DNA of 64,000 nucleotides from Acinetobacter sp. YWS30-1 (GTDB lineage Bacteria; Pseudomonadota; Gammaproteobacteria; Pseudomonadales; Moraxellaceae). Below the pieces are notes generated by a model, which ran no database searches, was not told the origin of the DNA, and worked only from the letters and a program-made list of their open reading frames with translations. Location of the stretch: contig NZ_CP114606.1 of NCBI RefSeq assembly GCF_033558715.1, forward strand, positions 1,116,001 through 1,180,000, in the 5' to 3' direction. Positions 1 to 64,000 of the stretch are shown here, piece after piece (within the stretch, counting starts at the first letter, position 1; each line of letters begins with the position of its first letter). Made by a program: the position numbers and the translations under genes.

Positions 1-273
1 CTGGTGATTGATGATGGCGCGGTTAAAGCCATCAAAGAGAATCACCGTAGCCTATTGCCGGTCGGTGTCAAAGCCGTAGAAGGACATTTTGACCGTGGGG
101 ATGTGGTTGAATGTGTTGACCGACAAGGTCACCGCATTGCTGTAGGACGTGTCAACTTCAGTTCACGTTCAGCGGAAATCGTGAAAGGTCTGGCCTCAGA
201 TAAAGTGCATCAGGTCTTGGGTGAAGCGCGTTCTTTAGAGATGATTCACCGTAATCATATGGCGATTTACTAA
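1..273 (+). CDS. proB: Glutamate 5-kinase, C-terminal PUA domain (5' end outside window)
   Basis: This is the last ~90 residues of glutamate 5-kinase, the cytoplasmic enzyme that phosphorylates glutamate in the first step of proline synthesis. The open frame runs in from base 1, so only the C-terminal PUA domain is visible: the pattern KSLLPVGV-like (here [13 protein letters not shown]), then FDRGDVVE and the closing segment with [10 protein letters not shown] is typical of ProB PUA domains. The kinase domain lies upstream of the window. A strong hairpin with a T-run follows the stop. The identification rests on the PUA domain only, but the length to the stop and the sequence fit ProB better than other PUA proteins. 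Confidence 0.85.
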
Positions 274-287
274 ATCTTCGGTCTATA

Positions 288-318
288 AAAAAAATCCCGC
301 TTTCGAGCGGGATTTTTT
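288..318. terminator. Bidirectional rho-independent terminator between proB and PAP2 gene
   Basis: Perfect 8-bp stem ATCCCGCT / AGCGGGAT with a TTCG loop, flanked by an A-run on the left and a T-run on the right. It can stop proB on the + strand and the PAP2 phosphatase gene on the - strand. Confidence 0.9.
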
Positions 319-330
319 ATGTCTGGAAAT

Positions 331-927
331 TTACTTCACCCAGCCCATCCGAATAAAAGGCTTAAACAGGAATTGATGAATGCTGAAAATAAAGCTCATG
401 ATTTTATTCTCATATTTCCACCAGAGCGGTAAGCCGGCAAGATTGACTGCTAAAGCAATCAGGAATGCTCCCACCATATCAATCGGAAAATGTACACCCA
501 CATAAACCCGTGACCAGGCTACCAGCCAGGCAGTCCAGAGCAGGATTCGTCCCAAATCACGTTGTGCTGAGAAATAATAGGCAAAGGCAATCCCGCTAAA
601 AATACTCATGTGATTGCTTGGGAATGAACCTGTAGGTGCGTGCTCAATCAGGGTTTGACCAACCTCCATGACAAAAGGGCGGGGTGTGTTTAGAACGGCA
701 GATAATACCTCGCTAATCGACAAGGTGATTGCTGTGAAGATCGCAGCTTTAATAATCCCTGTTTTGATTTCACGACTGCCACGCAGCCAGGTAATAGCAA
801 AAATCAGCAGAAATAAATACACCAGATCATGCGCTATCAGACTGGCATAGTTAATCATCCAGATCGAGGCTTGGTCAGGTACATTGAGAAGATGAAACAG
901 ATACAGGTTTAGTTGATCGAGTGACAT
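331..927 (-). CDS. PAP2-family membrane phosphatase
   Basis: Polytopic inner-membrane phosphatase of the PAP2 superfamily, which dephosphorylates lipid pyrophosphates or phosphates such as undecaprenyl pyrophosphate. The three phosphatase motifs are visible in order: LNTPRPF (K-x6-RP type), PSNHMS (PSGH type) and SRVYVGVHFPID (SR-x5-H-x3-D). About five hydrophobic segments separate them. The start is uncertain: the longest frame begins with GTG at 948, whereas I prefer the ATG at 927 (MSLDQLNLYLF); neither has a good Shine-Dalgarno sequence. Substrate cannot be read from the sequence; undecaprenyl-diphosphatase or a lipid phosphatase are both possible. It is monocistronic and convergent with proB. 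Confidence 0.8.
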   Translation of the reverse strand: MSLDQLNLYLFHLLNVPDQASIWMINYASLIAHDLVYLFLLIFAITWLRGSREIKTGIIKAAIFTAITLSISEVLSAVLNTPRPFVMEVGQTLIEHAPTGSFPSNHMSIFSGIAFAYYFSAQRDLGRILLWTAWLVAWSRVYVGVHFPIDMVGAFLIALAVNLAGLPLWWKYENKIMSFIFSIHQFLFKPFIRMGWVK

Positions 928-1042
928 GAGGAGAGAGAGGGCTGACACAAATGTCCGTTACTCTAAACCGATCAAAGCTCAATTCATATCTGAGTTTGTA
1001 TGAATTTGTAGCATTGATTTTTCACAGAATATTCAAGTGATA

Positions 1043-1068
1043 AAAAACCACCCAAAAGGGTGGTTTTT
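1043..1068 (-). terminator. Terminator of the SIMPL-domain gene
   Basis: Near-perfect inverted repeat AAAAACCACCC / GGGTGGTTTTT immediately downstream of the - strand stop at 1095, with T-run on the - strand. Confidence 0.85.
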
Positions 1069-1094
1069 AAACCTCTAAATAATTTTATTAAGAC

Positions 1095-1796
1095 TTATTT
1101 AAACTGAATAGAACCATTGGCGCTCACGGTCATTTTGGATTCACCCGCTGCCATTTCCTGTTCTGGAACTGCTTCGGCATAAGCAGATTTGGCCATCGCC
1201 ATGCGTGGCACAGGTGGATAACCCGAATTATTGGTGTTGATATTCAGATTCACCAGTTGATAGCCTGGTTTGTTCCAGGCTTGAGCCAGACTTTGCGCAC
1301 GTTGCTGGAAGTTTTTCGAAGCTTCAAGCATCAGCTCGTTTTCGACTTTCTTACGTTTTGCTTCAGATACTGTGAAGTTAATTGATTCAGTCTGGAAGTT
1401 CTGTTGTAGCTCAGCAATCAGTTGCGAGGCGGCTTTAAAGTCAGTTGATTCAATTCGTACCTGCGCACGAGCACGCCATTCTCTTAGCTTACGGTTGTCG
1501 TTGTCATAGACTGGATAGGTATGCTGTGAACCAGTTTCAATTTTTACCGTAGGATATTTTTTAGCAGTATTAATGGCCTGTGTCATCAACTGATTGATTT
1601 GTGCTGCCAGCTCAGCCGGCTGTTTATTAGATTTTTCAACAAATAAATTGGCGTTCATCAAGTCATTGGAAATATCGCGGCTGGCTTCTGCTGAGATATT
1701 CACCACATTATAATTCAAGGTTTCTTCAGGAGCTGCGAAAGCGGCAGAAGATAATGCGCCGAGCAAAGCAAGCGCTGAAAAAGAAGAAAGACGCAT
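1095..1796 (-). CDS. SIMPL-domain (DUF541) periplasmic protein
   Basis: A 233-residue exported protein. The N-terminus (MRLSSFSALALLGALSSAAFA, cut after AFA) is a standard Sec signal peptide, so it acts in the periplasm. The rest has the SIMPL/DUF541 layout: an opening strand with NYNVVNISAEASRDISND, a long helix region (PAELAAQINQLMTQAIN), and repeats of alternating strand and helix segments. The family includes E. coli YggE, linked to oxidative stress defence, but its biochemical role is unknown. A hairpin terminator follows. No partner gene is adjacent; the gene is isolated between the PAP2 gene and a long AT-rich gap. Confidence 0.8.
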   Translation of the reverse strand: MRLSSFSALALLGALSSAAFAAPEETLNYNVVNISAEASRDISNDLMNANLFVEKSNKQPAELAAQINQLMTQAINTAKKYPTVKIETGSQHTYPVYDNDNRKLREWRARAQVRIESTDFKAASQLIAELQQNFQTESINFTVSEAKRKKVENELMLEASKNFQQRAQSLAQAWNKPGYQLVNLNINTNNSGYPPVPRMAMAKSAYAEAVPEQEMAAGESKMTVSANGSIQFK

Positions 1797-2279
1797 TTTG
1801 TTGTCCTGTTTTAGTGGAATTGTTGGCCTTTGGCCTTGTGCTGATCATAAAATACTAAGGTGGAAATGTGTTGATATTCCGAAATTATTGTCGTTGGATT
1901 GTTAAAAATATATTTTATTTATTGTAGATGTATCGGAAATAAATGTGATTAAAATTATATACTTATTGAGATAATTGTTTGATAATTACACTGTTGTATT
2001 CATGACAACAAAATTGCATAAAATGTTTAGGGTTCCTTGTCATTGCCATGCATAAAGTTGATAATTTAGACAGCAACATTTTTTGATATATTTTTTCAAT
2101 AACAGCCGAGGCAAATTGATACTAAAAGTTGTTTATTTTCCTGAAAAAAACTGTATCATCCGCCTCTCCTAGTTACTGAATAGAAAATTGTCTAACTAGA
2201 TTATATAAAGCACCGAGTCAAACGACCGCAAGTCACCAGACTTATTTCTTTCAACCCATATCAGAGATGGTAATTCGAT
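1797..2279. other. AT-rich intergenic region upstream of dat
   Basis: A 483-base region with no credible gene on either strand. It must hold the promoters of the divergent SIMPL gene and dat-ddc. A possible promoter for dat is TTGTTT (2129-2134) with TATCAT (2154-2159), but the 19-base spacer is long, so I do not call it. No strong inverted repeats were seen. Confidence 0.5.
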
Positions 2280-3653
2280 ATGAGCGTTTCTTCTGTAAAT
2301 CCTGCCACCAATTCCACAAACGAATACTACTTGACTCGCCAAAGTCAGATGGAATCGAATGTGCGTAGTTATCCACGTAAATTACCGTTAGCGATAGCGA
2401 AAGCACAAGGTTGCTGGGTTACCGATGTTGAAGGTACGGAGTACCTTGATTGTTTAGCTGGGGCAGGGACATTGGCATTAGGCCATAATCACCCTGCGGT
2501 CATTCAAAGTATCCAGGACACACTTGCAAGCGGTCTTCCATTGCATACGCTGGATCTCACCACTCCTTTAAAAGATGCTTTTACTGAAGCACTTCTTGCT
2601 TACCTGCCAGGTGGCAAAGAAGAATACTGCTTACAGTTCTGTGGACCATCTGGTGCAGATGCGACTGAAGCAGCGATTAAACTTGCTAAAACCTTTACTG
2701 GCCGTAGTTCAGTGATCAGCTTCTCTGGTGGCTATCACGGTATGACTCACGGTTCTTTGGCAATGACAGGTAACCTGTCTGCGAAGAACTCAGTGAATGG
2801 TTTAATGCCAGGCGTTCAATTCATGCCATATCCGCATGAATACCGTTGCCCATTGGGTCTAGGCGGTGAAGCGGGCGTTGATGCTTTGACTTATTATTTC
2901 GAAAACTTCATTGAAGATGTCGAAAGCGGTGTAACCAAGCCAGCAGCTGTAATTCTTGAAGCGATTCAGGGTGAAGGCGGTGTGGTAACAGCACCAGTAA
3001 AATGGCTGCAAAAAATCCGTGAAGTAACAGAAAAACACAACATTGTGTTGATTCTTGACGAAGTTCAAGCAGGCTTTGCGCGTTCAGGCAAAATGTTCGC
3101 ATTCGAACATGCGGGTATCGAACCTGATGTGGTTGTAATGTCTAAAGCTGTTGGCGGTAGTTTGCCACTTGCAGTACTGGGTATCAAACGTAAATTTGAT
3201 GCATGGCAACCTGCTGGCCACACCGGCACTTTCCGTGGTAACCAGCTGGCAATGGGTACAGGTCTTGCGACTCTACAAACCATTAAAGAACAAAATCTTG
3301 CGCAAAATGCACAAGAACGCGGTGATTTCCTGCAAGCTGAACTGAAAAAACTGGCGGCTGAATTCCCATGTATCGGTAATGTACGTGGTCGCGGTCTGAT
3401 GATCGGTGTTGAAATCGTGGATGAGCGTAAACCAGCGGATCATATGGGTTCTTTCCCTGCTGATGGCCAATTGGCTGCAGCAATTCAAACCGCTTGTTTC
3501 AACAACAAACTGTTGCTGGAAAAAGGTGGTCGTAACGGTACAGTAATCCGTTTACTTTGCCCATTGATCATCACTCAAGCTGAGTGTGAAGAAGTTCTGG
3601 TTCGCTTCAAGAAAGCGGTTGCTGAAGCTCTAATCGCAGTTCGAGGCGCATAA
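2280..3653 (+). CDS. dat: L-2,4-diaminobutyrate:2-oxoglutarate 4-aminotransferase
   Basis: PLP-dependent class III aminotransferase of 457 residues that makes 2,4-diaminobutyrate from aspartate semialdehyde with glutamate as amino donor. Visible landmarks are the entry [16 protein letters not shown], the PLP-phosphate region [17 protein letters not shown], the [14 protein letters not shown] segment with the aspartate that binds the pyridine nitrogen, and the lysine in [15 protein letters not shown] that forms the Schiff base. The stop is three bases before the ATG of the decarboxylase gene, so the two form an operon. The pair is known from Acinetobacter, where it yields 1,3-diaminopropane, a polyamine reported to matter for surface motility and virulence in A. 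baumannii. Confidence 0.93.
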
Positions 3654-3656
3654 TTC

Positions 3657-5189
3657 ATGGTAGATTTTGCAGAACACCGTAAAGCGTTACTCTGCAATGA
3701 TGCTGCATCTATCGCTGACTATGAGTCGGCGATGGATCAGGCGACCAAAGCGGTTGCAGCATGGTTGCAAAACGACAAGATGTATACCGGCGGTAGCATC
3801 AAGGAATTGCGTAGCGCAATTGCTTTCAATCCTTCTAAAGAAGGTCTGGGCGTACAAAAGTCTTTAGAGCGTATGGTTGAGCTATTCCTCAACAAGAGCT
3901 TGAAAGTACATCACCCGCATTCTTTAGCGCATTTGCATTGCCCAACGATGGTCACTAGCCAGATCGCGGAAGTGTTGATTAATGCCACTAACCAGTCAAT
4001 GGACTCTTGGGATCAAAGCCCAGCGGGTTCTTTGATGGAAGTGCAGCTAATTGACTGGCTACGTCAGAAAGTTGGCTATGGTTCAGGTCAGGCGGGTGTA
4101 TTCACTTCTGGTGGTACACAATCCAACCTGATGGGCGTATTGCTGGCGCGTGATGCCTGTATCGCAAAAAACTGGAAAGACGAAAACGGTAATCCGTGGT
4201 CGGTTCAACGTGATGGTATCCCAGCGGATGCAATGCGTAACGTTAAAGTCATCTGTTCTGAAAATGCACACTTCTCTGTGCAAAAGAATATGGCGATGAT
4301 GGGCATGGGCTTCCAGTCTGTCGTGACTGTTCCTGTTAACGAAAATGCTCAGATGGATGTTGATGCTCTGGAAAAAACCATGGCGCATCTTCAGTCTGAA
4401 GGTAAAATCGTGGCATGTGTGGTGGCAACTGCTGGTACAACTGATGCTGGTGCAATTGATCCCCTCAAACAGATTCGTGAAATCACCAATAAATATGGTG
4501 CGTGGATGCACATCGACGCAGCATGGGGTGGTGCACTGATTCTGTCTAATGACTATCGTTCTATGCTGGATGGCATCGAGCTGTCTGATTCTGTGACACT
4601 GGATTTCCATAAGCATTACTTCCAGACGATTTCATGTGGTGCGTTCTTGCTGAAAGATGAAGCGAACTATCGTTTCATGCACTACGAAGCAGAATATCTG
4701 AACTCTGCTTATGACGAAGAGCACGGTGTTCCTAACCTGGTGTCGAAGTCGCTACAAACCACTCGTCGTTTCGACGCGTTGAAATTGTGGATGACTGTAG
4801 AAGCGTTGGGTGAAGAGCTTTATGGTTCGATGATCGACCATGGCGTGAAATTGACTCGCGAAGTGGCAGACTACATCAAAGCAACTGATGGTTTAGAACT
4901 TCTGGTTGAGCCACAATTCGCATCAGTATTGTTCCGTGTAGTTCCAGCAGGCTATCCAGCTGAATTTGTGGATGCTTTGAACCAGAACGTCGCAGACGAA
5001 CTGTTTGCACGTGGTGAAGCAAATATTGGTGTGACTAAAGTGGGTCAAGTTCAATCACTGAAAATGACGACTTTAAGCCCGGTTGCAACCCTTGAAAACG
5101 TGAAGAACCTGTTGGCACTCGTGCTTGCAGAAGCGGACCGTATCAAGGATTCAATTGCGGATGGGACTTATACACCGCCAATTGCTTAA
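3657..5189 (+). CDS. ddc: L-2,4-diaminobutyrate decarboxylase
   Basis: Group II PLP-dependent decarboxylase of 510 residues that converts 2,4-diaminobutyrate to 1,3-diaminopropane and CO2. Typical motifs of the glutamate/aromatic amino acid decarboxylase family are present: [18 protein letters not shown] near residue 145, [31 protein letters not shown] with the PLP-binding aspartate, and the Schiff-base lysine in LDFHKHYFQ. It follows dat by three bases with GAGG-like ribosome-binding sequence inside the end of dat, so expression is coupled. A strong terminator closes the operon. High confidence from the dat partner and the length. Confidence 0.93.
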
Positions 5190-5202
5190 TCAATTGCAGG
5201 TG

Positions 5203-5234
5203 AAAAAAAGGAGATCGTTAAGATCTCCTTTTTT
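5203..5234 (+). terminator. Terminator of dat-ddc operon
   Basis: Stem AAAAAAGGAGATC / GATCTCCTTTTTT with a short loop, ending in a T-run; it lies 14 bases after the ddc stop and can also serve the - strand Rieske gene ending at 5278. Confidence 0.9.
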
Positions 5235-5277
5235 ATTGGAATTTGGCTGACACATAGATAATGATTTTTAAATAAAA

Positions 5278-6330
5278 TTAAGCTGCAAATAAAGGACTAA
5301 AGCCTTTTTTCCTTAATAGTTTACGGTACATACTGGAGCTGCGATCTGCCGGGAAATGTGCTTCCAGAGATAAGTCTAGCGGTAAAAACTCAGGCTTCTG
5401 ATTTTCGACAATCAGGCGATCTTCTTCAAAAATCTTCAGATTAAAATCATAGGCTTCTTCGACAGGTAAGTCTTTATCATAATTACGACAGATGGGAGCA
5501 AACAGTCGGGTCTGACGGGCGGTCATCGGTGAAGCAGCATTCATAATCACCTGTTTGGCATCATTAGGGAAATGGATGGTCAGGGTTGCGGTAAAGGGCA
5601 GACTAATTTCAAAATGCCGTAGCCATTTAAAATCTTCCTGACCGCGCTGATCTAACCCAATCGGATAACGGCCGACACTGTTGATATAGTCGGCATTAAA
5701 ACCATATTCAGTTTCCGTTGTGGTGTAATCCGGGACTTCGACATCATTCGGATCACCAAAGGTATCTGGATGTACCCAGGCAAAATGGGCGACATCAATA
5801 AAGCCTTCTAGCTGTCTGCCAGCAAAACATTTGATGTCGACTTGTGGGCAAACCAGTTGCTGATAATCTGCATCATTCCAATAAGGCATCACTGGAATAT
5901 TCGGTTCAGCATCTTTGTCAGCTGTCAGTGAACACCAGATCAGGCCGTAGCGTTCTACAGCCGCATAGGTTCTTAAATGAAATCGGTCTGAAATTTTATG
6001 CTGTGGATGGGCAGGGATACGGTTACATTTACCTTGTGCACCAAAGCGTAAGCCATGATAAGGACAGACCACGCCTTGACCATCATTTTTTCCCAGACTT
6101 AAGGGCACACCACGATGCGGACAGGCATCTTTGGCCACGATCAGTTCATCCTGCATCTTGTAAATGACCAGTGGCATATCTAGCAATATTGTCCCTAGCG
6201 GCTGTTCAGAGACATCGCGGGCTAAGGCCACTGGATACCAATATTGAGCCAGGAGATGCCAGTCATGTTCTTCAAATGTCATGTGAATCGGTAAATCGGG
6301 ATTGAAAACTGGAATGGTTGTGCTGTTCAT
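5278..6330 (-). CDS. Rieske [2Fe-2S] ring-hydroxylating oxygenase, alpha-subunit type
   Basis: Cytoplasmic iron-sulfur oxygenase component of about 350 residues. Counting from the chosen ATG, the Rieske centre is C70-x-H72 (CPHRG) and C89-x2-H92 (CPYHG). The mononuclear iron site is in the stretch GFIDVAHFAWVH near residue 200, with the expected D-x2-H-x4-H spacing. This layout matches vanillate O-demethylase-like and related oxygenases acting on aromatic or other small substrates. A longer frame would use TTG at 6393, but the ATG at 6330 (MNSTTIPVF) fits the family better. No ferredoxin, reductase or beta subunit is adjacent, so its electron donor is encoded elsewhere and the substrate is unknown. 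Confidence 0.82.
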   Translation of the reverse strand: MNSTTIPVFNPDLPIHMTFEEHDWHLLAQYWYPVALARDVSEQPLGTILLDMPLVIYKMQDELIVAKDACPHRGVPLSLGKNDGQGVVCPYHGLRFGAQGKCNRIPAHPQHKISDRFHLRTYAAVERYGLIWCSLTADKDAEPNIPVMPYWNDADYQQLVCPQVDIKCFAGRQLEGFIDVAHFAWVHPDTFGDPNDVEVPDYTTTETEYGFNADYINSVGRYPIGLDQRGQEDFKWLRHFEISLPFTATLTIHFPNDAKQVIMNAASPMTARQTRLFAPICRNYDKDLPVEEAYDFNLKIFEEDRLIVENQKPEFLPLDLSLEAHFPADRSSSMYRKLLRKKGFSPLFAA

Positions 6331-6620
6331 GACGCTATCACTGTGATTCTTTATTTCCAATATAGGCCAATGTGATGTTCTACGAAATTTCAAAGATCAG
6401 GACATCCTGTTGCATAAATTCGAACAGGAGGTAAGGAAGAATGAGCTATAGGCAAAAAATTAAAGGAAGCAATATTTAAAGTTCCGAAAAATGCTTCTTT
6501 TATTTTTCATGCACAAAATGTGTATTTAGGGCTTTATGCCTAATGTGATATGCAAGCTCCGTTCAGATAAAATCAGCTAATGTCAGGGAACAACAAAAAT
6601 ATCTGATTCAGGATGAAGAG

Positions 6621-8051
6621 ATGACTAATTTGCATGTATCCCAACCCGTTGGCTGTATTATTCAAGGAAAAATGGTACAAGGCGGTGGCGAAAGTTTTGT
6701 GGTGATCAATCCTGCTGATGAGCAGGTATTGGCACTGTGTTCCTCTCCCTCAGAAGCACAAGTTGAAGACATCATCCGTAGTGCCGAGCAGGCTTTTCAC
6801 CAATGGAAAAATACGGATGATGCAACGCGACAGGAAATTCTGCATCGTATTGCGGATCGTATTGAAGAACACCGGGAAGAATTAGCGCGTTTAGTGGTGC
6901 AGGAGCAGGGCAAACCTTATGCGCTGGCTGAATTTGAAGTCGGTGGGGCCATTGCCTGGACCCGCTATCAGGCAGAACTCAAGATTGAAACTGAAATCTT
7001 ACAGGATGATGCCAATAAACGGATCGAACTGCATCATCGGCCTTTAGGGATTGTGGCATCGGTCACTCCATGGAACTGGCCTTTGATGATTGCTGTCTGG
7101 CATATCATGCCGGCAATTCGCGCTGGCAACGTGGTGATCAATAAGCCTTCAGAATTTACCCCATTGTCGACCCTCCGACTCGGTGAGCTGATTCAGCAGG
7201 AAGTTGCACCTGGAGTGGTCTCTATACTTACAGGTGGCGGCGAAGTTGGGGCTAAGCTGACCAGTCACCCTGCAATTGCCAAAGTGGTATTTACCGGTTC
7301 GACCGCAACTGGTCAAAGAATCATGCAGAACGCAGCTGCGACTTTCAAGCATTTAACACTGGAACTTGGTGGCAATGATGCAGGCATTGTTTTGCCAGAT
7401 ACCGACATTCAGGCAATGGCAGTCCGAATCTTTCATGGAGCTTTTATCAACATGGGCCAGACCTGTGCAGCGTTAAAGCGTCTTTATGTGCATGACAGCC
7501 AGTATGATGCACTGGCACAGGAATTAGTAAAAGTCGCACAGCAACAGTCTCTGGGAGATGGTTTAGCCGAGACGACTACTTTTGGTCCAGTGCAAAACAT
7601 CAAGCAATACCAAAAAGTTCAGACTATGATTCAGGAAGCCCAGGATGAAGGGGCAATAGTCATGACATCTGGTCAGAATCTACCGGATACAGGCTATTTT
7701 ATTGCACCGACAATCGTAACCAATGTGAGTCCAGATAGCCGCCTGGTTCAGGAAGAGCAGTTTGGTCCGGTATTACCTTTGATCCGTTATCATGATATTG
7801 AAGAAGTACTGACTGAAGCCAACAATACGGATTTTGGTTTAGGTGGCTCAATCTGGTCATCCAATCTGGAGCAGGCGCAGCAGTTTGCTCAACGACTGAG
7901 TTGTGGTACGGCGTGGATCAATACGCATGGTGAGATTTTCCCGCATGTACCTTTTGGTGGATGGAAGCATTCGGGCATTGGTGCCCAGTTTGGGCTGAGT
8001 GGTCTGCTCGAAAATACGATTCAGCAGGTTGTTCATATCAATAAAAATTAA
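6621..8051 (+). CDS. NAD(P)-dependent aldehyde dehydrogenase
   Basis: Soluble aldehyde dehydrogenase of 476 residues, the usual family length. The cofactor region has VTPWNWPLM and the FTGSTATGQ loop; the catalytic general base lies in LTLELGGND and the nucleophile cysteine in MGQTCAALKR near residue 285. It converges on an Lrp/AsnC regulator gene and lies beside a 2-oxo-acid decarboxylase and an aromatic amino acid permease. From that context I infer oxidation of the arylacetaldehyde released by the decarboxylase to the corresponding acid (phenylacetate or indoleacetate). The substrate is an inference; the sequence alone supports only the ALDH family. Confidence 0.88.
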   Translation: MTNLHVSQPVGCIIQGKMVQGGGESFVVINPADEQVLALCSSPSEAQVEDIIRSAEQAFHQWKNTDDATRQEILHRIADRIEEHREELARLVVQEQGKPYALAEFEVGGAIAWTRYQAELKIETEILQDDANKRIELHHRPLGIVASVTPWNWPLMIAVWHIMPAIRAGNVVINKPSEFTPLSTLRLGELIQQEVAPGVVSILTGGGEVGAKLTSHPAIAKVVFTGSTATGQRIMQNAAATFKHLTLELGGNDAGIVLPDTDIQAMAVRIFHGAFINMGQTCAALKRLYVHDSQYDALAQELVKVAQQQSLGDGLAETTTFGPVQNIKQYQKVQTMIQEAQDEGAIVMTSGQNLPDTGYFIAPTIVTNVSPDSRLVQEEQFGPVLPLIRYHDIEEVLTEANNTDFGLGGSIWSSNLEQAQQFAQRLSCGTAWINTHGEIFPHVPFGGWKHSGIGAQFGLSGLLENTIQQVVHINKN

Positions 8052-8054
8052 ATC

Positions 8055-8087
8055 AAAAAAAGCTCAAGTTTAACTTGAGCTTTTTTC
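8055..8087. terminator. Convergent terminator between ALDH and lrp-type genes
   Basis: Stem AAAAAAAGCTCAAGTT / AACTTGAGCTTTTTT, starting four bases after the ALDH stop; it is symmetric enough to act for both converging genes. Confidence 0.92.
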
Positions 8088-8103
8088 TTTTACTTAAAAT
8101 ATA

Positions 8104-8586
8104 TCAACGTAATAAAGGGCGGGCAGCCTGAAAATCAAAATGTAATTGCTTGAATTTATTTAAGACAATATAAGATTTGATATGGCCGATAAAATTACAG
8201 CTTAGTAATTTTTCAGTCACAAAATTTGCCAGTATTTCCAGATTTTTAGCGCCTACTTTTAACATGAAATCTGCATCACCACTTAAAGAAAAAGCTTCCT
8301 GAATAGCTTCTTCTTCTTCAATCAATTGTTGAAAAGCGATCTTCGCTGCTGCGTCATGTGTTTTGAGATTGACCTGAACCATAGCCAAAACTGCAATTCC
8401 CAAAGCTTCAGGATGAATGCAGGCGCTATAACCCAAAATAATTCCTTTTTGTTCCAGCAGCTGACGCCGTCTAGAACATTGAGAGGCTGACAAACCGATT
8501 AAATCTCCGATTTCCTGATTCGTCAGGCGCCCATTTTTTTGCAAAGCCTGGATGATTTTCCAGTCAAATTTATCCATTGCATCCAT
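8104..8586 (-). CDS. Lrp/AsnC-family transcriptional regulator
   Basis: DNA-binding regulator of 160 residues, the typical Lrp/AsnC length. The N-terminal helix-turn-helix is in LTNQEIGDLIGLSASQCSRR (about residues 21-40), followed by LEQKGIILGYSACIHPEALG, the usual linker. The C-terminal half is an RAM ligand-binding fold with AFSLSGDADFMLKV, the segment that binds amino acids in the family. It is divergent from the 2-oxo-acid decarboxylase gene, with 130 bases between, and convergent with the aldehyde dehydrogenase. I infer local control of the decarboxylase-permease unit by an amino acid. Two Met codons (8586 and 8577) are possible starts. Confidence 0.88.
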   Translation of the reverse strand: MDAMDKFDWKIIQALQKNGRLTNQEIGDLIGLSASQCSRRRQLLEQKGIILGYSACIHPEALGIAVLAMVQVNLKTHDAAAKIAFQQLIEEEEAIQEAFSLSGDADFMLKVGAKNLEILANFVTEKLLSCNFIGHIKSYIVLNKFKQLHFDFQAARPLLR

Positions 8587-8639
8587 TGCATTGAATCCTT
8601 ATCCGATACACGTTTTATGTGTTTTTGAATCATTGTGAC

Positions 8640-8674
8640 TTGCATTATGCACGAAATCAGAAAATGAAATGCAA
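8640..8674. promoter_or_regulatory. Possible operator in the lrp-type/decarboxylase divergent region
   Basis: Inverted half-sites TTGCATT (8640-8646) and AATGCAA (8668-8674) lie 21 bases apart in the short divergent region. Dimeric Lrp-type regulators bind spaced inverted repeats, so this is a candidate site. It is only suggested by position and symmetry. Confidence 0.35.
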
Positions 8675-8716
8675 TATTCTGTAATTGAAGCATAATAAGT
8701 GATAGGGAAAATAATA

Positions 8717-10432
8717 ATGTTTATGGAAATTGGTCAGTACCTTAACCAGCGCCTGCAAGAACTAGGAATTCAGCATATTTTTGGTGTGCCAGGTGACTTT
8801 AATCTCTCCTATTTAGAACAGATCGAAATTGATCCGAAACTGGAATTTATTGGTAACTGTAATGAGCTAAATGCAGCTTATACAGCAGATGGTTATGCGC
8901 GTCTACATGGTGTCGGTGCTTTGCTGACCACTTATGGTGTGGGTGACTTGAGCGCGATTAACGGCATTGCAGGTGCATATGCCGAGCAGGTTGCCATGGT
9001 GCATATTTCCGGCATTCCACCTTTGCATGCCGTAGAGCAGGGCGCTTTGTTACACCATACCCTGATCGATGGCGATTATGACAATATTATGAATTGCATG
9101 CGCGAATTTACGGTGGCACAGACGCGTTTGACTCCAGCCAATGCAGTGAGTGAAATTGACCGGGTATTAAAGCAATGTATTTTGATGCGTCGACCGGTTC
9201 ATATTCAGCTTCCTTCGGATATTACCCATCTCCAGATTAAAGTACCTAAGCAGCCTCTGGATCTGAGCCGTCCACAGAGTGATCCAAAACTGCTGCAAGA
9301 AACTGCGACACGGATAGCCAAACGCATCAAACAGGCACGTCAGCCAGTCCTGCTCATTGACAATGAAGCAGAAATTTTCCAGCTTACCGATATGCTGCAA
9401 AATTGGGCTGAGCGCATGCAGATTCCCTATACCTGTCTGTCTACTGCCAAAAATATCATGAATGAAAGTCACCCCTTATATGCGGGCGTTTATGCAGGTG
9501 CAGCAAGCGCAGCATCGACCTGTCAGTTGGTAGAGCAGTCAGATTGCCTGATCGCTATTGGGCCACGTTTTACCGATGTTGCCACAGCATTTTTCTCACA
9601 TCGTGTATCCGCACAAAATATGCTGTATCTGGCGGATTCCTGTCTTTGCTTGGATGGGCAGATGATCAGTGGACTGGATTTAGTTCAATTGATCCAAGCC
9701 ATCTCAAAACAGACTTTAGATGATCAACCACGTACTTTTAATCCTGCACCGAAACCATCGTTACAAACTCAACAGATCGAAGAAAATACTGCGCTTAGCC
9801 AAACTGCACTCTGGCAGCAAATTTCTGAGTTCTTACAGGAAGATGATGTGATTGTGGCAGAAGTGGGCACTGCCAATGCAGGTTTATCAGGATTGACCTT
9901 ACCTGTGACTGCTAAGTATCTGGTTCAACCGATCTGGGGTTCGATTGGTTATACCTTGCCTGCCTTGCTTGGCAGTATGCTTGCTGCACCACAGCGCCGT
10001 CATCTGTTATTTATTGGGGATGGTTCGATTCAGCTGACCATTCAGGAGCTTTCTACCTTATTAAGAGAAGGCTTAAAACCTGTAATTTTTATTTTAAATA
10101 ATGGCGGCTATACCATTGAACGTTTGATCATGGGTGAAAATGCCAAGTACAACGATGTTCAGAACTGGCAATACAGTCAGTTTGCCCAAGTCTTTTCTGC
10201 AGATACCCCGCATCAGGCTCATATAGTCAAAACCCCGGCAGAATTAAAGCGTACACTCGCACAGGTTCATCAGGCTGAGGAATTATGTCTGATTGAACTG
10301 CAACTTCCACGTATGGATGCTCCACAACGCTTAAAACAGTTTGCTGAAGTCGTGGCACGCTATGACTATGGTGAATATGGTTATAAGCAGCTAGTCGAGC
10401 AGAATACACCTCCCTACAAAAAGGCAATCTAG
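8717..10432 (+). CDS. ipdC: ThDP-dependent 2-oxo-acid decarboxylase (indole-/phenylpyruvate type)
   Basis: Thiamine diphosphate enzyme of 571 residues in the pyruvate/indolepyruvate decarboxylase family; it turns an aryl-pyruvate into the aldehyde plus CO2. The catalytic glutamate is at about residue 50 (GNCNELNAAYTADGYAR), the paired histidines of this family appear in ALLHHTLIDGD, and the ThDP/Mg motif runs from GDGSIQLT to ILNNGGYTIE. The start is ATG 8717, with AGGGAA seven bases upstream, rather than the longer GTG frame at 8699. An aromatic amino acid permease follows by 44 bases. Indolepyruvate versus phenylpyruvate preference cannot be read from sequence. Confidence 0.82.
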   Translation: MFMEIGQYLNQRLQELGIQHIFGVPGDFNLSYLEQIEIDPKLEFIGNCNELNAAYTADGYARLHGVGALLTTYGVGDLSAINGIAGAYAEQVAMVHISGIPPLHAVEQGALLHHTLIDGDYDNIMNCMREFTVAQTRLTPANAVSEIDRVLKQCILMRRPVHIQLPSDITHLQIKVPKQPLDLSRPQSDPKLLQETATRIAKRIKQARQPVLLIDNEAEIFQLTDMLQNWAERMQIPYTCLSTAKNIMNESHPLYAGVYAGAASAASTCQLVEQSDCLIAIGPRFTDVATAFFSHRVSAQNMLYLADSCLCLDGQMISGLDLVQLIQAISKQTLDDQPRTFNPAPKPSLQTQQIEENTALSQTALWQQISEFLQEDDVIVAEVGTANAGLSGLTLPVTAKYLVQPIWGSIGYTLPALLGSMLAAPQRRHLLFIGDGSIQLTIQELSTLLREGLKPVIFILNNGGYTIERLIMGENAKYNDVQNWQYSQFAQVFSADTPHQAHIVKTPAELKRTLAQVHQAEELCLIELQLPRMDAPQRLKQFAEVVARYDYGEYGYKQLVEQNTPPYKKAI

Positions 10433-10476
10433 CAAAATGTAGAAATTAAAAAAAATTGTTCACAAGGAGTGACAAT

Positions 10477-11859
10477 ATGGATGTTGAAGATCATCAATTA
10501 AAAAAACAGCTTTCCAACCGGCATATTCAGCTAATCGCCTTAGGCGGAGCGATCGGTACAGGATTATTTTTAGGTTTATCACATACGATTCAGCTGGCAG
10601 GCCCATCAGTGCTTTTGGGCTATGCCATCGCTGGTATCATTGCATTTCTGATCATGCGCCAATTGGGTGAAATGGTAGTGCATGAACCGGTCAGTGGCTC
10701 TTTCAGTTATTTTGCCAATAAATACTGGGGCAAAAAAGCAGGCTTTATTTCAGGCTGGAACTATTGGGTGCTCTATGTCTTAGTCAGTATGGCTGAGTTG
10801 AGTGCAATTGGTACTTTCGTTCAGTTCTGGTGGCCGGAGATTCCGACCTGGCTCACGGCACTGGCATTCTTCCTGCTCATGAATGGCATCAATCTGGTCA
10901 ATGTCAAATTCTTCGGTGAGAGCGAATTTATATTTTCCATGGTCAAGATCATTGCCATTTTAAGCATGATCGGATTCGGGATCTATCTGCTGTTTAGCGG
11001 TTCTGCAGGAAGTCAGGCAAGTGTGACCAACTTGTGGAAGCATGGCGGATTTTTCCCTGAGGGCTGGTCGGGTTTTATGATGGCACTTGCCGTGATTATG
11101 TTTGCATTTGGTGGGCTGGAGCTGATTGGTATTGCTGCCAGTGAAACCAAAAATCCAGAAAAGACCATTCCAAAAGCAGTGAATCAAATTGTCTACCGTG
11201 TACTGATTTTCTATATTGGTGCCATTGGTGTGTTGCTATGTCTCTATCCATGGAATCTGGTGGCGCAAGGCGGTAGTCCGTTTGTAATGATTTTCCAGTC
11301 ATTGAATAGTCACGGCGTGGCCAATGTTCTTAATTTTGTAGTTCTGGTCGCTGCACTTTCAGTCTATAACAGTTGTATTTACTGTAATACCCGTATGTTG
11401 TTGGGTCTGGCTCAGCAAGGTAATGCACCCGCATTTTTAAAGAAAATTAACCGCCGGGGTATTCCGGTGAATGCTGTTCTATTCTCGGCAGCAGTCTCCG
11501 GTATCTGTGTATTAATGAATTACCTCATGCCGGGTGAAGCTTTTGGTATTCTGATGCTACTGGTGGTTTCAGCTCTGGTGATTAACTGGCTGATGATTTC
11601 ACTGACCCATCTGAAATTCAGAAAAGCCATGCAGCAACAGCAGCAGACGACCGCATTCCCAAGTCTGTTTGGCCGCTGGAGTAATTACCTGACGATTTCA
11701 TTTATCATCATGATCTTAATGATCATGAGCTTTACCAAAGAAATGCAGATTGCCGTTGCATTGGTGCCGGTCTGGCTGCTGTTTTTGACGGTGATGTATG
11801 TGATGAAATATCTTAGGAAACCTGTACTTTTACCTGAATCTACTGAACCCACTACTTAA
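10477..11859 (+). CDS. aroP: Amino acid permease, AroP/PheP type
   Basis: Inner-membrane amino acid:proton symporter of the APC superfamily, about 460 residues with 12 hydrophobic segments. The opening LSNRHIQLIALGGAIGTGLF is the conserved first transmembrane segment of the AroP/PheP/ProY group, and GMxxHEPVSGSF-like sequence (MVVHEPVSGSFSYFA) follows. ATG 10477 was chosen because AAGGAG lies seven bases upstream; the longer TTG start at 10456 lacks this. It probably forms an operon with the upstream decarboxylase, supplying Phe, Tyr or Trp. Its terminator is split by an IS4-family element inserted 19 bases after the stop. Confidence 0.82.
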   Translation: MDVEDHQLKKQLSNRHIQLIALGGAIGTGLFLGLSHTIQLAGPSVLLGYAIAGIIAFLIMRQLGEMVVHEPVSGSFSYFANKYWGKKAGFISGWNYWVLYVLVSMAELSAIGTFVQFWWPEIPTWLTALAFFLLMNGINLVNVKFFGESEFIFSMVKIIAILSMIGFGIYLLFSGSAGSQASVTNLWKHGGFFPEGWSGFMMALAVIMFAFGGLELIGIAASETKNPEKTIPKAVNQIVYRVLIFYIGAIGVLLCLYPWNLVAQGGSPFVMIFQSLNSHGVANVLNFVVLVAALSVYNSCIYCNTRMLLGLAQQGNAPAFLKKINRRGIPVNAVLFSAAVSGICVLMNYLMPGEAFGILMLLVVSALVINWLMISLTHLKFRKAMQQQQQTTAFPSLFGRWSNYLTISFIIMILMIMSFTKEMQIAVALVPVWLLFLTVMYVMKYLRKPVLLPESTEPTT

Positions 11860-11898
11860 ATGAAAAGACCCTGAACAGCATTGCTGTCCCACAATTTT

Positions 11899-13086
11899 TC
11901 ACAAGAGGAAGCTCATTTGAGCTTCCTCTTGTTTTATGGGTATTTTATCGGGTGAAAATAAAGCTTTTAAAGTTCTTCTTTCAAACAAATTCACTTGAAT
12001 TATTCTGAGTAAACGTTGAACTGTCCAACCTGTTTTTCCTAAATGTTGAGCGAAACTCACCAATAAATAGGCGATCATCGCAATCCAGATTTGTGTCTGA
12101 ATTGCGTTCCTGCTGCGACCTAGAAACGCTTTTAATTTGAGATTCTGCTTAATCGCCTTAAAGAACAGCTCAACTTTCCAACGATCTTTATAAATCGCCG
12201 CAATGGTGGAGGCGGCTAAATGAAAGTTATTGCTGAGAAAGCTAAAGTGCTTGCCACTTTGCTGATCTCTATATTCAATTCTTCTTAACACTGGGGCTTT
12301 TCTTTTTAGGGCATGTGCGCTATTCAGCTGAATGGTTTCATCTTTTAGAATACCTTTGGATTCAAGCACTGGATGTTGCTGGATCACCTGATACACAGAT
12401 TTAGGCCTAAAACGTGTGACAAATCCAATGTTTTGAGCAGTCAGATTTGCATACCATTGGTAATCGACATAGCCTTTATCAAAAACTACAATGCTGCCAG
12501 CAGGAAACTGGAATTTGCGGCCTTGTACCATGTCATTTTCTTTGCCATTTTCAACTGCAACAAACTCAGGAATATCATTGCTGTGATTCAATCCTATACT
12601 GAGTTTCATGCTGGCTTTTGAGTCGTGAACTTTGGCCCATTCACATAAGGAAAGCGACAGGTCAATATGACTGGCATCCAAGGAATACAAGGGATTCTTA
12701 AAGCGAAATTTATGAGCGACTTTTGAGTGGTCATAGTATTTAAGCAACTTGTAAAATAGCTGTTGATACAAGGCAGCAGGCTGCTGCTCATTGATTCGTG
12801 CCAGCGTGCTTCGGGGAATAGACTTTGCTCCGAGATGACTTAGCTTTTCCTGTTGGCACTCCAAATTGGATTGAATATCTCTCAGACTTTGCCTACAAGA
12901 GAATTGAGACATCAATATGGCAATAAACTGATCCCACCGGGAAGCCGCTCTAAATTTCTGTCCAACATGGTGTACTTTAGCAAGTTGTTCAAAATCCTGT
13001 CGCACAACAGGTTTAATTAGCTCATGAAATACGGTATTCTGATGTAACAAAACCTGAATCCTGGTCGTTAAAGTGTTTGTTTGCAC
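11899..13086 (-). CDS. IS4-family DDE transposase, full length
   Basis: Transposase of 395 residues. Catalytic features of the IS4 family are visible: the first aspartate in YSLDASHIDLSLS, the second in IVVFDKGYVDYQ, and the YREK signature Y-x2-R-x3-E-x6-K in YKDRWKVELFFKAIK, which carries the catalytic glutamate. The N-terminal part (HHVGQKFRAASRWDQFIAI) is the usual DUF4372-like region of this group. The frame is intact to residue 395, unlike the copy at 18.3 kb, so this copy could supply active transposase for both elements. Confidence 0.93.
   Translation of the reverse strand: MQTNTLTTRIQVLLHQNTVFHELIKPVVRQDFEQLAKVHHVGQKFRAASRWDQFIAILMSQFSCRQSLRDIQSNLECQQEKLSHLGAKSIPRSTLARINEQQPAALYQQLFYKLLKYYDHSKVAHKFRFKNPLYSLDASHIDLSLSLCEWAKVHDSKASMKLSIGLNHSNDIPEFVAVENGKENDMVQGRKFQFPAGSIVVFDKGYVDYQWYANLTAQNIGFVTRFRPKSVYQVIQQHPVLESKGILKDETIQLNSAHALKRKAPVLRRIEYRDQQSGKHFSFLSNNFHLAASTIAAIYKDRWKVELFFKAIKQNLKLKAFLGRSRNAIQTQIWIAMIAYLLVSFAQHLGKTGWTVQRLLRIIQVNLFERRTLKALFSPDKIPIKQEEAQMSFLL
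11902..11931 (+). terminator. Hairpin with T-run at the left end of IS4 copy 1
   Basis: Perfect 13-bp inverted repeat CAAGAGGAAGCTC / GAGCTTCCTCTTG with loop ATTT, followed by TTTTAT on the + strand. It overlaps the end of the transposase frame. Read on the + strand it is a terminator that would stop transcription arriving from aroP; the same structure occurs at 18223-18252 in copy 2, facing pstB. Confidence 0.7.
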
Positions 13087-13209
13087 TCATATTTTAACTG
13101 TTAGGACTCAGGTTTTTTTATTTAAAGCAAACTATGGGACAGCAGTGCCCTGAACAGGGTCTTTTTTTATGTCAATAAGGTGCTAACTGTCTATTTAATT
13201 ATCATTAAA

Positions 13210-13242
13210 ACGTCATAAAGATGTAACCTGTCTGTCATATTC
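13210..13242 (+). promoter_or_regulatory. Candidate Pho box upstream of pstS
   Basis: Three consecutive 11-base units, ACGTCATAAAG, ATGTAACCTGT and CTGTCATATTC, match the direct-repeat pattern of PhoB sites (CTGTCATAAAT-like units) 88 bases upstream of the pstS start. The location before pstSCAB supports control by PhoB under phosphate limitation. Confidence 0.7.
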
Positions 13243-13329
13243 TAAAACCACAATGCATGTATCGAAACAAGTACAAAACTGAATAAAAAGTGGCGTACTC
13301 CCAAGTTGTATAAATGAGAGAGATACAGA

Positions 13330-14358
13330 ATGCGCTTTACCAATATTGCCTTAGCTTTAGCTTTAACCGGGGCTGCAGCAACTACAGCAAATGCTGCACG
13401 AGATACAATTCAGATTGCAGGGTCTTCAACCGTTCTACCTTATGCCAGTATTGTGGCTGAAGAGTTTGGCAATACCTTTCCGCAGTTCAAAACTCCGGTT
13501 GTCGGTTCTGGCGGTTCTTCAGGTGGTTTAAAACAGTTTTGTAATGGTGTAGGGGATAACACCATCGATATAGCCAATGCTTCACGTCAGATCAAAAGCT
13601 CTGAATTGGCAGAATGTAAGAAAAATGGTGTGAACCAGGTTCTCGAAATCAAGATTGGTTATGACGGCATCGTCTTTGCTTCAAATGCCAAAAAAGCGGC
13701 ATACAAATTACGTCCACAGCATGTTTATGCTGCATTAGCGGCAGAGTTGCCGGCTAAGGGTAAAATGGTACCTAACCCATATACTCGCTGGAACCAAATT
13801 GATTCATCATTACCGAATGAGCCGATCACGCTAGTAATTCCAGCTTCGAATCATGGAACGCGCGAAGTCTTCCAGGAGAAGATGGTGGATGCAGGTTGTG
13901 AATCGTATGCTGCTATTAAGGCTCTAGCGAAAGATGCACAGAAAAAAGCATGTACCAGCTTCCGTAAAGATGGCCGTGTTGTTGAAATTTCAGGTGACTA
14001 TACTGAAACCTTGGCACGCTTAAAAACCTCACCGAGCGCTGTTGGCGTATTCGGCCTGGGCTTTTACGATCAAAACCGCGACAAGCTACGTGTAGCAACC
14101 GTCAACAACGTTGCTCCTTCTGAAAAGACCATTTTAAATGGGGCTTATCCAGTATCTCGCCCGTTGTTCTTCTATGTCAAAGGCGAACACCTGAAATCAA
14201 TCAAAGGTTTGCAACAGTTCACAGAGTATTTCCTGAATAAAAAAGTATCAGGTAAGGGTTCCAAGCTAGAAAAAGCCGGCTTGATTTCAATGTCAGACAA
14301 AGAACGTGCAGCAGTGCTGGCAAACTTTAAGGCTGCAAAAGCCGTAGTAGTGAAATAA
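13330..14358 (+). CDS. pstS: Phosphate ABC transporter substrate-binding protein PstS
   Basis: Periplasmic phosphate-binding protein of 342 residues. It opens with a Sec signal peptide ending ATTANAA, then IAGSSTVLPYA, the phosphate-binding loop of PstS-type proteins, and GSGGSSGGLKQFC, the second ligand loop; IDIANASRQIK is the family's third ligand segment. It is the first gene of pstSCAB and directly follows the Pho box, so it should be strongly induced at low phosphate. A 105-base gap with a small hairpin separates it from pstC, as is common where the binding protein is made in excess over the permease. Confidence 0.93.
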   Translation: MRFTNIALALALTGAAATTANAARDTIQIAGSSTVLPYASIVAEEFGNTFPQFKTPVVGSGGSSGGLKQFCNGVGDNTIDIANASRQIKSSELAECKKNGVNQVLEIKIGYDGIVFASNAKKAAYKLRPQHVYAALAAELPAKGKMVPNPYTRWNQIDSSLPNEPITLVIPASNHGTREVFQEKMVDAGCESYAAIKALAKDAQKKACTSFRKDGRVVEISGDYTETLARLKTSPSAVGVFGLGFYDQNRDKLRVATVNNVAPSEKTILNGAYPVSRPLFFYVKGEHLKSIKGLQQFTEYFLNKKVSGKGSKLEKAGLISMSDKERAAVLANFKAAKAVVVK

Positions 14359-14381
14359 AACAGGATTTAGGAAAATGCTGG

Positions 14382-14398
14382 TGACAGTCGACCTGTCA
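14382..14398 (+). promoter_or_regulatory. Small hairpin between pstS and pstC
   Basis: Inverted repeat TGACAG / CTGTCA with a five-base loop, not followed by a proper T-run. It may protect the pstS message end or reduce read-through; this is inferred from position only. Confidence 0.35.
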
Positions 14399-14463
14399 TC
14401 GGCTTTTCATAGCAAGCAAGTTTTTTCACAGGCTAAAATCCTTGAAAGAACCATGGAGAATAC

Positions 14464-15843
14464 ATGAATCTGCTACTTATAGGTGTGTTACTGGCTTTAA
14501 TTGCCATCGCCTATCAAATCGGATTAAGTAAAAGCCGGAAACTAGCAGGTCAGGGCAATAATTCTGCGATGCTACATTCACGTCCTGGATATTATGGCGC
14601 ACTGGTAGCTTTGTGGTGTGGACTTCCTGCATTTTTGATTCTGATGGCATGGAACATTGTTGAACCTAGCCTGCTGGAACAGGTCGTAATTAAGCACCTG
14701 CCTCATGATGTTTTGACTCATCTGGATCAAGCCAGTCTGAGTGTGGTCATAGACCGTGTACAGGCATTGGCTTCCGGTTTCGGTGTCAGTGATCAGCCAG
14801 CTGCTTATGAACTTGCAGCAGCAGAACAATTAGCTAAATTTTCTACCATCGGTACTTTTGCCAAACTGGCAGTTGTTATTTCTGTGGCTTTGGCCGGTCT
14901 GGTCTGGGCAAAAAAACGGATCAGCCAGAATTTTCGTGCACGGAATCAGGTCGAAAAGATCATGAATATCGGGCTGGCCTTGTGTTCTGGAGTAGCCATC
15001 CTGACCACACTCGGCATTGTGATGTCGATGTTTGGCGAAGCCATGCGATTCTTCAGCTTTGTCAGTCCACTGGATTTCTTCTTTGGCACCGAATGGGATC
15101 CGGGTTTTAGCACCACGGGTCATGCCGAAGGCAGTTATGGATTATTGCCATTGCTGTGGGGAACATTGATGGTCAGCGGGATTGCATTACTTGTTGCAGT
15201 CCCCTTAGGACTGATGATTGCGATTTATCTGGCCGAGTACGCATCACCACGCTTCCGAGCTTGGGCAAAGCCGACCATTGAGGTTTTGGCTGGAATTCCA
15301 ACGATTGTCTACGGTGTTTTCGCCTTAATGATTCTGGGGCCATTTCTTAAAAGTCTAGGTGCTTTGGTCGGTATTGATATTAATGCCACCAGTGCGCTTA
15401 CTGCTGGCTTCGTCATGGGCATCATGATTATTCCATTTGTTTCCTCTTTATCAGACGACATTATTACCCAGGTACCACGTGCCTTGAGGGATGGTTCTTT
15501 AGGTCTGGGCGCGACCAAATCTGAAACGATTCGTCAGGTCGTATTACCAGCCGCTTTACCCGGCATTATTGGCGCTTTTTTGCTGGCTGCATCGCGGGCC
15601 ATTGGTGAGACCATGATTGTGGTACTCGCAGCAGGAAACAGTCCGCAACTGCATGCCAATCCACTGGAAGCAGTTTCAACAGTGACCATTACCATCGTCA
15701 ATCAGTTGACGGGTGATACTGACTTTGCCAGTCCGCAGGCGCTGGTGGCTTTCGCCTTAGGTCTTACTTTGTTTGTCATTACTTTGGGGCTGAACATTGT
15801 TGCACTGTACATCGTGCGTAAATATCGAGAGCAATACGACTAA
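14464..15843 (+). CDS. pstC: Phosphate ABC transporter permease PstC
   Basis: Inner-membrane permease of 459 residues, longer than the ~320 of E. coli PstC because of an N-terminal extension with two extra hydrophobic segments (about residues 1-20 and 40-65) and a periplasmic stretch. The ABC permease region starts near residue 220 (LLPLLWGTLMVSG), and the EAA-type cytoplasmic loop that contacts PstB is ALRDGSLGLGATKSETIRQV. The start has GGAG eight bases upstream. The stop overlaps the pstA start as TAATG, so the two permease halves are translationally coupled. Confidence 0.92.
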   Translation: MNLLLIGVLLALIAIAYQIGLSKSRKLAGQGNNSAMLHSRPGYYGALVALWCGLPAFLILMAWNIVEPSLLEQVVIKHLPHDVLTHLDQASLSVVIDRVQALASGFGVSDQPAAYELAAAEQLAKFSTIGTFAKLAVVISVALAGLVWAKKRISQNFRARNQVEKIMNIGLALCSGVAILTTLGIVMSMFGEAMRFFSFVSPLDFFFGTEWDPGFSTTGHAEGSYGLLPLLWGTLMVSGIALLVAVPLGLMIAIYLAEYASPRFRAWAKPTIEVLAGIPTIVYGVFALMILGPFLKSLGALVGIDINATSALTAGFVMGIMIIPFVSSLSDDIITQVPRALRDGSLGLGATKSETIRQVVLPAALPGIIGAFLLAASRAIGETMIVVLAAGNSPQLHANPLEAVSTVTITIVNQLTGDTDFASPQALVAFALGLTLFVITLGLNIVALYIVRKYREQYD

Positions 15844-17234
15844 TGAGTACTTCAAATACAACGCCTGTAGATCAGCCTATTGATCCATCTGTGGCTGCTG
15901 AGCAACGTGAAAAGCGCAGGAAGACCATTCAAAGCTCTCTGGCACGACGTCATCGCAAAGAAAAAACCTTTCGTGTCATGGGGCTTTCTGCCGTATTGGC
16001 TGGTTTGTTCTTTGTGGTAGTTCTTTTCGGCAGTATTTTGGGCAAAGGTTTGCCGGCATTCTGGCAAAGCAGTATGAGCTTGCCGATTCATTTTGATCCA
16101 GCCATTGTCAATATTAATCCTAAACCTAAACAGGCTGCGGGAGAATCCCAGGCACAATTTGAACAGCGTATGGTGGATTGGCAAATGCAGGTCGGTCTGG
16201 TTGACTGGGATGCCTTGATTGTAAATGGCATGATTGCCAAAGACAGTAAGCTGGAAAGCCAGCGTGATGAACTGGGCTATTTATATACCAGTTCAGAAGC
16301 GTATCGTCTGCGGGATATGGTACTGAATAATCCGGCTCTGGTCGGTCAAACCAAAGACGTAAAAATTCTCGCAGATGCCAATGTTGATGTCTGGCTGGCT
16401 GGCAATATTGACCGCGATCTGCCCGATGAACAGCAACAGCTCAGTCCTGAAGTCCGTCAGCTTGCGGATGATATGAAAGCTGCCGGAATCATAGAAAGTA
16501 GCTTTAATACCAATATCTTTACCAGTCCGGACTCGCGCAGTTCACCTGCTACCTCAGGTCTCGCAGGCGCATTTATGGGCTCATTGTTCATGATGCTGAT
16601 CGTGATCTTTATCTCGATTCCGATCGGGGTAGCATCGGCCATCTATCTTGAAGAATTTGCACCAAAGAACTGGATTACCGATGTCGTAGAAGTGAATATT
16701 AATAACCTTGCAGCAGTTCCTTCCATTGTCTTTGGTTTACTCGGTGCAGCGATTTTTATTGGCTGGATGCATTTACCACTGTCAGCACCGTTGGTGGGTG
16801 GTCTGGTATTAAGTTTGATGACACTACCGACTGTGATTATTACTACGCGTGCATCACTTAAAGCCGTACCGCCATCCATTCGTCAGGCAGCATTAGGCTT
16901 AGGTGCATCACGCTTGCAAACCGTATTTCACCATGTTTTACCGCTTGCACTACCAGGTATTTTGACGGGGGCGATTATTGGTGTGGCACAAGCACTGGGT
17001 GAAACGGCCCCGCTATTATTGATCGGGATGAGTGCTTTTGTCGCAAGTGTACCGGCTTCACCATTTGATCAATCCACAGCATTGCCGGTGCAAATTTTCC
17101 TGTGGCAAGGCAATGAGCTACGTAACTTCTTCGAAGGACGTACTGCAGCAGCCATTATTGTACTTCTGGCCATGATGATCAGCCTGAACAGCTTAGCCAT
17201 CTGGTTACGTAAGAAATTTGAAGTCCGTTGGTAA
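15843..17234 (+). CDS. pstA: Phosphate ABC transporter permease PstA
   Basis: Second membrane subunit of the phosphate transporter, 463 residues. After a charged N-terminus and one membrane segment there is a large soluble insertion (about residues 75-230) absent from the short E. coli PstA, then the permease domain from [16 protein letters not shown]. The EAA loop is [20 protein letters not shown]. The ATG lies within the TAATG overlap with the pstC stop. The long form resembles that of Pseudomonas-type transporters. It would pair with PstC in a PstSCAB2 complex. Confidence 0.92.
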
Positions 17235-17247
17235 GGAAGAGCAGAAT

Positions 17248-18165
17248 ATGAATACAGCAAATCCAACTATAAATGCCTTAGAAAAGGATCCGTCTGTGAA
17301 TCCACAACATACACAATTTACCCAAGATTCTGTGACCCAAAAGCCGGCGACTGCTTTTGTTTCCCAGTTTGATACTCAGGCTGAAAACAAAGCACCGAAA
17401 AAGTCAGATCAGGTCAAAATCAGTACCTCAGATGTACATGTTTACTATGGTGAAACAGAAGCAATTAAAGGTATTGATCTGAACATCTATGAAAATGAAG
17501 TCATTGCTTTTATCGGTCCTTCAGGTTGTGGTAAGTCAACATTCCTGCGTACTTTAAACCGGATGAATGACACGATTGATCATTGTCGTGTGACCGGTAA
17601 GGTGTTGCTGGATCATCAGGATATTTATGACACGAATCTGGATGTGGTATTGCTGCGTGCGCAGGTGGGGATGGTGTTCCAGAAGCCAAACCCTTTTCCA
17701 AAGTCGATTTTTGACAATGTCGCTTATGGGCCAAAATTGCATGGTCTGGCACGGGATAAATATGATCTGGAAGAAATTGTAGAAAACAGTTTGCGTAAGG
17801 CAGGGCTGTGGGATGAAGTCAAAGACCGTTTAAATCAGCCGGGTACGGGGCTGTCGGGTGGTCAGCAGCAGCGTTTATGTATTGCACGGACGATTGCCGT
17901 TTCTCCTGAAGTGATTCTAATGGATGAACCTTGTTCAGCACTCGATCCGATTGCAACAGCCAAAGTTGAAGAACTGATCTCCGAGCTTTCAACCCAATAC
18001 ACCATTGCTATTGTGACTCACTCCATGCAGCAGGCAGCGCGAGTCTCTGATCGGACTGCTTATTTCCATTTAGGTGATCTGATTGAAGTCAACTCGACCG
18101 AGAAAGTCTTTACCCAGCCAGATCATCAGCTCACTGAGGCCTATATTACCGGGCGTTTTGGTTAA
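17248..18165 (+). CDS. pstB: Phosphate ABC transporter ATPase PstB
   Basis: Cytoplasmic ATPase of about 305 residues that powers phosphate import. Walker A is GPSGCGKST, the Q-loop is in [12 protein letters not shown], the signature is [16 protein letters not shown], and Walker B is [12 protein letters not shown]. The first ~55 residues form a polar, low-complexity extension before the ABC domain begins at [16 protein letters not shown] 17248 was chosen over a longer frame because AAGGAAG lies nine bases upstream. No phoU follows, unlike E. coli; instead the operon's terminator is split by an IS4-family element 34 bases after the stop. Confidence 0.93.
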
Positions 18166-18199
18166 GAAGTTTGATCTAATGAAAAAAGGGCTAAAAAGC

Positions 18200-19468
18200 C
18201 ATTGCTGTCCCACAATTTTTCACAAGAGGAAGCTCATTTGAGCTTCCTCTTGTTTTATGGGTATTTTATCGGGTGAAAATAAAGCTTTTAAAGTTCTTCT
18301 TTCAAACAAATTCACTTGAATTATTCTGAGTAAACGTTGAACTGTTCAACCTGTTTTTCCTAAATGTTGAGCGAAACTCACCAATAAATAGGCGATCATC
18401 GCAATCCAGATTTGTGTCTGAATTGCGTTCCTGCTGCGGCCTAGAAACGCTTTTAATTTGAGATTCTGCTTAATCGCCTTAAAGAACAGCTCAACTTTCC
18501 AACGATCTTTATAAATCGCCGCAATGGTGGAGGCGGCTAAATGAAAGTTATTGCTGAGAAAGCTAAAGTGCTTGCCACTTTGCTGATCTCTATATTCAAT
18601 TCTTCTTAACACTGGGGCTTTTCTTTTTAGAGCATGTGCGCTATTCAGCTGAATGGTTTCATCTTTTAGAATACCTTTGGATTCAAGCACTGGATGTTGC
18701 TGGATCACCTGATACACAGATTTAGGCCTAAAACGTGTGACAAATCCAATGTTTTGAGCAGTCAGATTTGCATACCATTGGTAATCGACATAGCCTTTAT
18801 CAAAAACTACAATGCTGCCAGCAGGAAACTGGAATTTGCGGCCTTGTACCATGTCATTTTCTTTGCCATTTTCAACTGCAACAAACTCAGGAATATCATT
18901 GCTGTGATTCAATCCTATACTGAGTTTCATGCTGGCTTTTGAGTCGTGAACTTTGGCCCATTCACATAAGGAAAGCGACAGGTCAATATGACTGGCATCC
19001 AAGGAATACAAGGGATTCTTAAAGCGAAATTTATGAGCGACTTTTGAGTGGTCATAGTATTTAAGCAACTTGTAAAATAGCTGTTGATACAAGGCAGCAG
19101 GCTGCTGCTCATTGATTCGTGCCAGCGTGCTTCGGGGAATAGACTTTGCTCCGAGATGACTTAGCTTTTCCTGTTGGCACTCCAAATTGGATTGAATATC
19201 TCTCAGACTTTGCCTACAAGAGAATTGAGACATCAATATGGCAATAAACTGATCCCACCGGGAAGCCGCTCTAAATTTCTGTCCAACATGGTGTACTTTA
19301 GCAAGTTGTTCAAAATCCTGTCGCACAACAGGTTTAATTAGCTCATGAAATACGGTATTCTGATGTAACAAAACCTGAATCCTGGTCGTTAAAGTGTTTG
19401 TTTGCACTCATATTTTAACTGTTAGGACTCAGGTTTTTTTATTTAAAGCAAACTATGGGACAGCAGTG
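18200..19468 (-). mobile_element. IS4-family insertion sequence, copy 2 (1269 bp)
   Basis: Same length, orientation and ends as the copy at 11879-13147, bounded by its own 10-bp duplication GCTAAAAAGC (18190-18199 and 19469-19478). The different target repeats show that the two copies inserted independently rather than as a composite transposon. Three base differences from copy 1 were found by eye, one of which creates a stop codon in the transposase. Confidence 0.92.
18220..19407 (-). pseudogene. IS4-family transposase with premature stop
   Basis: Identical to the transposase of copy 1 for 353 residues, then a TGG to TGA change (base 18346 on the + strand) stops translation after FAQHLGKTG. 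The 42 C-terminal residues beyond 18346 are no longer translated. The DDE residues, including the YREK motif, lie before the stop, so catalysis is not obviously destroyed, but the C-terminal helix region is missing. The other two differences from copy 1 are silent. Whether the shortened protein (18346-19407) is functional is unknown. Confidence 0.85.
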
Positions 19469-19649
19469 GCTAAAAAGCTCTTTTTTTTATATCCAAAAGT
19501 AACCAAAGAATAGAAGATATATCAATTGAATCAGTGAAATGTGGAAAAATAAACCGAATCCTATTGTGCCCTAAATTCTTATAGAATATGCCGTCTTTGA
19601 CATGGCAGAGCTGTCAAAAGATAGATGTTAAGAAAAGGTTGCATCCGCT

Positions 19650-19892
19650 ATGGAAACACTCAAAAAGATGTCAGTTTTTCTGATGCTGCTGATCGCATTA
19701 AGTTTAGGCATTGGTGGTTTGTGGCATCAATTACAAGGCGGCAGCATGTTTTATACACTGATTGGATTGCTGTATGGACTCAGTTTGAATTTCTATTTCA
19801 AAAAGCAGGAAAAAGCCTTATATACGAATTCTGCTATATTGCTAGGAGTTATTATCTGGGCAGGTTATCAACATGGCATTAATTTTCTATAG
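19650..19892 (+). CDS. Small membrane protein resembling the membrane anchor of PQQ glucose dehydrogenase
   Basis: An 80-residue protein with three to four hydrophobic segments. The spacing and residues of its second half (YTLIGLLYGLS, then FKKQEKAL, then ILLGVIIWAGYQHGINF) recall the N-terminal membrane domain of quinoprotein glucose dehydrogenase, where a similar LLLGTxxWxxWExGxDF stretch ends the anchor. No dehydrogenase domain follows. It may be a free-standing relative or a remnant. The start has AAAGG about 11 bases upstream, which is weak. An overlapping non-hydrophobic frame (19625-19882) is less plausible. Confidence 0.5.
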   Translation: METLKKMSVFLMLLIALSLGIGGLWHQLQGGSMFYTLIGLLYGLSLNFYFKKQEKALYTNSAILLGVIIWAGYQHGINFL

Positions 19893-20030
19893 TGCGAATT
19901 ATTTTTGCTCTACTAGAGCCCCATGGATACTGCTCTGTTTCAGCAATTAAACAACAATATTCTATTGAAAAAAAATCATTTGACCTTATCTTAAATTGAA
20001 ACCTATATAAATAATTGAGACCCGATTTTT

Positions 20031-20993
20031 ATGTTATTTCATACCCCCAAATTACCCGCTGAAATCCGTATTAGTCATTTGAATGCGCGCATTAATGAGC
20101 AACGAAAAAAAATAGCGCAAACAACTTCATCTAAACTGGAACTTTTGCAATTGAGCCAGCAATTGTCAAAAGAAGCGCGTGCGCGTAAGAAAACTAACCA
20201 GAAAATCTATGTGCTCGATTTTAAAGGCGATATGGCTGCGTCTGCGGTAGAAAGCCTGCGTGAAGAAATTACCCTGATTCTATCTACAGCGAAAGCTGGT
20301 CGTGACCGTATCATTGTACGTTTAGAAAGTCCGGGTGGTATGGTGCATGGTTATGGTCTTGCAGCTGCGCAGCTGGTGCGCTTACGTGAAGCGGGTTTTC
20401 ATGTGACCATCTGTGTTGATAAGGTTGCAGCCAGTGGCGGTTATATGATGGCGTGTATTGCAAATGAAGTGATTTCTGCGCCGTTTGCGATTGTGGGTTC
20501 AATTGGGGTAGTGGCACAGGTGCCAAACTTTAACCGTCTACTGAAAGAAAACAAGATCGATTTTGAACTTTATACTGCGGGTCAATATAAACGTACGGTG
20601 ACCATGTTTGGTGAAAATACCGAAGAGGGCAAAGCCAAGTTTGAAGAAGAATTGCAACAGACACATGCCTTATTTAAACACTTCGTGGAAAAATATCGCC
20701 CACAGTTAAATGTTGAAAAAGTGGCAACGGGTGAACACTGGTATGGTCAGGATGCCCTAGATCTGAATCTGGTGGATAAACTGCAAACTTCTGATGAATA
20801 TCTGTTAGACCTCTTACCACAGCATGATGTGTATTTAATTCAGACTCGTAAAAAACCAACGCTGGGCGAAAAACTAGGTTTGCAAGCAGCACAAATTGCA
20901 GATTCTTTTATCCCAGCAGTGATGAATAAAGTGGTAGATACGCTAACCAAAGCCAATTCAAATCTGGTTCAGATGCGCGATCCTAAACTTTAA
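20031..20993 (+). CDS. sohB: S49-family serine peptidase, SohB-like
   Basis: Peptidase of 320 residues in the SppA/SohB family, which degrades signal peptides and small membrane peptides in the inner membrane. The nucleophile serine is in KVAASGGYMMACIAN near residue 140, followed by the family segment FAIVGSIGVVAQVPN; the probable general-base lysine is in GQYKRTVTMFG. The N-terminus (about residues 1-60) is polar and helical with no clear membrane segment, unlike E. coli SohB, which is slightly longer. A terminator hairpin follows. The name is based on overall pattern, so a generic S49 peptidase is the safer reading. Confidence 0.8.
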   Translation: MLFHTPKLPAEIRISHLNARINEQRKKIAQTTSSKLELLQLSQQLSKEARARKKTNQKIYVLDFKGDMAASAVESLREEITLILSTAKAGRDRIIVRLESPGGMVHGYGLAAAQLVRLREAGFHVTICVDKVAASGGYMMACIANEVISAPFAIVGSIGVVAQVPNFNRLLKENKIDFELYTAGQYKRTVTMFGENTEEGKAKFEEELQQTHALFKHFVEKYRPQLNVEKVATGEHWYGQDALDLNLVDKLQTSDEYLLDLLPQHDVYLIQTRKKPTLGEKLGLQAAQIADSFIPAVMNKVVDTLTKANSNLVQMRDPKL

Positions 20994-21016
20994 TTCATTA
21001 TTCAGTTATGAATCTA

Positions 21017-21042
21017 AGAGCTCACTTCGGTGGGCTTTTTTA
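21017..21042 (+). terminator. Terminator after sohB
   Basis: Stem AGCTCAC / GTGGGCT with TTCG loop and T-run, 23 bases downstream of the sohB stop. Confidence 0.85.
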
Positions 21043-21101
21043 TGATCTAAAATCAAATAATTGTGCTATAAATAACTGACTTATAGTGGTTTCTCATTTA
21101 T

Positions 21102-21524
21102 ATGCTCACGTTTCTTTTACTATTCGGCTTCTTCAGTATCATTTTTATTCCGATGCTATGTATGTTCTATTCTGAAGCGAAATTAACCACTGACGAATCG
21201 AAGAAAATTTTATTTTGGCTCAGCTTTCTTCCGGGCACTTCAATCTTTTTGCTTTACGCATTTTTAAAGCCAGATGCTCCACCTGTTATTCCTTCGCAGG
21301 ACTGTGGCGTGATTCAATTTTACCAATTCAATGCTCGTCGTGGTGGTTACTTTGAGCGTGTCAGCATCCGCTTTGATGGTGCTCAATATAATCGTCATCT
21401 ATTTTTTGATAAGCATCTAAAGAAAATTCCTCAAGGTCAAAAAGCCTGCTTTGAATATTTAGATAAGTTCAAATATCCGCATTTGGCAGAATCTAAGCTG
21501 GTTAAATGGATTGAACCTTCATAA
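21102..21524 (+). CDS. Hypothetical membrane protein with C-terminal soluble domain
   Basis: Not recognised. The 140-residue product starts with two hydrophobic segments (about residues 1-24 and 34-54), then a soluble stretch rich in aromatic and basic residues (QFYQFNARRGGYFERVSI). A short linker after the second segment contains PPVIP. The upstream terminator separates it from sohB. The next gene, 62 bases downstream, is broken by an IS982 element. No conserved enzyme motif is visible, and I offer no function. Confidence 0.55.
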   Translation: MLTFLLLFGFFSIIFIPMLCMFYSEAKLTTDESKKILFWLSFLPGTSIFLLYAFLKPDAPPVIPSQDCGVIQFYQFNARRGGYFERVSIRFDGAQYNRHLFFDKHLKKIPQGQKACFEYLDKFKYPHLAESKLVKWIEPS

Positions 21525-21636
21525 ATATCAGCCATGGTTACTGCTCATCAGCTAAAATGAAGCATATTTCCATTAAGAGCAGAAAGATGACCGTGGCTGA
21601 AGCATTTTTAGCAATCCAAAATTGTTATTTTAACTA

Positions 21637-22611
21637 ACCCGAATCGCGGATAAAAAATTGACTTGAAAAATAAGAGGACTAGAGCCATCAGTTGAGTTAC
21701 CACACAAAACTTAAAACTCTAGTCCCGATGTTTAATAGTACCGAATTATTTTGCGTAATTGATGATTTCTTTCTTAAATTTGAAGCAACCTACTGGAATT
21801 TCCTTAAACAAAGTCGTCGTTTCTCCAGAGTCCGAACCGCTCACTTGAGTATCTCAGAAATCACTTTTATCGCGATCTGGTATAAATGTTCTCATTTTAC
21901 TAATTTTAAAGCATTTTTCACATGGTTGAAACAGGATAAAAAATCATTTATTTAAAAGCTTACCCTGTTACCAACGGATGATTCATCTGATTAATAGACA
22001 TCAATTAGCTCTACACGCTTTACATGTGGCGCTAATGAAAGGCCAAGGTACACAATATTTATGGATTGATTCAACAACTCTGCCAGTTTGTAAAAATCAA
22101 CGTATTCAACGCCATAAATCATTAGTCCAAATTGCATCATGTGGTAGAAGCTCGATGGGCTGGTTTTATGGCTGTAAATTACATATTGTGATGAATCAAT
22201 TTGGTGAAATTGCTTGTTCTGCTTTATCCAATGGACATTTGGCTGATATCAAAATGGTTGAGAGACTCGTTCAAGAGATGGAAGCAAAGTTGTATGGAGA
22301 TCGTGGCTATATTATTCAAGAACTGAAGAGTAGGTTGAAAGAGCAAGGTATTGATTTAATTACCTATCATCGAAAAAATATGCAGGCTATACAACTTTCT
22401 GAGTCAGATAAATATCACTTAAAACAGCGCAATAAGATAGAGACTTTATTCAGTTTATTGAAAGGTCAGTACAATTTAGTGACAAGCAAAGCACGTAGTG
22501 TTCATGGATTTCTAGGAGGGATTTACGCGCCCTTGTGTGCATATCAACTGATCCATAAAAATAAGCCAACAATTCAAATTATGAAGTCATCGGCTTAAGC
22601 AGGATTCGGGT
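21637..22611 (+). mobile_element. IS982-family insertion sequence (975 bp)
   Basis: The ends ACCCGAATC (left) and GATTCGGGT (right) form short terminal inverted repeats, flanked by the 6-bp direct repeat TAACTA (21631-21636 and 22612-22617). Length and the transposase sequence fit the IS982 family. The transposase frame is broken (see separate entry), so this copy is probably not autonomous. Confidence 0.88.
21728..22598 (+). pseudogene. IS982-family transposase, frameshifted
   Basis: The transposase starts at ATG 21728 (MFNSTELFCVIDDFFLKFE) and is cut by TAA at 21953-21955. The frame resumes one base over, with KSLPCYQRMIHLINRHQ, and runs to 22598. A duplicated ATTT at 21946-21953 explains the shift: dropping four bases rejoins SF to KSL. 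DDE candidates are all in the second part: IDSTTLP, YGDRGYI and NKIETLFSLLKG. A programmed shift is unlikely because a net +1 change with a short tandem repeat points to mutation. Confidence 0.82.
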
Positions 22612-22852
22612 TAACTATGAATTTGAGGAACTGAATTTAGCGGATGACTTCCCAGAAGAGTTGCCTGTTTCTCTACGTGGAATTATGTACAGACATGAGA
22701 TTCAATATCCCGATGCCACCTATTATATTTATTACAGCGAGATATTGACGGGTAATGAATTGCAAAAAATGAAAGATGATTGGCAGCGATATTGCCCACT
22801 TCCATAATTTAAAATAAGAAAATATAAAATCTAAGTCTTTAATTCCAGCAAA

Positions 22853-22884
22853 TAAAAAAGCTCACTTTAGTGGGCTTTTTTATT
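22853..22884. terminator. Convergent terminator before the DUF2238 gene
   Basis: Stem AAAAAAGCTCAC / GTGGGCTTTTTT with TTTA loop; symmetric A/T runs allow use by the interrupted small gene (+) and the DUF2238 gene (-), whose stop it overlaps. Confidence 0.85.
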
Positions 22885-23502
22885 TACTGGAATTAACATC
22901 AATCCACCAGTAAACATCGCCCCAACTGTCGCTAATAATATATCTTTATGGGCATCCCACATATCACCTTGCTGGCCGTTATAACTTTCCGCCTGTTCAG
23001 GTGATAAGCCAATGGCGATCAGCCATTCAATCCATTCATAAATCAGACTGGTTGCCATCACAAATTGAATGACTAAAAGAAAAATGGTGAATGGTTTTTG
23101 CTGGGGTAACCAGACCTGAAATAGTCGATAAAAAACAGGATAGAGCAACAGGCCAAAAACCAGATGCACAAAACGGTCAAACATGTTGCGAGACCAGCCT
23201 ATGAGAGCATTTAGGTCAAAGCCAAACAGTGTCTGAATCCAGTCATTATAAGGCACATAAGAATATAGATAATGTGCTGCAACGATATGGATGAATAAAA
23301 ACAGAATATACAGATTAAAACTAAGAAAACTGAGTCCGATTTTATACAGGCAGAAAATCAGCATACCGATCATAAATAGGGTACCGGTCTGATGCAGTAA
23401 ATAGGATTGCATTTCCAGAGGCTGAATGCTGGCAACAATGATCGCAGCCACCAAAACCCCCAGGCTGATCAAATGTTTGCCGCTCAATCGATGATCTATC
23501 AT
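22867..23502 (-). CDS. DUF2238 (YjdF-like) inner-membrane protein
   Basis: Membrane protein of 211 residues with about six hydrophobic segments. The pair of conserved patterns NMFDRFVHLVFGLLLYP and YEWIEW, followed by YNGQQGDMWDAHKDILLA, is characteristic of DUF2238 proteins such as E. coli YjdF. The acidic and histidine residues in these loops are invariant in the family, though their function is unknown. It is monocistronic on the - strand, divergent from nothing and followed upstream by the purB terminator. No function can be assigned beyond the family. Confidence 0.8.
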   Translation of the reverse strand: MIDHRLSGKHLISLGVLVAAIIVASIQPLEMQSYLLHQTGTLFMIGMLIFCLYKIGLSFLSFNLYILFLFIHIVAAHYLYSYVPYNDWIQTLFGFDLNALIGWSRNMFDRFVHLVFGLLLYPVFYRLFQVWLPQQKPFTIFLLVIQFVMATSLIYEWIEWLIAIGLSPEQAESYNGQQGDMWDAHKDILLATVGAMFTGGLMLIPVNKKAH

Positions 23503-23548
23503 CTTGTTATCTGTCGTTTTGTTTTAAAGTTGAAAATAATTATAAATA

Positions 23549-23576
23549 AAAAAAGCGAAGCCGGAGCCTCGCTTTT
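23549..23576 (-). terminator. purB terminator
   Basis: Imperfect inverted repeat AAAAGCGA / TCGCTTTT with a T-rich tail on the - strand, 18 bases after the purB stop. Confidence 0.75.
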
Positions 23577-23593
23577 GGTCTTAATTATCTAAA

Positions 23594-24991
<1,398 letters not shown>

Positions 24992-25039
24992 CTAAATTTT
25001 GGAATTAAACGAAAAACGGTGCGCGTACAACAACATGGT

Positions 25040-25771
25040 TTAGATCACCTGAAACTGTAAGCGCGCGAGATTTTGGATATCCTGTAGCAGCTTGCGCTTG
25101 CCAAAAATCATGCCCCATGAACTGCCACCAAGCTGACGCCATAAGTGCGCCATCTGCAGTCCAGTAAAGAGTGAAGCACGGATGCGGTTGGTATGACCGG
25201 AATCTTTAAAGGCTTCAGCATTGCCACGCACCATGATCCGCGGATTGATCTGTCCGGCGGTATCGACATAGGTCTGAGCGAGGTTGGCAATGATGCTGGG
25301 ATGCATGTAATTGTTATCGAAGAAGGAGAGCTGTCTGAGGATTTTTTGCTGGGATTGTTCGATGATTTCAACAAACTTGGGATTACTATAGACCTTCTTT
25401 TCTAACTGAAGAAGTGCCATGGCATAGGACATTGGAAGTTTGGTCGATGAAAGTTTTGGAAGTCTGGATTTTGGGGACGTATTAAAAGGTTGGGTAATGC
25501 TGCTTTCCAGGGTTTTTAAACCGAGGGAAATATCGGCCAGCTGATTAAAGAAGTCTAAGGTCTGGGCATTTAACTTGCCACTTGGACGGATATTTAAACT
25601 GGCTTTAATCAACTGCTCAAAATAGAAATTACCGCTTTCACCAATGCTTTGCTGTCCCGTCAATGCAGTCATATGCGTCAGCTGGGTGGCCTGAAAAACC
25701 CCTGCCAGCGCCAATGCACGATTTTGACGAACATTCAACGTTGTGGCTTGTTGAAACGGTAACTCCGTCAT
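25040..25771 (-). CDS. hflD: High frequency lysogenization protein HflD homologue
   Basis: Peripheral membrane-associated protein of about 243 residues. In E. coli HflD modulates the lambda CII activator; its ordinary cell role is unclear. Landmarks are [19 protein letters not shown] at the N-terminus and [16 protein letters not shown] with the conserved RGN/A segment, followed by [21 protein letters not shown] chose ATG 25771 ([12 protein letters not shown]), eight bases after the mnmA stop with AAAGGA upstream; a longer frame from 25810 would overlap mnmA. Gene order with mnmA and purB matches E. coli and supports the call. Confidence 0.9.
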
Positions 25772-25778
25772 GCCGAAA

Positions 25779-26930
25779 TCATCCTTTAATAAAATCAGGT
25801 TTAGGCGCATTGGTATGATGAATCACGCCACCACCTAAACAAACTTCACCTGAGTAGAATACAACGCTTTGACCCGGGGTCACAGCACGTTGCGACTCAT
25901 CAAATTCAACACGAACACCATTTGGTGTTTCTGGATCCTTGAAAATAGTACACGCTTGGTCAGGCTGACGGTAGCGGGTTTTTGCCGTACAGCGGAAACC
26001 TGATTCAGGAATATCCTGTTCACCGGCTACCCAGTCAATCGCTTCAGACCACAATATGGTACTTTGCATCAGTGGATGTTCATGACCTTGACCCACCACC
26101 AGACGGTTGCCTTCGATATCTTTATGCAGCACAAACCAGGCACCTTCTTCCGCGCCTTTCATACCGCCAATACCGATCCCGCCGCGTTGACCGAGCGTAT
26201 AGTACATTAAGCCGTGATGATCACCAACCTCTTTGCCATCTTCCAGCACGATTTTTCCAGGTTGAGCCGGTAAATATTGCTTCAAGAAGTCATTGAAGCG
26301 ACGTTCCCCAATAAAACAGATACCCGTAGAATCTTTTTTCTTGGCTGTTGCCAGACCTAATTCTTCTGCAATTTTACGTACTTGTGGTTTTTCAATTTCA
26401 CCGACAGGGAACAGGGTCTTATTAATTTCACGACCATGAACCGCATGCAGGAAGTAAGTCTGGTCTTTATTATTGTCATAACCACGCAGTAATTGAGCAT
26501 ATTGCTCACCACGTGAATTGGTCATAGTCTCGCCGCGACGACAGTAGTGACCGGTGGCAATAAAGTCGGCGCCGAGATTGATCGCATGATCCAGGAAGGC
26601 ACGGAATTTAATTTCTTTATTACACAAAATATCCGGGTTTGGCGTACGGCCAGCAGCATATTCAGCCAGGAAATGCTCGAACACGCGATCCCAGTATTCC
26701 ATCGCGAAGTTGGCAGTATGCAGTTTAATCCCGATCTTGTCGCAAACGGCTTGTGCATCGGCAAGATCTTCCATTGCCGTACAGTATTCTGTGCCGTCAT
26801 CTTCTTCCCAGTTTTTCATGAAAAGACCTTCAACCTGATAACCCTGTTGAAGGAGGAGAGCTGCAGACACAGATGAATCTACACCACCAGACATACCGAC
26901 GATGACACGTTGTTGCATAGGATTAGGCAT
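25779..26930 (-). CDS. mnmA: tRNA-specific 2-thiouridylase MnmA
   Basis: Cytoplasmic enzyme of 380 residues that thiolates the wobble uridine (U34) of Lys, Glu and Gln tRNAs. The N-terminal ATP-pyrophosphatase loop is [12 protein letters not shown], the first catalytic cysteine is in [11 protein letters not shown] near residue 105, and the second in [12 protein letters not shown] near residue 205. The start at 26930 overlaps the end of nudJ by eight bases; ATG 26918 ([12 protein letters not shown]), the usual family start, is an equally good choice. It is followed by hflD with a seven-base gap, indicating co-transcription. Confidence 0.95.
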
Positions 26931-27408
26931 CCAAATTTGAAATTAAGGGAGAATTTTGGTGCTCGTAAATGAGCGATAAAGGATAGCGTTTGCCAGCTTG
27001 GGCATCCTGCACGGCTTTAATCACCAATGGGCTGCGAGCACGTGCGGTTTCAATCAGTTCATCCAGCGTCATCCAGACTGCACCGACAATACCGGTATCC
27101 AGTTCAGCATTTTCATCATGGCTGATGGCTTCTGCTCTCAAACAGAAACGGAAATAGGTACGATCCGGGAACATCGGTGGGGTATAGGTATAGATGCCGA
27201 TCAGATCAATGACATTAACCTGATAGCCGGTTTCTTCCATGGTTTCACGAATAGCTGCTTCGACAATGGTTTCACCTGCCTCCACATGGCCTGCTGGCTG
27301 ATTGAATACGGTATGGGTGACACCTTCAGTATGTTCTTCAACGAACAGGAATTTTCCATTTTTTTCGACGACAGTTGCAACAGTGACGTGAGCAGTCCAA
27401 GCGGTCAT
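26923..27408 (-). CDS. nudJ: NUDIX hydrolase NudJ-like (phosphatase)
   Basis: NUDIX protein of 161 residues. The complete Nudix box is seen as [20 protein letters not shown] plus TGY, which binds the metal and pyrophosphate substrate. E. coli NudJ hydrolyses thiamine pyrophosphate precursors and nucleoside triphosphates; substrate preference here cannot be read. Position as the first gene before mnmA, with overlapping frames, matches the E. coli ymfB-mnmA order and is the main reason for the NudJ name. A 271-base region upstream holds its promoter and that of the divergent acyltransferase gene. Confidence 0.88.
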
Positions 27409-27679
27409 AAAGGAGCACCATGGAATAAAAACTGTATTCTACAAAATTTAGGCGGCGGTGGCTATGTCGATACTCGGGATTTTAATTTAGATGATTAACA
27501 ATAAATGTATTTGGCGAAAAAGAAAACGTAGAATATAATGAGTACATAAAATACTAAAACAGTAATATTTGCATTCTACGCTTTAATATAAGAATTTGAT
27601 TTAAAATAAAATTTAATAAAAATTAGCAGTATTTCATAACAATTAAAATAAATAACAGGCTTTATAGGACAGGATTCCA

Positions 27680-29614
27680 ATGAAATTCAGAACAGACATT
27701 AATGGCCTCAGAGCAATTGCCGTGATTGCAGTCATGCTATTTCATTTTAATGCGGCCTGGATGCCTGGCGGTTTTGTTGGAGTAGATGTCTTCTTTGTGA
27801 TTTCAGGCTTTTTAATGACTGGAATCATATTTAAAGATTTAGAACATGAAAAATTTTCTATTCTGAAATTTTATGTGGCTCGTGCGAATCGGATTATTCC
27901 GGCTTTGGCCGCGCTGTGTCTGGTATTAATGATTTTTGGCTGGTTTTATCTGACACCTTTTGATTACAAGTTATTGGGTAAGCATGCTGCGAGTAGCATG
28001 ACTTTTTTATCCAATATCAGTTACTGGAAGGAATCCGGTTATTTTGAGGCAGGCACTCACGAAAAGTGGTTATTACATACCTGGTCACTTTCCGTCGAAT
28101 GGCAATTCTATATGATTTATCCGCTCGTTCTCATTGCCATGCGCAAGTTCATGTCCATCCAGACCATGAAATTTATGCTGCTGGCAGGAACAATTTTAGG
28201 ATTCATCCTATCAATAATCGCTACCTATAAATGGCCAAACCCGGCTTATTTCCTGTTACCTACCAGAGCCTGGGAAATGATGATCGGGGGAATTGCTTAT
28301 CTTTACCCTTTGACCTTGCAGGAAAATAAGAAAAGGTTGCTGGAAGGAACGGGATTGGCACTTATACTGGGGTCTTATTTCTTCATTTCAGCAGAAGATT
28401 TGTGGCCTGGCTATCTGGCAGTTTTTCCTGTTATCGGCACTTTTCTGATGATTCAGTCACATCGAAATGACAGCGTTATTACCAATAATATTGTGTTTCA
28501 AAAATTAGGGACCTGGTCTTATTCTATTTACCTCTGGCACTGGCCTTTGGTGGTTCTGATCTATATCTACTCATTGCCTGAATATTATGTGTATGCCGGA
28601 ATAGTACTTTCTATAGTGTTAGGTTTTCTGAGCTATAAGTATATTGAACAGATTAAATTACCTTCATACCATCAGTGGAAAGATATTTATCGTATAAAAC
28701 CGCTTTATTTTTCTCTAGTGCTCATGAGCTTAGGAGTTACTTTAAATATATTTAATGGTTTTAATACAGATCTGCGCCAAGGTGCAGCCTCAGAACAGGC
28801 AAAATTCTTAGATTATTATAATGAAAAATTCAAAAATTTAAGGGAGGCGTACTGGCTAAAATGTGATACTTACGTGAGTCTGACTGAGCATAATAGTTAT
28901 GATCCTGATCCGGTCTGTATCACGAAACAAAAGGAAGGCGGAGTGTTCTTATGGGGAGATTCTCATGCTGAGGCACTTTCTTTAGGGCTAAGGACATTAC
29001 TGAAATCCAATGATATCCCTTTTTATCAGAAAACCTCTTCCATTTGCCGCGCATCTTTAACCGAGATTAACTATCATAAAGGAGCTTATAAAGAAGCCTG
29101 TGATTATTCCAATAAACTGGCGCTAAAGAGCATCGCAGAACTTAAGCCCAAAATTGTGGTCATCACCCAAGCCCTAAAACACGACGAAACCAATTGGGAA
29201 AATATCGGGAAAAGTTTACTTCAGCTTGGCGTATCCAATATCGTCATTGTGGGGCCAATTTCACAATGGAAACCTTCGCTTCCGAAAGTGATGGTGAAAC
29301 CGAAAAACTGGAATAGTGCTGAAGATTTTATATTTGATGCCGGGCTGGATCTAAGAGCAGTTCAGGTAGACGAGAAAATGAAAAAATTAAAATATCCTCA
29401 GGGAATTACCTATATATCCCTCATTGATCATCTATGTAAAAAAGATGATGTTCAGCAGCAATACAAATGTCGGATTCGTGCAGCTCAAGGAGAAGATCTG
29501 CTTCAGGTGGATTATGGTCACTTAAGTGAATCAGGCTCTCTATTTGTAGGGAATACCATACTGTCAAAATACTTATTAAATTTATATTCTCAGAGTGTGA
29601 CTACAAATCAATAA
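27680..29614 (+). CDS. Acyltransferase 3 family protein with SGNH domain (OafA/YrhL type)
   Basis: Inner-membrane O-acyltransferase of 644 residues. The N-terminal ~350 residues are polytopic, starting with RTDINGLRAIAVIAVMLFHF, which holds the conserved R-x-H features of acyltransferase 3, and continuing with GGFVGVDVFFVISGFLMTG. The C-terminal ~270 residues are a soluble SGNH-like domain: the GDSHA block I is FLWGDSHAEALSLG and the late D-x2-H is DYGHLSES. Such proteins acetylate cell-surface polysaccharide or LPS sugars. No polysaccharide genes are adjacent, so the acceptor is unknown. AGGACAGG precedes the start. Confidence 0.87.
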   Translation: MKFRTDINGLRAIAVIAVMLFHFNAAWMPGGFVGVDVFFVISGFLMTGIIFKDLEHEKFSILKFYVARANRIIPALAALCLVLMIFGWFYLTPFDYKLLGKHAASSMTFLSNISYWKESGYFEAGTHEKWLLHTWSLSVEWQFYMIYPLVLIAMRKFMSIQTMKFMLLAGTILGFILSIIATYKWPNPAYFLLPTRAWEMMIGGIAYLYPLTLQENKKRLLEGTGLALILGSYFFISAEDLWPGYLAVFPVIGTFLMIQSHRNDSVITNNIVFQKLGTWSYSIYLWHWPLVVLIYIYSLPEYYVYAGIVLSIVLGFLSYKYIEQIKLPSYHQWKDIYRIKPLYFSLVLMSLGVTLNIFNGFNTDLRQGAASEQAKFLDYYNEKFKNLREAYWLKCDTYVSLTEHNSYDPDPVCITKQKEGGVFLWGDSHAEALSLGLRTLLKSNDIPFYQKTSSICRASLTEINYHKGAYKEACDYSNKLALKSIAELKPKIVVITQALKHDETNWENIGKSLLQLGVSNIVIVGPISQWKPSLPKVMVKPKNWNSAEDFIFDAGLDLRAVQVDEKMKKLKYPQGITYISLIDHLCKKDDVQQQYKCRIRAAQGEDLLQVDYGHLSESGSLFVGNTILSKYLLNLYSQSVTTNQ

Positions 29615-29635
29615 GCTTATTTCCTGTGATTGATC

Positions 29636-29659
29636 AGCCACCCATTGAGGTGGCTTTTA
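29636..29659. terminator. Terminator after acyltransferase gene
   Basis: Stem GCCACC / GGTGGC with TTTT on the + strand; the convergent ABC-F gene ends 22 bases beyond. Confidence 0.75.
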
Positions 29660-29680
29660 CATATATAAGTTTGATGAAGA

Positions 29681-31264
29681 TTATTCATTCATTTTGAATA
29701 CTTCAGTGATCCCGCAATCACGCACAAACTGTTCATCGTGTGAAACTAAAATCACAGCGCCTGTATAAGATTGAATTGCACGTGCCAACAAAGCTTTAGA
29801 CTCAATATCCAGATGATTTTCTGGCTCATCCAATAATAAAAGTTCGGGTTGAGGAGAGACCTGGCTAAGACCTAATAACGCCACTTTCAGCTTTTCACCA
29901 CCACTTAACTGAGACAAAGGATAAGTACCTTTATCACCACGAATTCTAAGTTGACCCAACAGATTACGCCATTCCACCTCCGGAAAATCAGGATTTATCT
30001 GCCTTAAATTTTCAATTGCACTTAGTGTCTCATTGAGAAAACCAAAATTTTGATCCAGATAAAAACAGCTTCGTGCCAAAAAGATTTGATCCAAAGGTTG
30101 CTGCTTTTGTTGGGCGATCAGTTTCAGTAAAGTGGATTTACCAATTCCATTTCGGCCTGCAATATGGATTTTTTCACGTGCATTTAAAGCAAGATTCACA
30201 GGCTGTGGAGTACCAAAAGGAAGCTTTAACTCTTTAACCCGCAGAATTTCACCAGACTGTGGTTTAAGGTCTGGAAATTGAAATAGCTGAGGTTTTATCT
30301 TTTCAAGTTGCTGCTTTTGAACTTTTAACTCAGATTGTTCATTGGAAATTTGCCGTTGGTGCTGTGCCTGAACTTTACCTATACTTTGACCAGCCTGTTC
30401 TTTTTTAAAGTCTAAAAGCACTTTGGCTTGGGAATTCGAATCACGTAATTTGTTTCCGGCACGTTCCCGCTTTTGTGCTTTCATTAAAACGTCATGCTGC
30501 TTGTGCTTCATCTGTTTAATATCACGCTGACTCTGCTGAATTGACTGTTCGAGTGAAGTGACATTTTTCTGATACTGTTCAAAAAACTCCGCATAGTTTC
30601 CAGTAAAGTGCTGTAATCCATGCTCATTTAAATAATAAATATGATCAACCTGATCTAGAAAAGTCCGGTCATGACTAATGATCAACGCACCAGCAGGATG
30701 TAACTTTAAATACTCTATTAACCATGTCCGTGCTTCACGATCCAGATGGTTGCTTGGCTCATCCAGCAATAAATAATATTCAGGCTTTAAGAACAAGCTA
30801 CATAAAGCAAGTTTGGTCTTTTGGCCCTCACTCAAATATTGCACAGGAAAGTCCAGATCGGTGGGTAATTGTGCTGAGCTCAACAGTTGCTGCCATTCAT
30901 GCGGTAAATGCCAACTATCCTCAAGTAGCTCATAATCCTCGAAACTGGCTGTACCATGTTCAACATTTTTAAAAGCACGATGTAATTGACTTACTTCGAG
31001 TGCTTCAGCAATTGTGGCTGCCTTTAACCGATGCAATTGTGGTAGATAGGCATGATGCATTTGCCAGGAAACTTGACCTGAGCAATGTGGAGTAGAATGC
31101 TGAGTCTGATGCAAAAGCTGCATGAGCAAAGACTTACCTTGTCCATTACGGCCAATTAAAGCGCTGACCTGAGCTTTAGGAAGGGTAAAATTTAAATTCT
31201 GAAATATGACTTTGGAAGGGAATTCTAAAGTCAGATTGGATATTACACATGCCTGTTGAGTCAT
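29681..31264 (-). CDS. ABC-F family ATPase
   Basis: Soluble protein of about 527 residues with two ABC domains and no membrane segments, the hallmark of ABC-F proteins that act on ribosomes. Domain 1 has GRNGQGKS, YLSEGQKTKLALCS and LLLDEPSNHLD; domain 2 has GRNGIGKST, LSGGEKLKVALLG and LLLDEPENHLD. The lysine- and glutamine-rich coiled-coil linker between them (residues ~235-330) is the P-site tRNA interaction region. ATG 31264 was chosen because GAGG lies upstream; a longer frame would start at 31291. Whether it confers resistance to a ribosome-targeting drug or has a housekeeping role like YheS/Uup cannot be told. Confidence 0.87.
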   Translation of the reverse strand: MTQQACVISNLTLEFPSKVIFQNLNFTLPKAQVSALIGRNGQGKSLLMQLLHQTQHSTPHCSGQVSWQMHHAYLPQLHRLKAATIAEALEVSQLHRAFKNVEHGTASFEDYELLEDSWHLPHEWQQLLSSAQLPTDLDFPVQYLSEGQKTKLALCSLFLKPEYYLLLDEPSNHLDREARTWLIEYLKLHPAGALIISHDRTFLDQVDHIYYLNEHGLQHFTGNYAEFFEQYQKNVTSLEQSIQQSQRDIKQMKHKQHDVLMKAQKRERAGNKLRDSNSQAKVLLDFKKEQAGQSIGKVQAQHQRQISNEQSELKVQKQQLEKIKPQLFQFPDLKPQSGEILRVKELKLPFGTPQPVNLALNAREKIHIAGRNGIGKSTLLKLIAQQKQQPLDQIFLARSCFYLDQNFGFLNETLSAIENLRQINPDFPEVEWRNLLGQLRIRGDKGTYPLSQLSGGEKLKVALLGLSQVSPQPELLLLDEPENHLDIESKALLARAIQSYTGAVILVSHDEQFVRDCGITEVFKMNE

Positions 31265-31620
31265 AAATAACCTCATAAATACAGGATGCACAAAATAAAC
31301 AAGAGATTTTTTCTAGAAAAGATCAAGCCAGACGATCTATTTTGCACATCAATCTAAAAATAATCGTTGATGAGAAAAATAGACTTACTTCATTGGCGTG
31401 ACTCACTTATAAGAGAAGGGGAATTTGGACCTTATTTTAATACAAATAAGCTTGCTTAAAAATAGATCAAATTAGGATTGTTTATTCACTGTATTGAGGC
31501 TGATTTAAGTGAATTTAAGAATTTTAAGAATATGAAGTGATTTACTTGAAGTTGAACGAGTAAGTTTCATTTACACTATGCGGCTAAAGTCTCTCTATTT
31601 TACTTTTAAAGGATTTTTTT
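31265..31620. other. Intergenic region between ABC-F and DUF1543 genes
   Basis: About 356 bases, divergent on both sides, AT-rich. It must contain both promoters; no gene-sized frame and no clear hairpin, repeat or operator was seen. Confidence 0.5.
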
Positions 31621-32136
31621 ATGTCTGAACTCAAGCTCTACATTACTTTATTGGGCGGCAAGCATGAAAAAGCCAATGTAGAAGTACATGACGTAATTCC
31701 GGTCATTAGTTCAGATATTAAGACAGCTTTCCCATATTTGAAGCAGCAATGGTTTGGTTTGCAAAAAGGCCTGCATGTCGATGGCTGGATGACGATCAAT
31801 GGTGTCAACTATCAGGATCTGAATTATCAGGTTCAGGTGACAGACACACCTGTAAAACAGGGTTTAAAATTATTCCTGATCAATCTGGGTGCTTATGTGC
31901 CAGATCAGTTTGGTGAAATCCATAAATATCTGGTTGTTGCTGCTAAAAATAAAACTGAAGCTAAAGCGCAAGGCAAGCTGGCCATTGAAAAGACCTGGTT
32001 TAAACCTCATACCGATGCCGTGATTGATGTGGATGATTGTTTAGAACTGAACAGAATTGACCAGAAATTTGTGCGTCTGGTAGAGGGAGACTTTGAAGCC
32101 AATAGTTTTAAGAATGATTATGTGGTTATTCCTTGA
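31621..32136 (+). CDS. DUF1543 domain protein
   Basis: Soluble protein of 171 residues. It matches the DUF1543 pattern: an opening strand LYITLLGGKHEKAN, then VEVHDVIPVIS, and KQQWFGLQKGLHVDGWMTI, with two similar halves (a second LFLINLGAYVPDQFGEIHKY). Function of the family is unknown. It stands alone, with a weak hairpin after the stop and the gamma carbonic anhydrase gene converging on it. The start is ATG 31621 with no strong ribosome-binding sequence beyond a poly-A/G tract (AAAGGA) nine bases upstream. Confidence 0.75.
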   Translation: MSELKLYITLLGGKHEKANVEVHDVIPVISSDIKTAFPYLKQQWFGLQKGLHVDGWMTINGVNYQDLNYQVQVTDTPVKQGLKLFLINLGAYVPDQFGEIHKYLVVAAKNKTEAKAQGKLAIEKTWFKPHTDAVIDVDDCLELNRIDQKFVRLVEGDFEANSFKNDYVVIP

Positions 32137-32142
32137 TTTAAA

Positions 32143-32165
32143 TAAGGCTACGTAAAGTAGCCTTA
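32143..32165. terminator. Convergent hairpin between DUF1543 and carbonic anhydrase genes
   Basis: Perfect 9-bp inverted repeat TAAGGCTAC / GTAGCCTTA with a five-base loop; the following tract (ATTTA) is only weakly T-rich. Confidence 0.65.
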
Positions 32166-32175
32166 ATTTATCGAT

Positions 32176-32706
32176 TTATTTGTAATGGCCTGAGACTTTC
32201 ACATAGTTTTGTGCTGAATAAGGCAAGAAAGCTATTTCCTTTTCAGTCAGTGGACGCACTTTTTTGACTGGACTGCCTACATACAAGTATCCACTTTCTA
32301 ATACCTTATTCGGTGGTACCAGTGAACCCGCTCCAATCATCACATCATCTTCAACGATTACATCATCGAGAATAATTGTACCGATACCCACTAAAACACG
32401 ATTACCAATGGTACAGCCATGTAATTTTACATGATGACCAATCGTCACATCTTCACCAATAATCAGTGGTGAACCTTCAGGTTTATCCGCCTTTTTATGA
32501 CTCACATGCAACATGGAATGATCCTGTACATTCGAGTTCTTGCCAATACGAATATGATTCACATCACCACGAATTACGGCAAAAGGCCATACAGATACAT
32601 TTTCGCCTAAAACAACATCACCTACGACCACCGCCATCGGATCGATATAACAGGAGTCAGCGACTTGCGGGCGAGTATCCAGATAAGGGCGAATGTTTTG
32701 GCTCAT
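32176..32706 (-). CDS. Gamma carbonic anhydrase / hexapeptide-repeat protein
   Basis: Protein of 176 residues with left-handed beta-helix hexapeptide repeats (V/I-x-G-x-x-V type: VVGDVVLGENVSVWPFAVI, NSNVQDHSMLHVS, IGEDVTIGHHVKLHG). The zinc-binding histidines of the gamma-class are the H in QDHSMLH and the pair in GHHVKLHG. It resembles the YrdA/CaiE-like group, so carbonic anhydrase activity is plausible but not certain. ATG 32706 was chosen over 32754 because AGGATG precedes it and the protein then begins MSQNIRPYLD like its relatives. Confidence 0.83.
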   Translation of the reverse strand: MSQNIRPYLDTRPQVADSCYIDPMAVVVGDVVLGENVSVWPFAVIRGDVNHIRIGKNSNVQDHSMLHVSHKKADKPEGSPLIIGEDVTIGHHVKLHGCTIGNRVLVGIGTIILDDVIVEDDVMIGAGSLVPPNKVLESGYLYVGSPVKKVRPLTEKEIAFLPYSAQNYVKVSGHYK

Positions 32707-32741
32707 GTCAGTATCATCCTGAAAGTTTATAAGCATTATAA

Positions 32742-32776
32742 AATAAAAAAGCACACATTCGATGAATGTGTGCTTT
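32742..32776 (-). terminator. dacC terminator
   Basis: Stem AAGCACACATTC / GAATGTGTGCTT with T-run on the - strand, 33 bases downstream of the carboxypeptidase stop; it also lies upstream of the carbonic anhydrase gene. Confidence 0.85.
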
Positions 32777-32809
32777 GGCTTTAGTAAGATCTAATATTGA
32801 TAATAAATA

Positions 32810-33958
32810 TTAGAACAGGTTACTAAAGAATTGTTTGATATGATCCAGCATACGGGCAAAGAAACCAGCTTCTTCAACTGCTTTCAGCGCAACAAGTGGT
32901 TTCTCAGCAATTACTTTACCGTTTAAAGTCGCCACATATTTACCTACGACTTGACCTGGTTGTAAAGGCGCAGTCAGTTTAGGCTGAACGACCAATTGAG
33001 TCTTGATGGCATTGGCCTGACCTTTAGGCATAGTCACGTTAAAGTTTTCTGCAAGGCCGATCTGAACTTCATTTTCCTTACCAAACCAGACTTTAGACTT
33101 GGCTAGAACCTGTTTAGCTGGCTGAACATTTTTGGTTTCAAAGTTCGCATAACCCCAAGCCAGAAGTTCACGTGTTTGTGATGCACGTTCATTCATGGTT
33201 GGTGCACCAAAAATCACTGAAATCAGACGAGTCGGACCGCGTTTTGAAGAGGTCGTTAAGCAGTAACCGGCTTCATCAGTATGACCAGTTTTCAAACCAT
33301 CTACACTTGGATCAGTATAGAGCAGGGCATTACGGTTGCCTTGCTTAATCCCGTTAAAAGTAAACTCTTTTTCAGAGTAGATTGGATAGTATTTTGAACT
33401 GTCTTTGATGATGTGCTGAGCCAAAGTTGCCATATCTTTCGCAGTCGAATAATGGCCTTCAGCTGGCATACCAGTCGAGTTGATGAAGCTGGTATTGGTC
33501 ATGCCAATCCGTTTCGCTTCCTGGTTCATCATATGTGCAAAGGTACCCTCGTTCCCTGCAATATGTTCAGCCATCGCCTTAGATGCATCGTTACCGGACT
33601 GGATAATAATCCCGCGCAACATTTCTAGTGCAGTCGCCGTACCATTTAAAGGTACATACATACATGATTCTGCACTGCTACCACGGCACCATGCAGATTC
33701 ATTCATGCGAACCTGTTCATCTTCAGTCAGCTCACCACTTAATAACTTCTGCTCGATGATGTAACTGGTCATCATCTTGGTCATTGAAGCAGGGGCTAAT
33801 TTTTCATTTTCATTTTTTGATGCGAGAATTTGCCCTGTCTCGTAGTCCATTAGCACATAAGATTTATTATTCAATTCTGGTGGTGCAGATAAGACAGTTG
33901 CTGCAAAGCTAAAACTAGGAATTAATAATAATGCAGCAAGGGCAGTTTTTTGGGTCAT
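32810..33958 (-). CDS. dacC: D-alanyl-D-alanine carboxypeptidase, PBP5/6 class
   Basis: Periplasmic, membrane-anchored enzyme of about 382 residues that trims the terminal D-Ala from peptidoglycan stem peptides. A Sec signal peptide (ending SFSFAATV) precedes the serine peptidase S11 domain: the SxxK nucleophile motif is in PASMTKMMTS, SxN is SGNDASKAM and KTG is DGLKTGHTDEAGYC. A C-terminal PBP5-type beta domain and an amphipathic end (FARMLDHIKQFFSNLF) for membrane binding follow. ATG 33958 gives the normal signal peptide; the longer frame from 33991 does not. DacC is the usual Acinetobacter name, assumed here. Confidence 0.9.
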   Translation of the reverse strand: MTQKTALAALLLIPSFSFAATVLSAPPELNNKSYVLMDYETGQILASKNENEKLAPASMTKMMTSYIIEQKLLSGELTEDEQVRMNESAWCRGSSAESCMYVPLNGTATALEMLRGIIIQSGNDASKAMAEHIAGNEGTFAHMMNQEAKRIGMTNTSFINSTGMPAEGHYSTAKDMATLAQHIIKDSSKYYPIYSEKEFTFNGIKQGNRNALLYTDPSVDGLKTGHTDEAGYCLTTSSKRGPTRLISVIFGAPTMNERASQTRELLAWGYANFETKNVQPAKQVLAKSKVWFGKENEVQIGLAENFNVTMPKGQANAIKTQLVVQPKLTAPLQPGQVVGKYVATLNGKVIAEKPLVALKAVEEAGFFARMLDHIKQFFSNLF

Positions 33959-34086
33959 TTCTAGTGGGTTCCAATATCTTGATGTAAGCACGAAGAGCCT
34001 AGCATTTTAGGACAAAGCTAGGCTGACTTCTATGGGAAACCCGGGGTTATTTCAAAAGTATTGTAAGCAATCACGCAAAAAGTGGA

Positions 34087-34467
34087 TTATTTACTGTAGC
34101 TCACCAACTCATTGCAAATGGCCTGATTCTTTTTCTTGCCAGCCTTTTTGGCATCACTCTGTGCTTCGGCCAGAATGTTACGGAAATCTGACTGTTTTAC
34201 CATCTGGTTCAGGCGCTCAACCGGATTTTTTTGGCCGGGCAAATATTCAGTCACCAGCTGGTTATACCCCTGATTGAATTTTGCTTTGTCTTTGACCATG
34301 CTTGGGCAAATTTCAGAAAGGACATAAATTGCAGCTAATTCTTGCTTGGTGATTTCCTGACTCGGGGTGACTTCAATATTTTCATTTGCTGCATAAACCG
34401 AGCTTCCCCAAAGTGTCATACCAGCAACAACAGATAAACTTAAACTTTTAATTAATGTATGTTTCAT
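34087..34467 (-). CDS. Small secreted protein with two conserved cysteines (paralogue A)
   Basis: Not recognised by function. The product of about 126 residues starts with a Sec signal peptide (MKHTLIKSLSLSVVAG, then ...SSVYAANEN). The mature part is helical and charged, with cysteines in SEICPSM and QAICNEL placed near each end, suggesting one disulfide. It shares layout and sequence with the product at 34627-34998, including the I/VCPxx ... AKFxx-x3-QLxxxYL ... EARxxAKxx ... C pattern. ATG 34467 is preferred to the longer TTG frame from 34479. Confidence 0.65.
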   Translation of the reverse strand: MKHTLIKSLSLSVVAGMTLWGSSVYAANENIEVTPSQEITKQELAAIYVLSEICPSMVKDKAKFNQGYNQLVTEYLPGQKNPVERLNQMVKQSDFRNILAEAQSDAKKAGKKKNQAICNELVSYSK

Positions 34468-34582
34468 CAAAAAACTCAAAAATTACATGTAGAACAATAA
34501 TTTGTTAGCTTAAAGATATTTTCAAAATTGAAAAGAGGGGAAATGTAGTGAAGCTGTAGAATTATGAAGAAATGTGTAAGAG

Positions 34583-34606
34583 AAAAAAGACGATGCTGGC
34601 ATCGTC
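34583..34606 (-). terminator. Terminator of paralogue B gene
   Basis: Stem GACGATG / CATCGTC with a T-run on the - strand, 21 bases after the stop at 34627. Confidence 0.8.
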
Positions 34607-34626
34607 TCATTTCAGTGAGAAAGACC

Positions 34627-34998
34627 TTATTCCTGATAAGCTAAAACGTCTTCACACGCTGTTTTTTGTTCGTCTTTTGCAGTCTGTTTTGCACCTTGAC
34701 GTGCTTCTTCAAGCACAGTCTTGTATTCACTGTCTGCCTGAAGTTTTTGATAGGTCATCGATTTGTCTGAGTATTCTTTTAGATAAGATTGAATCAGCTG
34801 CTGAATCGTTGTATCGAATTTTGCATTCTGACCAATAATGCCCGGGCATACTTCAATCATTACCTGTGCAGATGCGACATCTTCTTTCACGATCATGTCA
34901 TTTTCTTCAGCTGTCAAATCATTGGCAATAACTGCAGGAGAAACAAAAGTTGCCAAACTTAAAGCCAAAGTACCCCAAAGAGAGAATTTTTTCATCAT
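34627..34998 (-). CDS. Small secreted protein with two conserved cysteines (paralogue B)
   Basis: Product of 123 residues with a signal peptide (MMKKFSLWGTLALSLATFVS, cut near VIAND). The mature sequence repeats the pattern of the neighbouring gene at 34087: EVCPGII, NAKFDTTIQQLIQSYL, EEARQGAKQTAKD and a late TACEDVL. Two cysteines are conserved between the two paralogues, so both probably carry one disulfide in the periplasm. It has its own terminator, so the two are transcribed separately. A shared ancestor by tandem duplication is the simplest explanation; function is unknown. Confidence 0.65.
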   Translation of the reverse strand: MMKKFSLWGTLALSLATFVSPAVIANDLTAEENDMIVKEDVASAQVMIEVCPGIIGQNAKFDTTIQQLIQSYLKEYSDKSMTYQKLQADSEYKTVLEEARQGAKQTAKDEQKTACEDVLAYQE

Positions 34999-35106
34999 CT
35001 TAAGCCATATGTATTAATGGATATCGTGCTACAAATATATATAATTCCTGAACTAATACAATGAAATGTCCTAGCGAGTCATTTTTTAGCTCAACGAGAT
35101 TTTGCA

Positions 35107-35883
35107 GTGAATATATTAATTTCCAATGATGATGGCGTTTTTGCACCAGGTATACAGGCACTGGCGCAGGCCTTGAGGCCTTTAGGACGTGTTGTGGTGG
35201 TAGCTCCAGAAAGTGAACGTAGCGGATTTTCCAGTGCACTGACTTTAGACCGACCATTAAGACCGATCCAGATTTCTCCCGATGTATGGGCGGTTAATGG
35301 CACGCCGGCTGACTGTGTCTATCTGGCCATGAACGGCTTATTTGATGTTGAATTCGATCTGGTGGTCAGCGGCATTAACAGTGGTGCCAATCTGGGAGAT
35401 GATGTGCTGTACTCGGGTACGGTGGGGGCTGCATTTGAAGGCCGTCTGGCCAAACAACCTGCATTAGCAGTTTCTCTATGTGGGCAAAACGTTCGATCTT
35501 ATACCTTACCAGAAGATTATCGCATTGCAGCGCAATGGGTACATGATTTTATTGCGGCAGGTTTGCCGACTTTGCCTGAGCGTCATATTTTTAATGTGAA
35601 TATTCCTGATGTGGCTGAGCTGAAAGGAACTAAAGTGACCTTTCAGGGACGCCGTAGCCAGTCCAAGCCGATTACCAGTCATGTAGATCCACGTGGTCGT
35701 CAGGTTTACTGGATTGGGCTATCGGGTGAAGCAGTCGCAATGCCAAAACATAAAGGAACTGAAATCGAGTCAGACTTTTTTGCAATTGCCAATGGCTATG
35801 TAAGCGTGACGCCAATTCAGATGGATGCCACAAACTATGACACACTTCACACTTTGCAAGCCCAGATTCTAAATAAAATCTAA
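35107..35883 (+). CDS. surE: 5'/3'-nucleotidase SurE
   Basis: Stationary-phase survival protein, a metal-dependent nucleotidase of 258 residues. Metal ligands and active site appear as NDDGVFAPG at the very N-terminus, [25 protein letters not shown] and [18 protein letters not shown]. The start is GTG 35107; upstream in frame there is no ATG, and ACGAG upstream is a weak ribosome-binding site. It is followed by nlpD, as in the conserved surE-pcm-nlpD order, with pcm absent here. It acts in the cytoplasm on nucleoside monophosphates. Confidence 0.95.
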
Positions 35884-35990
35884 TGAATGTTATAAGTTTG
35901 TGAAAAATGAAAGCTTACAAGTATATTGTAGTAAAACTTTGCTAATCTTACTGGGTTTTTGCAACCGTATAGATGTTAGAGAGGAAGATA

Positions 35991-36830
35991 ATGTCCTTGG
36001 TGTCACCGAAATACTTCATTCATGCTTCACCATCCAGCTTCATCAAAACTCTGGTTTTGTCCACTGTGGTTGTTTCCACAATGATTATTACTGGTTGTGC
36101 CACTAAACCTCAGGTCAATAATATGACGCGCTATGCCGCAGCGCCTGACTTCTATACGGTACGCTCTGGGGATACTTTGAGTGGCATTGCAGCACGTTAT
36201 GGTCTGAGCTATATCAGTGTGGCAGAGATGAATGATATTGCTCCACCGTATCGTATTTATGTGGGTCAGTCGATTCGCCTGAAAAATAACACTACTGCGC
36301 GCCGTACTACAGCGACTCAACCTGTTACCCAAGCTGCCCCGATTCAGCGTCAAACGATTGCGATTTCAGCGCCAACCACTCCAGCTCCAACGACTGTTAA
36401 GACTACGCCAAAACCTGCCACCACTACTTCTGCACCGATTACCCCAGTATCGACAGCAGCGGGATTACGTTGGGTCAAGCCATCAAATGGTCCGGTATTA
36501 CAAAACTATGATCTGACTGCAAATATCAAAGGTACCCGTTATGGCGGTAATGTCGGAGATCCGGTCTTTGCTGCAGCAGATGGGCAGGTGGTATATGCAG
36601 CAGATGGCCTGAAGGAATATGGTAATCTGGTATTAGTTAAACATATTAATGGCTATATCACCGCTTATGCGCATAACAGTAAATTAAGCGTGAAAAGTGG
36701 CCAAAATGTAACGGCTGGTCAAAAAATTGCCGAGATGGGGGCGACTGGTACAACCCGTACTATGCTTGAGTTTCAGGTTCGCTTAGACGGAAAACCGATT
36801 AATCCAACAGCAGTTTTACCAAATAATTAA
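35991..36830 (+). CDS. nlpD: NlpD-like lipoprotein with LysM and M23-type domain
   Basis: Outer-membrane lipoprotein of about 279 residues; in other gammaproteobacteria NlpD activates the amidase AmiC at the division site. The signal peptide ends with the lipobox ITGC. LysM follows at about residues 50-95 (YTVRSGDTLSGIAARYGL), then a Thr/Pro/Ala-rich linker and an M23 domain from about residue 165. Zinc ligands are lacking: the first H-x3-D region reads TRYGGNVGDPVF and the late H-x-H is LEFQVR, so it is probably a non-catalytic activator. ATG 35991 has AGAGGAAG closely upstream; the upstream ATG at 35973 has none. Confidence 0.88.
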   Translation: MSLVSPKYFIHASPSSFIKTLVLSTVVVSTMIITGCATKPQVNNMTRYAAAPDFYTVRSGDTLSGIAARYGLSYISVAEMNDIAPPYRIYVGQSIRLKNNTTARRTTATQPVTQAAPIQRQTIAISAPTTPAPTTVKTTPKPATTTSAPITPVSTAAGLRWVKPSNGPVLQNYDLTANIKGTRYGGNVGDPVFAAADGQVVYAADGLKEYGNLVLVKHINGYITAYAHNSKLSVKSGQNVTAGQKIAEMGATGTTRTMLEFQVRLDGKPINPTAVLPNN

Positions 36831-36921
36831 ATAAATAATGCAAAACGTAAATTTCACCGTATAATACAATGAGTTGCTTTTATCAAAAGATGAAGCATCT
36901 CATAAGTTTAGAGGGGAATTT

Positions 36922-37851
36922 ATGTTAGATCAACTTCGAGCAATGGGTGTCTTTGCTTGTGTTGTGGAAAAGAACTCGTTTAGCGGTGCTGCACGTGAGC
37001 TAGGGATTACAACCAGCGCCGTGAGTCAACAAATTCGCTCTTTGGAACAGGATATGGAAGTTGTACTTCTAAATCGTTCTACGAGAAAATTAAGTCTGAC
37101 CGAAGCGGGACAAGCTTTTTTTCACAGCTGCCAGGAAATGTTGTCTGCTGCTGAGCGTGGAAAGGTTCGCATTAACGAGTTACGTGATGATCTTGTTGGT
37201 GAACTTCGTATTGTATCCTTACCGGAAGTATGTGCGAATCATGTGATTCCTGCACTTTCTCACTGGATGTCCGCACACCGTGGCCTGACAGTCCACCTGG
37301 AAACAAACAATCATGAGGTTGATTTGTTGGAAGGGCGTATTGATATTGCCCTGCGATTTGACCAGAACGATGATGATCACAACCTTCAGGTTGTGCCATT
37401 AATGCAGATTGAACAGATTCTTGTTGCTGCGCCAAGCTATATTAACCAGACCGCCATTATCTCGCGTCCTGAAGACCTGAAACATCATGATGTTTTGCCT
37501 TTAACGCATATTAAAAATCATCAGAATTTCAGTTTTCAGCATGTGCATAGTGCAGAAAAGGTTGAATTTGAACTGAGCTCACGCTTTAGTACCAATAACA
37601 GCCTGGTTGCAAAAGCCATGTGCCTGCAAGGCAATGGGGTTGCCAAGATTTTATATCTTGATGTTAAAAAAGATTTATTAAATGGTTCACTGATTGAAGT
37701 CTTGCCTGAATGGAAACTTCCGCCAGTCACCCTTTATGCAGTTATGCCTAATCGAGAACAGCAACCGACTAAAGTCCTGCGCTGTCTGGAGGCATTGAAA
37801 CAATATTTTAGCCAGATCTCTGGTGGACGTTTGTTACAAGTCGCATCATAA
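36922..37851 (+). CDS. LysR-family transcriptional regulator
   Basis: LysR-type regulator of about 309 residues. The N-terminal helix-turn-helix is in SFSGAARELGITTSAVSQQI (residues ~20-40), followed by the linker helix; the C-terminal ~200 residues form the substrate-binding domain (LRIVSLPEVCANHVIPALS...). The start at ATG 36922 (MLDQLRAMGVFA) was preferred because AGGGGAA lies upstream; a longer frame from 36874 lacks this. It is next to nothing obviously co-regulated: nlpD upstream and argD convergent. Ligand and targets are unknown. Confidence 0.88.
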   Translation: MLDQLRAMGVFACVVEKNSFSGAARELGITTSAVSQQIRSLEQDMEVVLLNRSTRKLSLTEAGQAFFHSCQEMLSAAERGKVRINELRDDLVGELRIVSLPEVCANHVIPALSHWMSAHRGLTVHLETNNHEVDLLEGRIDIALRFDQNDDDHNLQVVPLMQIEQILVAAPSYINQTAIISRPEDLKHHDVLPLTHIKNHQNFSFQHVHSAEKVEFELSSRFSTNNSLVAKAMCLQGNGVAKILYLDVKKDLLNGSLIEVLPEWKLPPVTLYAVMPNREQQPTKVLRCLEALKQYFSQISGGRLLQVAS

Positions 37852-37862
37852 ATTCCCTATAA

Positions 37863-37893
37863 ACAAAAAAGCCGCTTTAAAGCGGCTTTTTTG
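37863..37893. terminator. Convergent terminator between lysR-type gene and argD
   Basis: Perfect stem AAAAAAGCCGCTTT / AAAGCGGCTTTTTT with symmetric A and T runs. Confidence 0.93.
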
Positions 37894-37908
37894 TTGTTCA
37901 AGATAGAC

Positions 37909-39120
37909 TTAAGCAAGATAAGCCTTGATCATTTTCACTAAACGTTTGATCAGCTGATCAGCCTGTTCCTGAGTAATGTTCAGGGTAGGCAACAGACGAA
38001 CGACATTACCTGCAGTCACGTTGATAATGGTTTTGTATTCATCGCGTGCAATATCTACCAGCTCACCGCAGTCTTTAGGCAACTCAATCCCGATCATCAG
38101 ACCGAAACCGCGTACAGTCACTTGATGATCTGCAAGCTGGTTACGTAACTGCTCAACAATATATGCACCTTTTTCAGCGGCATTGGCCACGATATTCTCT
38201 TTTTGCATAATATCGATAATGGTATAAACCACGCGTGAACCCAATGCAGTACCGCTATAAGTCGAACCGTGGTTACCCGCAGTCAAAACACCGACACCAC
38301 GACCTTGAGTCATCACGGCACCAATCGGGAAGCCATTGCCCAGACCTTTAGCTGTGGTCAGTACATCCGGCACAATATTGGTGTGCTGATAAGCAAAATA
38401 TTTACCGGTACGGCCATTACCTGTTTGTACTTCATCCAGCATCATCAACCAGTTGTGCTGATTACAGATCTGACGGATTTCTTCTAGGTAGCTAAAGCCT
38501 TGCGGTGCAGTGTTGACACCACCTTCACCCTGAATCGGTTCAACCAGAATAGCCACGATATCCGGATGGTTAATTGCAGCTTCTTCAATGGCTTCAATAT
38601 CACCAAAAGGTACACGAATAAAGCCTTCAACCAATGGACCAAAGCCTTGTTGAACTTTTTTGTTACCGGTTGCAGACAGGGTTGCCAGCGTACGGCCATG
38701 AAAAGATTTGTCAGCTACAATAATTTTTGGTGACGCAATACCTTGCATATGACCGAATTTACGCGCAATTTTGATCGCACCTTCATTCGATTCTGCACCA
38801 CTGTTGGAGAAGAAAACTTCTTCCATGCCAGCGACTTCAGCCAGTTTCTGTGCTGCAGCAGTTTGCCAAGGCACTTCAAACAGGTTACTGGTATGAATCA
38901 GGGTTGCAGCCTGTTCCGCAATTGCTTCAGCAATCACTGGATGAGCATGACCCAAACCGCAAACGGCGATCCCAGTTAAGGCATCTAAATACTCTGTACC
39001 ATCTTCGGTATAAAGATATGCACCTCGTCCTCGGACAAAGCTGATCGGTTGACGACCAAAGACTGGCATCAAATGTGAAGGTTGATCAGTTTGTACCGGA
39101 GCGAGGGTAATATTGTTCAT
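37909..39120 (-). CDS. argD: Acetylornithine/succinyldiaminopimelate aminotransferase
   Basis: Class III PLP aminotransferase of 403 residues for arginine (N-acetylornithine) and possibly lysine synthesis. It opens with LMPVFGRQPISFVRGRGAYL, carries FFSNSGAESNEGAIKIARK, LMLDEVQTGNGRTGK and the PLP lysine in TTAKGLGNGFPIGA. In some gammaproteobacteria the same enzyme is catabolic (AstC); without neighbours of either pathway I keep the ArgD reading. It differs clearly from the diaminobutyrate aminotransferase near 2.3 kb. The gene is monocistronic, with grxD divergent. Confidence 0.85.
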   Translation of the reverse strand: MNNITLAPVQTDQPSHLMPVFGRQPISFVRGRGAYLYTEDGTEYLDALTGIAVCGLGHAHPVIAEAIAEQAATLIHTSNLFEVPWQTAAAQKLAEVAGMEEVFFSNSGAESNEGAIKIARKFGHMQGIASPKIIVADKSFHGRTLATLSATGNKKVQQGFGPLVEGFIRVPFGDIEAIEEAAINHPDIVAILVEPIQGEGGVNTAPQGFSYLEEIRQICNQHNWLMMLDEVQTGNGRTGKYFAYQHTNIVPDVLTTAKGLGNGFPIGAVMTQGRGVGVLTAGNHGSTYSGTALGSRVVYTIIDIMQKENIVANAAEKGAYIVEQLRNQLADHQVTVRGFGLMIGIELPKDCGELVDIARDEYKTIINVTAGNVVRLLPTLNITQEQADQLIKRLVKMIKAYLA

Positions 39121-39280
39121 GACTAACTCTTTACTGTTAGGTGGAAAGAAAAACTTATATAAGCAAAAACTTGGTCAGATTTAAAGGGTAATTGTAAATA
39201 AAAATGGATTTATTACTTTAGACGTACTGTTTTTCTCTGTTTTGGGTATAATGCGAGACAGATTAGTTGAGGATTTATCA

Positions 39281-39622
39281 ATGACTGAACAAGCACGCGA
39301 TACCGAAGCGTTAATTCGTGACCAAATTGCCAAGCACGCAGTACTTCTTTATATGAAAGGCACACCACAATTTCCACAATGTGGTTTTTCTGCACGTGCG
39401 GTAGAAGCACTCAGTCAAATTGGTCGTCCATTTGCTTATGTTAATATTCTGGAAAACCCAGATATTCGTGCAACTCTGCCACAAATTGCGAACTGGCCGA
39501 CATTCCCACAACTTTGGATCAATGGTGAATTGATCGGTGGTAGTGACATCATGCTAGAAATGTTCCAAAAAGGTGAATTACAGCCTTTAGTAGAGCAATA
39601 CAGTCCAGCACCTGAAGCTTAA
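39281..39622 (+). CDS. grxD: Monothiol glutaredoxin Grx4
   Basis: Monothiol glutaredoxin of 113 residues that carries and delivers [2Fe-2S] clusters in the cytoplasm. The active site is CGFS in FPQCGFSARAVEAL, preceded by VLLYMKGTPQ; WPTFPQLWINGELIGGSDI is the typical glutathione-binding end. ATG 39281 was chosen because GAGGA lies upstream; a longer frame starts at 39242. A strong terminator follows the gene. Confidence 0.96.
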   Translation: MTEQARDTEALIRDQIAKHAVLLYMKGTPQFPQCGFSARAVEALSQIGRPFAYVNILENPDIRATLPQIANWPTFPQLWINGELIGGSDIMLEMFQKGELQPLVEQYSPAPEA

Positions 39623-39647
39623 TCCTTGGATTAAGCTGATAGATATG

Positions 39648-39678
39648 AAAAAGCGCTTCCGAAAGAAGCGCTTTTTTT
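39648..39678 (+). terminator. grxD terminator
   Basis: Stem AAAAAGCGCTTC / GAAGCGCTTTTT with a CGAAA loop and T-run, 25 bases after the stop. Confidence 0.92.
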
Positions 39679-39707
39679 ATGGGTGAATAGTGAGGCAGGG
39701 GGCAGAA

Positions 39708-42359
39708 TTAATCTTTTGCCTGATCCTCAGATTTTTCCAGTTCTTTTGATTCAGCAACCAAGGCCTCAGCTAAGGTATCTGGATCGGTCTGAACTTCCTT
39801 TATAGGCGCCTTATCTTTTTTCTTTTTCTTCTTTTCTTTCTTTTTCTTAGGTTCTTCCTCAAACTCGGCACCATCTTCAATGGCTTGCCAGTATTCGAGT
39901 TGGTCCATCACAGCAGCAAAGATCGAGTTTTTGCTATAACGACCTTTCTTGTCCATAGTCCCGACCGGACGTGCCATTAGAATTTCCAAAGCCTGCGCGA
40001 TATTATCAATGGCATGAATATGGAACTGACCTTCTTCGACCGCAGCAATAACATCTTTACGTAACATCAGATGCTGCATGTTTTGTCGTGGAATAATCAC
40101 ACCCTGCTTACCTGTCAGGCCTTGCAGCTTACAGGCATCGAAGAAACCTTCAATTTTCGCATTAACTCCACCAATCGGTTGTACCTGACCAAGCTGGTTC
40201 ATAGAACCGGTAATCGCCCAGGACTGGTCAATCGGTAACTGACTAATCGCAGAAATCAGCGCTGAAAGTTCAGCAACTGTCGCGCTGTCACCATCCACCT
40301 GACCATAGCTTTGTTCGAAAGCTAAAGCGGCAGAGAAGTGCAGGGTCTGTTCACGACCAAAATGGGCTTTTAGAAAAGAGGCCATCAATAGGACGCCCTT
40401 AGCATGCAAAGAACCGCCAAGTTCTACACTACGTTCGATATCCAGAATATCACCGCCACCTTGATATACAGAAGCAGTTAAGCGTGAAGGTAGACCAAAT
40501 TCAACATCTGCATAATGAATCACAGACAGCGCATTGATTTGGCCTAGACGATGACCGCGAGTTTCAATCAGTTGAGTGCCACGGGTCAGATCTTGCCAGA
40601 ATAGCTCACGTAAATAGCCTAAGCGATATTTACGATGATCCAGTGCGGTATTGATATGCTTTTCTGACACCATCTTATCACCCGCTTCGAATGCATGATG
40701 ATGCGCTTCACGAATCAGGTCGCCCAGCGTTAATGCATGTAGTGACAGGGAACTCTGATCTTCAGCCTGACGGCTTGAGTCGGTCAGCAGAGCAGATAAT
40801 GCAGAACGGTCAAATGGTAATAATTTATCTGATTGCACATAGTCAGCAATGAGCTGCATATAGGCTTGCTCATTTTCATCATTACGTTGCAAGGTATCGG
40901 TAAAATCAGCACGGATTTTAAAGATACTGCCTAGTTCTGGTTCAAGTTCCAGAATTTCATAATAAATTTCTGGCTCTGCCAGCAGCACCACTTTGATATT
41001 CAGCGGAATAGAAGCTGGTTCAATGGAAATGCTACCGGTGAGAGTCAGCATATGCTCTAAAGATGAAAGCTTGAGATGCCCAGATTTCAGGGCACGTTTC
41101 AGACCTTGCCATGCATATGGCTGTTCCAGTAATTGTTCAGCTTCAAGCATCAGGAAACCGCCATTGGCATTATGCAAGGAGCCGGGACGGATCAGTGTGA
41201 AATCTGTAGTAATCGTACCATTTTGGGTCAACTGTTCCACATGACCCAATAGATTGTAATGCGTCGGGAAATCTTCAAAAATAACGGGTGCACCGCTATT
41301 TGGCTTATGGGTGACAATCACATTGGCCTGGAAGCGCGCTGGTACGCGGCTAAACTGGGCAGGGGTAAAATCGTCTTCTTCCTGTTCCAGTACAATTTCA
41401 ACATTATTAATAATGTCTTCAGCATATTGCTTCAGATATTGTTCCAGACCTTCGACATGCTTGAATTTAGTCAGCATCTGCTCAACGCGTGGCATGACTA
41501 CCTGTTTAGCGATATCACGGTTCAATACTTGAACACGGTCACGCGCATCATCTTCCAGGTCACCCAAATGAAGTCCCAGGCGTTCCAGTTTCTTGTCCAT
41601 GTAACGCATGTTAGAAGCAATCTCAGCACGATCTTTATTGCTTAAAGCATTCAGATCTTCCTGAGACATTTCCTGTACTTTGTCATCTTTCAGATGAATT
41701 GGCACAAAACAATGTTCATCATTGCGGGAAATCAGTTTCAGATCGAGTTCTTCACCTTCACGGGTTAGTTCGATCAAGGCGAGTTGCTGTTCATCACCCG
41801 TTTCCTGGCGAATCATTTCAATCCTGTTGTGATAGCTTTCCGCAGTAAAACGACGTTCAAGCTGTTTTAGAATGGATTGCCAGCTTTGATGCAGCATCGC
41901 CTGAAACTTGGGCCCCTGACCGGCTGGAAATTCCAGTGCGATAGGCTGACGAGGATTCTGAAAATTATTGACGTAGACCCAGTCATTTGGCGTTTGCATG
42001 GTTTTGGCATGTTGCTGCAGCAAACGCTTCACCATGGTGCGTTTACCGAGTCCAGCTGTACCCACGGCAAAGATGTTATAGCCTGAATATGGCAGGGCAA
42101 TACCGGCTTCAACCGAAGCACGGGCACGGTCCTGGCCTAGAAAATTATTTAAAGGCTTGATTCGCTTGGTCGATGCCGGGATTTTATCCGGATCGGCAAT
42201 ACGCGTCAGTTGTGCCGGTTTCAGGCATGTCTTTTCAAGGGTTGGTGTAATTTCGCTTTGTTCAAAGGCTGAGATAAGTAGGTCGGAGCTGATGTTTTGT
42301 TGAGATATAGTTGTATTACTTGAAATTGAAGAATGAATTTGATCGAGTCTCTGAGTCAC
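39708..42359 (-). CDS. Lon-like (LonB/YcbZ type) ATP-dependent protease
   Basis: Protein of 883 residues combining an AAA+ ATPase with a C-terminal Lon protease domain and lacking the Lon N-domain. The N-terminal part has FLGQDRARASVEAGIALP and GTAGLGKRTMVKRLL (Walker A-like). The peptidase nucleophile serine is in GDSATVAELSALISA and its lysine in GGVNAKIEGFFDACK, the Ser-Lys dyad of Lon. The last ~60 residues are a Lys/Glu-rich, low-complexity tail, which is unusual for the family. The start is GTG 42359 since no ATG occurs upstream in frame. A cytoplasmic quality-control role is inferred from the family. Confidence 0.87.
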   Translation of the reverse strand: MTQRLDQIHSSISSNTTISQQNISSDLLISAFEQSEITPTLEKTCLKPAQLTRIADPDKIPASTKRIKPLNNFLGQDRARASVEAGIALPYSGYNIFAVGTAGLGKRTMVKRLLQQHAKTMQTPNDWVYVNNFQNPRQPIALEFPAGQGPKFQAMLHQSWQSILKQLERRFTAESYHNRIEMIRQETGDEQQLALIELTREGEELDLKLISRNDEHCFVPIHLKDDKVQEMSQEDLNALSNKDRAEIASNMRYMDKKLERLGLHLGDLEDDARDRVQVLNRDIAKQVVMPRVEQMLTKFKHVEGLEQYLKQYAEDIINNVEIVLEQEEDDFTPAQFSRVPARFQANVIVTHKPNSGAPVIFEDFPTHYNLLGHVEQLTQNGTITTDFTLIRPGSLHNANGGFLMLEAEQLLEQPYAWQGLKRALKSGHLKLSSLEHMLTLTGSISIEPASIPLNIKVVLLAEPEIYYEILELEPELGSIFKIRADFTDTLQRNDENEQAYMQLIADYVQSDKLLPFDRSALSALLTDSSRQAEDQSSLSLHALTLGDLIREAHHHAFEAGDKMVSEKHINTALDHRKYRLGYLRELFWQDLTRGTQLIETRGHRLGQINALSVIHYADVEFGLPSRLTASVYQGGGDILDIERSVELGGSLHAKGVLLMASFLKAHFGREQTLHFSAALAFEQSYGQVDGDSATVAELSALISAISQLPIDQSWAITGSMNQLGQVQPIGGVNAKIEGFFDACKLQGLTGKQGVIIPRQNMQHLMLRKDVIAAVEEGQFHIHAIDNIAQALEILMARPVGTMDKKGRYSKNSIFAAVMDQLEYWQAIEDGAEFEEEPKKKKEKKKKKKDKAPIKEVQTDPDTLAEALVAESKELEKSEDQAKD

Positions 42360-42554
42360 TGTTGAAAGTCCAAAACGAAATATGACGTGGATAAGGTTTA
42401 AGGTATACAGATTTACTTGAAAAATTCAAGCCAACATGTCAGTTTTGCCACAAAATAAAAAACGGGTATGCGAGAAATATATAAATTTTGTTGAAAGATA
42501 CGTTATTAAAGGATTGAATAGCAGCAATTGGTTTTCGTGGAAAATAACAAGGCA

Positions 42555-44708
42555 ATGACAACACAAACGACGGGTTGGAAATCCGCATTTACAGCATTTC
42601 TGGATCGACGTGCCCTGATCATGCTGTTTCTCGGATTTTCAGCCGGTGTCCCGATTCTTTTGATTTTTTCCAGTTTGTCTTTATGGCTCGGTGAAGCCGG
42701 AATCAGTAAAAGTGCCGTGACCTTTTTCAGCTGGGCTGCCCTTGGCTATTCATTCAAGTTCGTCTGGGCGCCACTGATCGATGAATTACCTGTCCCATTT
42801 TTGACTAAAGCTTTGGGTAGACGAAGAGCCTGGCTATTGATTGCCCAGATCCTGATTGTAACTGCGATTTCAATTATGGCTTTTTCAGATCCAGCATTGG
42901 GGCAGGCACATTTACAGCAGATGGCACTAGGTGCCGTTCTGCTAGGCTTCTCAGCGGCAACACAGGATATTGTCATTGATGCTTACCGTATCGAGCTGGC
43001 CGAAACCCAGATGCAGACCGTACTGGCTTCCACCTATAACGCGGGTTACCGGATCGGGATGATTGTGGCTGGGGCTGGGGCTCTGTTTCTGGCGGCGTAT
43101 TTAGGTACGGCCAAAGGCAACTATATCTATGATGCCTGGAAATGGACTTATCTGGCGATGGCAGCGGTTATGCTGGTTGGGATTATTACCACACTGGTCA
43201 TCCGTGAGCCTCAAGTGGATCGGGCACGTAAAGATTATCAGCGTAGCGATTATTTCCGTCTGGTCGGCGTGTTTTTTGTGGCTGTCATCAGCTTTGTTTT
43301 GAGCTATGTCTATTCCGGTGACTTGGTATCGAGTTTCACTGAGCAATGGGCGATTCAAGATACTTTTGCCTTGTTCTGTTTTGAGGCTTTACGCTTTATC
43401 GGTTCAGGTGCTGTCGCTTTCGGTGTGGGTACGATTCTGGTCAAAATGGGTGCTGTGAATAAGCAAATGGCATTCGAAACCTGGGTCAATCCCGTAGCAG
43501 ATTTCTTTGATCGCTATGGCTTAAAGCTGGCTTTGGTGCTGTTATTGCTGATCGGTTTCTATCGGGTCTCCGATATTATTGCCGGTGTGATTTCCAATGT
43601 GTTCTATCAGGATCTGAATTTCAGCAAGGAGCAGATTGCTGAAGCCGTGAAAGTGTATGGGGTGATTTTCTCTCTGCTTGGCGGTTTCTTAGGTGGCTTG
43701 CTGGCCCAGAAAATGAACATCATGAAACTGATGTTTGTAGGCGCAATTCTGGCCTGTTCAACCAATCTGATTTTTATTGGCTTAGTGAAGTCTGGTGAAA
43801 AGCTGGGGCAGGTCGAAGTTCAGGTAGGTCAGCAAACCTTTCGAGCAGATACAGATGAAGTCGGTTACTGGAAACTGAATGTACCCACTACTGCTTTTAA
43901 AGAGGCCGAACAGATTCAGGTTCGTGCACATTATCTGAATCATCCGGCAGATGCAGTACAAGTCAACCTGCCTTATCTGCAACAGAATGCTTCGCAAGCA
44001 GCACAATTACAGCTTCTGCCTGTTACCACAGATAACCTGATCAGTGCCAATGAGCAGGAGAATAGCATCGTGGTTCGCGGTCAGTATCTAGGGCCGGATT
44101 TAACTGCAGAGCAAAAAATTGTATTAGAGCTGAATGGCGATAAATTCGATGCCAAGCTGGATGAAGAGCGTGTCTTTAGTGCTGCTATTCCTGCCGAGAA
44201 ACTGATTACTGCACCTGTGAAGCGAATCAATGCAAGCTTAATGCAGCAGGAGCAGCCAATAGTGACCCAGCAGCATTCATATGCTGTGGACTTGTCGCAG
44301 ACTCAGGCCAATCCGATGGATATTGATATTCAGCCGATTACAATTGGAACAGGCGAGAATGTTGAAATTCAAGGTAAAGTGATTAAACCGTATAGTTCAT
44401 GGTGGCTATATTTTGCAATTATTGTCGATAATCTGGCCGCAGGTCTCGCAGGCGCTGCTTTTATTGCCTTCCTGTCCAGTCTGACCAGTGTGTCCTTTAC
44501 CGCTGTTCAGTATGCTATTTTTAGCTCACTCATGACCTTGACTCCTAAGATTTTAGGTGGATATTCGGGTACTATAGTGACCAATATCGGTTATCCGAAT
44601 TTCTTCCTGATGACCACTTTAATCGGGATTCCAATCCTGATTCTGGTCGTTTGGGTGGCAAAATTGCTCGGTGAACACCAAAAACAATCTGTAAATAAGG
44701 ATGATTAA
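42555..44708 (+). CDS. ampG: AmpG-like muropeptide permease with large inserted domain
   Basis: Major facilitator of about 717 residues. AmpG imports anhydro-muropeptides from the periplasm for recycling and, where AmpR/AmpC occur, beta-lactamase induction. The first ~410 residues contain about eleven hydrophobic segments with the AmpG-like opening [20 protein letters not shown] and [14 protein letters not shown]. Then comes a soluble insertion (about residues 411-611), beginning [14 protein letters not shown], and finally three more membrane segments starting [14 protein letters not shown] ([13 protein letters not shown]). The insertion resembles bacterial Ig-like repeats ([11 protein letters not shown]). 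ATG 42555 has AAGG upstream. gloA follows, one base from the stop. Confidence 0.83.
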
Positions 44709-44709
44709 T

Positions 44710-45111
44710 ATGCGCATGCTGCATACCATGTTACGTGTAGGCAATCTGGAACAATCACTCAAGTTCTATACTGAAGTTCTTGGTATGACTTTACTTCGTA
44801 AGCGTGATTATGAAGAAGGTCGTTTTACCTTGGCTTTTGTGGGTTATGGCGATGAGGAAAATCACACTGTGCTTGAACTGACCCATAACTGGGATACAGA
44901 AAGCTATGACCTAGGCAATGGCTACGGTCATATTGCGATTGCGGTAGATGATGCTTATAAAGCTTGTGAAGAAATCAAAGCACGTGGTGGCAATGTCGTT
45001 CGTGAAGCTGGCCCAATGAAAGGCGGTGTCACTGTCATTGCATTTGTGGAAGATCCAGACGGCTATAAAATCGAGCTAATCCAGCAAGACAACAACGCAC
45101 GTAATAACTAA
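44710..45111 (+). CDS. gloA: Lactoylglutathione lyase (glyoxalase I)
   Basis: Cytoplasmic metalloenzyme of 133 residues that converts the methylglyoxal-glutathione adduct to S-lactoylglutathione. Two beta-alpha-beta-beta-beta units are visible: [20 protein letters not shown] with the first metal histidine and [25 protein letters not shown], then [11 protein letters not shown] and [14 protein letters not shown] with the last glutamate ligand. ATG 44710 is preferred to the in-frame ATG 44701, as AAGG lies nine bases before it and it follows the ampG stop by one base. Co-transcription with ampG is likely. A terminator follows at 45188. Confidence 0.95.
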
Positions 45112-45187
45112 GTGTTATAAAGCGATATATGTGAAATGTATTCATGTATGGATGAAAATATTACATCAATCTGAATGCATAACATGG

Positions 45188-45222
45188 ACCCGGCATCTGT
45201 TAAGATAGCCGGGTATTTTTTA
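45188..45222 (+). terminator. ampG-gloA terminator
   Basis: Stem ACCCGGC-ATCT / AGAT-GCCGGGT (one bulged A) with GTTA loop, followed by TATTTTTTAT. Confidence 0.88.
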
Positions 45223-45255
45223 TCGAATAATAAAATTTTGAGGGAAGGACATCAG

Positions 45256-46233
45256 ATGCTTAAACTGCTGGCATTGGACCGCTTTACGATCTTGCTCTTT
45301 GTTATGGTGTTACTGGCCAGTGTATTGCCAGTGTCAGGGCAGGCAGCTGAAGTCTTTAGCTGGATCACCACAGCAGCCATCGCGATCCTGTTTTTCCTAC
45401 ATGGTGCCAAGCTTTCGCGTGAAGCCGTAATTGAAGGCTTGATGCACTGGAAATTACACACTTTGGTCTTTGCGTTGACCTTTGCACTCTTTCCAATTCT
45501 AGGTTTGCTGGCAAAGCCAATATTATTGCCAATGCTGGGGCAGGAATTATATTGGGGATTCCTGTTTATGTGCTTCTTGCCATCAACCGTACAGTCTTCG
45601 ATCGCCTTTACCTCAGTGGCTCAAGGAAATATTGCTGGTGCGATCTGTAGTGCTTCATTTTCCAATATTATCGGGATGTTCATTACCCCGATGCTGGTGG
45701 CATTCTTTATTCTTGGACAATCCCAGCACGGTTTCGATCCGACGGTATCGATCCTGCAGATTACACTGCTGTTATTGGTGCCTTTTATTTTAGGTCAGTT
45801 ACTACGTCCCTGGATCTTCCCAAAAATGCAAAAAATGCCGAAGATCGTCAAGGTATTCGATCAGGGCTCAATTCTGATGGTGGTTTATGGGGCATTTAGC
45901 AGTGCGGTGGTGGCTGGACTTTGGCGTGAAGTCAGCTTAAGTACTTTGCTCTTGCTGCTGCTGGCATGTTCGGTTTTATTGACCATCGTAATGCTATTGT
46001 CGCTATTTATTCCACGCTGGTTAGGCTTTAATCGTGCCGACCAAAAAACGGTGTTCTTCTGTGGTTCTAAAAAAACGCTGGCCAGTGGTGTACCGATGGC
46101 ACAGATTCTGTTTATTGGTCAGCCACTTGGTATGATAGTTTTACCGATTATAATTTTCCATCAAATCCAGCTTATGGCCTGCGGTGTGATTGCGAATCTC
46201 TGGGCCAAACAGGCGGTACATACAGAAGAATAA
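45256..46233 (+). CDS. Bile acid:sodium symporter-like protein (YfeH/SBF-like)
   Basis: Inner-membrane protein of about 325 residues with ten hydrophobic segments, of the SBF-like family (E. coli YfeH). Typical features are FLHGAKLSREAVIEGLMHWK, LPSTVQSSIAFTSVAQGN and FCGSKKTLASGVPMAQ, the loops that line the sodium-site region in the broader bile-acid transporter fold. Substrate unknown. ATG 45256 was chosen because AGGGAAGGA lies upstream; the longer frame from 45175 would run through the upstream terminator hairpin, which argues against it. rpmE lies downstream on the same strand with its own promoter. Confidence 0.83.
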   Translation: MLKLLALDRFTILLFVMVLLASVLPVSGQAAEVFSWITTAAIAILFFLHGAKLSREAVIEGLMHWKLHTLVFALTFALFPILGLLAKPILLPMLGQELYWGFLFMCFLPSTVQSSIAFTSVAQGNIAGAICSASFSNIIGMFITPMLVAFFILGQSQHGFDPTVSILQITLLLLVPFILGQLLRPWIFPKMQKMPKIVKVFDQGSILMVVYGAFSSAVVAGLWREVSLSTLLLLLLACSVLLTIVMLLSLFIPRWLGFNRADQKTVFFCGSKKTLASGVPMAQILFIGQPLGMIVLPIIIFHQIQLMACGVIANLWAKQAVHTEE

Positions 46234-46436
46234 TTCGCTTATTGCTTTTGTTTGCCGTATAATACTGCCCAACTTGTTGTGCTTAGCTCTGACGGTATCC
46301 GTCTCGGTGGGCCAAAAGAATGGTCTGTTGTGGTGTTGATCTGCCTGAATCCTGTTTCTGGCCCTTCCTCAATATTTGAGAGTGATCAATTGCGATGACA
46401 GCAAAACCTTCTTTCATCTTAATGGAGTAATCGACG
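46234..46436 (+). promoter_or_regulatory. rpmE promoter and long structured leader
   Basis: A consensus -10 hexamer TATAAT lies at 46258-46263; the -35 match is poor (TCGCTT at 46235-46240 with 17-base spacing). A leader of about 165 bases follows, with hairpin GACGG / CCGTC (46291-46303) and a possible long-range pair GGGCC (46309-46313) / GGCCC (46360-46364). Ribosomal protein L31 genes often have regulated leaders, so autoregulation is conceivable, but this is inference. Confidence 0.45.
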
Positions 46437-46661
46437 ATGCGCGCCGATATTCACCCAAAATACGAAAAACTAGTTGCTACTTGTTCATGTGGTAACGTAA
46501 TCGAAACTCGTTCAGCTGTTGGTAAAGAAACTCTTTACCTAGACGTATGCTCAGCTTGCCACCCATTCTACACTGGTAAGCAAAAGAACGTTGACACTGG
46601 CGGCCGTATCGACAAGTTCAAACAACGTTTTGCTGGTATGTCACGTTCTGTTAAACGTTAA
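46437..46661 (+). CDS. rpmE: 50S ribosomal protein L31 (zinc-binding form)
   Basis: Ribosomal large-subunit protein of 74 residues. It is the zinc-containing type: CSCGN near residues 16-20 and CSACHPF near residues 37-43 provide the metal ligands. The start is ATG 46437, preceded by TGGAG ten bases upstream. A strong terminator follows. Confidence 0.97.
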
Positions 46662-46672
46662 TACCCAAAATG

Positions 46673-46700
46673 AAAAAACGGGCTTTATGCCCGTTTTTTT
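46673..46700 (+). terminator. rpmE terminator
   Basis: Stem AAAAAACGGGC / GCCCGTTTTTT with a short TTTAT loop and T-run. Confidence 0.93.
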
Positions 46701-46758
46701 GTGCCTGCAATTTAGAAAATCATTTCACGTTTCTAGATTGAAAGGCGAGTACAAGACC

Positions 46759-48924
46759 TTAGTGGTCTTGTACATCAATCAGATGATCCAGTTTTTTCTG
46801 GAAATAATCACCCTGAATAAAGCGGGCATCGACGTTCCAGGCATTCGCAAATAAGGTCATGTCATTCAGTTCACGAATCATGATATTCACTGGTTTGATT
46901 TCATTGTACGTGGTGATTTTTTCCTGTAACTGTTCAATTTCAGCATCATTGTTCAGCATCTTGGTCAGTTTGCTATCCAGGCTCAGACCATTAATATCGA
47001 ACTCACGTAGCAGGGTTTCACTATACATAGAGTGACCAAAGTTACGAATCGCAATCCGCGCGCCATGTTCACGTAAAGTACGTAGATATTTCTGCGCATC
47101 CTGCTGGTTCATCAGGATATCCTCTTCAGAGAACTGTAAAGTTAAAGGATGCTCGACTTTACTGCGAATAATGGTAATCAGTTTGGAAATAAATTCAGGG
47201 AAAGTACGGTCTTTAAATAGCACCGCACGGTTCAGGTTCACGATTAAACGGGCATCCGGATACTGGGTAATAAAGTTGTGCAACTGCTTGCTTGATTCAA
47301 CCAGAATCCAACGATCCAGTTTAATAGACAATTCATCATCTTCATTAAGTTCCATCAAGGAAGAAATATCCTGCCATTTATTTTCAAAGATAAAGCCACT
47401 AGTCACCTCATACATATAGAGGTTGGTATCTTCTTTATCATAGAGCTGTTGATATTTCAGATGAATTTCACCACGTTCCAGACATTCACGCAGTGCTTTT
47501 AATACTGGAGAGGTTGTGAGTGGTACAGTGCTGACTGCCGGACTGACCGGTATGGACTCAGACGCTGGAATAACGGGTTCTGAAACCGTGAAGTCAATGC
47601 TCGGCATTGAAATCGATTCCTGAGTCGTTGCAGTAATATCCAGAACAAATTCAGACGTTTTTTGTGCTTGTGGTAAAGGAGTAGAGAAGGCCCGACCGAC
47701 TAATTCATTACAATGGCTTTCATCACGCAACTCACCGTCAAGCAGGGTATAACCGATGCGTAGATTGAGCGGATAAGTTTGCTGATTCACTGTAATAAGC
47801 TGTGGTTTGGTCAATGAACCTAACCCAACAAGTTTGGATTCCAGAATGTCTTGCGCATCTGCCTGAATGATCCCCACCAGAACATCATGTTCCAGTTTAA
47901 AGAGTGGAATACGAACCTGCTCTTTTAGAAATTTCTTAACTTCATGGAAATAACCTATGTAGGTCGCCCAATCACCATTCAGGACTTGCGGCTCATACGC
48001 AGCAAAGGAGAACGTGATCAATGCATTGGCTTTGGCCGGTTCACGATTGAGTTCACGCTTAAGTGACTGTAAGGTATTTGGCTTGTTTGCAACTTTTTCA
48101 GAAGAGGCACTCGCCTGATTAGTCGCTGTATCAATCGTGATTTGAAGTGCATCTTCTTCAGCGCTAGATGCCAGAAATTCCAGTTTTAGCGGGTTGGCAG
48201 CAGCCACATTTGGATTCGAAGAAGTAATATCAAAACGGCCTAAATCAAACTGACCCTGAGAAATCTTTTTAAAGCGGGATTTAAAATCATTTAAATCTTG
48301 CGGCTGTAATAGGTCTAAAAGTGGCAGACCGATAATATCGTCCTCGCTTTTGAGTCCAAACAATTTGAGATAATCGGCATTGGCCTGAATATGGATGCCT
48401 TCCTGAATGGTTGCGACTGCACGGTTACTATCTTCTACCAGTGATTGTGCCTGGCTTTGTGCAGTTTCCAGTTCTTCCATTAAATGGCGCTGGGCTTGCA
48501 TGGTACGGCTAAAGGAAAGGGCACGCACCAGATTCAGGAAGAAGCGGTCTGGATAATCCAGATTCAGAATGTCAAAAATGCCTTTACGGATATATTGGGC
48601 ATATTGTTCAGCCTGATAATCTTCTGGTTTTAACAAAAGAATAGGAAGGTCAGGTTGCTGCGAAAGTTGAACCAGACTTAAGGCCTGTTCATATTTCAGA
48701 TCATACGCACGACCAAAAATAATCAGGTCCCAGTTAAAGTTTAACTGTTTTTCAAAAGATTGCAGATCATCAAGCAGAACGGCGTCGACCTGATATTCAT
48801 TACTGGTTAAGAGATCACGGATTTGGTTATATCTAATTTGATTATCATCAATGATCAGTAAACGTGTTTCAGTACGTTTTAACTTTTTAGACAATAATGG
48901 ATTTCTCACTTCAATGCTTCCCAT
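46759..48924 (-). CDS. FimX-like protein: receiver, PAS, degenerate GGDEF and EAL domains
   Basis: Cytoplasmic multi-domain protein of 721 residues. In order: a receiver-like domain (RLLIIDDNQIRYNQIRD at ~20-36), PAS (~165-275, SNRAVATIQEGIHIQ), a degenerate GGDEF-like region and a C-terminal EAL domain (~475-715). The EAL motif is replaced by EVT (LYMYEVTSG), the D of DFG by N (IRNFGHS), while the last motif RFIQGDYF remains. So it very likely binds c-di-GMP without cleaving it, like Pseudomonas FimX, which acts with type IV pili. A perfect inverted repeat at 46749-46773 spans the stop. Its start overlaps the end of the PilZ gene by 19 bases. Confidence 0.78.
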   Translation of the reverse strand: MGSIEVRNPLLSKKLKRTETRLLIIDDNQIRYNQIRDLLTSNEYQVDAVLLDDLQSFEKQLNFNWDLIIFGRAYDLKYEQALSLVQLSQQPDLPILLLKPEDYQAEQYAQYIRKGIFDILNLDYPDRFFLNLVRALSFSRTMQAQRHLMEELETAQSQAQSLVEDSNRAVATIQEGIHIQANADYLKLFGLKSEDDIIGLPLLDLLQPQDLNDFKSRFKKISQGQFDLGRFDITSSNPNVAAANPLKLEFLASSAEEDALQITIDTATNQASASSEKVANKPNTLQSLKRELNREPAKANALITFSFAAYEPQVLNGDWATYIGYFHEVKKFLKEQVRIPLFKLEHDVLVGIIQADAQDILESKLVGLGSLTKPQLITVNQQTYPLNLRIGYTLLDGELRDESHCNELVGRAFSTPLPQAQKTSEFVLDITATTQESISMPSIDFTVSEPVIPASESIPVSPAVSTVPLTTSPVLKALRECLERGEIHLKYQQLYDKEDTNLYMYEVTSGFIFENKWQDISSLMELNEDDELSIKLDRWILVESSKQLHNFITQYPDARLIVNLNRAVLFKDRTFPEFISKLITIIRSKVEHPLTLQFSEEDILMNQQDAQKYLRTLREHGARIAIRNFGHSMYSETLLREFDINGLSLDSKLTKMLNNDAEIEQLQEKITTYNEIKPVNIMIRELNDMTLFANAWNVDARFIQGDYFQKKLDHLIDVQDH

Positions 48925-50651
48925 AAATCGTGATTTCTAGTTTCATTCAATTGCTTATGTATAAAGTTTTCGATGACATCTTCTTCTTGATCATTTAATA
49001 ATTCATAGTCAAAACGGATAAAACTTTGTGTAATGAGCTGTGCCTTGGTCAGGTAGATTCTGAGTTCTTTTTGGCCAAGACGTAAATGAATGGTCTGTTT
49101 TTCCCTAAACATTTGTGAGCCAGAGACAATAATACTGGTTGAGACCTGATCGAGTTGGGTCATCTGTACCAGAATAGCTGGCTGATAATTGATACTATGT
49201 TTGTCGGTACGGGCATAGACTGCGCAAGGGAACAGTTCCTGTGCGAGAATTTCCAGACCAATTTCCAGACTTTTATCTGCTGACTGTTTGATCCAGCGAA
49301 TGACTCCGCCACGCCACTGGCTTTGAGATTTTTCCTGAACCAGAATAAATTCACCAGTTTTCAGATTGGCAGGCGTGATACCTGACCATTTAATCCGGTA
49401 ACCATTGACACTGATATCGAGAACTTCAGCGGTATGAATCTGTTTGGCTTCGCGATCGAGCGCCTTGATACTGCTGAATCCGCTTGGAACGGCATTATGC
49501 ATTGAGCTGACAAAACTGCTTTCGCTCTGGAAACCATAATTACCTTCCAGTTCCAGCGTTTCATTAAAGTTTTTACCCTTAGACAGATAAAAATGCGCCA
49601 CCGTTAAGCCAAAGCAGATATTGATCTGTGCGGAATATTCATAACGTTCATGACGGCGTTCGACATTATTCGAAAGCAGGTTATAGATATGAAAATGCAG
49701 GGCAGGTGTCAGGAACAGTTTTTCATTACGTGACAGATACTGGGCATTTTTGCTTTGCGTACCGGTCAGGTGTTCCATCAGGTTTTGTGTCGAAATATAG
49801 AAGCTCGGCTGGAAATGCTGACCCTGATGAGAATTCAGTAAAGGCGGATGATCTTTGCTGGCATCGACCACATAACGTGACAGTGTGGTTTCTTTTGGCA
49901 GAATCTGAACCAGTTTTGCCCAGTCCGCACTGCATAAATATAAACCCTGAATTTCAGCTGGACGGATCTGATGGGTATTGAAAATATCCAGCAAAATCAG
50001 TCGTGCATAGGCTTGGGCAATATTCTGGATTTCGTGCTGGGTGCCAAGAACCTGATTGATGTTGGTCTGATAGAAATTATTTTCCATCGCACATTCCAGC
50101 AACTGATGTGCTGCCAACCACTGACCGGCACCAGGTGTGCTATACAGCATATGCTGTTGATAGAGCAGCAGGCTTAACTGTTGCAGGCCATAGTAGATGG
50201 ACACCATCCGGGCACTTTGCAGGCTTTTCTTTTTGCCCAAGGAAAATAGTGAAAACTTTTGATGATTCAGCTGATGATTACAGCGTTTGGCAATATCTAT
50301 ATAGATTTTGGCAAAATAGCTGCGTAACAGCATAGCCAGCTCAATAATCTGGTCATTGCGATCTGTCGTGATCAGACCCTGATTGACGAAATGTTTCTCA
50401 AGACTGGCCAAAACATTTTCAAGGGTAGGGTGCAATACCTGAATCAGGTCAAAACGCAAGGTTTCCGCACATTTCAGTTCGGAAATTTCCAGTAAAGCAC
50501 TGAACAGAGACTTGGATGAATTCCCCAATTGCAGGATTGAAATTCCTGCGACCCATTCCTGCAATGCTTTGGCATTTGTGGGACAAAAACTTAGCTGTTC
50601 TATGGTGAGTTCAGCCGTTGTCTGAAAAATGTCTGCAGTATGCTTACTCAT
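48906..50651 (-). CDS. PilZ-domain protein with large N-terminal region of unknown function
   Basis: Protein of 581 residues. Its last third carries a PilZ-type c-di-GMP site: the RxxxR of the N-terminal loop is in VERRHERYEYSAQ (about residue 330) and D-x-S-x2-G is EVLDISVNGYRIK (about residue 405). The N-terminal ~320 residues are helical and not recognised; they contain no transmembrane segments. The frame overlaps the FimX-like gene downstream by 19 bases and begins nine bases after the epmB stop, so the three genes form an operon. I infer a c-di-GMP effector that works with the FimX-like protein, perhaps in pilus-driven motility. Confidence 0.72.
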   Translation of the reverse strand: MSKHTADIFQTTAELTIEQLSFCPTNAKALQEWVAGISILQLGNSSKSLFSALLEISELKCAETLRFDLIQVLHPTLENVLASLEKHFVNQGLITTDRNDQIIELAMLLRSYFAKIYIDIAKRCNHQLNHQKFSLFSLGKKKSLQSARMVSIYYGLQQLSLLLYQQHMLYSTPGAGQWLAAHQLLECAMENNFYQTNINQVLGTQHEIQNIAQAYARLILLDIFNTHQIRPAEIQGLYLCSADWAKLVQILPKETTLSRYVVDASKDHPPLLNSHQGQHFQPSFYISTQNLMEHLTGTQSKNAQYLSRNEKLFLTPALHFHIYNLLSNNVERRHERYEYSAQINICFGLTVAHFYLSKGKNFNETLELEGNYGFQSESSFVSSMHNAVPSGFSSIKALDREAKQIHTAEVLDISVNGYRIKWSGITPANLKTGEFILVQEKSQSQWRGGVIRWIKQSADKSLEIGLEILAQELFPCAVYARTDKHSINYQPAILVQMTQLDQVSTSIIVSGSQMFREKQTIHLRLGQKELRIYLTKAQLITQSFIRFDYELLNDQEEDVIENFIHKQLNETRNHDLWEALK

Positions 50652-50660
50652 CTTTATTAT

Positions 50661-51683
50661 TTAACTCAAAAATGTTGAAACCCCAAAAAGCGGTGTCTTA
50701 TTCTTCTCGCCCGCTATTTCTCGAACTAGTTTAGGAACCAGATACCCCGGTAGGTTCGCTAAAACTTCTGTATAAATCTCATTGATGTGCTCAGCAGGTA
50801 AATCAAAATGATGCGCACCTTTTACTTTATCAAGTACATGTAAATAATAGGGCATCACGCCAGCATCAAACAAGCGATAGCTTAAATCAATCAAAACTTG
50901 AGCAGAATCATTAACCCCTTTTAATAAAACTGCTTGATTGAGTACCGTGATCTGATGCTGAACCAGCTGATTAAGCTGCTTACAGGTCAGGTCATCCAGC
51001 TCTGATGCATGGTTCGAGTGTACCACTAGAATAATACGTAGCCTACTGTTTTTTAACATGCTTAGTAGCTCTTCGTCGATCCGGTTTGGGATCACAATAG
51101 GAACTCGTGAATGTATTCTTAAAAATTTGAGATGTGGTACCGATTCTAGTCGTTCAATCCAGGTTTTTAATTTTCGGTTAGATAAGGTCAGTGGATCGCC
51201 GCCGCTTAGAATTACTTCATTAATATCTGGCTGGCTTTCCAGATATTGTTTGATATTGATCCAGTCCTCATTTTTAGGCAGGTTTTCCTGATAGGGGAAA
51301 TGGCGTCGGAAACAGTAACGACAGTGGACTGCACAGGCACCGGTCAAGGTCAGTAGAAAACGTGACTTATATTTATGTAGAACACCAGGCTGCTGGTTGG
51401 CCTGTTCTTCACCTAGGGGATCGGTGACAAATCCCGGATGGTCTTCCAGTTCCAGATGATGCGGTAACACTTGTAATAAAAGTGGATCTAAAGGATTGCC
51501 TGGCTGCATTCTGGAAACAAAAGCTCGCGGCACACGTAGTTTAAAGGCTTGAGAGGCCAGCAGAACACCAGATAACAGCTGATCTGGAGAAAGCTGTAGA
51601 ATTTGCAGTAATTCCTGTGGATCGGTGATCAGGTCGCTCAGTTGCGATTGCCAATTTGCTTCTTGATATAAATACTGTGTCAT
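50661..51683 (-). CDS. epmB: EF-P beta-lysylation protein EpmB (lysine 2,3-aminomutase family)
   Basis: Radical SAM enzyme of 340 residues that converts (S)-alpha-lysine to (R)-beta-lysine for attachment to elongation factor P. The [4Fe-4S] cluster cysteines are in GACAVHCRYCFRRHFPY (C-x3-C-x2-C), and the PLP-binding lysine region is near PYYLHVLDKVKGAHHF, as in lysine aminomutases. It is divergent from efp, its substrate gene, with 378 bases between them, which supports the function. The PilZ gene follows by nine bases. The start is ATG 51683. Confidence 0.93.
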   Translation of the reverse strand: MTQYLYQEANWQSQLSDLITDPQELLQILQLSPDQLLSGVLLASQAFKLRVPRAFVSRMQPGNPLDPLLLQVLPHHLELEDHPGFVTDPLGEEQANQQPGVLHKYKSRFLLTLTGACAVHCRYCFRRHFPYQENLPKNEDWINIKQYLESQPDINEVILSGGDPLTLSNRKLKTWIERLESVPHLKFLRIHSRVPIVIPNRIDEELLSMLKNSRLRIILVVHSNHASELDDLTCKQLNQLVQHQITVLNQAVLLKGVNDSAQVLIDLSYRLFDAGVMPYYLHVLDKVKGAHHFDLPAEHINEIYTEVLANLPGYLVPKLVREIAGEKNKTPLFGVSTFLS

Positions 51684-52061
51684 GCCGGAAGATCAAAAAA
51701 AGATGAAGGCGATAGCCAGAAGTGCGCAGTTTAGCAGTTTGTCTACAGATGGGAATGTGAAAGCTGGCTAAAATTTCTCTAAACACGATCAGTTTGCTAT
51801 GGTATGCAAAAGCATAGAGACTTTTATGTGTTTGGAAGACTGGTTGTGCATCAGTATTGGAATAGCTGATGCTAAGTTAAGCAGTGTCAGCAAGTTAAAA
51901 CCGATTTTTTCGTTGCGACTTGGTGTATTGCTCATTTAGAATACGCAACATTAAATGAATGTGCATGTGGCAACTCATGTTCGTGTCAGACTTGCTAAAT
52001 GACATTGCAACAGCCCATAGCATCAATAGCTTAAAGTTAGTAAGTTTGGAGTGAGCCAATC
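51684..52061. other. Divergent promoter region between epmB and efp
   Basis: A 378-base region with no credible gene. A weak promoter for efp may be TTGCGA (51914-51919) with TTAGAA 17 bases on; no strong operators or hairpins were found. TTTGGAGTG precedes efp as its ribosome-binding site. Confidence 0.45.
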
Positions 52062-52631
52062 ATGGCCTATTATTCTACGAACGATTTCAAGTCTGGCCTG
52101 AAGGTTATGCTTGATGGTAACCCATGTTCAATCATGGAAAACGAATACGTTAAACCAGGTAAAGGCCAGGCGTTCAACCGCGTTAAATTACGTAACCTTC
52201 GCAGTGGTAAAGTTTTGGAAAAAACTTTTAAATCTGGTGATTCTCTAGAAGCTGCAGACATCGTAGAAGTAGAAATGGAATATTTGTACAACGATGGCGA
52301 AATGTGGAACTTCATGGATCCTGTAACCTTTGAACAGATCGCTGCTGATAAAACAGCAATGGGCGATGCTGCAAAATGGTTAAAAGACGATTCAAATGAA
52401 AAATGTACTATCATGTTGTGGAATGGCGTACCTTTAACAGTAAGCCCACCAAACTTTGTAGTATTAAAAATTGTTGAAACTGATCCAGGTGTTCGTGGCG
52501 ATACTTCTGGCGGTGGCGGTAAACCAGCGAAACTTGAAACAGGTGCAGTAGTACGTGTTCCATTATTCGTTCAGCAAGAAGAAAGCGTTCGTGTAGACAC
52601 TCGTACTGGTGACTATTTAGAACGTGCATAA
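52062..52631 (+). CDS. efp: Translation elongation factor P
   Basis: Elongation factor P of 189 residues, which relieves ribosome stalling at polyproline. Three beta-barrel domains are evident. The residue that receives beta-lysine is lysine 34 in KPGKGQAF, the motif that matches the EpmA/EpmB type, in agreement with epmB next door. The start ATG 52062 has GGAGTGAG upstream. A terminator follows. epmA is not in this window. Confidence 0.97.
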
Positions 52632-52654
52632 TGGTCGGAAAATAGACTATTATC

Positions 52655-52686
52655 AAAGGGGATGACTAAAATCATCCCTTTTTTTA
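52655..52686 (+). terminator. efp terminator
   Basis: Stem AAAGGGGATGA / TCATCCCTTT (one mismatch) with CTAAAA loop and T-run. Confidence 0.88.
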
Positions 52687-52801
52687 TGCCAAAGTCTTAG
52701 AGGAATTCGAAAGGAACAAGCGTAAAGTCGCAAGGGAAAACAGCAGTACCTCGAATAAAAAAATCACGCTGATTTATATGCTTCACAAAATGAGGGATTG
52801 A

Positions 52802-54901
52802 ATGGAAACTTTACAACAGAAGTCAACCATGACTTCGAAAATCATCTGGCTCCTGGTAGCCATAGTCGGGGCAGTCTCCTTCGGGATACTTGCACTCAGT
52901 CGTGGTGAGCATGTGAATGCAGTCTGGCTGGTACTGGCCGCAGCCTGTGTGTACAGCATCGCTTACCGTTTCTACAGTTTATTTATTGCCAATAAAGTTT
53001 TTGAACTGAACGCACGCCGTTTAACACCCGCACATCGTCTGGGTGATGGTCTGGATTATGTGCCGACCAATAAAAGCGTGTTATTCGGTCACCATTTTGC
53101 CGCGATTGCCGGTGCGGGTCCTTTAGTCGGTCCTATCCTTGCAGCGCAGATGGGTTATCTGCCAGGCACGATCTGGCTACTGGTCGGTGTGGTACTGGCA
53201 GGTGCGGTACAGGACTTCCTGGTACTGTTTATTTCTACCCGTCGTGACGGCCGTTCACTGGGTGAAATGGCAAAACAGGAACTGGGTACCTTTGCTGGTA
53301 TTATCGTGATGCTTGGTGCGCTGGGTGTAATGATCATCATCCTTGCAGTATTGGCGCTAGTGGTTGTTAAAGCGCTGACCAACAGTCCATGGGGTGTATT
53401 CAGTATTGCCGCTACGATTCCGATCGCCATCTTCATGGGAATCTACATGCGATTTATCCGTCCGGGTAAAATTGCAGAAGTTTCGATCATTGGTTTCGTA
53501 TTGATGATGCTTGGCATTATCTATGGTGAAAATGTTGCACAGCATCCATACTGGGGACAGCTATTTACCTTAACAGGTACTGAACTGACTTGGGCACTGA
53601 TCATTTACGGTTTCATTGCATCGGTTTTGCCCGTCTGGTTATTGCTTGCACCGCGTGACTATTTATCTACCTTTCTGAAAATTGGTGTGATTGCCGGTCT
53701 GGCGATTGGCATTCTGTTCGCGATGCCGGAAATGAAATTGCCAGCGATTACTAAATTTGTCGATGGTACAGGCCCAGTATTTGCGGGTTCAATGTTCCCA
53801 TTTCTGTTTATTACCATTGCTTGCGGTGCGATTTCTGGTTTCCACGCACTGGTTTCTTCAGGGACGACACCGAAACTGGTCAACAACGAACGTGATATCC
53901 GGATAATCGGTTATGGCGGTATGTTGATGGAATCCTTTGTAGCGATCATGGCTTTGATCTGTGCCGCGATTCTTGATCCAGGTGTGTACTTCGCGATTAA
54001 CTCACCAGCAGCACTACTAGGTACAACCGTAGATACTGCGGCTGAAGCAGTACGTAATCTTGGTTTTGTGGTAACGCCTGAAGCGCTGACTCTCTTGGCT
54101 CAGGAAGTAGGTGAGAACTCGATTCTGTCACGTACGGGTGGTGCACCAACTTTCGCGATTGGTATGGCGCATATCATTACCGAAATCTTTAACAGTCGTG
54201 AAATGATGGCCTTCTGGTATCACTTTGCAATTCTGTTTGAAGCTTTATTCATTCTGACCGCAGTAGATGCGGGTACGCGTGCATGTCGCTTCATGGTTCA
54301 GGATACAGTTGGTATCGTGATTCCTGCAGTAAAACAATCTCATAACTTCTTCGGTAATATGCTGGGTACAGCCATTGCTGTTGCTGGCTGGGGTTTCTTC
54401 GTTTATCAGGGCGTTGTTGATCCATTAGGCGGTATTAACAGCTTGTGGCCATTGTTCGGTATTGGTAACCAGATTCTGGCTGCAATGGCATTGATTTTGG
54501 GTACTGTGATTCTGTTCAAGATGAAGAAAGAGAAATATGTGTGGGTAACCATTGTTCCAACCGTATTCCTGTTTATTACTTCAATGACGGCAGGCTGGCA
54601 GAAGATTTTCCATGAAAATCCAAAGATCGGTTTCCTGGCACAGGCAGAGCGTTTCAATACGGCAATTGCGAATAATGAAATTCTGGCACCAGCGAAAACC
54701 CTGGCTGAAATGCAGACTGTCGCAATGTCGAACCAGATCAACGCAGCACTTTGTGGCTTCTTCATGATCGTAGCGTTTGTAATGCTATTTGCTGCGATTG
54801 GCGTGATCCGTCGTGCCCTGGCGAGCCCGGTACCAACCGTAAATGAAGCAGAAGCAGTATATCGCGATCCTGAAGAAATTCAGCCTGCAAAAGGACATTA
54901 A
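52802..54901 (+). CDS. cstA: Carbon starvation protein CstA, pyruvate/peptide transporter
   Basis: Inner-membrane protein of 699 residues with about 16 hydrophobic segments. The CstA features are FGHHFAAIAGAGPLVGPILA, SGTTPKLVNNERDIRIIGYG and FTAVDAGTRACRFMVQDT-like (here LTAVDAGTRACRFMVQ). E. coli CstA/BtsT import peptides or pyruvate under carbon limitation. The C-terminal CstA region with a soluble tail (NEAEAVYRDPEE) is present. ybdD follows by 10 bases, as in other gammaproteobacteria. The start is ATG 52802 with GAGGG upstream. Confidence 0.92.
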   Translation: METLQQKSTMTSKIIWLLVAIVGAVSFGILALSRGEHVNAVWLVLAAACVYSIAYRFYSLFIANKVFELNARRLTPAHRLGDGLDYVPTNKSVLFGHHFAAIAGAGPLVGPILAAQMGYLPGTIWLLVGVVLAGAVQDFLVLFISTRRDGRSLGEMAKQELGTFAGIIVMLGALGVMIIILAVLALVVVKALTNSPWGVFSIAATIPIAIFMGIYMRFIRPGKIAEVSIIGFVLMMLGIIYGENVAQHPYWGQLFTLTGTELTWALIIYGFIASVLPVWLLLAPRDYLSTFLKIGVIAGLAIGILFAMPEMKLPAITKFVDGTGPVFAGSMFPFLFITIACGAISGFHALVSSGTTPKLVNNERDIRIIGYGGMLMESFVAIMALICAAILDPGVYFAINSPAALLGTTVDTAAEAVRNLGFVVTPEALTLLAQEVGENSILSRTGGAPTFAIGMAHIITEIFNSREMMAFWYHFAILFEALFILTAVDAGTRACRFMVQDTVGIVIPAVKQSHNFFGNMLGTAIAVAGWGFFVYQGVVDPLGGINSLWPLFGIGNQILAAMALILGTVILFKMKKEKYVWVTIVPTVFLFITSMTAGWQKIFHENPKIGFLAQAERFNTAIANNEILAPAKTLAEMQTVAMSNQINAALCGFFMIVAFVMLFAAIGVIRRALASPVPTVNEAEAVYRDPEEIQPAKGH

Positions 54902-54911
54902 GGAGCAGCGC

Positions 54912-55214
54912 ATGAACTTGAAGTTTGCTAAAGGTGGAAAAGCGGTTATCTATAAAATCATCAAGATGACCGTGATGTCACAAAAAGACTTAATCCTGAA
55001 CCCGAAAAACTGGTCACGGATTGCGACGTTGTGGCAGCGTTTACAGCAGAGTTTCCGCCTGATGGTGGGTGTGCCGGATTATCAGACCTATCTGGCGCAT
55101 ATGAAAAAGCACCATCCTGATCTGGAAGCGATGGACCCTAAAACATTTTATCGTCACTGTGTAGATTCGCGTTATCCATCTGCCGGTGGAGATATGAAGA
55201 AGTGTCCATGCTAA
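54912..55214 (+). CDS. YbdD/YjiX family protein
   Basis: Small cytoplasmic protein of about 100 residues that accompanies cstA/btsT genes. The conserved parts are LMVGVPDYQTYLAHMKKHHP and the C-terminal SAGGDMKKCPC. It is suggested to act with the CstA transporter, though its biochemical role is unknown. ATG 54912 has AAGGAGCAG upstream and follows the cstA stop by ten bases, so the two genes are one operon; the longer frame from 54843 overlaps cstA. A terminator follows 14 bases later. Confidence 0.88.
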   Translation: MNLKFAKGGKAVIYKIIKMTVMSQKDLILNPKNWSRIATLWQRLQQSFRLMVGVPDYQTYLAHMKKHHPDLEAMDPKTFYRHCVDSRYPSAGGDMKKCPC

Positions 55215-55228
55215 TGGATGAATAAAAT

Positions 55229-55252
55229 GAGCGCCTTTCGGGGCGCTTTTTT
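55229..55252 (+). terminator. cstA-ybdD terminator
   Basis: Stem AGCGCC / GGCGCT with TTTCG loop and TTTTTT. Confidence 0.88.
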
Positions 55253-55592
55253 ACGGGCAAATTTTAGGATTCAAACAAGATAAAACAAAATTATGATCTA
55301 TTTTGACATTGGGAATTTAAATTTTTAAAAGTCTTTACCTTTTAGGTATAAGTTCAGATCTCAAAGGTTTTTAATAACCTGTTTTCTCTAATAAATATGC
55401 CAATCAAAATGTAATTTTTCTAAACTTTAATCTTAAAGCTTCAATTGGCTCTTATAGGAAATTTAATCATATAAAATTTCTAAAATTCCTAATTTATTCT
55501 GCAGAAATAAAGTCGGCAGATGACTGATCTTTGGGGAATTTTAAAAAACAGTGTATGTTAATCCTACAGCATGTTTTATTAGGGAAAATATT
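55253..55592. other. AT-rich region upstream of MoxR operon
   Basis: About 340 bases, very AT-rich, with no credible gene. It holds the promoter of the MoxR-DUF58-transglutaminase operon. No strong repeat or hairpin was seen. Confidence 0.45.
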
Positions 55593-56555
55593 GTGATCTG
55601 GGGCATGAAACAAAAAGAAAAGCTGGATATTGCGCACAACAATGATGAGCTTGAACAGAAGCTGGCTGATTATGCACCCAAGATTCAAAAATTTTTCCAA
55701 GAAATTAATGCCATTGTTCTGGATAAACATGCACAGACCAGATTAGCACTATGCTGTCTGATTGCAGGCGGGCATGTCTTGTTTGAAGATTTACCCGGTT
55801 TGGGCAAGACAACATTGGCAAGCAGCCTAGCCCATCTCGCAGGACTGAAATTTCAGCGGATTCAGTTTACCAATGACATGCTGGCCAGTGATGTGATCGG
55901 TATCAATATGTTTAACCAGAAAGAACATCAATTCGAGTTTAAGCAGGGGCCTATTTTTACCCAGATTTTGCTGGCAGATGAAATTAACCGTTCCAGTCCC
56001 AAAACTCAGAGTGCCTTGCTGGAGGCGATGGAAGAAGGCTATGCCACTGTCGATGGGATACGTTATGCATTGCCTAAGCCATTCTGGGTAATTGCGACCC
56101 AGAACCCCTTATTTCAAAGTGGCACTTATGCCTTGCCTGAATCCCAACTTGACCGTTTTTTAATGCGCCTGTCTTTGGGTTACCCATCCCGTCATGCTGA
56201 AAAACTGTTATTACAGCAAGAATCCCGTTTTGCCTTGATCGCAAGCCTAGCACATGTGTTTAGCGAAAATGAGGTGCTGGAATTACAGCAGTTGACCCAG
56301 CAGATTTTCATTAGTGAAGCGGTTCAGGAATATATGCTGGATCTTGCGGAAGAAACCCGTAAGAAACGCCAAGGCTTATCAACACGAGGTTTGCTGGCGC
56401 TTAAACGTGCAGCACAGGCGAATGCCATTATTCAGCAACGTAGCTTCGTAACTCCGGACGATGTACAAGCCGTTTTTGTGGCAGTCGCCGCCCATCGTCT
56501 GGGGCTGAGCGATGCAGAAACATTAAATGTGATGCAACAGGTCGCAGTTAGTTAA
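55593..56555 (+). CDS. MoxR-family AAA+ ATPase
   Basis: Cytoplasmic AAA+ ATPase of about 320 residues that acts as a chaperone for protein assembly. Walker A is EDLPGLGKTTLAS, Walker B is ILLADEINRSSPKTQSALLEAMEE, and sensor 1 is FWVIATQNPLFQSGTYALPE; the lid domain carries RGLLALKRAAQANAI. I chose GTG 55593 because AGGGA lies seven bases upstream; ATG 55605 within the frame is another option, and the longer GTG frame from 55551 is less likely. It heads the MoxR-DUF58-TgpA-type operon, in which the partners are membrane proteins. Confidence 0.9.
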   Translation: MIWGMKQKEKLDIAHNNDELEQKLADYAPKIQKFFQEINAIVLDKHAQTRLALCCLIAGGHVLFEDLPGLGKTTLASSLAHLAGLKFQRIQFTNDMLASDVIGINMFNQKEHQFEFKQGPIFTQILLADEINRSSPKTQSALLEAMEEGYATVDGIRYALPKPFWVIATQNPLFQSGTYALPESQLDRFLMRLSLGYPSRHAEKLLLQQESRFALIASLAHVFSENEVLELQQLTQQIFISEAVQEYMLDLAEETRKKRQGLSTRGLLALKRAAQANAIIQQRSFVTPDDVQAVFVAVAAHRLGLSDAETLNVMQQVAVS

Positions 56556-56567
56556 AGGAGTCCGCTC

Positions 56568-57473
56568 TTGGATAAAACCTGGCAAAACTGGCTGGCGAAA
56601 CGCTTTCAATTTTCACAGCAAAAACAGCTTTCTCAAAAGGATGTACTGGTCTTTATTTATCAGCAGGGTTATCTGTTTTTGGTTCTGATTTTTATCACCT
56701 TTATTGCTGGCGTGAATTATGCCAATAACCTGATTTTAGGTTTCTGCTTTCTGATTAGTGCAGTGCTATGTGTCAGCTTCTATCTGACCTTTAAACAGTT
56801 GCATGATCTGAATATCGAAATGGTTGCTGAAGACGTCGGGCAGGTGGGTCATGCACTTAACCTGCATTTTTATTTTCAGCAAGCCACAGCCCGACCGCGT
56901 TATCTGTATATTAAGGCCGGTAATCAGCTGGAGAAAGTTTATCTGAGTGAACAGAAACAGCATTGGGTGCTGCCATTTTATGCTGAACGTCGCGGTAAAT
57001 TTGAGTATCCGGTGATTCAGATCTATTCGGTTTATCCCTTTGGCCTGGTACGAGCCTGGACCTATCTTTATCATCATCAGTTTGCCTGGGTGGCACCTAA
57101 AGCTCAAAACAATACTTCGGAAAACAAGATTTATCAGAATAGCTTTGAACCGGATATGGATGAGTTCCGTGAATTACGAAATTATCAATCTGGAGACTCA
57201 TTGCAGGCGGTTTCCTGGAAACAGTTTGCACGTGGGCAAGGCTTGTATGTCAAAGTCTTTGAACAGTATCAGGATGAACATAGCTTTGAGATTCATTATG
57301 AACACATGCCTAGCCAGTCGCATGAGGAGAAACTGGGCTTGATGATGGGACTGATTGAGCAATGTGAGCAGCAGCAATGTGCATATGCACTGCATTTACC
57401 TCAGGCAGAATTGCCGCAGGGAGCAGGTGAAGAACAGTTACGTAAGGCCAAACAATTATTGGCTCAGGCATAA
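56568..57473 (+). CDS. DUF58 domain protein
   Basis: Membrane protein of 301 residues with two hydrophobic segments near the N-terminus (about residues 30-75) and a soluble DUF58 region. The family motif DEFRELRNYQSGDSLQAVSW is present. DUF58 proteins accompany MoxR ATPases in envelope-related operons but their role is unclear. The start is TTG 56568; AAAGGAG lies seven bases upstream and the frame closes neatly to the next gene, so I accept it. The transglutaminase gene starts 11 bases after its stop. Confidence 0.85.
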   Translation: MDKTWQNWLAKRFQFSQQKQLSQKDVLVFIYQQGYLFLVLIFITFIAGVNYANNLILGFCFLISAVLCVSFYLTFKQLHDLNIEMVAEDVGQVGHALNLHFYFQQATARPRYLYIKAGNQLEKVYLSEQKQHWVLPFYAERRGKFEYPVIQIYSVYPFGLVRAWTYLYHHQFAWVAPKAQNNTSENKIYQNSFEPDMDEFRELRNYQSGDSLQAVSWKQFARGQGLYVKVFEQYQDEHSFEIHYEHMPSQSHEEKLGLMMGLIEQCEQQQCAYALHLPQAELPQGAGEEQLRKAKQLLAQA

Positions 57474-57484
57474 CGGGTGAATCT

Positions 57485-59482
57485 ATGATTGATGGAAAAA
57501 TCCGAATTTCGATCGTCTTGACCCTAGGCTTGATCATCCTTGCCCAAGTAGCTTTCATCCCGGTGCTGCTCAGCATTATCTTTGTCATTAGCTTACTGTG
57601 TATCTGGATTTTTCTTAAACGGCAAAAGCCATTTCCTAAAATAGGAACTTTTCTTCTCACGACCTTAGCATTAGGTAGTATTTATCTTAGCCACCAAAGT
57701 TTTATTGGAGTGGAGGCAGGTGTTGCAGTTCTTTCCACTTTTTTATTTGCCAAATCACTGGAAACGAAAAACCGGCGGGATCTGATTATTCTGTTTAATT
57801 TTGCGCTTTTTGTTGCGGCCAGTTCATTTCTATATAGCCAATCTTTTGGCATGGCTGTTGTGATTATTCTATGCTTATTAAGCTGTCTAATTGGCTTATA
57901 CCGGATTCAGACCAGTGAGTTTCAGCAGAGTCAGCAATCACCACGTATAGCCTTACAGCAAGATGCCAAATATGTCGGCAGATTTGTGCTTTATGCTTTG
58001 CCGTTTTTTATTTTGTTATTCATTTTCTTTCCGCGTTTGCCACCGCTTTGGCATATCCCAATTCCAGAAAATAAAGGTATAACCGGAATCGGTGACAGTA
58101 TGTCACCGGGCGATATTGCTGAATTATCTCAATCTAATGCTCTAGCTTTCAGGATTATTGGTGATGTGAGTAAACTGCCGCCACGTTCAGAGTTGTATTG
58201 GCGGGCATTGGTGCTAGATGAATATGATGGACAGCGCTGGACCAGTAGCTTTATTAATCAGCAGCCTTTAATCCGTCAGCCTGGAGAAGTTGTTCCAGTA
58301 TCCACATCAGGGTGGAATTACCAATATCTGGCTGCTGATCCTTCTGTGTTCTGGGTGATGGGCCTGGAAAAGTCGATGCCTTTGGAACGCCGTTATTATA
58401 ATCGTCAGGACTGGAGTATCGTACCAAGGCGTTTAACCCAACGAGTAGAACCGATCCATTTGCAATGGCTGGGTAATCACAATGCTGAAAGTGCTCTACC
58501 AGAACAATTTGTTCAGCGACTGAATACCCAGACTCAAGTCCATTTGGATACTCAGGCACAACAGCTGGCACAGCGTTTATATCTACAAAGTGGGGAGGAT
58601 CCGCGACGTTATATCCGAACAGTCTTGAACTGGTACCAGCAAAATCATTTTGTATATACCCTGAAACCAGGTGTACTCGGCAAAAACCGGATTGATGAAT
58701 TTCTGTTTAAATCCCGGCAGGGTTTTTGTGAGCACTATGCTTCCAGTTTTGTGATGCTGATGCGATATGTGGGAATTCCGGCACGTGTGGTCACAGGTTA
58801 TCAAGGCGGACAATTGGCGCCCGATGGGAAAAGTTGGGAAGTTCGTCAGTTGGATGCTCATGCCTGGACAGAAGTCTGGATTGACCAAAGATGGCAGCGT
58901 TTTGATCCTACCGCAATGGTAGCCCCGCGACGTATTGATGATGGGATGCAAAATTTAATCTCACAAGATGAGCGAGTATGGGCAAGTAATTCTGGTTGGA
59001 CATCACATCGTAATGCATGGCTGACTAAATTAAGAGTCTGGAGTGATTATGCAAGTTATCAATGGCAAAGTAAGGTCGTGGGCTATAATGCTGAATCTCA
59101 ACAAGGCTGGTTAGCGAAGCTAGGTCTAAGTTCAGTTTATTCCAGTGTGATCATTCTCATATCCGGGATTGGCATACTCATATTGCTTTATATTTTAAAA
59201 ATCTATCTTAAAAACCGTCAGTTAAAATCGCCTTTTGATTACTCCATTCAGCAGTTTAATCAGTCTTTAAAAAAAGATTTAAGAAAACAGCCTGTGGAAA
59301 CTTTTCATCAGTGGATGTTAAGGCTATCTCAGCAAGTTCAGGACAAAGATCAGACTGTATTTTTTGAAGCAATTAGACTATTTGAAAAATCAATTTATTC
59401 AGGCAGGGAATTCTCAGACCAAGATCTGAAACAATTCAAAGATTTGCTTAAAACTTGTACGTATATATTGAAAATTAAATGA
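57485..59482 (+). CDS. Transglutaminase-like TgpA family membrane protein
   Basis: Membrane protein of 665 residues. The first ~200 residues contain several transmembrane segments, then a periplasmic domain with the transglutaminase fold: the cysteine is in GFCEHYASSFVMLMRYVG, the histidine in LDAHAWTEVW and the aspartate in RFDPTAM. The last ~100 residues include one more membrane segment (SSVIILISGIGILILLYIL) and a DUF4129-like cytoplasmic end. It resembles P. aeruginosa TgpA, which is essential there. It is the last gene of the MoxR-DUF58 operon. Confidence 0.88.
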   Translation: MIDGKIRISIVLTLGLIILAQVAFIPVLLSIIFVISLLCIWIFLKRQKPFPKIGTFLLTTLALGSIYLSHQSFIGVEAGVAVLSTFLFAKSLETKNRRDLIILFNFALFVAASSFLYSQSFGMAVVIILCLLSCLIGLYRIQTSEFQQSQQSPRIALQQDAKYVGRFVLYALPFFILLFIFFPRLPPLWHIPIPENKGITGIGDSMSPGDIAELSQSNALAFRIIGDVSKLPPRSELYWRALVLDEYDGQRWTSSFINQQPLIRQPGEVVPVSTSGWNYQYLAADPSVFWVMGLEKSMPLERRYYNRQDWSIVPRRLTQRVEPIHLQWLGNHNAESALPEQFVQRLNTQTQVHLDTQAQQLAQRLYLQSGEDPRRYIRTVLNWYQQNHFVYTLKPGVLGKNRIDEFLFKSRQGFCEHYASSFVMLMRYVGIPARVVTGYQGGQLAPDGKSWEVRQLDAHAWTEVWIDQRWQRFDPTAMVAPRRIDDGMQNLISQDERVWASNSGWTSHRNAWLTKLRVWSDYASYQWQSKVVGYNAESQQGWLAKLGLSSVYSSVIILISGIGILILLYILKIYLKNRQLKSPFDYSIQQFNQSLKKDLRKQPVETFHQWMLRLSQQVQDKDQTVFFEAIRLFEKSIYSGREFSDQDLKQFKDLLKTCTYILKIK

Positions 59483-59529
59483 AAAGACTTGTTTTGAGAT
59501 CGAAAAATTTATAATATGCCAAGCATTCT

Positions 59530-59606
59530 AGGTGTATAGCTCAGTTGGTTAGAGCGCTACGTTGACATCGTAGAGGTCTCCAGTTCGAGTCTGGATATAC
59601 CTACCA
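59530..59606 (+). tRNA. tRNA-Val (anticodon GAC)
   Basis: A full cloverleaf of 77 bases with encoded CCA. The acceptor arm is AGGTGTA paired with TATACCT, the D-arm holds AGCTCAGTTGGTTAGAGC, the anticodon stem is CTACG / CGTAG around TTGACAT (anticodon GAC), and the T-arm contains GTTCGAGTC. A -10-like TATAAT at 59510-59515 precedes it. An integrase gene follows, so this is the probable attachment locus of the element. Confidence 0.95.
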
Positions 59607-59620
59607 TAATTCGATTATAG

Positions 59621-59774
59621 ATGTATTTATATGTACATATATGGTCACTAAAAGCTCCTAAATTCAATAATTTAGGAGCTTTTTTTATATTCTATGTATT
59701 TATATGGATCTATATAGTACAGCCCTATTTGTATCACCACGTGTATCACGGTTTAATAATCGAACTCGTGATAC
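59621..59774 (+). repeat. Repeats between tRNA-Val and integrase 1
   Basis: An exact 13-base direct repeat ATGTATTTATATG occurs at 59621-59633 and 59694-59706. GTATCAC occurs at 59731-59737 and 59743-59749, with an inverted copy, CGTGATAC, at 59767-59774 facing GTATCACG at 59743-59750. They sit just before the integrase start, so they are candidates for integrase arm sites or an operator. Confidence 0.55.
59649..59687 (+). terminator. Terminator after tRNA-Val
   Basis: Stem AAAGCTCCTAAA / TTTAGGAGCTTT with a TTCAATAA-type loop and seven T residues. It separates the tRNA from the integrase gene. Confidence 0.9.
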
Positions 59775-59786
59775 AAGGTATGATGC

Positions 59787-60986
59787 ATGCTACGGAAAGA
59801 TATAAAGAAACGACCACTCAGTGAAAAAACTTTAGCTTCTTTAGAGCCTGAAGAAAAAGATTACCGTGAACTTGACGGCGCTGGCTTATATTTTTTAGTC
59901 AAGAAACATGGGACAAAATCTTGGCAGTACCGTTATAAAAATACTGAAGGCAAATGGGCATGGATTGGTATTGGTGCATATCCTAATGTGAGTGCAAAAC
60001 TTGCTCGTCAAAAAGTACAAGAATTTAATTTAGCCATATCTAGAGGTGAAGCTTTAAAATCAAAAAAAGTATTGGTTGAAGAACGTAAAGAGTTGGAAAG
60101 TCTTTATTTTAAAAATCTAATGGATGATTGGTTGGATACAAAATCAAGTAAGTGGGGGGATGCGACATTTATCAAAGCTAAGAAATCGATTTATAAACAT
60201 CTGATCCCCGTTTTTGGTAAACATAATTACAGGCAAATCAAGCCGAAAGAATGGTTCGATTTTTTCCAAAGTCTACAACGTAATTTAGGCATTCATACAC
60301 AAACTGAGAAACTGGTATCCTATGTGCGTGGTTGTTATGACTGGGCAAAATTTCAGGGCAAGATAGATTCAAATCCGATTGAAGGCATGAGCAAGCATCT
60401 AGATGATCATGTGTCAGGGAATATGGATTTTGTAAGCATTGAAGAAGTCCCCACTTTGTTGAAGAAAATTCGTAGTAATAGAAAGCGCGCAATCGGTATT
60501 GGTCTTGAATTACTGATTATGCTCTTTCCTCGTCCAGGTGAACTGAGAAATGCAAAATGGGAACATTTTGAGTTTAAGAAAGCTTTATGGACCAAACCTG
60601 CAGAAATGACTAAGACCCGTCAGGAACATCAAGTGCCTTTACCTAAGCAAGCTATTACCTTACTTAAAGAATTAAAAGCGATTCAGCCCGAATCAGAGTT
60701 TCTGTTTCCGAGTCGTTTATCGGTCAATAAGACGATTAGTGATATGACCTTTAATTTGGCTTTGAAGCGTTTGGGTTATCAAGGCAAGCAGGATCCTCAT
60801 GGATTTAGGCATCTTGCAAGTACCATTTTGAATGACACATTCAGTAAGAAAGAGCAAGTGATAGAAGTGTGCCTGGCGCATAAGAAAAAGGGCGTAAAGG
60901 GTATCTATGATAAATCACAGCATTTAGATGAGCGCCGTGAACTGATGCAGTGGTGGGCCGACTATTTAACTAAAATCGCTCTATAA
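59787..60986 (+). CDS. P4-type tyrosine recombinase (integrase 1)
   Basis: Site-specific integrase of 399 residues. The N-terminal DUF4102-type arm-binding domain spans about residues 8-85 (SWQYRYKNTEGKWAWIGIG), then a SAM-like core-binding region and the catalytic domain. Active-site residues are R in RPGELRNAKWEHF, H-x2-R in DPHGFRHLAST and the nucleophile Tyr in GIYDKSQHLDE; HKKKGVKG lies between. It stands 181 bases after tRNA-Val in the same direction, as usual for P4-type islands that insert at tRNA 3' ends. AAGG lies eight bases before ATG 59787. A similar integrase gene follows. Confidence 0.92.
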   Translation: MLRKDIKKRPLSEKTLASLEPEEKDYRELDGAGLYFLVKKHGTKSWQYRYKNTEGKWAWIGIGAYPNVSAKLARQKVQEFNLAISRGEALKSKKVLVEERKELESLYFKNLMDDWLDTKSSKWGDATFIKAKKSIYKHLIPVFGKHNYRQIKPKEWFDFFQSLQRNLGIHTQTEKLVSYVRGCYDWAKFQGKIDSNPIEGMSKHLDDHVSGNMDFVSIEEVPTLLKKIRSNRKRAIGIGLELLIMLFPRPGELRNAKWEHFEFKKALWTKPAEMTKTRQEHQVPLPKQAITLLKELKAIQPESEFLFPSRLSVNKTISDMTFNLALKRLGYQGKQDPHGFRHLASTILNDTFSKKEQVIEVCLAHKKKGVKGIYDKSQHLDERRELMQWWADYLTKIAL

Positions 60987-61082
60987 AAAGTAAACCTTTT
61001 TCTTGAACTTTGATGAAAAACTCTCTGAACGAATCGAGTGCTGTGATCAACTGATATCAACATGTTTTTATTAAAAGTTGTA

Positions 61083-62264
61083 ATGAAACGCACTGATTTA
61101 AAGAAAAAAGGTTACTTAGCAGATACAGTACTTACTGCACTAGAAGTAGAAATGAAAGATTATCGTCTATGGGATAGTCCAAATTTATATTTTTTAGTAA
61201 AGGCGAATGGCAGTAAAAGTTGGCAGTTCAGATATAAGAATGAAATTGGAATATGGACTTGGAAAGGACTAGGTCAATATCCGAAAGTGAAGTCTAGCCA
61301 AGCTCGAAAAATTGCACGTACCTTCTTAAATGAAATAGAAGAAGGTACATTTTTCAAAAATAGAGAAGAGGAAGCCCAAACATATTCTCTGACGACATTA
61401 ATGGAAGGTTGGCTCAATACAAAGCTCATAAACTGGGACAAAAATACCTATCAAAAAGCAAAGGCATCTATTCAAAAACATATTTACAGCAACTTTGGTC
61501 AGCATGATTTTAGATATATCACAGCTAAAGAATGGTTTGATTTTTTTCAAAATCTGCAGCGAGATGTTGGAATCAAAAGCCAAGTAGAAAAACTATTTTA
61601 CTATGTTAAGGATGCTTACGATTGGGCGGAGGTAAGTCATAAATTTAAAGAAAATCCAGTTAAAAATTTAAAAAAACGTTTAGATAAATATAAGGGTAAT
61701 AATTTAAAGTTTGTTGAAATTGGTGAATTACCTAAACTATTAGAAAGTATAAGATCATATCCAACTAAATCAGTCGCGATAGGGCTTGAGCTGATGGTGC
61801 TTTTATTCCCACGACCAGGCGAATTACGGTTAACAATGTGGGAACATTTTGATTTAGAAAAGAAAATTTGGATCAAACCTCCAGAGATTACAAAAACTAA
61901 AAAAATACATAAAGTGCCGTTATCTGAGCAAGCGGTAAAGCTTATCTATCGGCTAAAGCAAATTCAGCGAGAATCGGATTATTTGTTTCCAGGAAGAAAT
62001 TCACGAATGCAACCACTTTCAGATGGGACATTTAATAAAGCCTTAAAGTCTTTAGGTTACGACAATAAACAACATCCACATGGTTTTCGACATCTTGCCT
62101 CTACTGCGCTTAACGAAGCTTTTAGTAGTAAATCACAAGTGATTGAAAAAGCCTTGTCGCATGTCAAACAAGGAACTAAGGCTGTATATGATAAAGCAGA
62201 ACACTTTGAAGAAAGATCCGATCTCATGCAGTGGTGGGCTGACTATGTGTATTCACTTAGCTGA
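61083..62264 (+). CDS. P4-type tyrosine recombinase (integrase 2, paralogue)
   Basis: Second integrase of about 393 residues with the same domain order as the one upstream: DUF4102-like start (FLVKANGSKSWQFRYKNEIG), core-binding domain with KEWFDFFQNLQRDVGIK, and catalytic residues R in RPGELRLTMWEHF, H-x2-R in PHGFRHLASTALNE and Tyr in VYDKAEHFEERS. It clearly derives from the same family yet differs throughout, so it is an old duplication or a second element. ATG 61083 is preferred to the frame start at 61062. A terminator follows. Confidence 0.9.
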   Translation: MKRTDLKKKGYLADTVLTALEVEMKDYRLWDSPNLYFLVKANGSKSWQFRYKNEIGIWTWKGLGQYPKVKSSQARKIARTFLNEIEEGTFFKNREEEAQTYSLTTLMEGWLNTKLINWDKNTYQKAKASIQKHIYSNFGQHDFRYITAKEWFDFFQNLQRDVGIKSQVEKLFYYVKDAYDWAEVSHKFKENPVKNLKKRLDKYKGNNLKFVEIGELPKLLESIRSYPTKSVAIGLELMVLLFPRPGELRLTMWEHFDLEKKIWIKPPEITKTKKIHKVPLSEQAVKLIYRLKQIQRESDYLFPGRNSRMQPLSDGTFNKALKSLGYDNKQHPHGFRHLASTALNEAFSSKSQVIEKALSHVKQGTKAVYDKAEHFEERSDLMQWWADYVYSLS

Positions 62265-62283
62265 TTTCTTAATATAAAGATTT

Positions 62284-62312
62284 AAGAGTCACCTTAAGGT
62301 GACTTTTTTTTC
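62284..62312 (+). terminator. Terminator after integrase 2
   Basis: Stem AGTCACC / GGTGACT with TTAA loop and eight T residues. Confidence 0.9.
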
Positions 62313-62667
62313 CAGTTTTATCTCAAAATAATTTTCAATTTTTGGTCTTTGCTACGCTCTACTTAATGTCTTTATTTGAGATTAAAAATGGGTTTTGTGA
62401 TTAATAGAAATGAATCTGAATTAACTGAAAACATTGAACAATCTGAAGTATTCAGCATTGTTCAGATAAAGCCTTTCTTATTGAGTTACAACACGGTATG
62501 TAAGCTTCTAGGTATAGAAAGAAACGCATTGCGAAATTTAATGAAGAAAGATGACAGCTTCCCAGAACCCTTGAAAATGGGGCAATCTCGTCAAGCAGCT
62601 GTCTATTTTGATCGGGAAGAAATTGAAGTGAACCGTACCGGGTTTGTCGGAGACTTTTTTATTTAAG

Positions 62668-63570
62668 TTAGGCCACCTGACCTAACGGGTTAATCTTATC
62701 ATAGTACATTGCTTCAAACTCAAAAGGCGATACATAACCCAGTGCACTGTGTACACGCTTTTTATTGAACCAATCTACCCAGTTTAGTGTCGCAAGTTGT
62801 ACATCTGCTAAACCTTGCCAATCTGCTTTTAGATATTCAATTACCTCTGTTTTGTATAAGCCATTCACCGTTTCAGCCAAAGCATTATCGTATGAATCAC
62901 CAGTCGTACCGACTGATGCTCGTAAATTTGCTGCTTCTAAACGATTGGTATAGCGAATGGAAAGATATTGCACACCTCTGTCGGAATGATGAATCACATT
63001 CTTTGGCATGCCGCGATCATGCAATGCTTGCTCCAATGCATCGAGCACCATATCTGTATTCATCCGTGTAGATACTTTCCATCCAACAATTGCTCGTGAA
63101 AACACATCAATAATAAAGGCGGTATAGACCCAGCCTGAATGAGTTTGAATATACGTAAAGTCACCGACCCATAGTTGGTTTGGATGATCAGCACTAAAAT
63201 TACGTTTCACTAAATCATCTGCCCGTTTTTGGTCATCCCGGCTACGGGTAGTTTGTTTATTCTTACCGCGCCAAACACCTTGTATACCTAGCTTCTGCAT
63301 CAATCGAGCAACTGTACAACGTGCAATCACATAGCCTTCACGTTTCAGTTGTTGCCAGACCTTACGCACACCGTATCGACCTGAACTTTCTTTCCAAATT
63401 CGTTTAATCTCCTCAGCATGATGCAAGTCATGTAAATCTCGCTTTGCTCGATGTTCTGGATTTTCGCAGAGATCTAGAGTCCGGTAATAGGTTGAAGGTG
63501 CGATCGGTAAAATTCTACAAATCGCCTCGACTCCGTACAGCTCTTTATTATTATGGATAAAATCCACCAT
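62668..63570 (-). CDS. IS3-family transposase OrfB (integrase core)
   Basis: Catalytic part of 300 residues. It begins with the HTH_21-like region (GRYGVRKVWQQLKREG), followed by the rve integrase core: D in NQLWVGDFTYIQTHSGWVY, the second D in VIHHSDRGVQYLS and the glutamate in DNALAETVNGLYK, in the DDE order. The ATG at 63570 overlaps the OrfA stop as TAATG, so OrfB may be made by coupled re-initiation. In most IS3 elements it is instead fused to OrfA by a -1 frameshift; a T-rich run (CTTTTTTCG on the - strand) near the end of OrfA is a possible slippery site. Confidence 0.92.
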   Translation of the reverse strand: MVDFIHNNKELYGVEAICRILPIAPSTYYRTLDLCENPEHRAKRDLHDLHHAEEIKRIWKESSGRYGVRKVWQQLKREGYVIARCTVARLMQKLGIQGVWRGKNKQTTRSRDDQKRADDLVKRNFSADHPNQLWVGDFTYIQTHSGWVYTAFIIDVFSRAIVGWKVSTRMNTDMVLDALEQALHDRGMPKNVIHHSDRGVQYLSIRYTNRLEAANLRASVGTTGDSYDNALAETVNGLYKTEVIEYLKADWQGLADVQLATLNWVDWFNKKRVHSALGYVSPFEFEAMYYDKINPLGQVA

Positions 63571-63887
63571 TATTTGTGTGGGCGGTCGAGCTCCGCCTGG
63601 GCGAAAAAAGCGGCTGCTTTACGTAGAATTTCATTGGCGCGTTGCAGTTCTTTATTTTCGCGTTCGAGTTGTTTGATACGTTCTTGGTCTGAAAGCTGCT
63701 GTACTTTAACTGGATTTTGTTTATCTAAATATTTTTGATACCAAACACGTAGTGTTTCAGGAGTACAACCTATCTTGGGAGCAATAGCGGTGATCGCAGC
63801 CCAATTCGATGGATAATCTTTTTCAGATTCAATCAATAATTGAACCGCTCTTTCTCTGATTTCAGGGGTATATTTTAATTTTGTCAT
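63570..63887 (-). CDS. IS3-family transposase OrfA (DNA binding)
   Basis: OrfA of 105 residues. It has the transposase_8 helix-turn-helix (YTPEIRERAVQLLIES to CTPETLRVWYQKYLD) and then a leucine-zipper/coiled-coil stretch (QERIKQLERENKELQRANEI) used for dimerisation. It ends in RPHK with the TAATG overlap with OrfB. It binds the terminal inverted repeats of the element. Confidence 0.92.
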   Translation of the reverse strand: MTKLKYTPEIRERAVQLLIESEKDYPSNWAAITAIAPKIGCTPETLRVWYQKYLDKQNPVKVQQLSDQERIKQLERENKELQRANEILRKAAAFFAQAELDRPHK

Positions 63888-64000
63888 CGGGATAGTCTCT
63901 CAGAATATTGACTCTCCGACAAACCCGGTACGGTTCAAAGTCTGGTATCAAAGGTTTAAAGAAAGATGCCGAGGTCAAAATGAGAAAATTTAAGAAGTTA

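Follow-up and report, generated by a model that had tools for sequence, protein, structure and literature searches.

Two copies of one IS in broken terminators

The window analysed is a stretch of 64,000 nucleotides from Acinetobacter sp. YWS30-1 (contig NZ_CP114606.1). It contains two copies of the same insertion sequence (IS), each of which interrupts an intrinsic terminator behind a host gene (Table 1). The gene upstream of copy 1 encodes an AroP-like permease, for which AroP is the top NCBIfam match (661 bits, short of the cut-off of 848). The gene upstream of copy 2 is pstB, whose product has an NCBIfam match above the cut-off.

Table 1. The two insertions and the terminators that they interrupt (positions in the window)
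Feature	Position	Strand	Basis
Left half of the interrupted AroP-gene terminator: A-tract, left arm and tip	11863..11878	.	Sequence; orthologous IS-free terminators in L373 and L374
iso-ISAbe18 copy 1, 1269 bp, CATTG...CAGTG	11879..13147	- (strand of transposase)	Sequence
Transposase of copy 1, 395 aa, IS4 family	11899..13086	-	DDE_Tnp_1 and DUF4372; YREK motif
Strong internal hairpin at the left end of copy 1, 14-bp stem	11901..11932	.	Fold -24.4 kcal/mol, z -6.9; self-match of IS nt 22-53
Right duplication, right arm and T-run of the AroP-gene terminator	13148..13169	.	Sequence; short residual hairpin still present
Left half of the interrupted pstB terminator, with the left duplication at 18190-18199	18182..18199	.	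Sequence; orthologous IS-free terminator in L353
iso-ISAbe18 copy 2, 1269 bp	18200..19468	-	Sequence
Transposase frame of copy 2, 353 aa against 395	18346..19407	-	Stops early
Right duplication (19469-19478), right arm and T-run of the pstB terminator	19469..19489	.	Sequence

Copy 1 is flanked by the target repeat CCCTGAACAG (11869-11878 and 13148-13157). Its empty site, AAAAGACCCTG-AA-CAGGGTCTTTT, is a perfect palindrome with its axis 1 bp from the repeat centre. The target repeat of copy 2 is GCTAAAAAGC, also of 10 bp; here the stem of the empty site includes one G-U pair and the axis lies exactly at the repeat centre. With the element and one repeat taken out, both sites become terminator-like (AAAAGACCCTGAACAGGGTCTTTT for the AroP gene and AAAAAAGGGCTAAAAAGCTCTTTTTTT for pstB). 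The original prediction, that the repeat of copy 1 is central in a perfect hairpin rebuilt on removal of the element and that the same element had entered the equivalent position of the pstB terminator, is thus confirmed.

The orthologous terminator is found without an IS in the closest of the eight relatives shown for each gene: the closest two for aroP, with few bases differing, and the closest one for pstB, with the same core. More distant relatives of both carry other sequence at the site, often a different terminator. In a pattern search, two other terminators matched the exact empty site of the AroP gene, with no aroP or pstS match alongside.

The ends of copy 1 are the imperfect terminal repeats CATTGCTGTCCCA and CACTGCTGTCCCA, and its junctions keep terminator-like matches (for example, 13147-13160). 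The stem of its internal hairpin is perfect and overlaps the end of the transposase frame. A U-rich tail (UUUUAU, + strand) follows this hairpin only opposite the transposase strand.

Identity of the element

The element is an iso-ISAbe18 of the IS4 family, at least 99% identical to plasmid copies annotated as ISAbe18 family; the name rests on the annotation of these copies and not on the ISfinder reference. It has a single ORF. The transposase scores 236.2 bits against the curated IS4 model NF033592 (cut-off 115) and includes the PF01609 DDE domain. Its translation contains YKDRWKVELFFKAIK, in agreement with the Y-(2)-R-(3)-E-(6)-K signature of the family as PMC2266710 gives it.

Target sites of ISAbe18 in Acinetobacter

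From the matches listed in one-genome-per-species assemblies of the genus, 79 distinct copies of full length were collected; over the longest match, their identity to the copy in the window is 73-100%. Copies truncated at a contig end were left out and a partial sister copy (L195) was dropped. We scored the 75 copies with exact target duplications (9-11 bp, about one helix turn), which come from 25 Acinetobacter genomes. The score is the number of pairs out of 11 around an axis that was allowed to lie up to 1.5 bp from the repeat centre. The remaining four copies (L038, L039, L050 and L088) have no exact duplication and were left unscored; all except L050 still lie between an A-run and a T-run.

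At least nine pairs were found in 66 of the 75 empty sites and at least ten in 53, and in every one of the 75 the best axis is no more than 1 bp from the centre of the duplication. Positions 5-100 nt after stop codons (24,134 in total) served as a 3' intergenic control and reach nine pairs in 4.0% and ten in 1.1% of cases; for 61,182 positions of the window itself these values are 3.5% and 0.5%. The target sites are largely independent: clustering of 40-nt stretches at 80% identity gives 72 clusters. Nine sites score below nine pairs. The host genome carries 11 full ISAbe18-type copies, none of which is among the four weakest of the scored sites.

As a further control we used an unrelated IS of 862-864 bp, presumably of IS5 type, with eight copies, all in one genome (G048). 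As no duplication was found, the junction itself was scored and a wider range of axes allowed, and none of the eight copies reaches nine pairs. Insertion of ISAbe18 at terminator hairpin tips is therefore more frequent than chance, and the effect is real and strong. The original prediction had suggested target choice by terminator palindromes, to be examined by scoring empty sites against 3' intergenic positions; that comparison is favourable, and the random positions and the unrelated IS lend further support.

Anatomy and gene context of the targets

An alignment of the 55 sites with 10-bp repeats shows an A-tract from about -14 to -9 and a T-tract from about +9 to +13, with varied arms between them. 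A is present in 90-98% of sites at -12 to -10, and T in 94-98% at +10 and +11. A stricter stem rule holds for 65 of the 75 targets, and both tracts lie within 15 nt of the axis in 59. With this distance extended to 18 nt the count is 60 of 75, compared with 108 of 600 background terminator-like dyads (from 492,835 bp). Tract spacing is also narrower in targets: the distances of the two tracts from the axis add up to 17.7 (sd 1.8), as against 19.5 (sd 5.7) in background terminators of the two-way type.

A simple ORF rule placed 72 of the 75 sites: 38 lie between convergent genes, 30 between tandem and one between divergent genes, and three are inside ORFs. Where a gene points its 3' end at the site, its stop codon lies a median of about 35 nt away. 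Division of the 30 tandem sites by IS orientation (18 and 12) reveals no marked preference. We also considered whether copies are oriented so that the left-end hairpin replaces the host terminator. Neither these tandem sites nor the A- and T-runs (T longer in 30, A longer in 22, equal in 23) favour this idea, which was rejected.

Pairing in the arms goes beyond what base composition gives. Where the outer A/T motif is matched, all seven inner pairs are formed in 51 of 64 targets compared with 183 of 4483 background positions. When 3' halves are swapped among sites, an average of 5.57 of 8 positions pair (sd 0.09), down from 7.19. If sites above the median score of a position weight matrix (PWM) are taken (18 background sites and 38 targets), 89% of each have at least seven of eight pairs. 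Background sites with high scores thus pair about as well as the targets do, and this comparison does not separate a reading of structure from a reading of symmetric sequence within Acinetobacter.

Derivatives and a second IS4-family element

MITE-like derivatives with the same terminal repeats have at least nine pairs in 10 of 12 usable sites. The set comprised 20 fetched regions, 12 with both ends and a duplication (up to two mismatches) and eight without usable ends. In genome G040, which carries derivatives of variable length, 17 of 19 regions were usable (two had no usable ends) and 15 of the 17 have at least nine pairs; three of these derivatives are also among the 75 scored copies. Both sets were scored with the better of the two repeat copies, which tilts their counts slightly toward the hypothesis. 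The MITE-like elements with ISAbe18-type ends measure 273-379 bp (L392-L407; G042, G106, G108, G111 and G127) and also occur at terminators. G040 contains about 20 ends of ISAbe18 type (L101-L118), and the elements measured there, of 924-1429 bp, are very variable.

A second IS4-family element, of about 1.39 kb and with TAATGCC ends, has at least nine pairs in 18 of 20 copies from three genomes. Its transposase is 20-23% identical to that of ISAbe18 and about 36% identical to that of E. coli IS4. In the host genome this element measures 1391 bp, occurs in at least three sequence variants with 12 strong matches, and is found in terminators (for example, L161, L165 and L191).

IS4 of Escherichia coli

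The E. coli IS4 sample consists of 19 copies on chromosomes, taken from the 60 rows listed out of 2739 records with a match. Two were selected for their position within a gene (ygeA and gatY), and one, the K-12 record, for its name; the rest were chosen blind to the site, with rows carrying several copies favoured at first. At least nine pairs were found in 13 of the 19 copies and seven of the ten distinct targets. These are the sites at bamD (three copies), eno/ygcG (three), adhE/tdk (two), tynA/feaB, pdxK/crr and ogrK, together with one palindrome hit at two places. The nanX site scores 4 of 11 in four copies (K-12 and three other records), the in-gene sites score 8 (ygeA) and 7 (gatY), and a plasmid copy (L211) scores 8. 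Both eno and adhE have IS4 insertions in opposite orientations. The rebuilt adhE empty site is identical over 108 of 108 bases to five E. coli records among the matches listed. IS4 was also once reportedly found in the pheST attenuator.

The palindrome hit at two places is the IS4 target in L339 and L348, and in L339 an IS200-type transposase gene is annotated beside it. At a guess, this target may be the IS200-type element's own hairpin.

One amendment to the original prediction is that the trait is not confined to the element in the window: the second, distant IS4-type element and E. coli IS4 behave in the same way in most of the copies scored.

Wider relatives

Of ten named plasmid relatives that were retrieved, eight gave ends, and seven of these eight have at least nine pairs; ISRm16 and a Phocaeicola element both score 11 of 11. 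A scan of 84,980 species genomes gave 550 relatives, of which the best 80 were taken, 76 were examined and 41 yielded ends. Among these 41, 17 of 36 relatives outside Acinetobacter have at least nine pairs, some being copies from one genome, and the Bacteroidota copies score 5 to 8. For several relatives, among them some in Bacteroidota, no palindrome is seen at the target. The alphaproteobacterial copies use mostly GC-rich palindromes such as GGGCTTGACCC, which lack A/T tracts, so that symmetry is the common factor.

Three copies in Thiomicrorhabdus Milos-T2 (L290, L291 and L292) have the identical duplication CCAGGCCTGG with different flanks, and in that lineage sequence as well as symmetry may therefore be read. 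Distant IS4-like elements of other gammaproteobacteria were represented by 13 loci with a long ORF. Ends were found in six, one of which belongs to the host itself; the remaining five comprise one with a score of 9 of 11 and four with 5-6 of 11. On a tree of 45 transposases the palindrome label is more clustered than in shuffles and requires 13 changes, compared with 16.4, a value as low being reached in three of 200 shuffles; near-copies contribute to this result.

How the target may be chosen

Insertion takes place at the tip, it is centred on the axis, the arms are complementary beyond what base composition gives, and IS-free relatives carry terminators at these positions. We think it probable that ISAbe18 and related IS4-family elements pick their targets by dyad symmetry and that terminators are simply the usual palindromes of this kind. 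The transpososome, with its two transposon ends and presumably a two-fold symmetry, would capture a palindrome of about 20-30 bp and join both ends about 10 bp apart, symmetrically about the palindrome axis. Palindromes of that size in Acinetobacter and E. coli would usually be intrinsic terminators, chiefly two-way ones flanked by an A-tract and, on the opposite side, a T-tract, and the element would consequently land at a hairpin tip just 3' of genes. The transposase itself may read the symmetry, either in the form of an extruded hairpin or cruciform, or as a duplex that is symmetric and bendable. The benefit could be a safe landing place outside coding DNA, and the left-end hairpin, together with the residual matches at the junctions, might partly replace the lost terminator.

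The transposase could instead read a symmetric duplex sequence or bend (an A-tract about 9 bp to the left, a T-tract about 9 bp to the right and GG..CC between), the ability to form a hairpin being incidental. The strong symmetric logo of the 55 sites, the narrow spacing of the tracts and the pairing of PWM-picked background sites would all fit. We nevertheless regard this as rather unlikely: seven of the 11 targets without the outer motif form all seven inner pairs, and only two of the 64 with it form four or fewer. The arms also covary beyond column composition. The best argument for symmetry comes from the comparison with relatives that insert into other palindromes, those without A/T tracts.

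Two further explanations have been considered. A paused RNA polymerase or an RNA hairpin at terminators might recruit the transpososome, as the nature of the targets and the many sites between convergent genes would allow. Such coupling to transcription seems improbable given the lack of a marked orientation bias, in the lengths of the A- and T-runs as in the tandem sites, and given the relatives that use palindromes with no T-run. Alternatively, insertion could be nearly random, purifying selection leaving only the harmless copies behind genes. Most copies are indeed intergenic and near stop codons, yet selection cannot account for the position of the best axis within 1 bp in all scored sites. 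Other 3' intergenic positions should be equally harmless and seldom have ten pairs, and the unrelated IS, in one of the same genomes, does not share the pattern. We have rejected selection alone on the basis of this centring and of the two controls, and consider it extremely improbable. Dyad symmetry remains our preferred reading.

Whether the property is old is a matter on which we are evenly divided. Palindrome reading may be an ancestral feature of IS4-family transposases, common to the IS4 and ISAbe18 branches (about 20% identity) and lost in some lineages, in which case terminators would be a general safe harbour for the family, including E. coli IS4.

Relation to known systems

Group IIC introns use terminator hairpins as landing sites; their mobility is RNA-based, whereas ISAbe18 encodes a DDE transposase. 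The nearest case within the IS4 family is ISRm22 of S. meliloti 1021, all copies of which are described as lying in REP sequences with insertion at the palindromy axis (PMC1525189, Tobes and Pareja 2006). As in that account, ISAbe18 combines an IS4-family transposase, palindromic targets and insertion at the axis. ISRm22 is reported to use a repeated REP target with 6-bp repeats, whereas the sites of ISAbe18 are diverse intrinsic terminators, spread over many clusters instead of one repeated target, with the longer duplications given above (10-14 bp in IS4-type elements). The same source lists ISPpu9, ISPpu10, ISPa11 and ISRm19, of the IS110 family, as targeting REP sequences; these resemble ISAbe18 in their palindromic extragenic targets and differ in enzyme family and in the REP target. 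De Palmenaer et al. (2008) describe strong conservation of target arms in the IS4 subgroup and in ISRm22. The main text does not contain the word 'terminator' (PMC2266710), and those arms may or may not be of the kind seen here.

IS1272/TnSha1 (IS1182 family) was described in 2016 as targeting hairpins, with five of seven named sites confirmed as terminators (PMC4923244). The sites of ISAbe18 are likewise hairpins, many of them terminators, with little conservation of primary sequence and use in both orientations. By that description, IS1272 differs in breaking the stem, in a blunt partial deletion of the target, in the lack of a duplication and in its transposase family; exact duplications flank 75 of the 79 full ISAbe18 copies.

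ISAbe18 insertions upstream of bamA, obtained under selection, are reported in both orientations (PMC8552602). In the listed papers that name ISAbe18, the word 'terminator' is absent from the main text. A search of the literature on links between ISs and terminators, which included few subscription journals, found IS1272 and no case of an IS4-family element at a terminator tip. The original prediction considered that the behaviour might be undescribed for an IS4 element. This holds for terminator tips in the literature covered, and does not hold for palindromes in general in view of the 2006 account of ISRm22. Insertion at a palindrome axis by an IS4-family element is known; what is added here is the aim at intrinsic terminators, common to two distant branches.

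Significance

Landing at terminator tips is so far known for only a few mobile elements. The present observations amount to a simple landing rule for members of a widespread IS family, that is, the tips of terminators just behind genes. Isolated reports on REP elements, on target arms and on IS1272 with its hairpin targets come together in a single idea that can be tested, and the choice of targets by DNA shape would become directly accessible to experiment. The rule would explain the many near-neutral copies and would predict transcripts with lost or altered termination. If the transposase does read the shape of the palindrome and not its sequence, these elements would constitute a natural system for terminator-directed integration.
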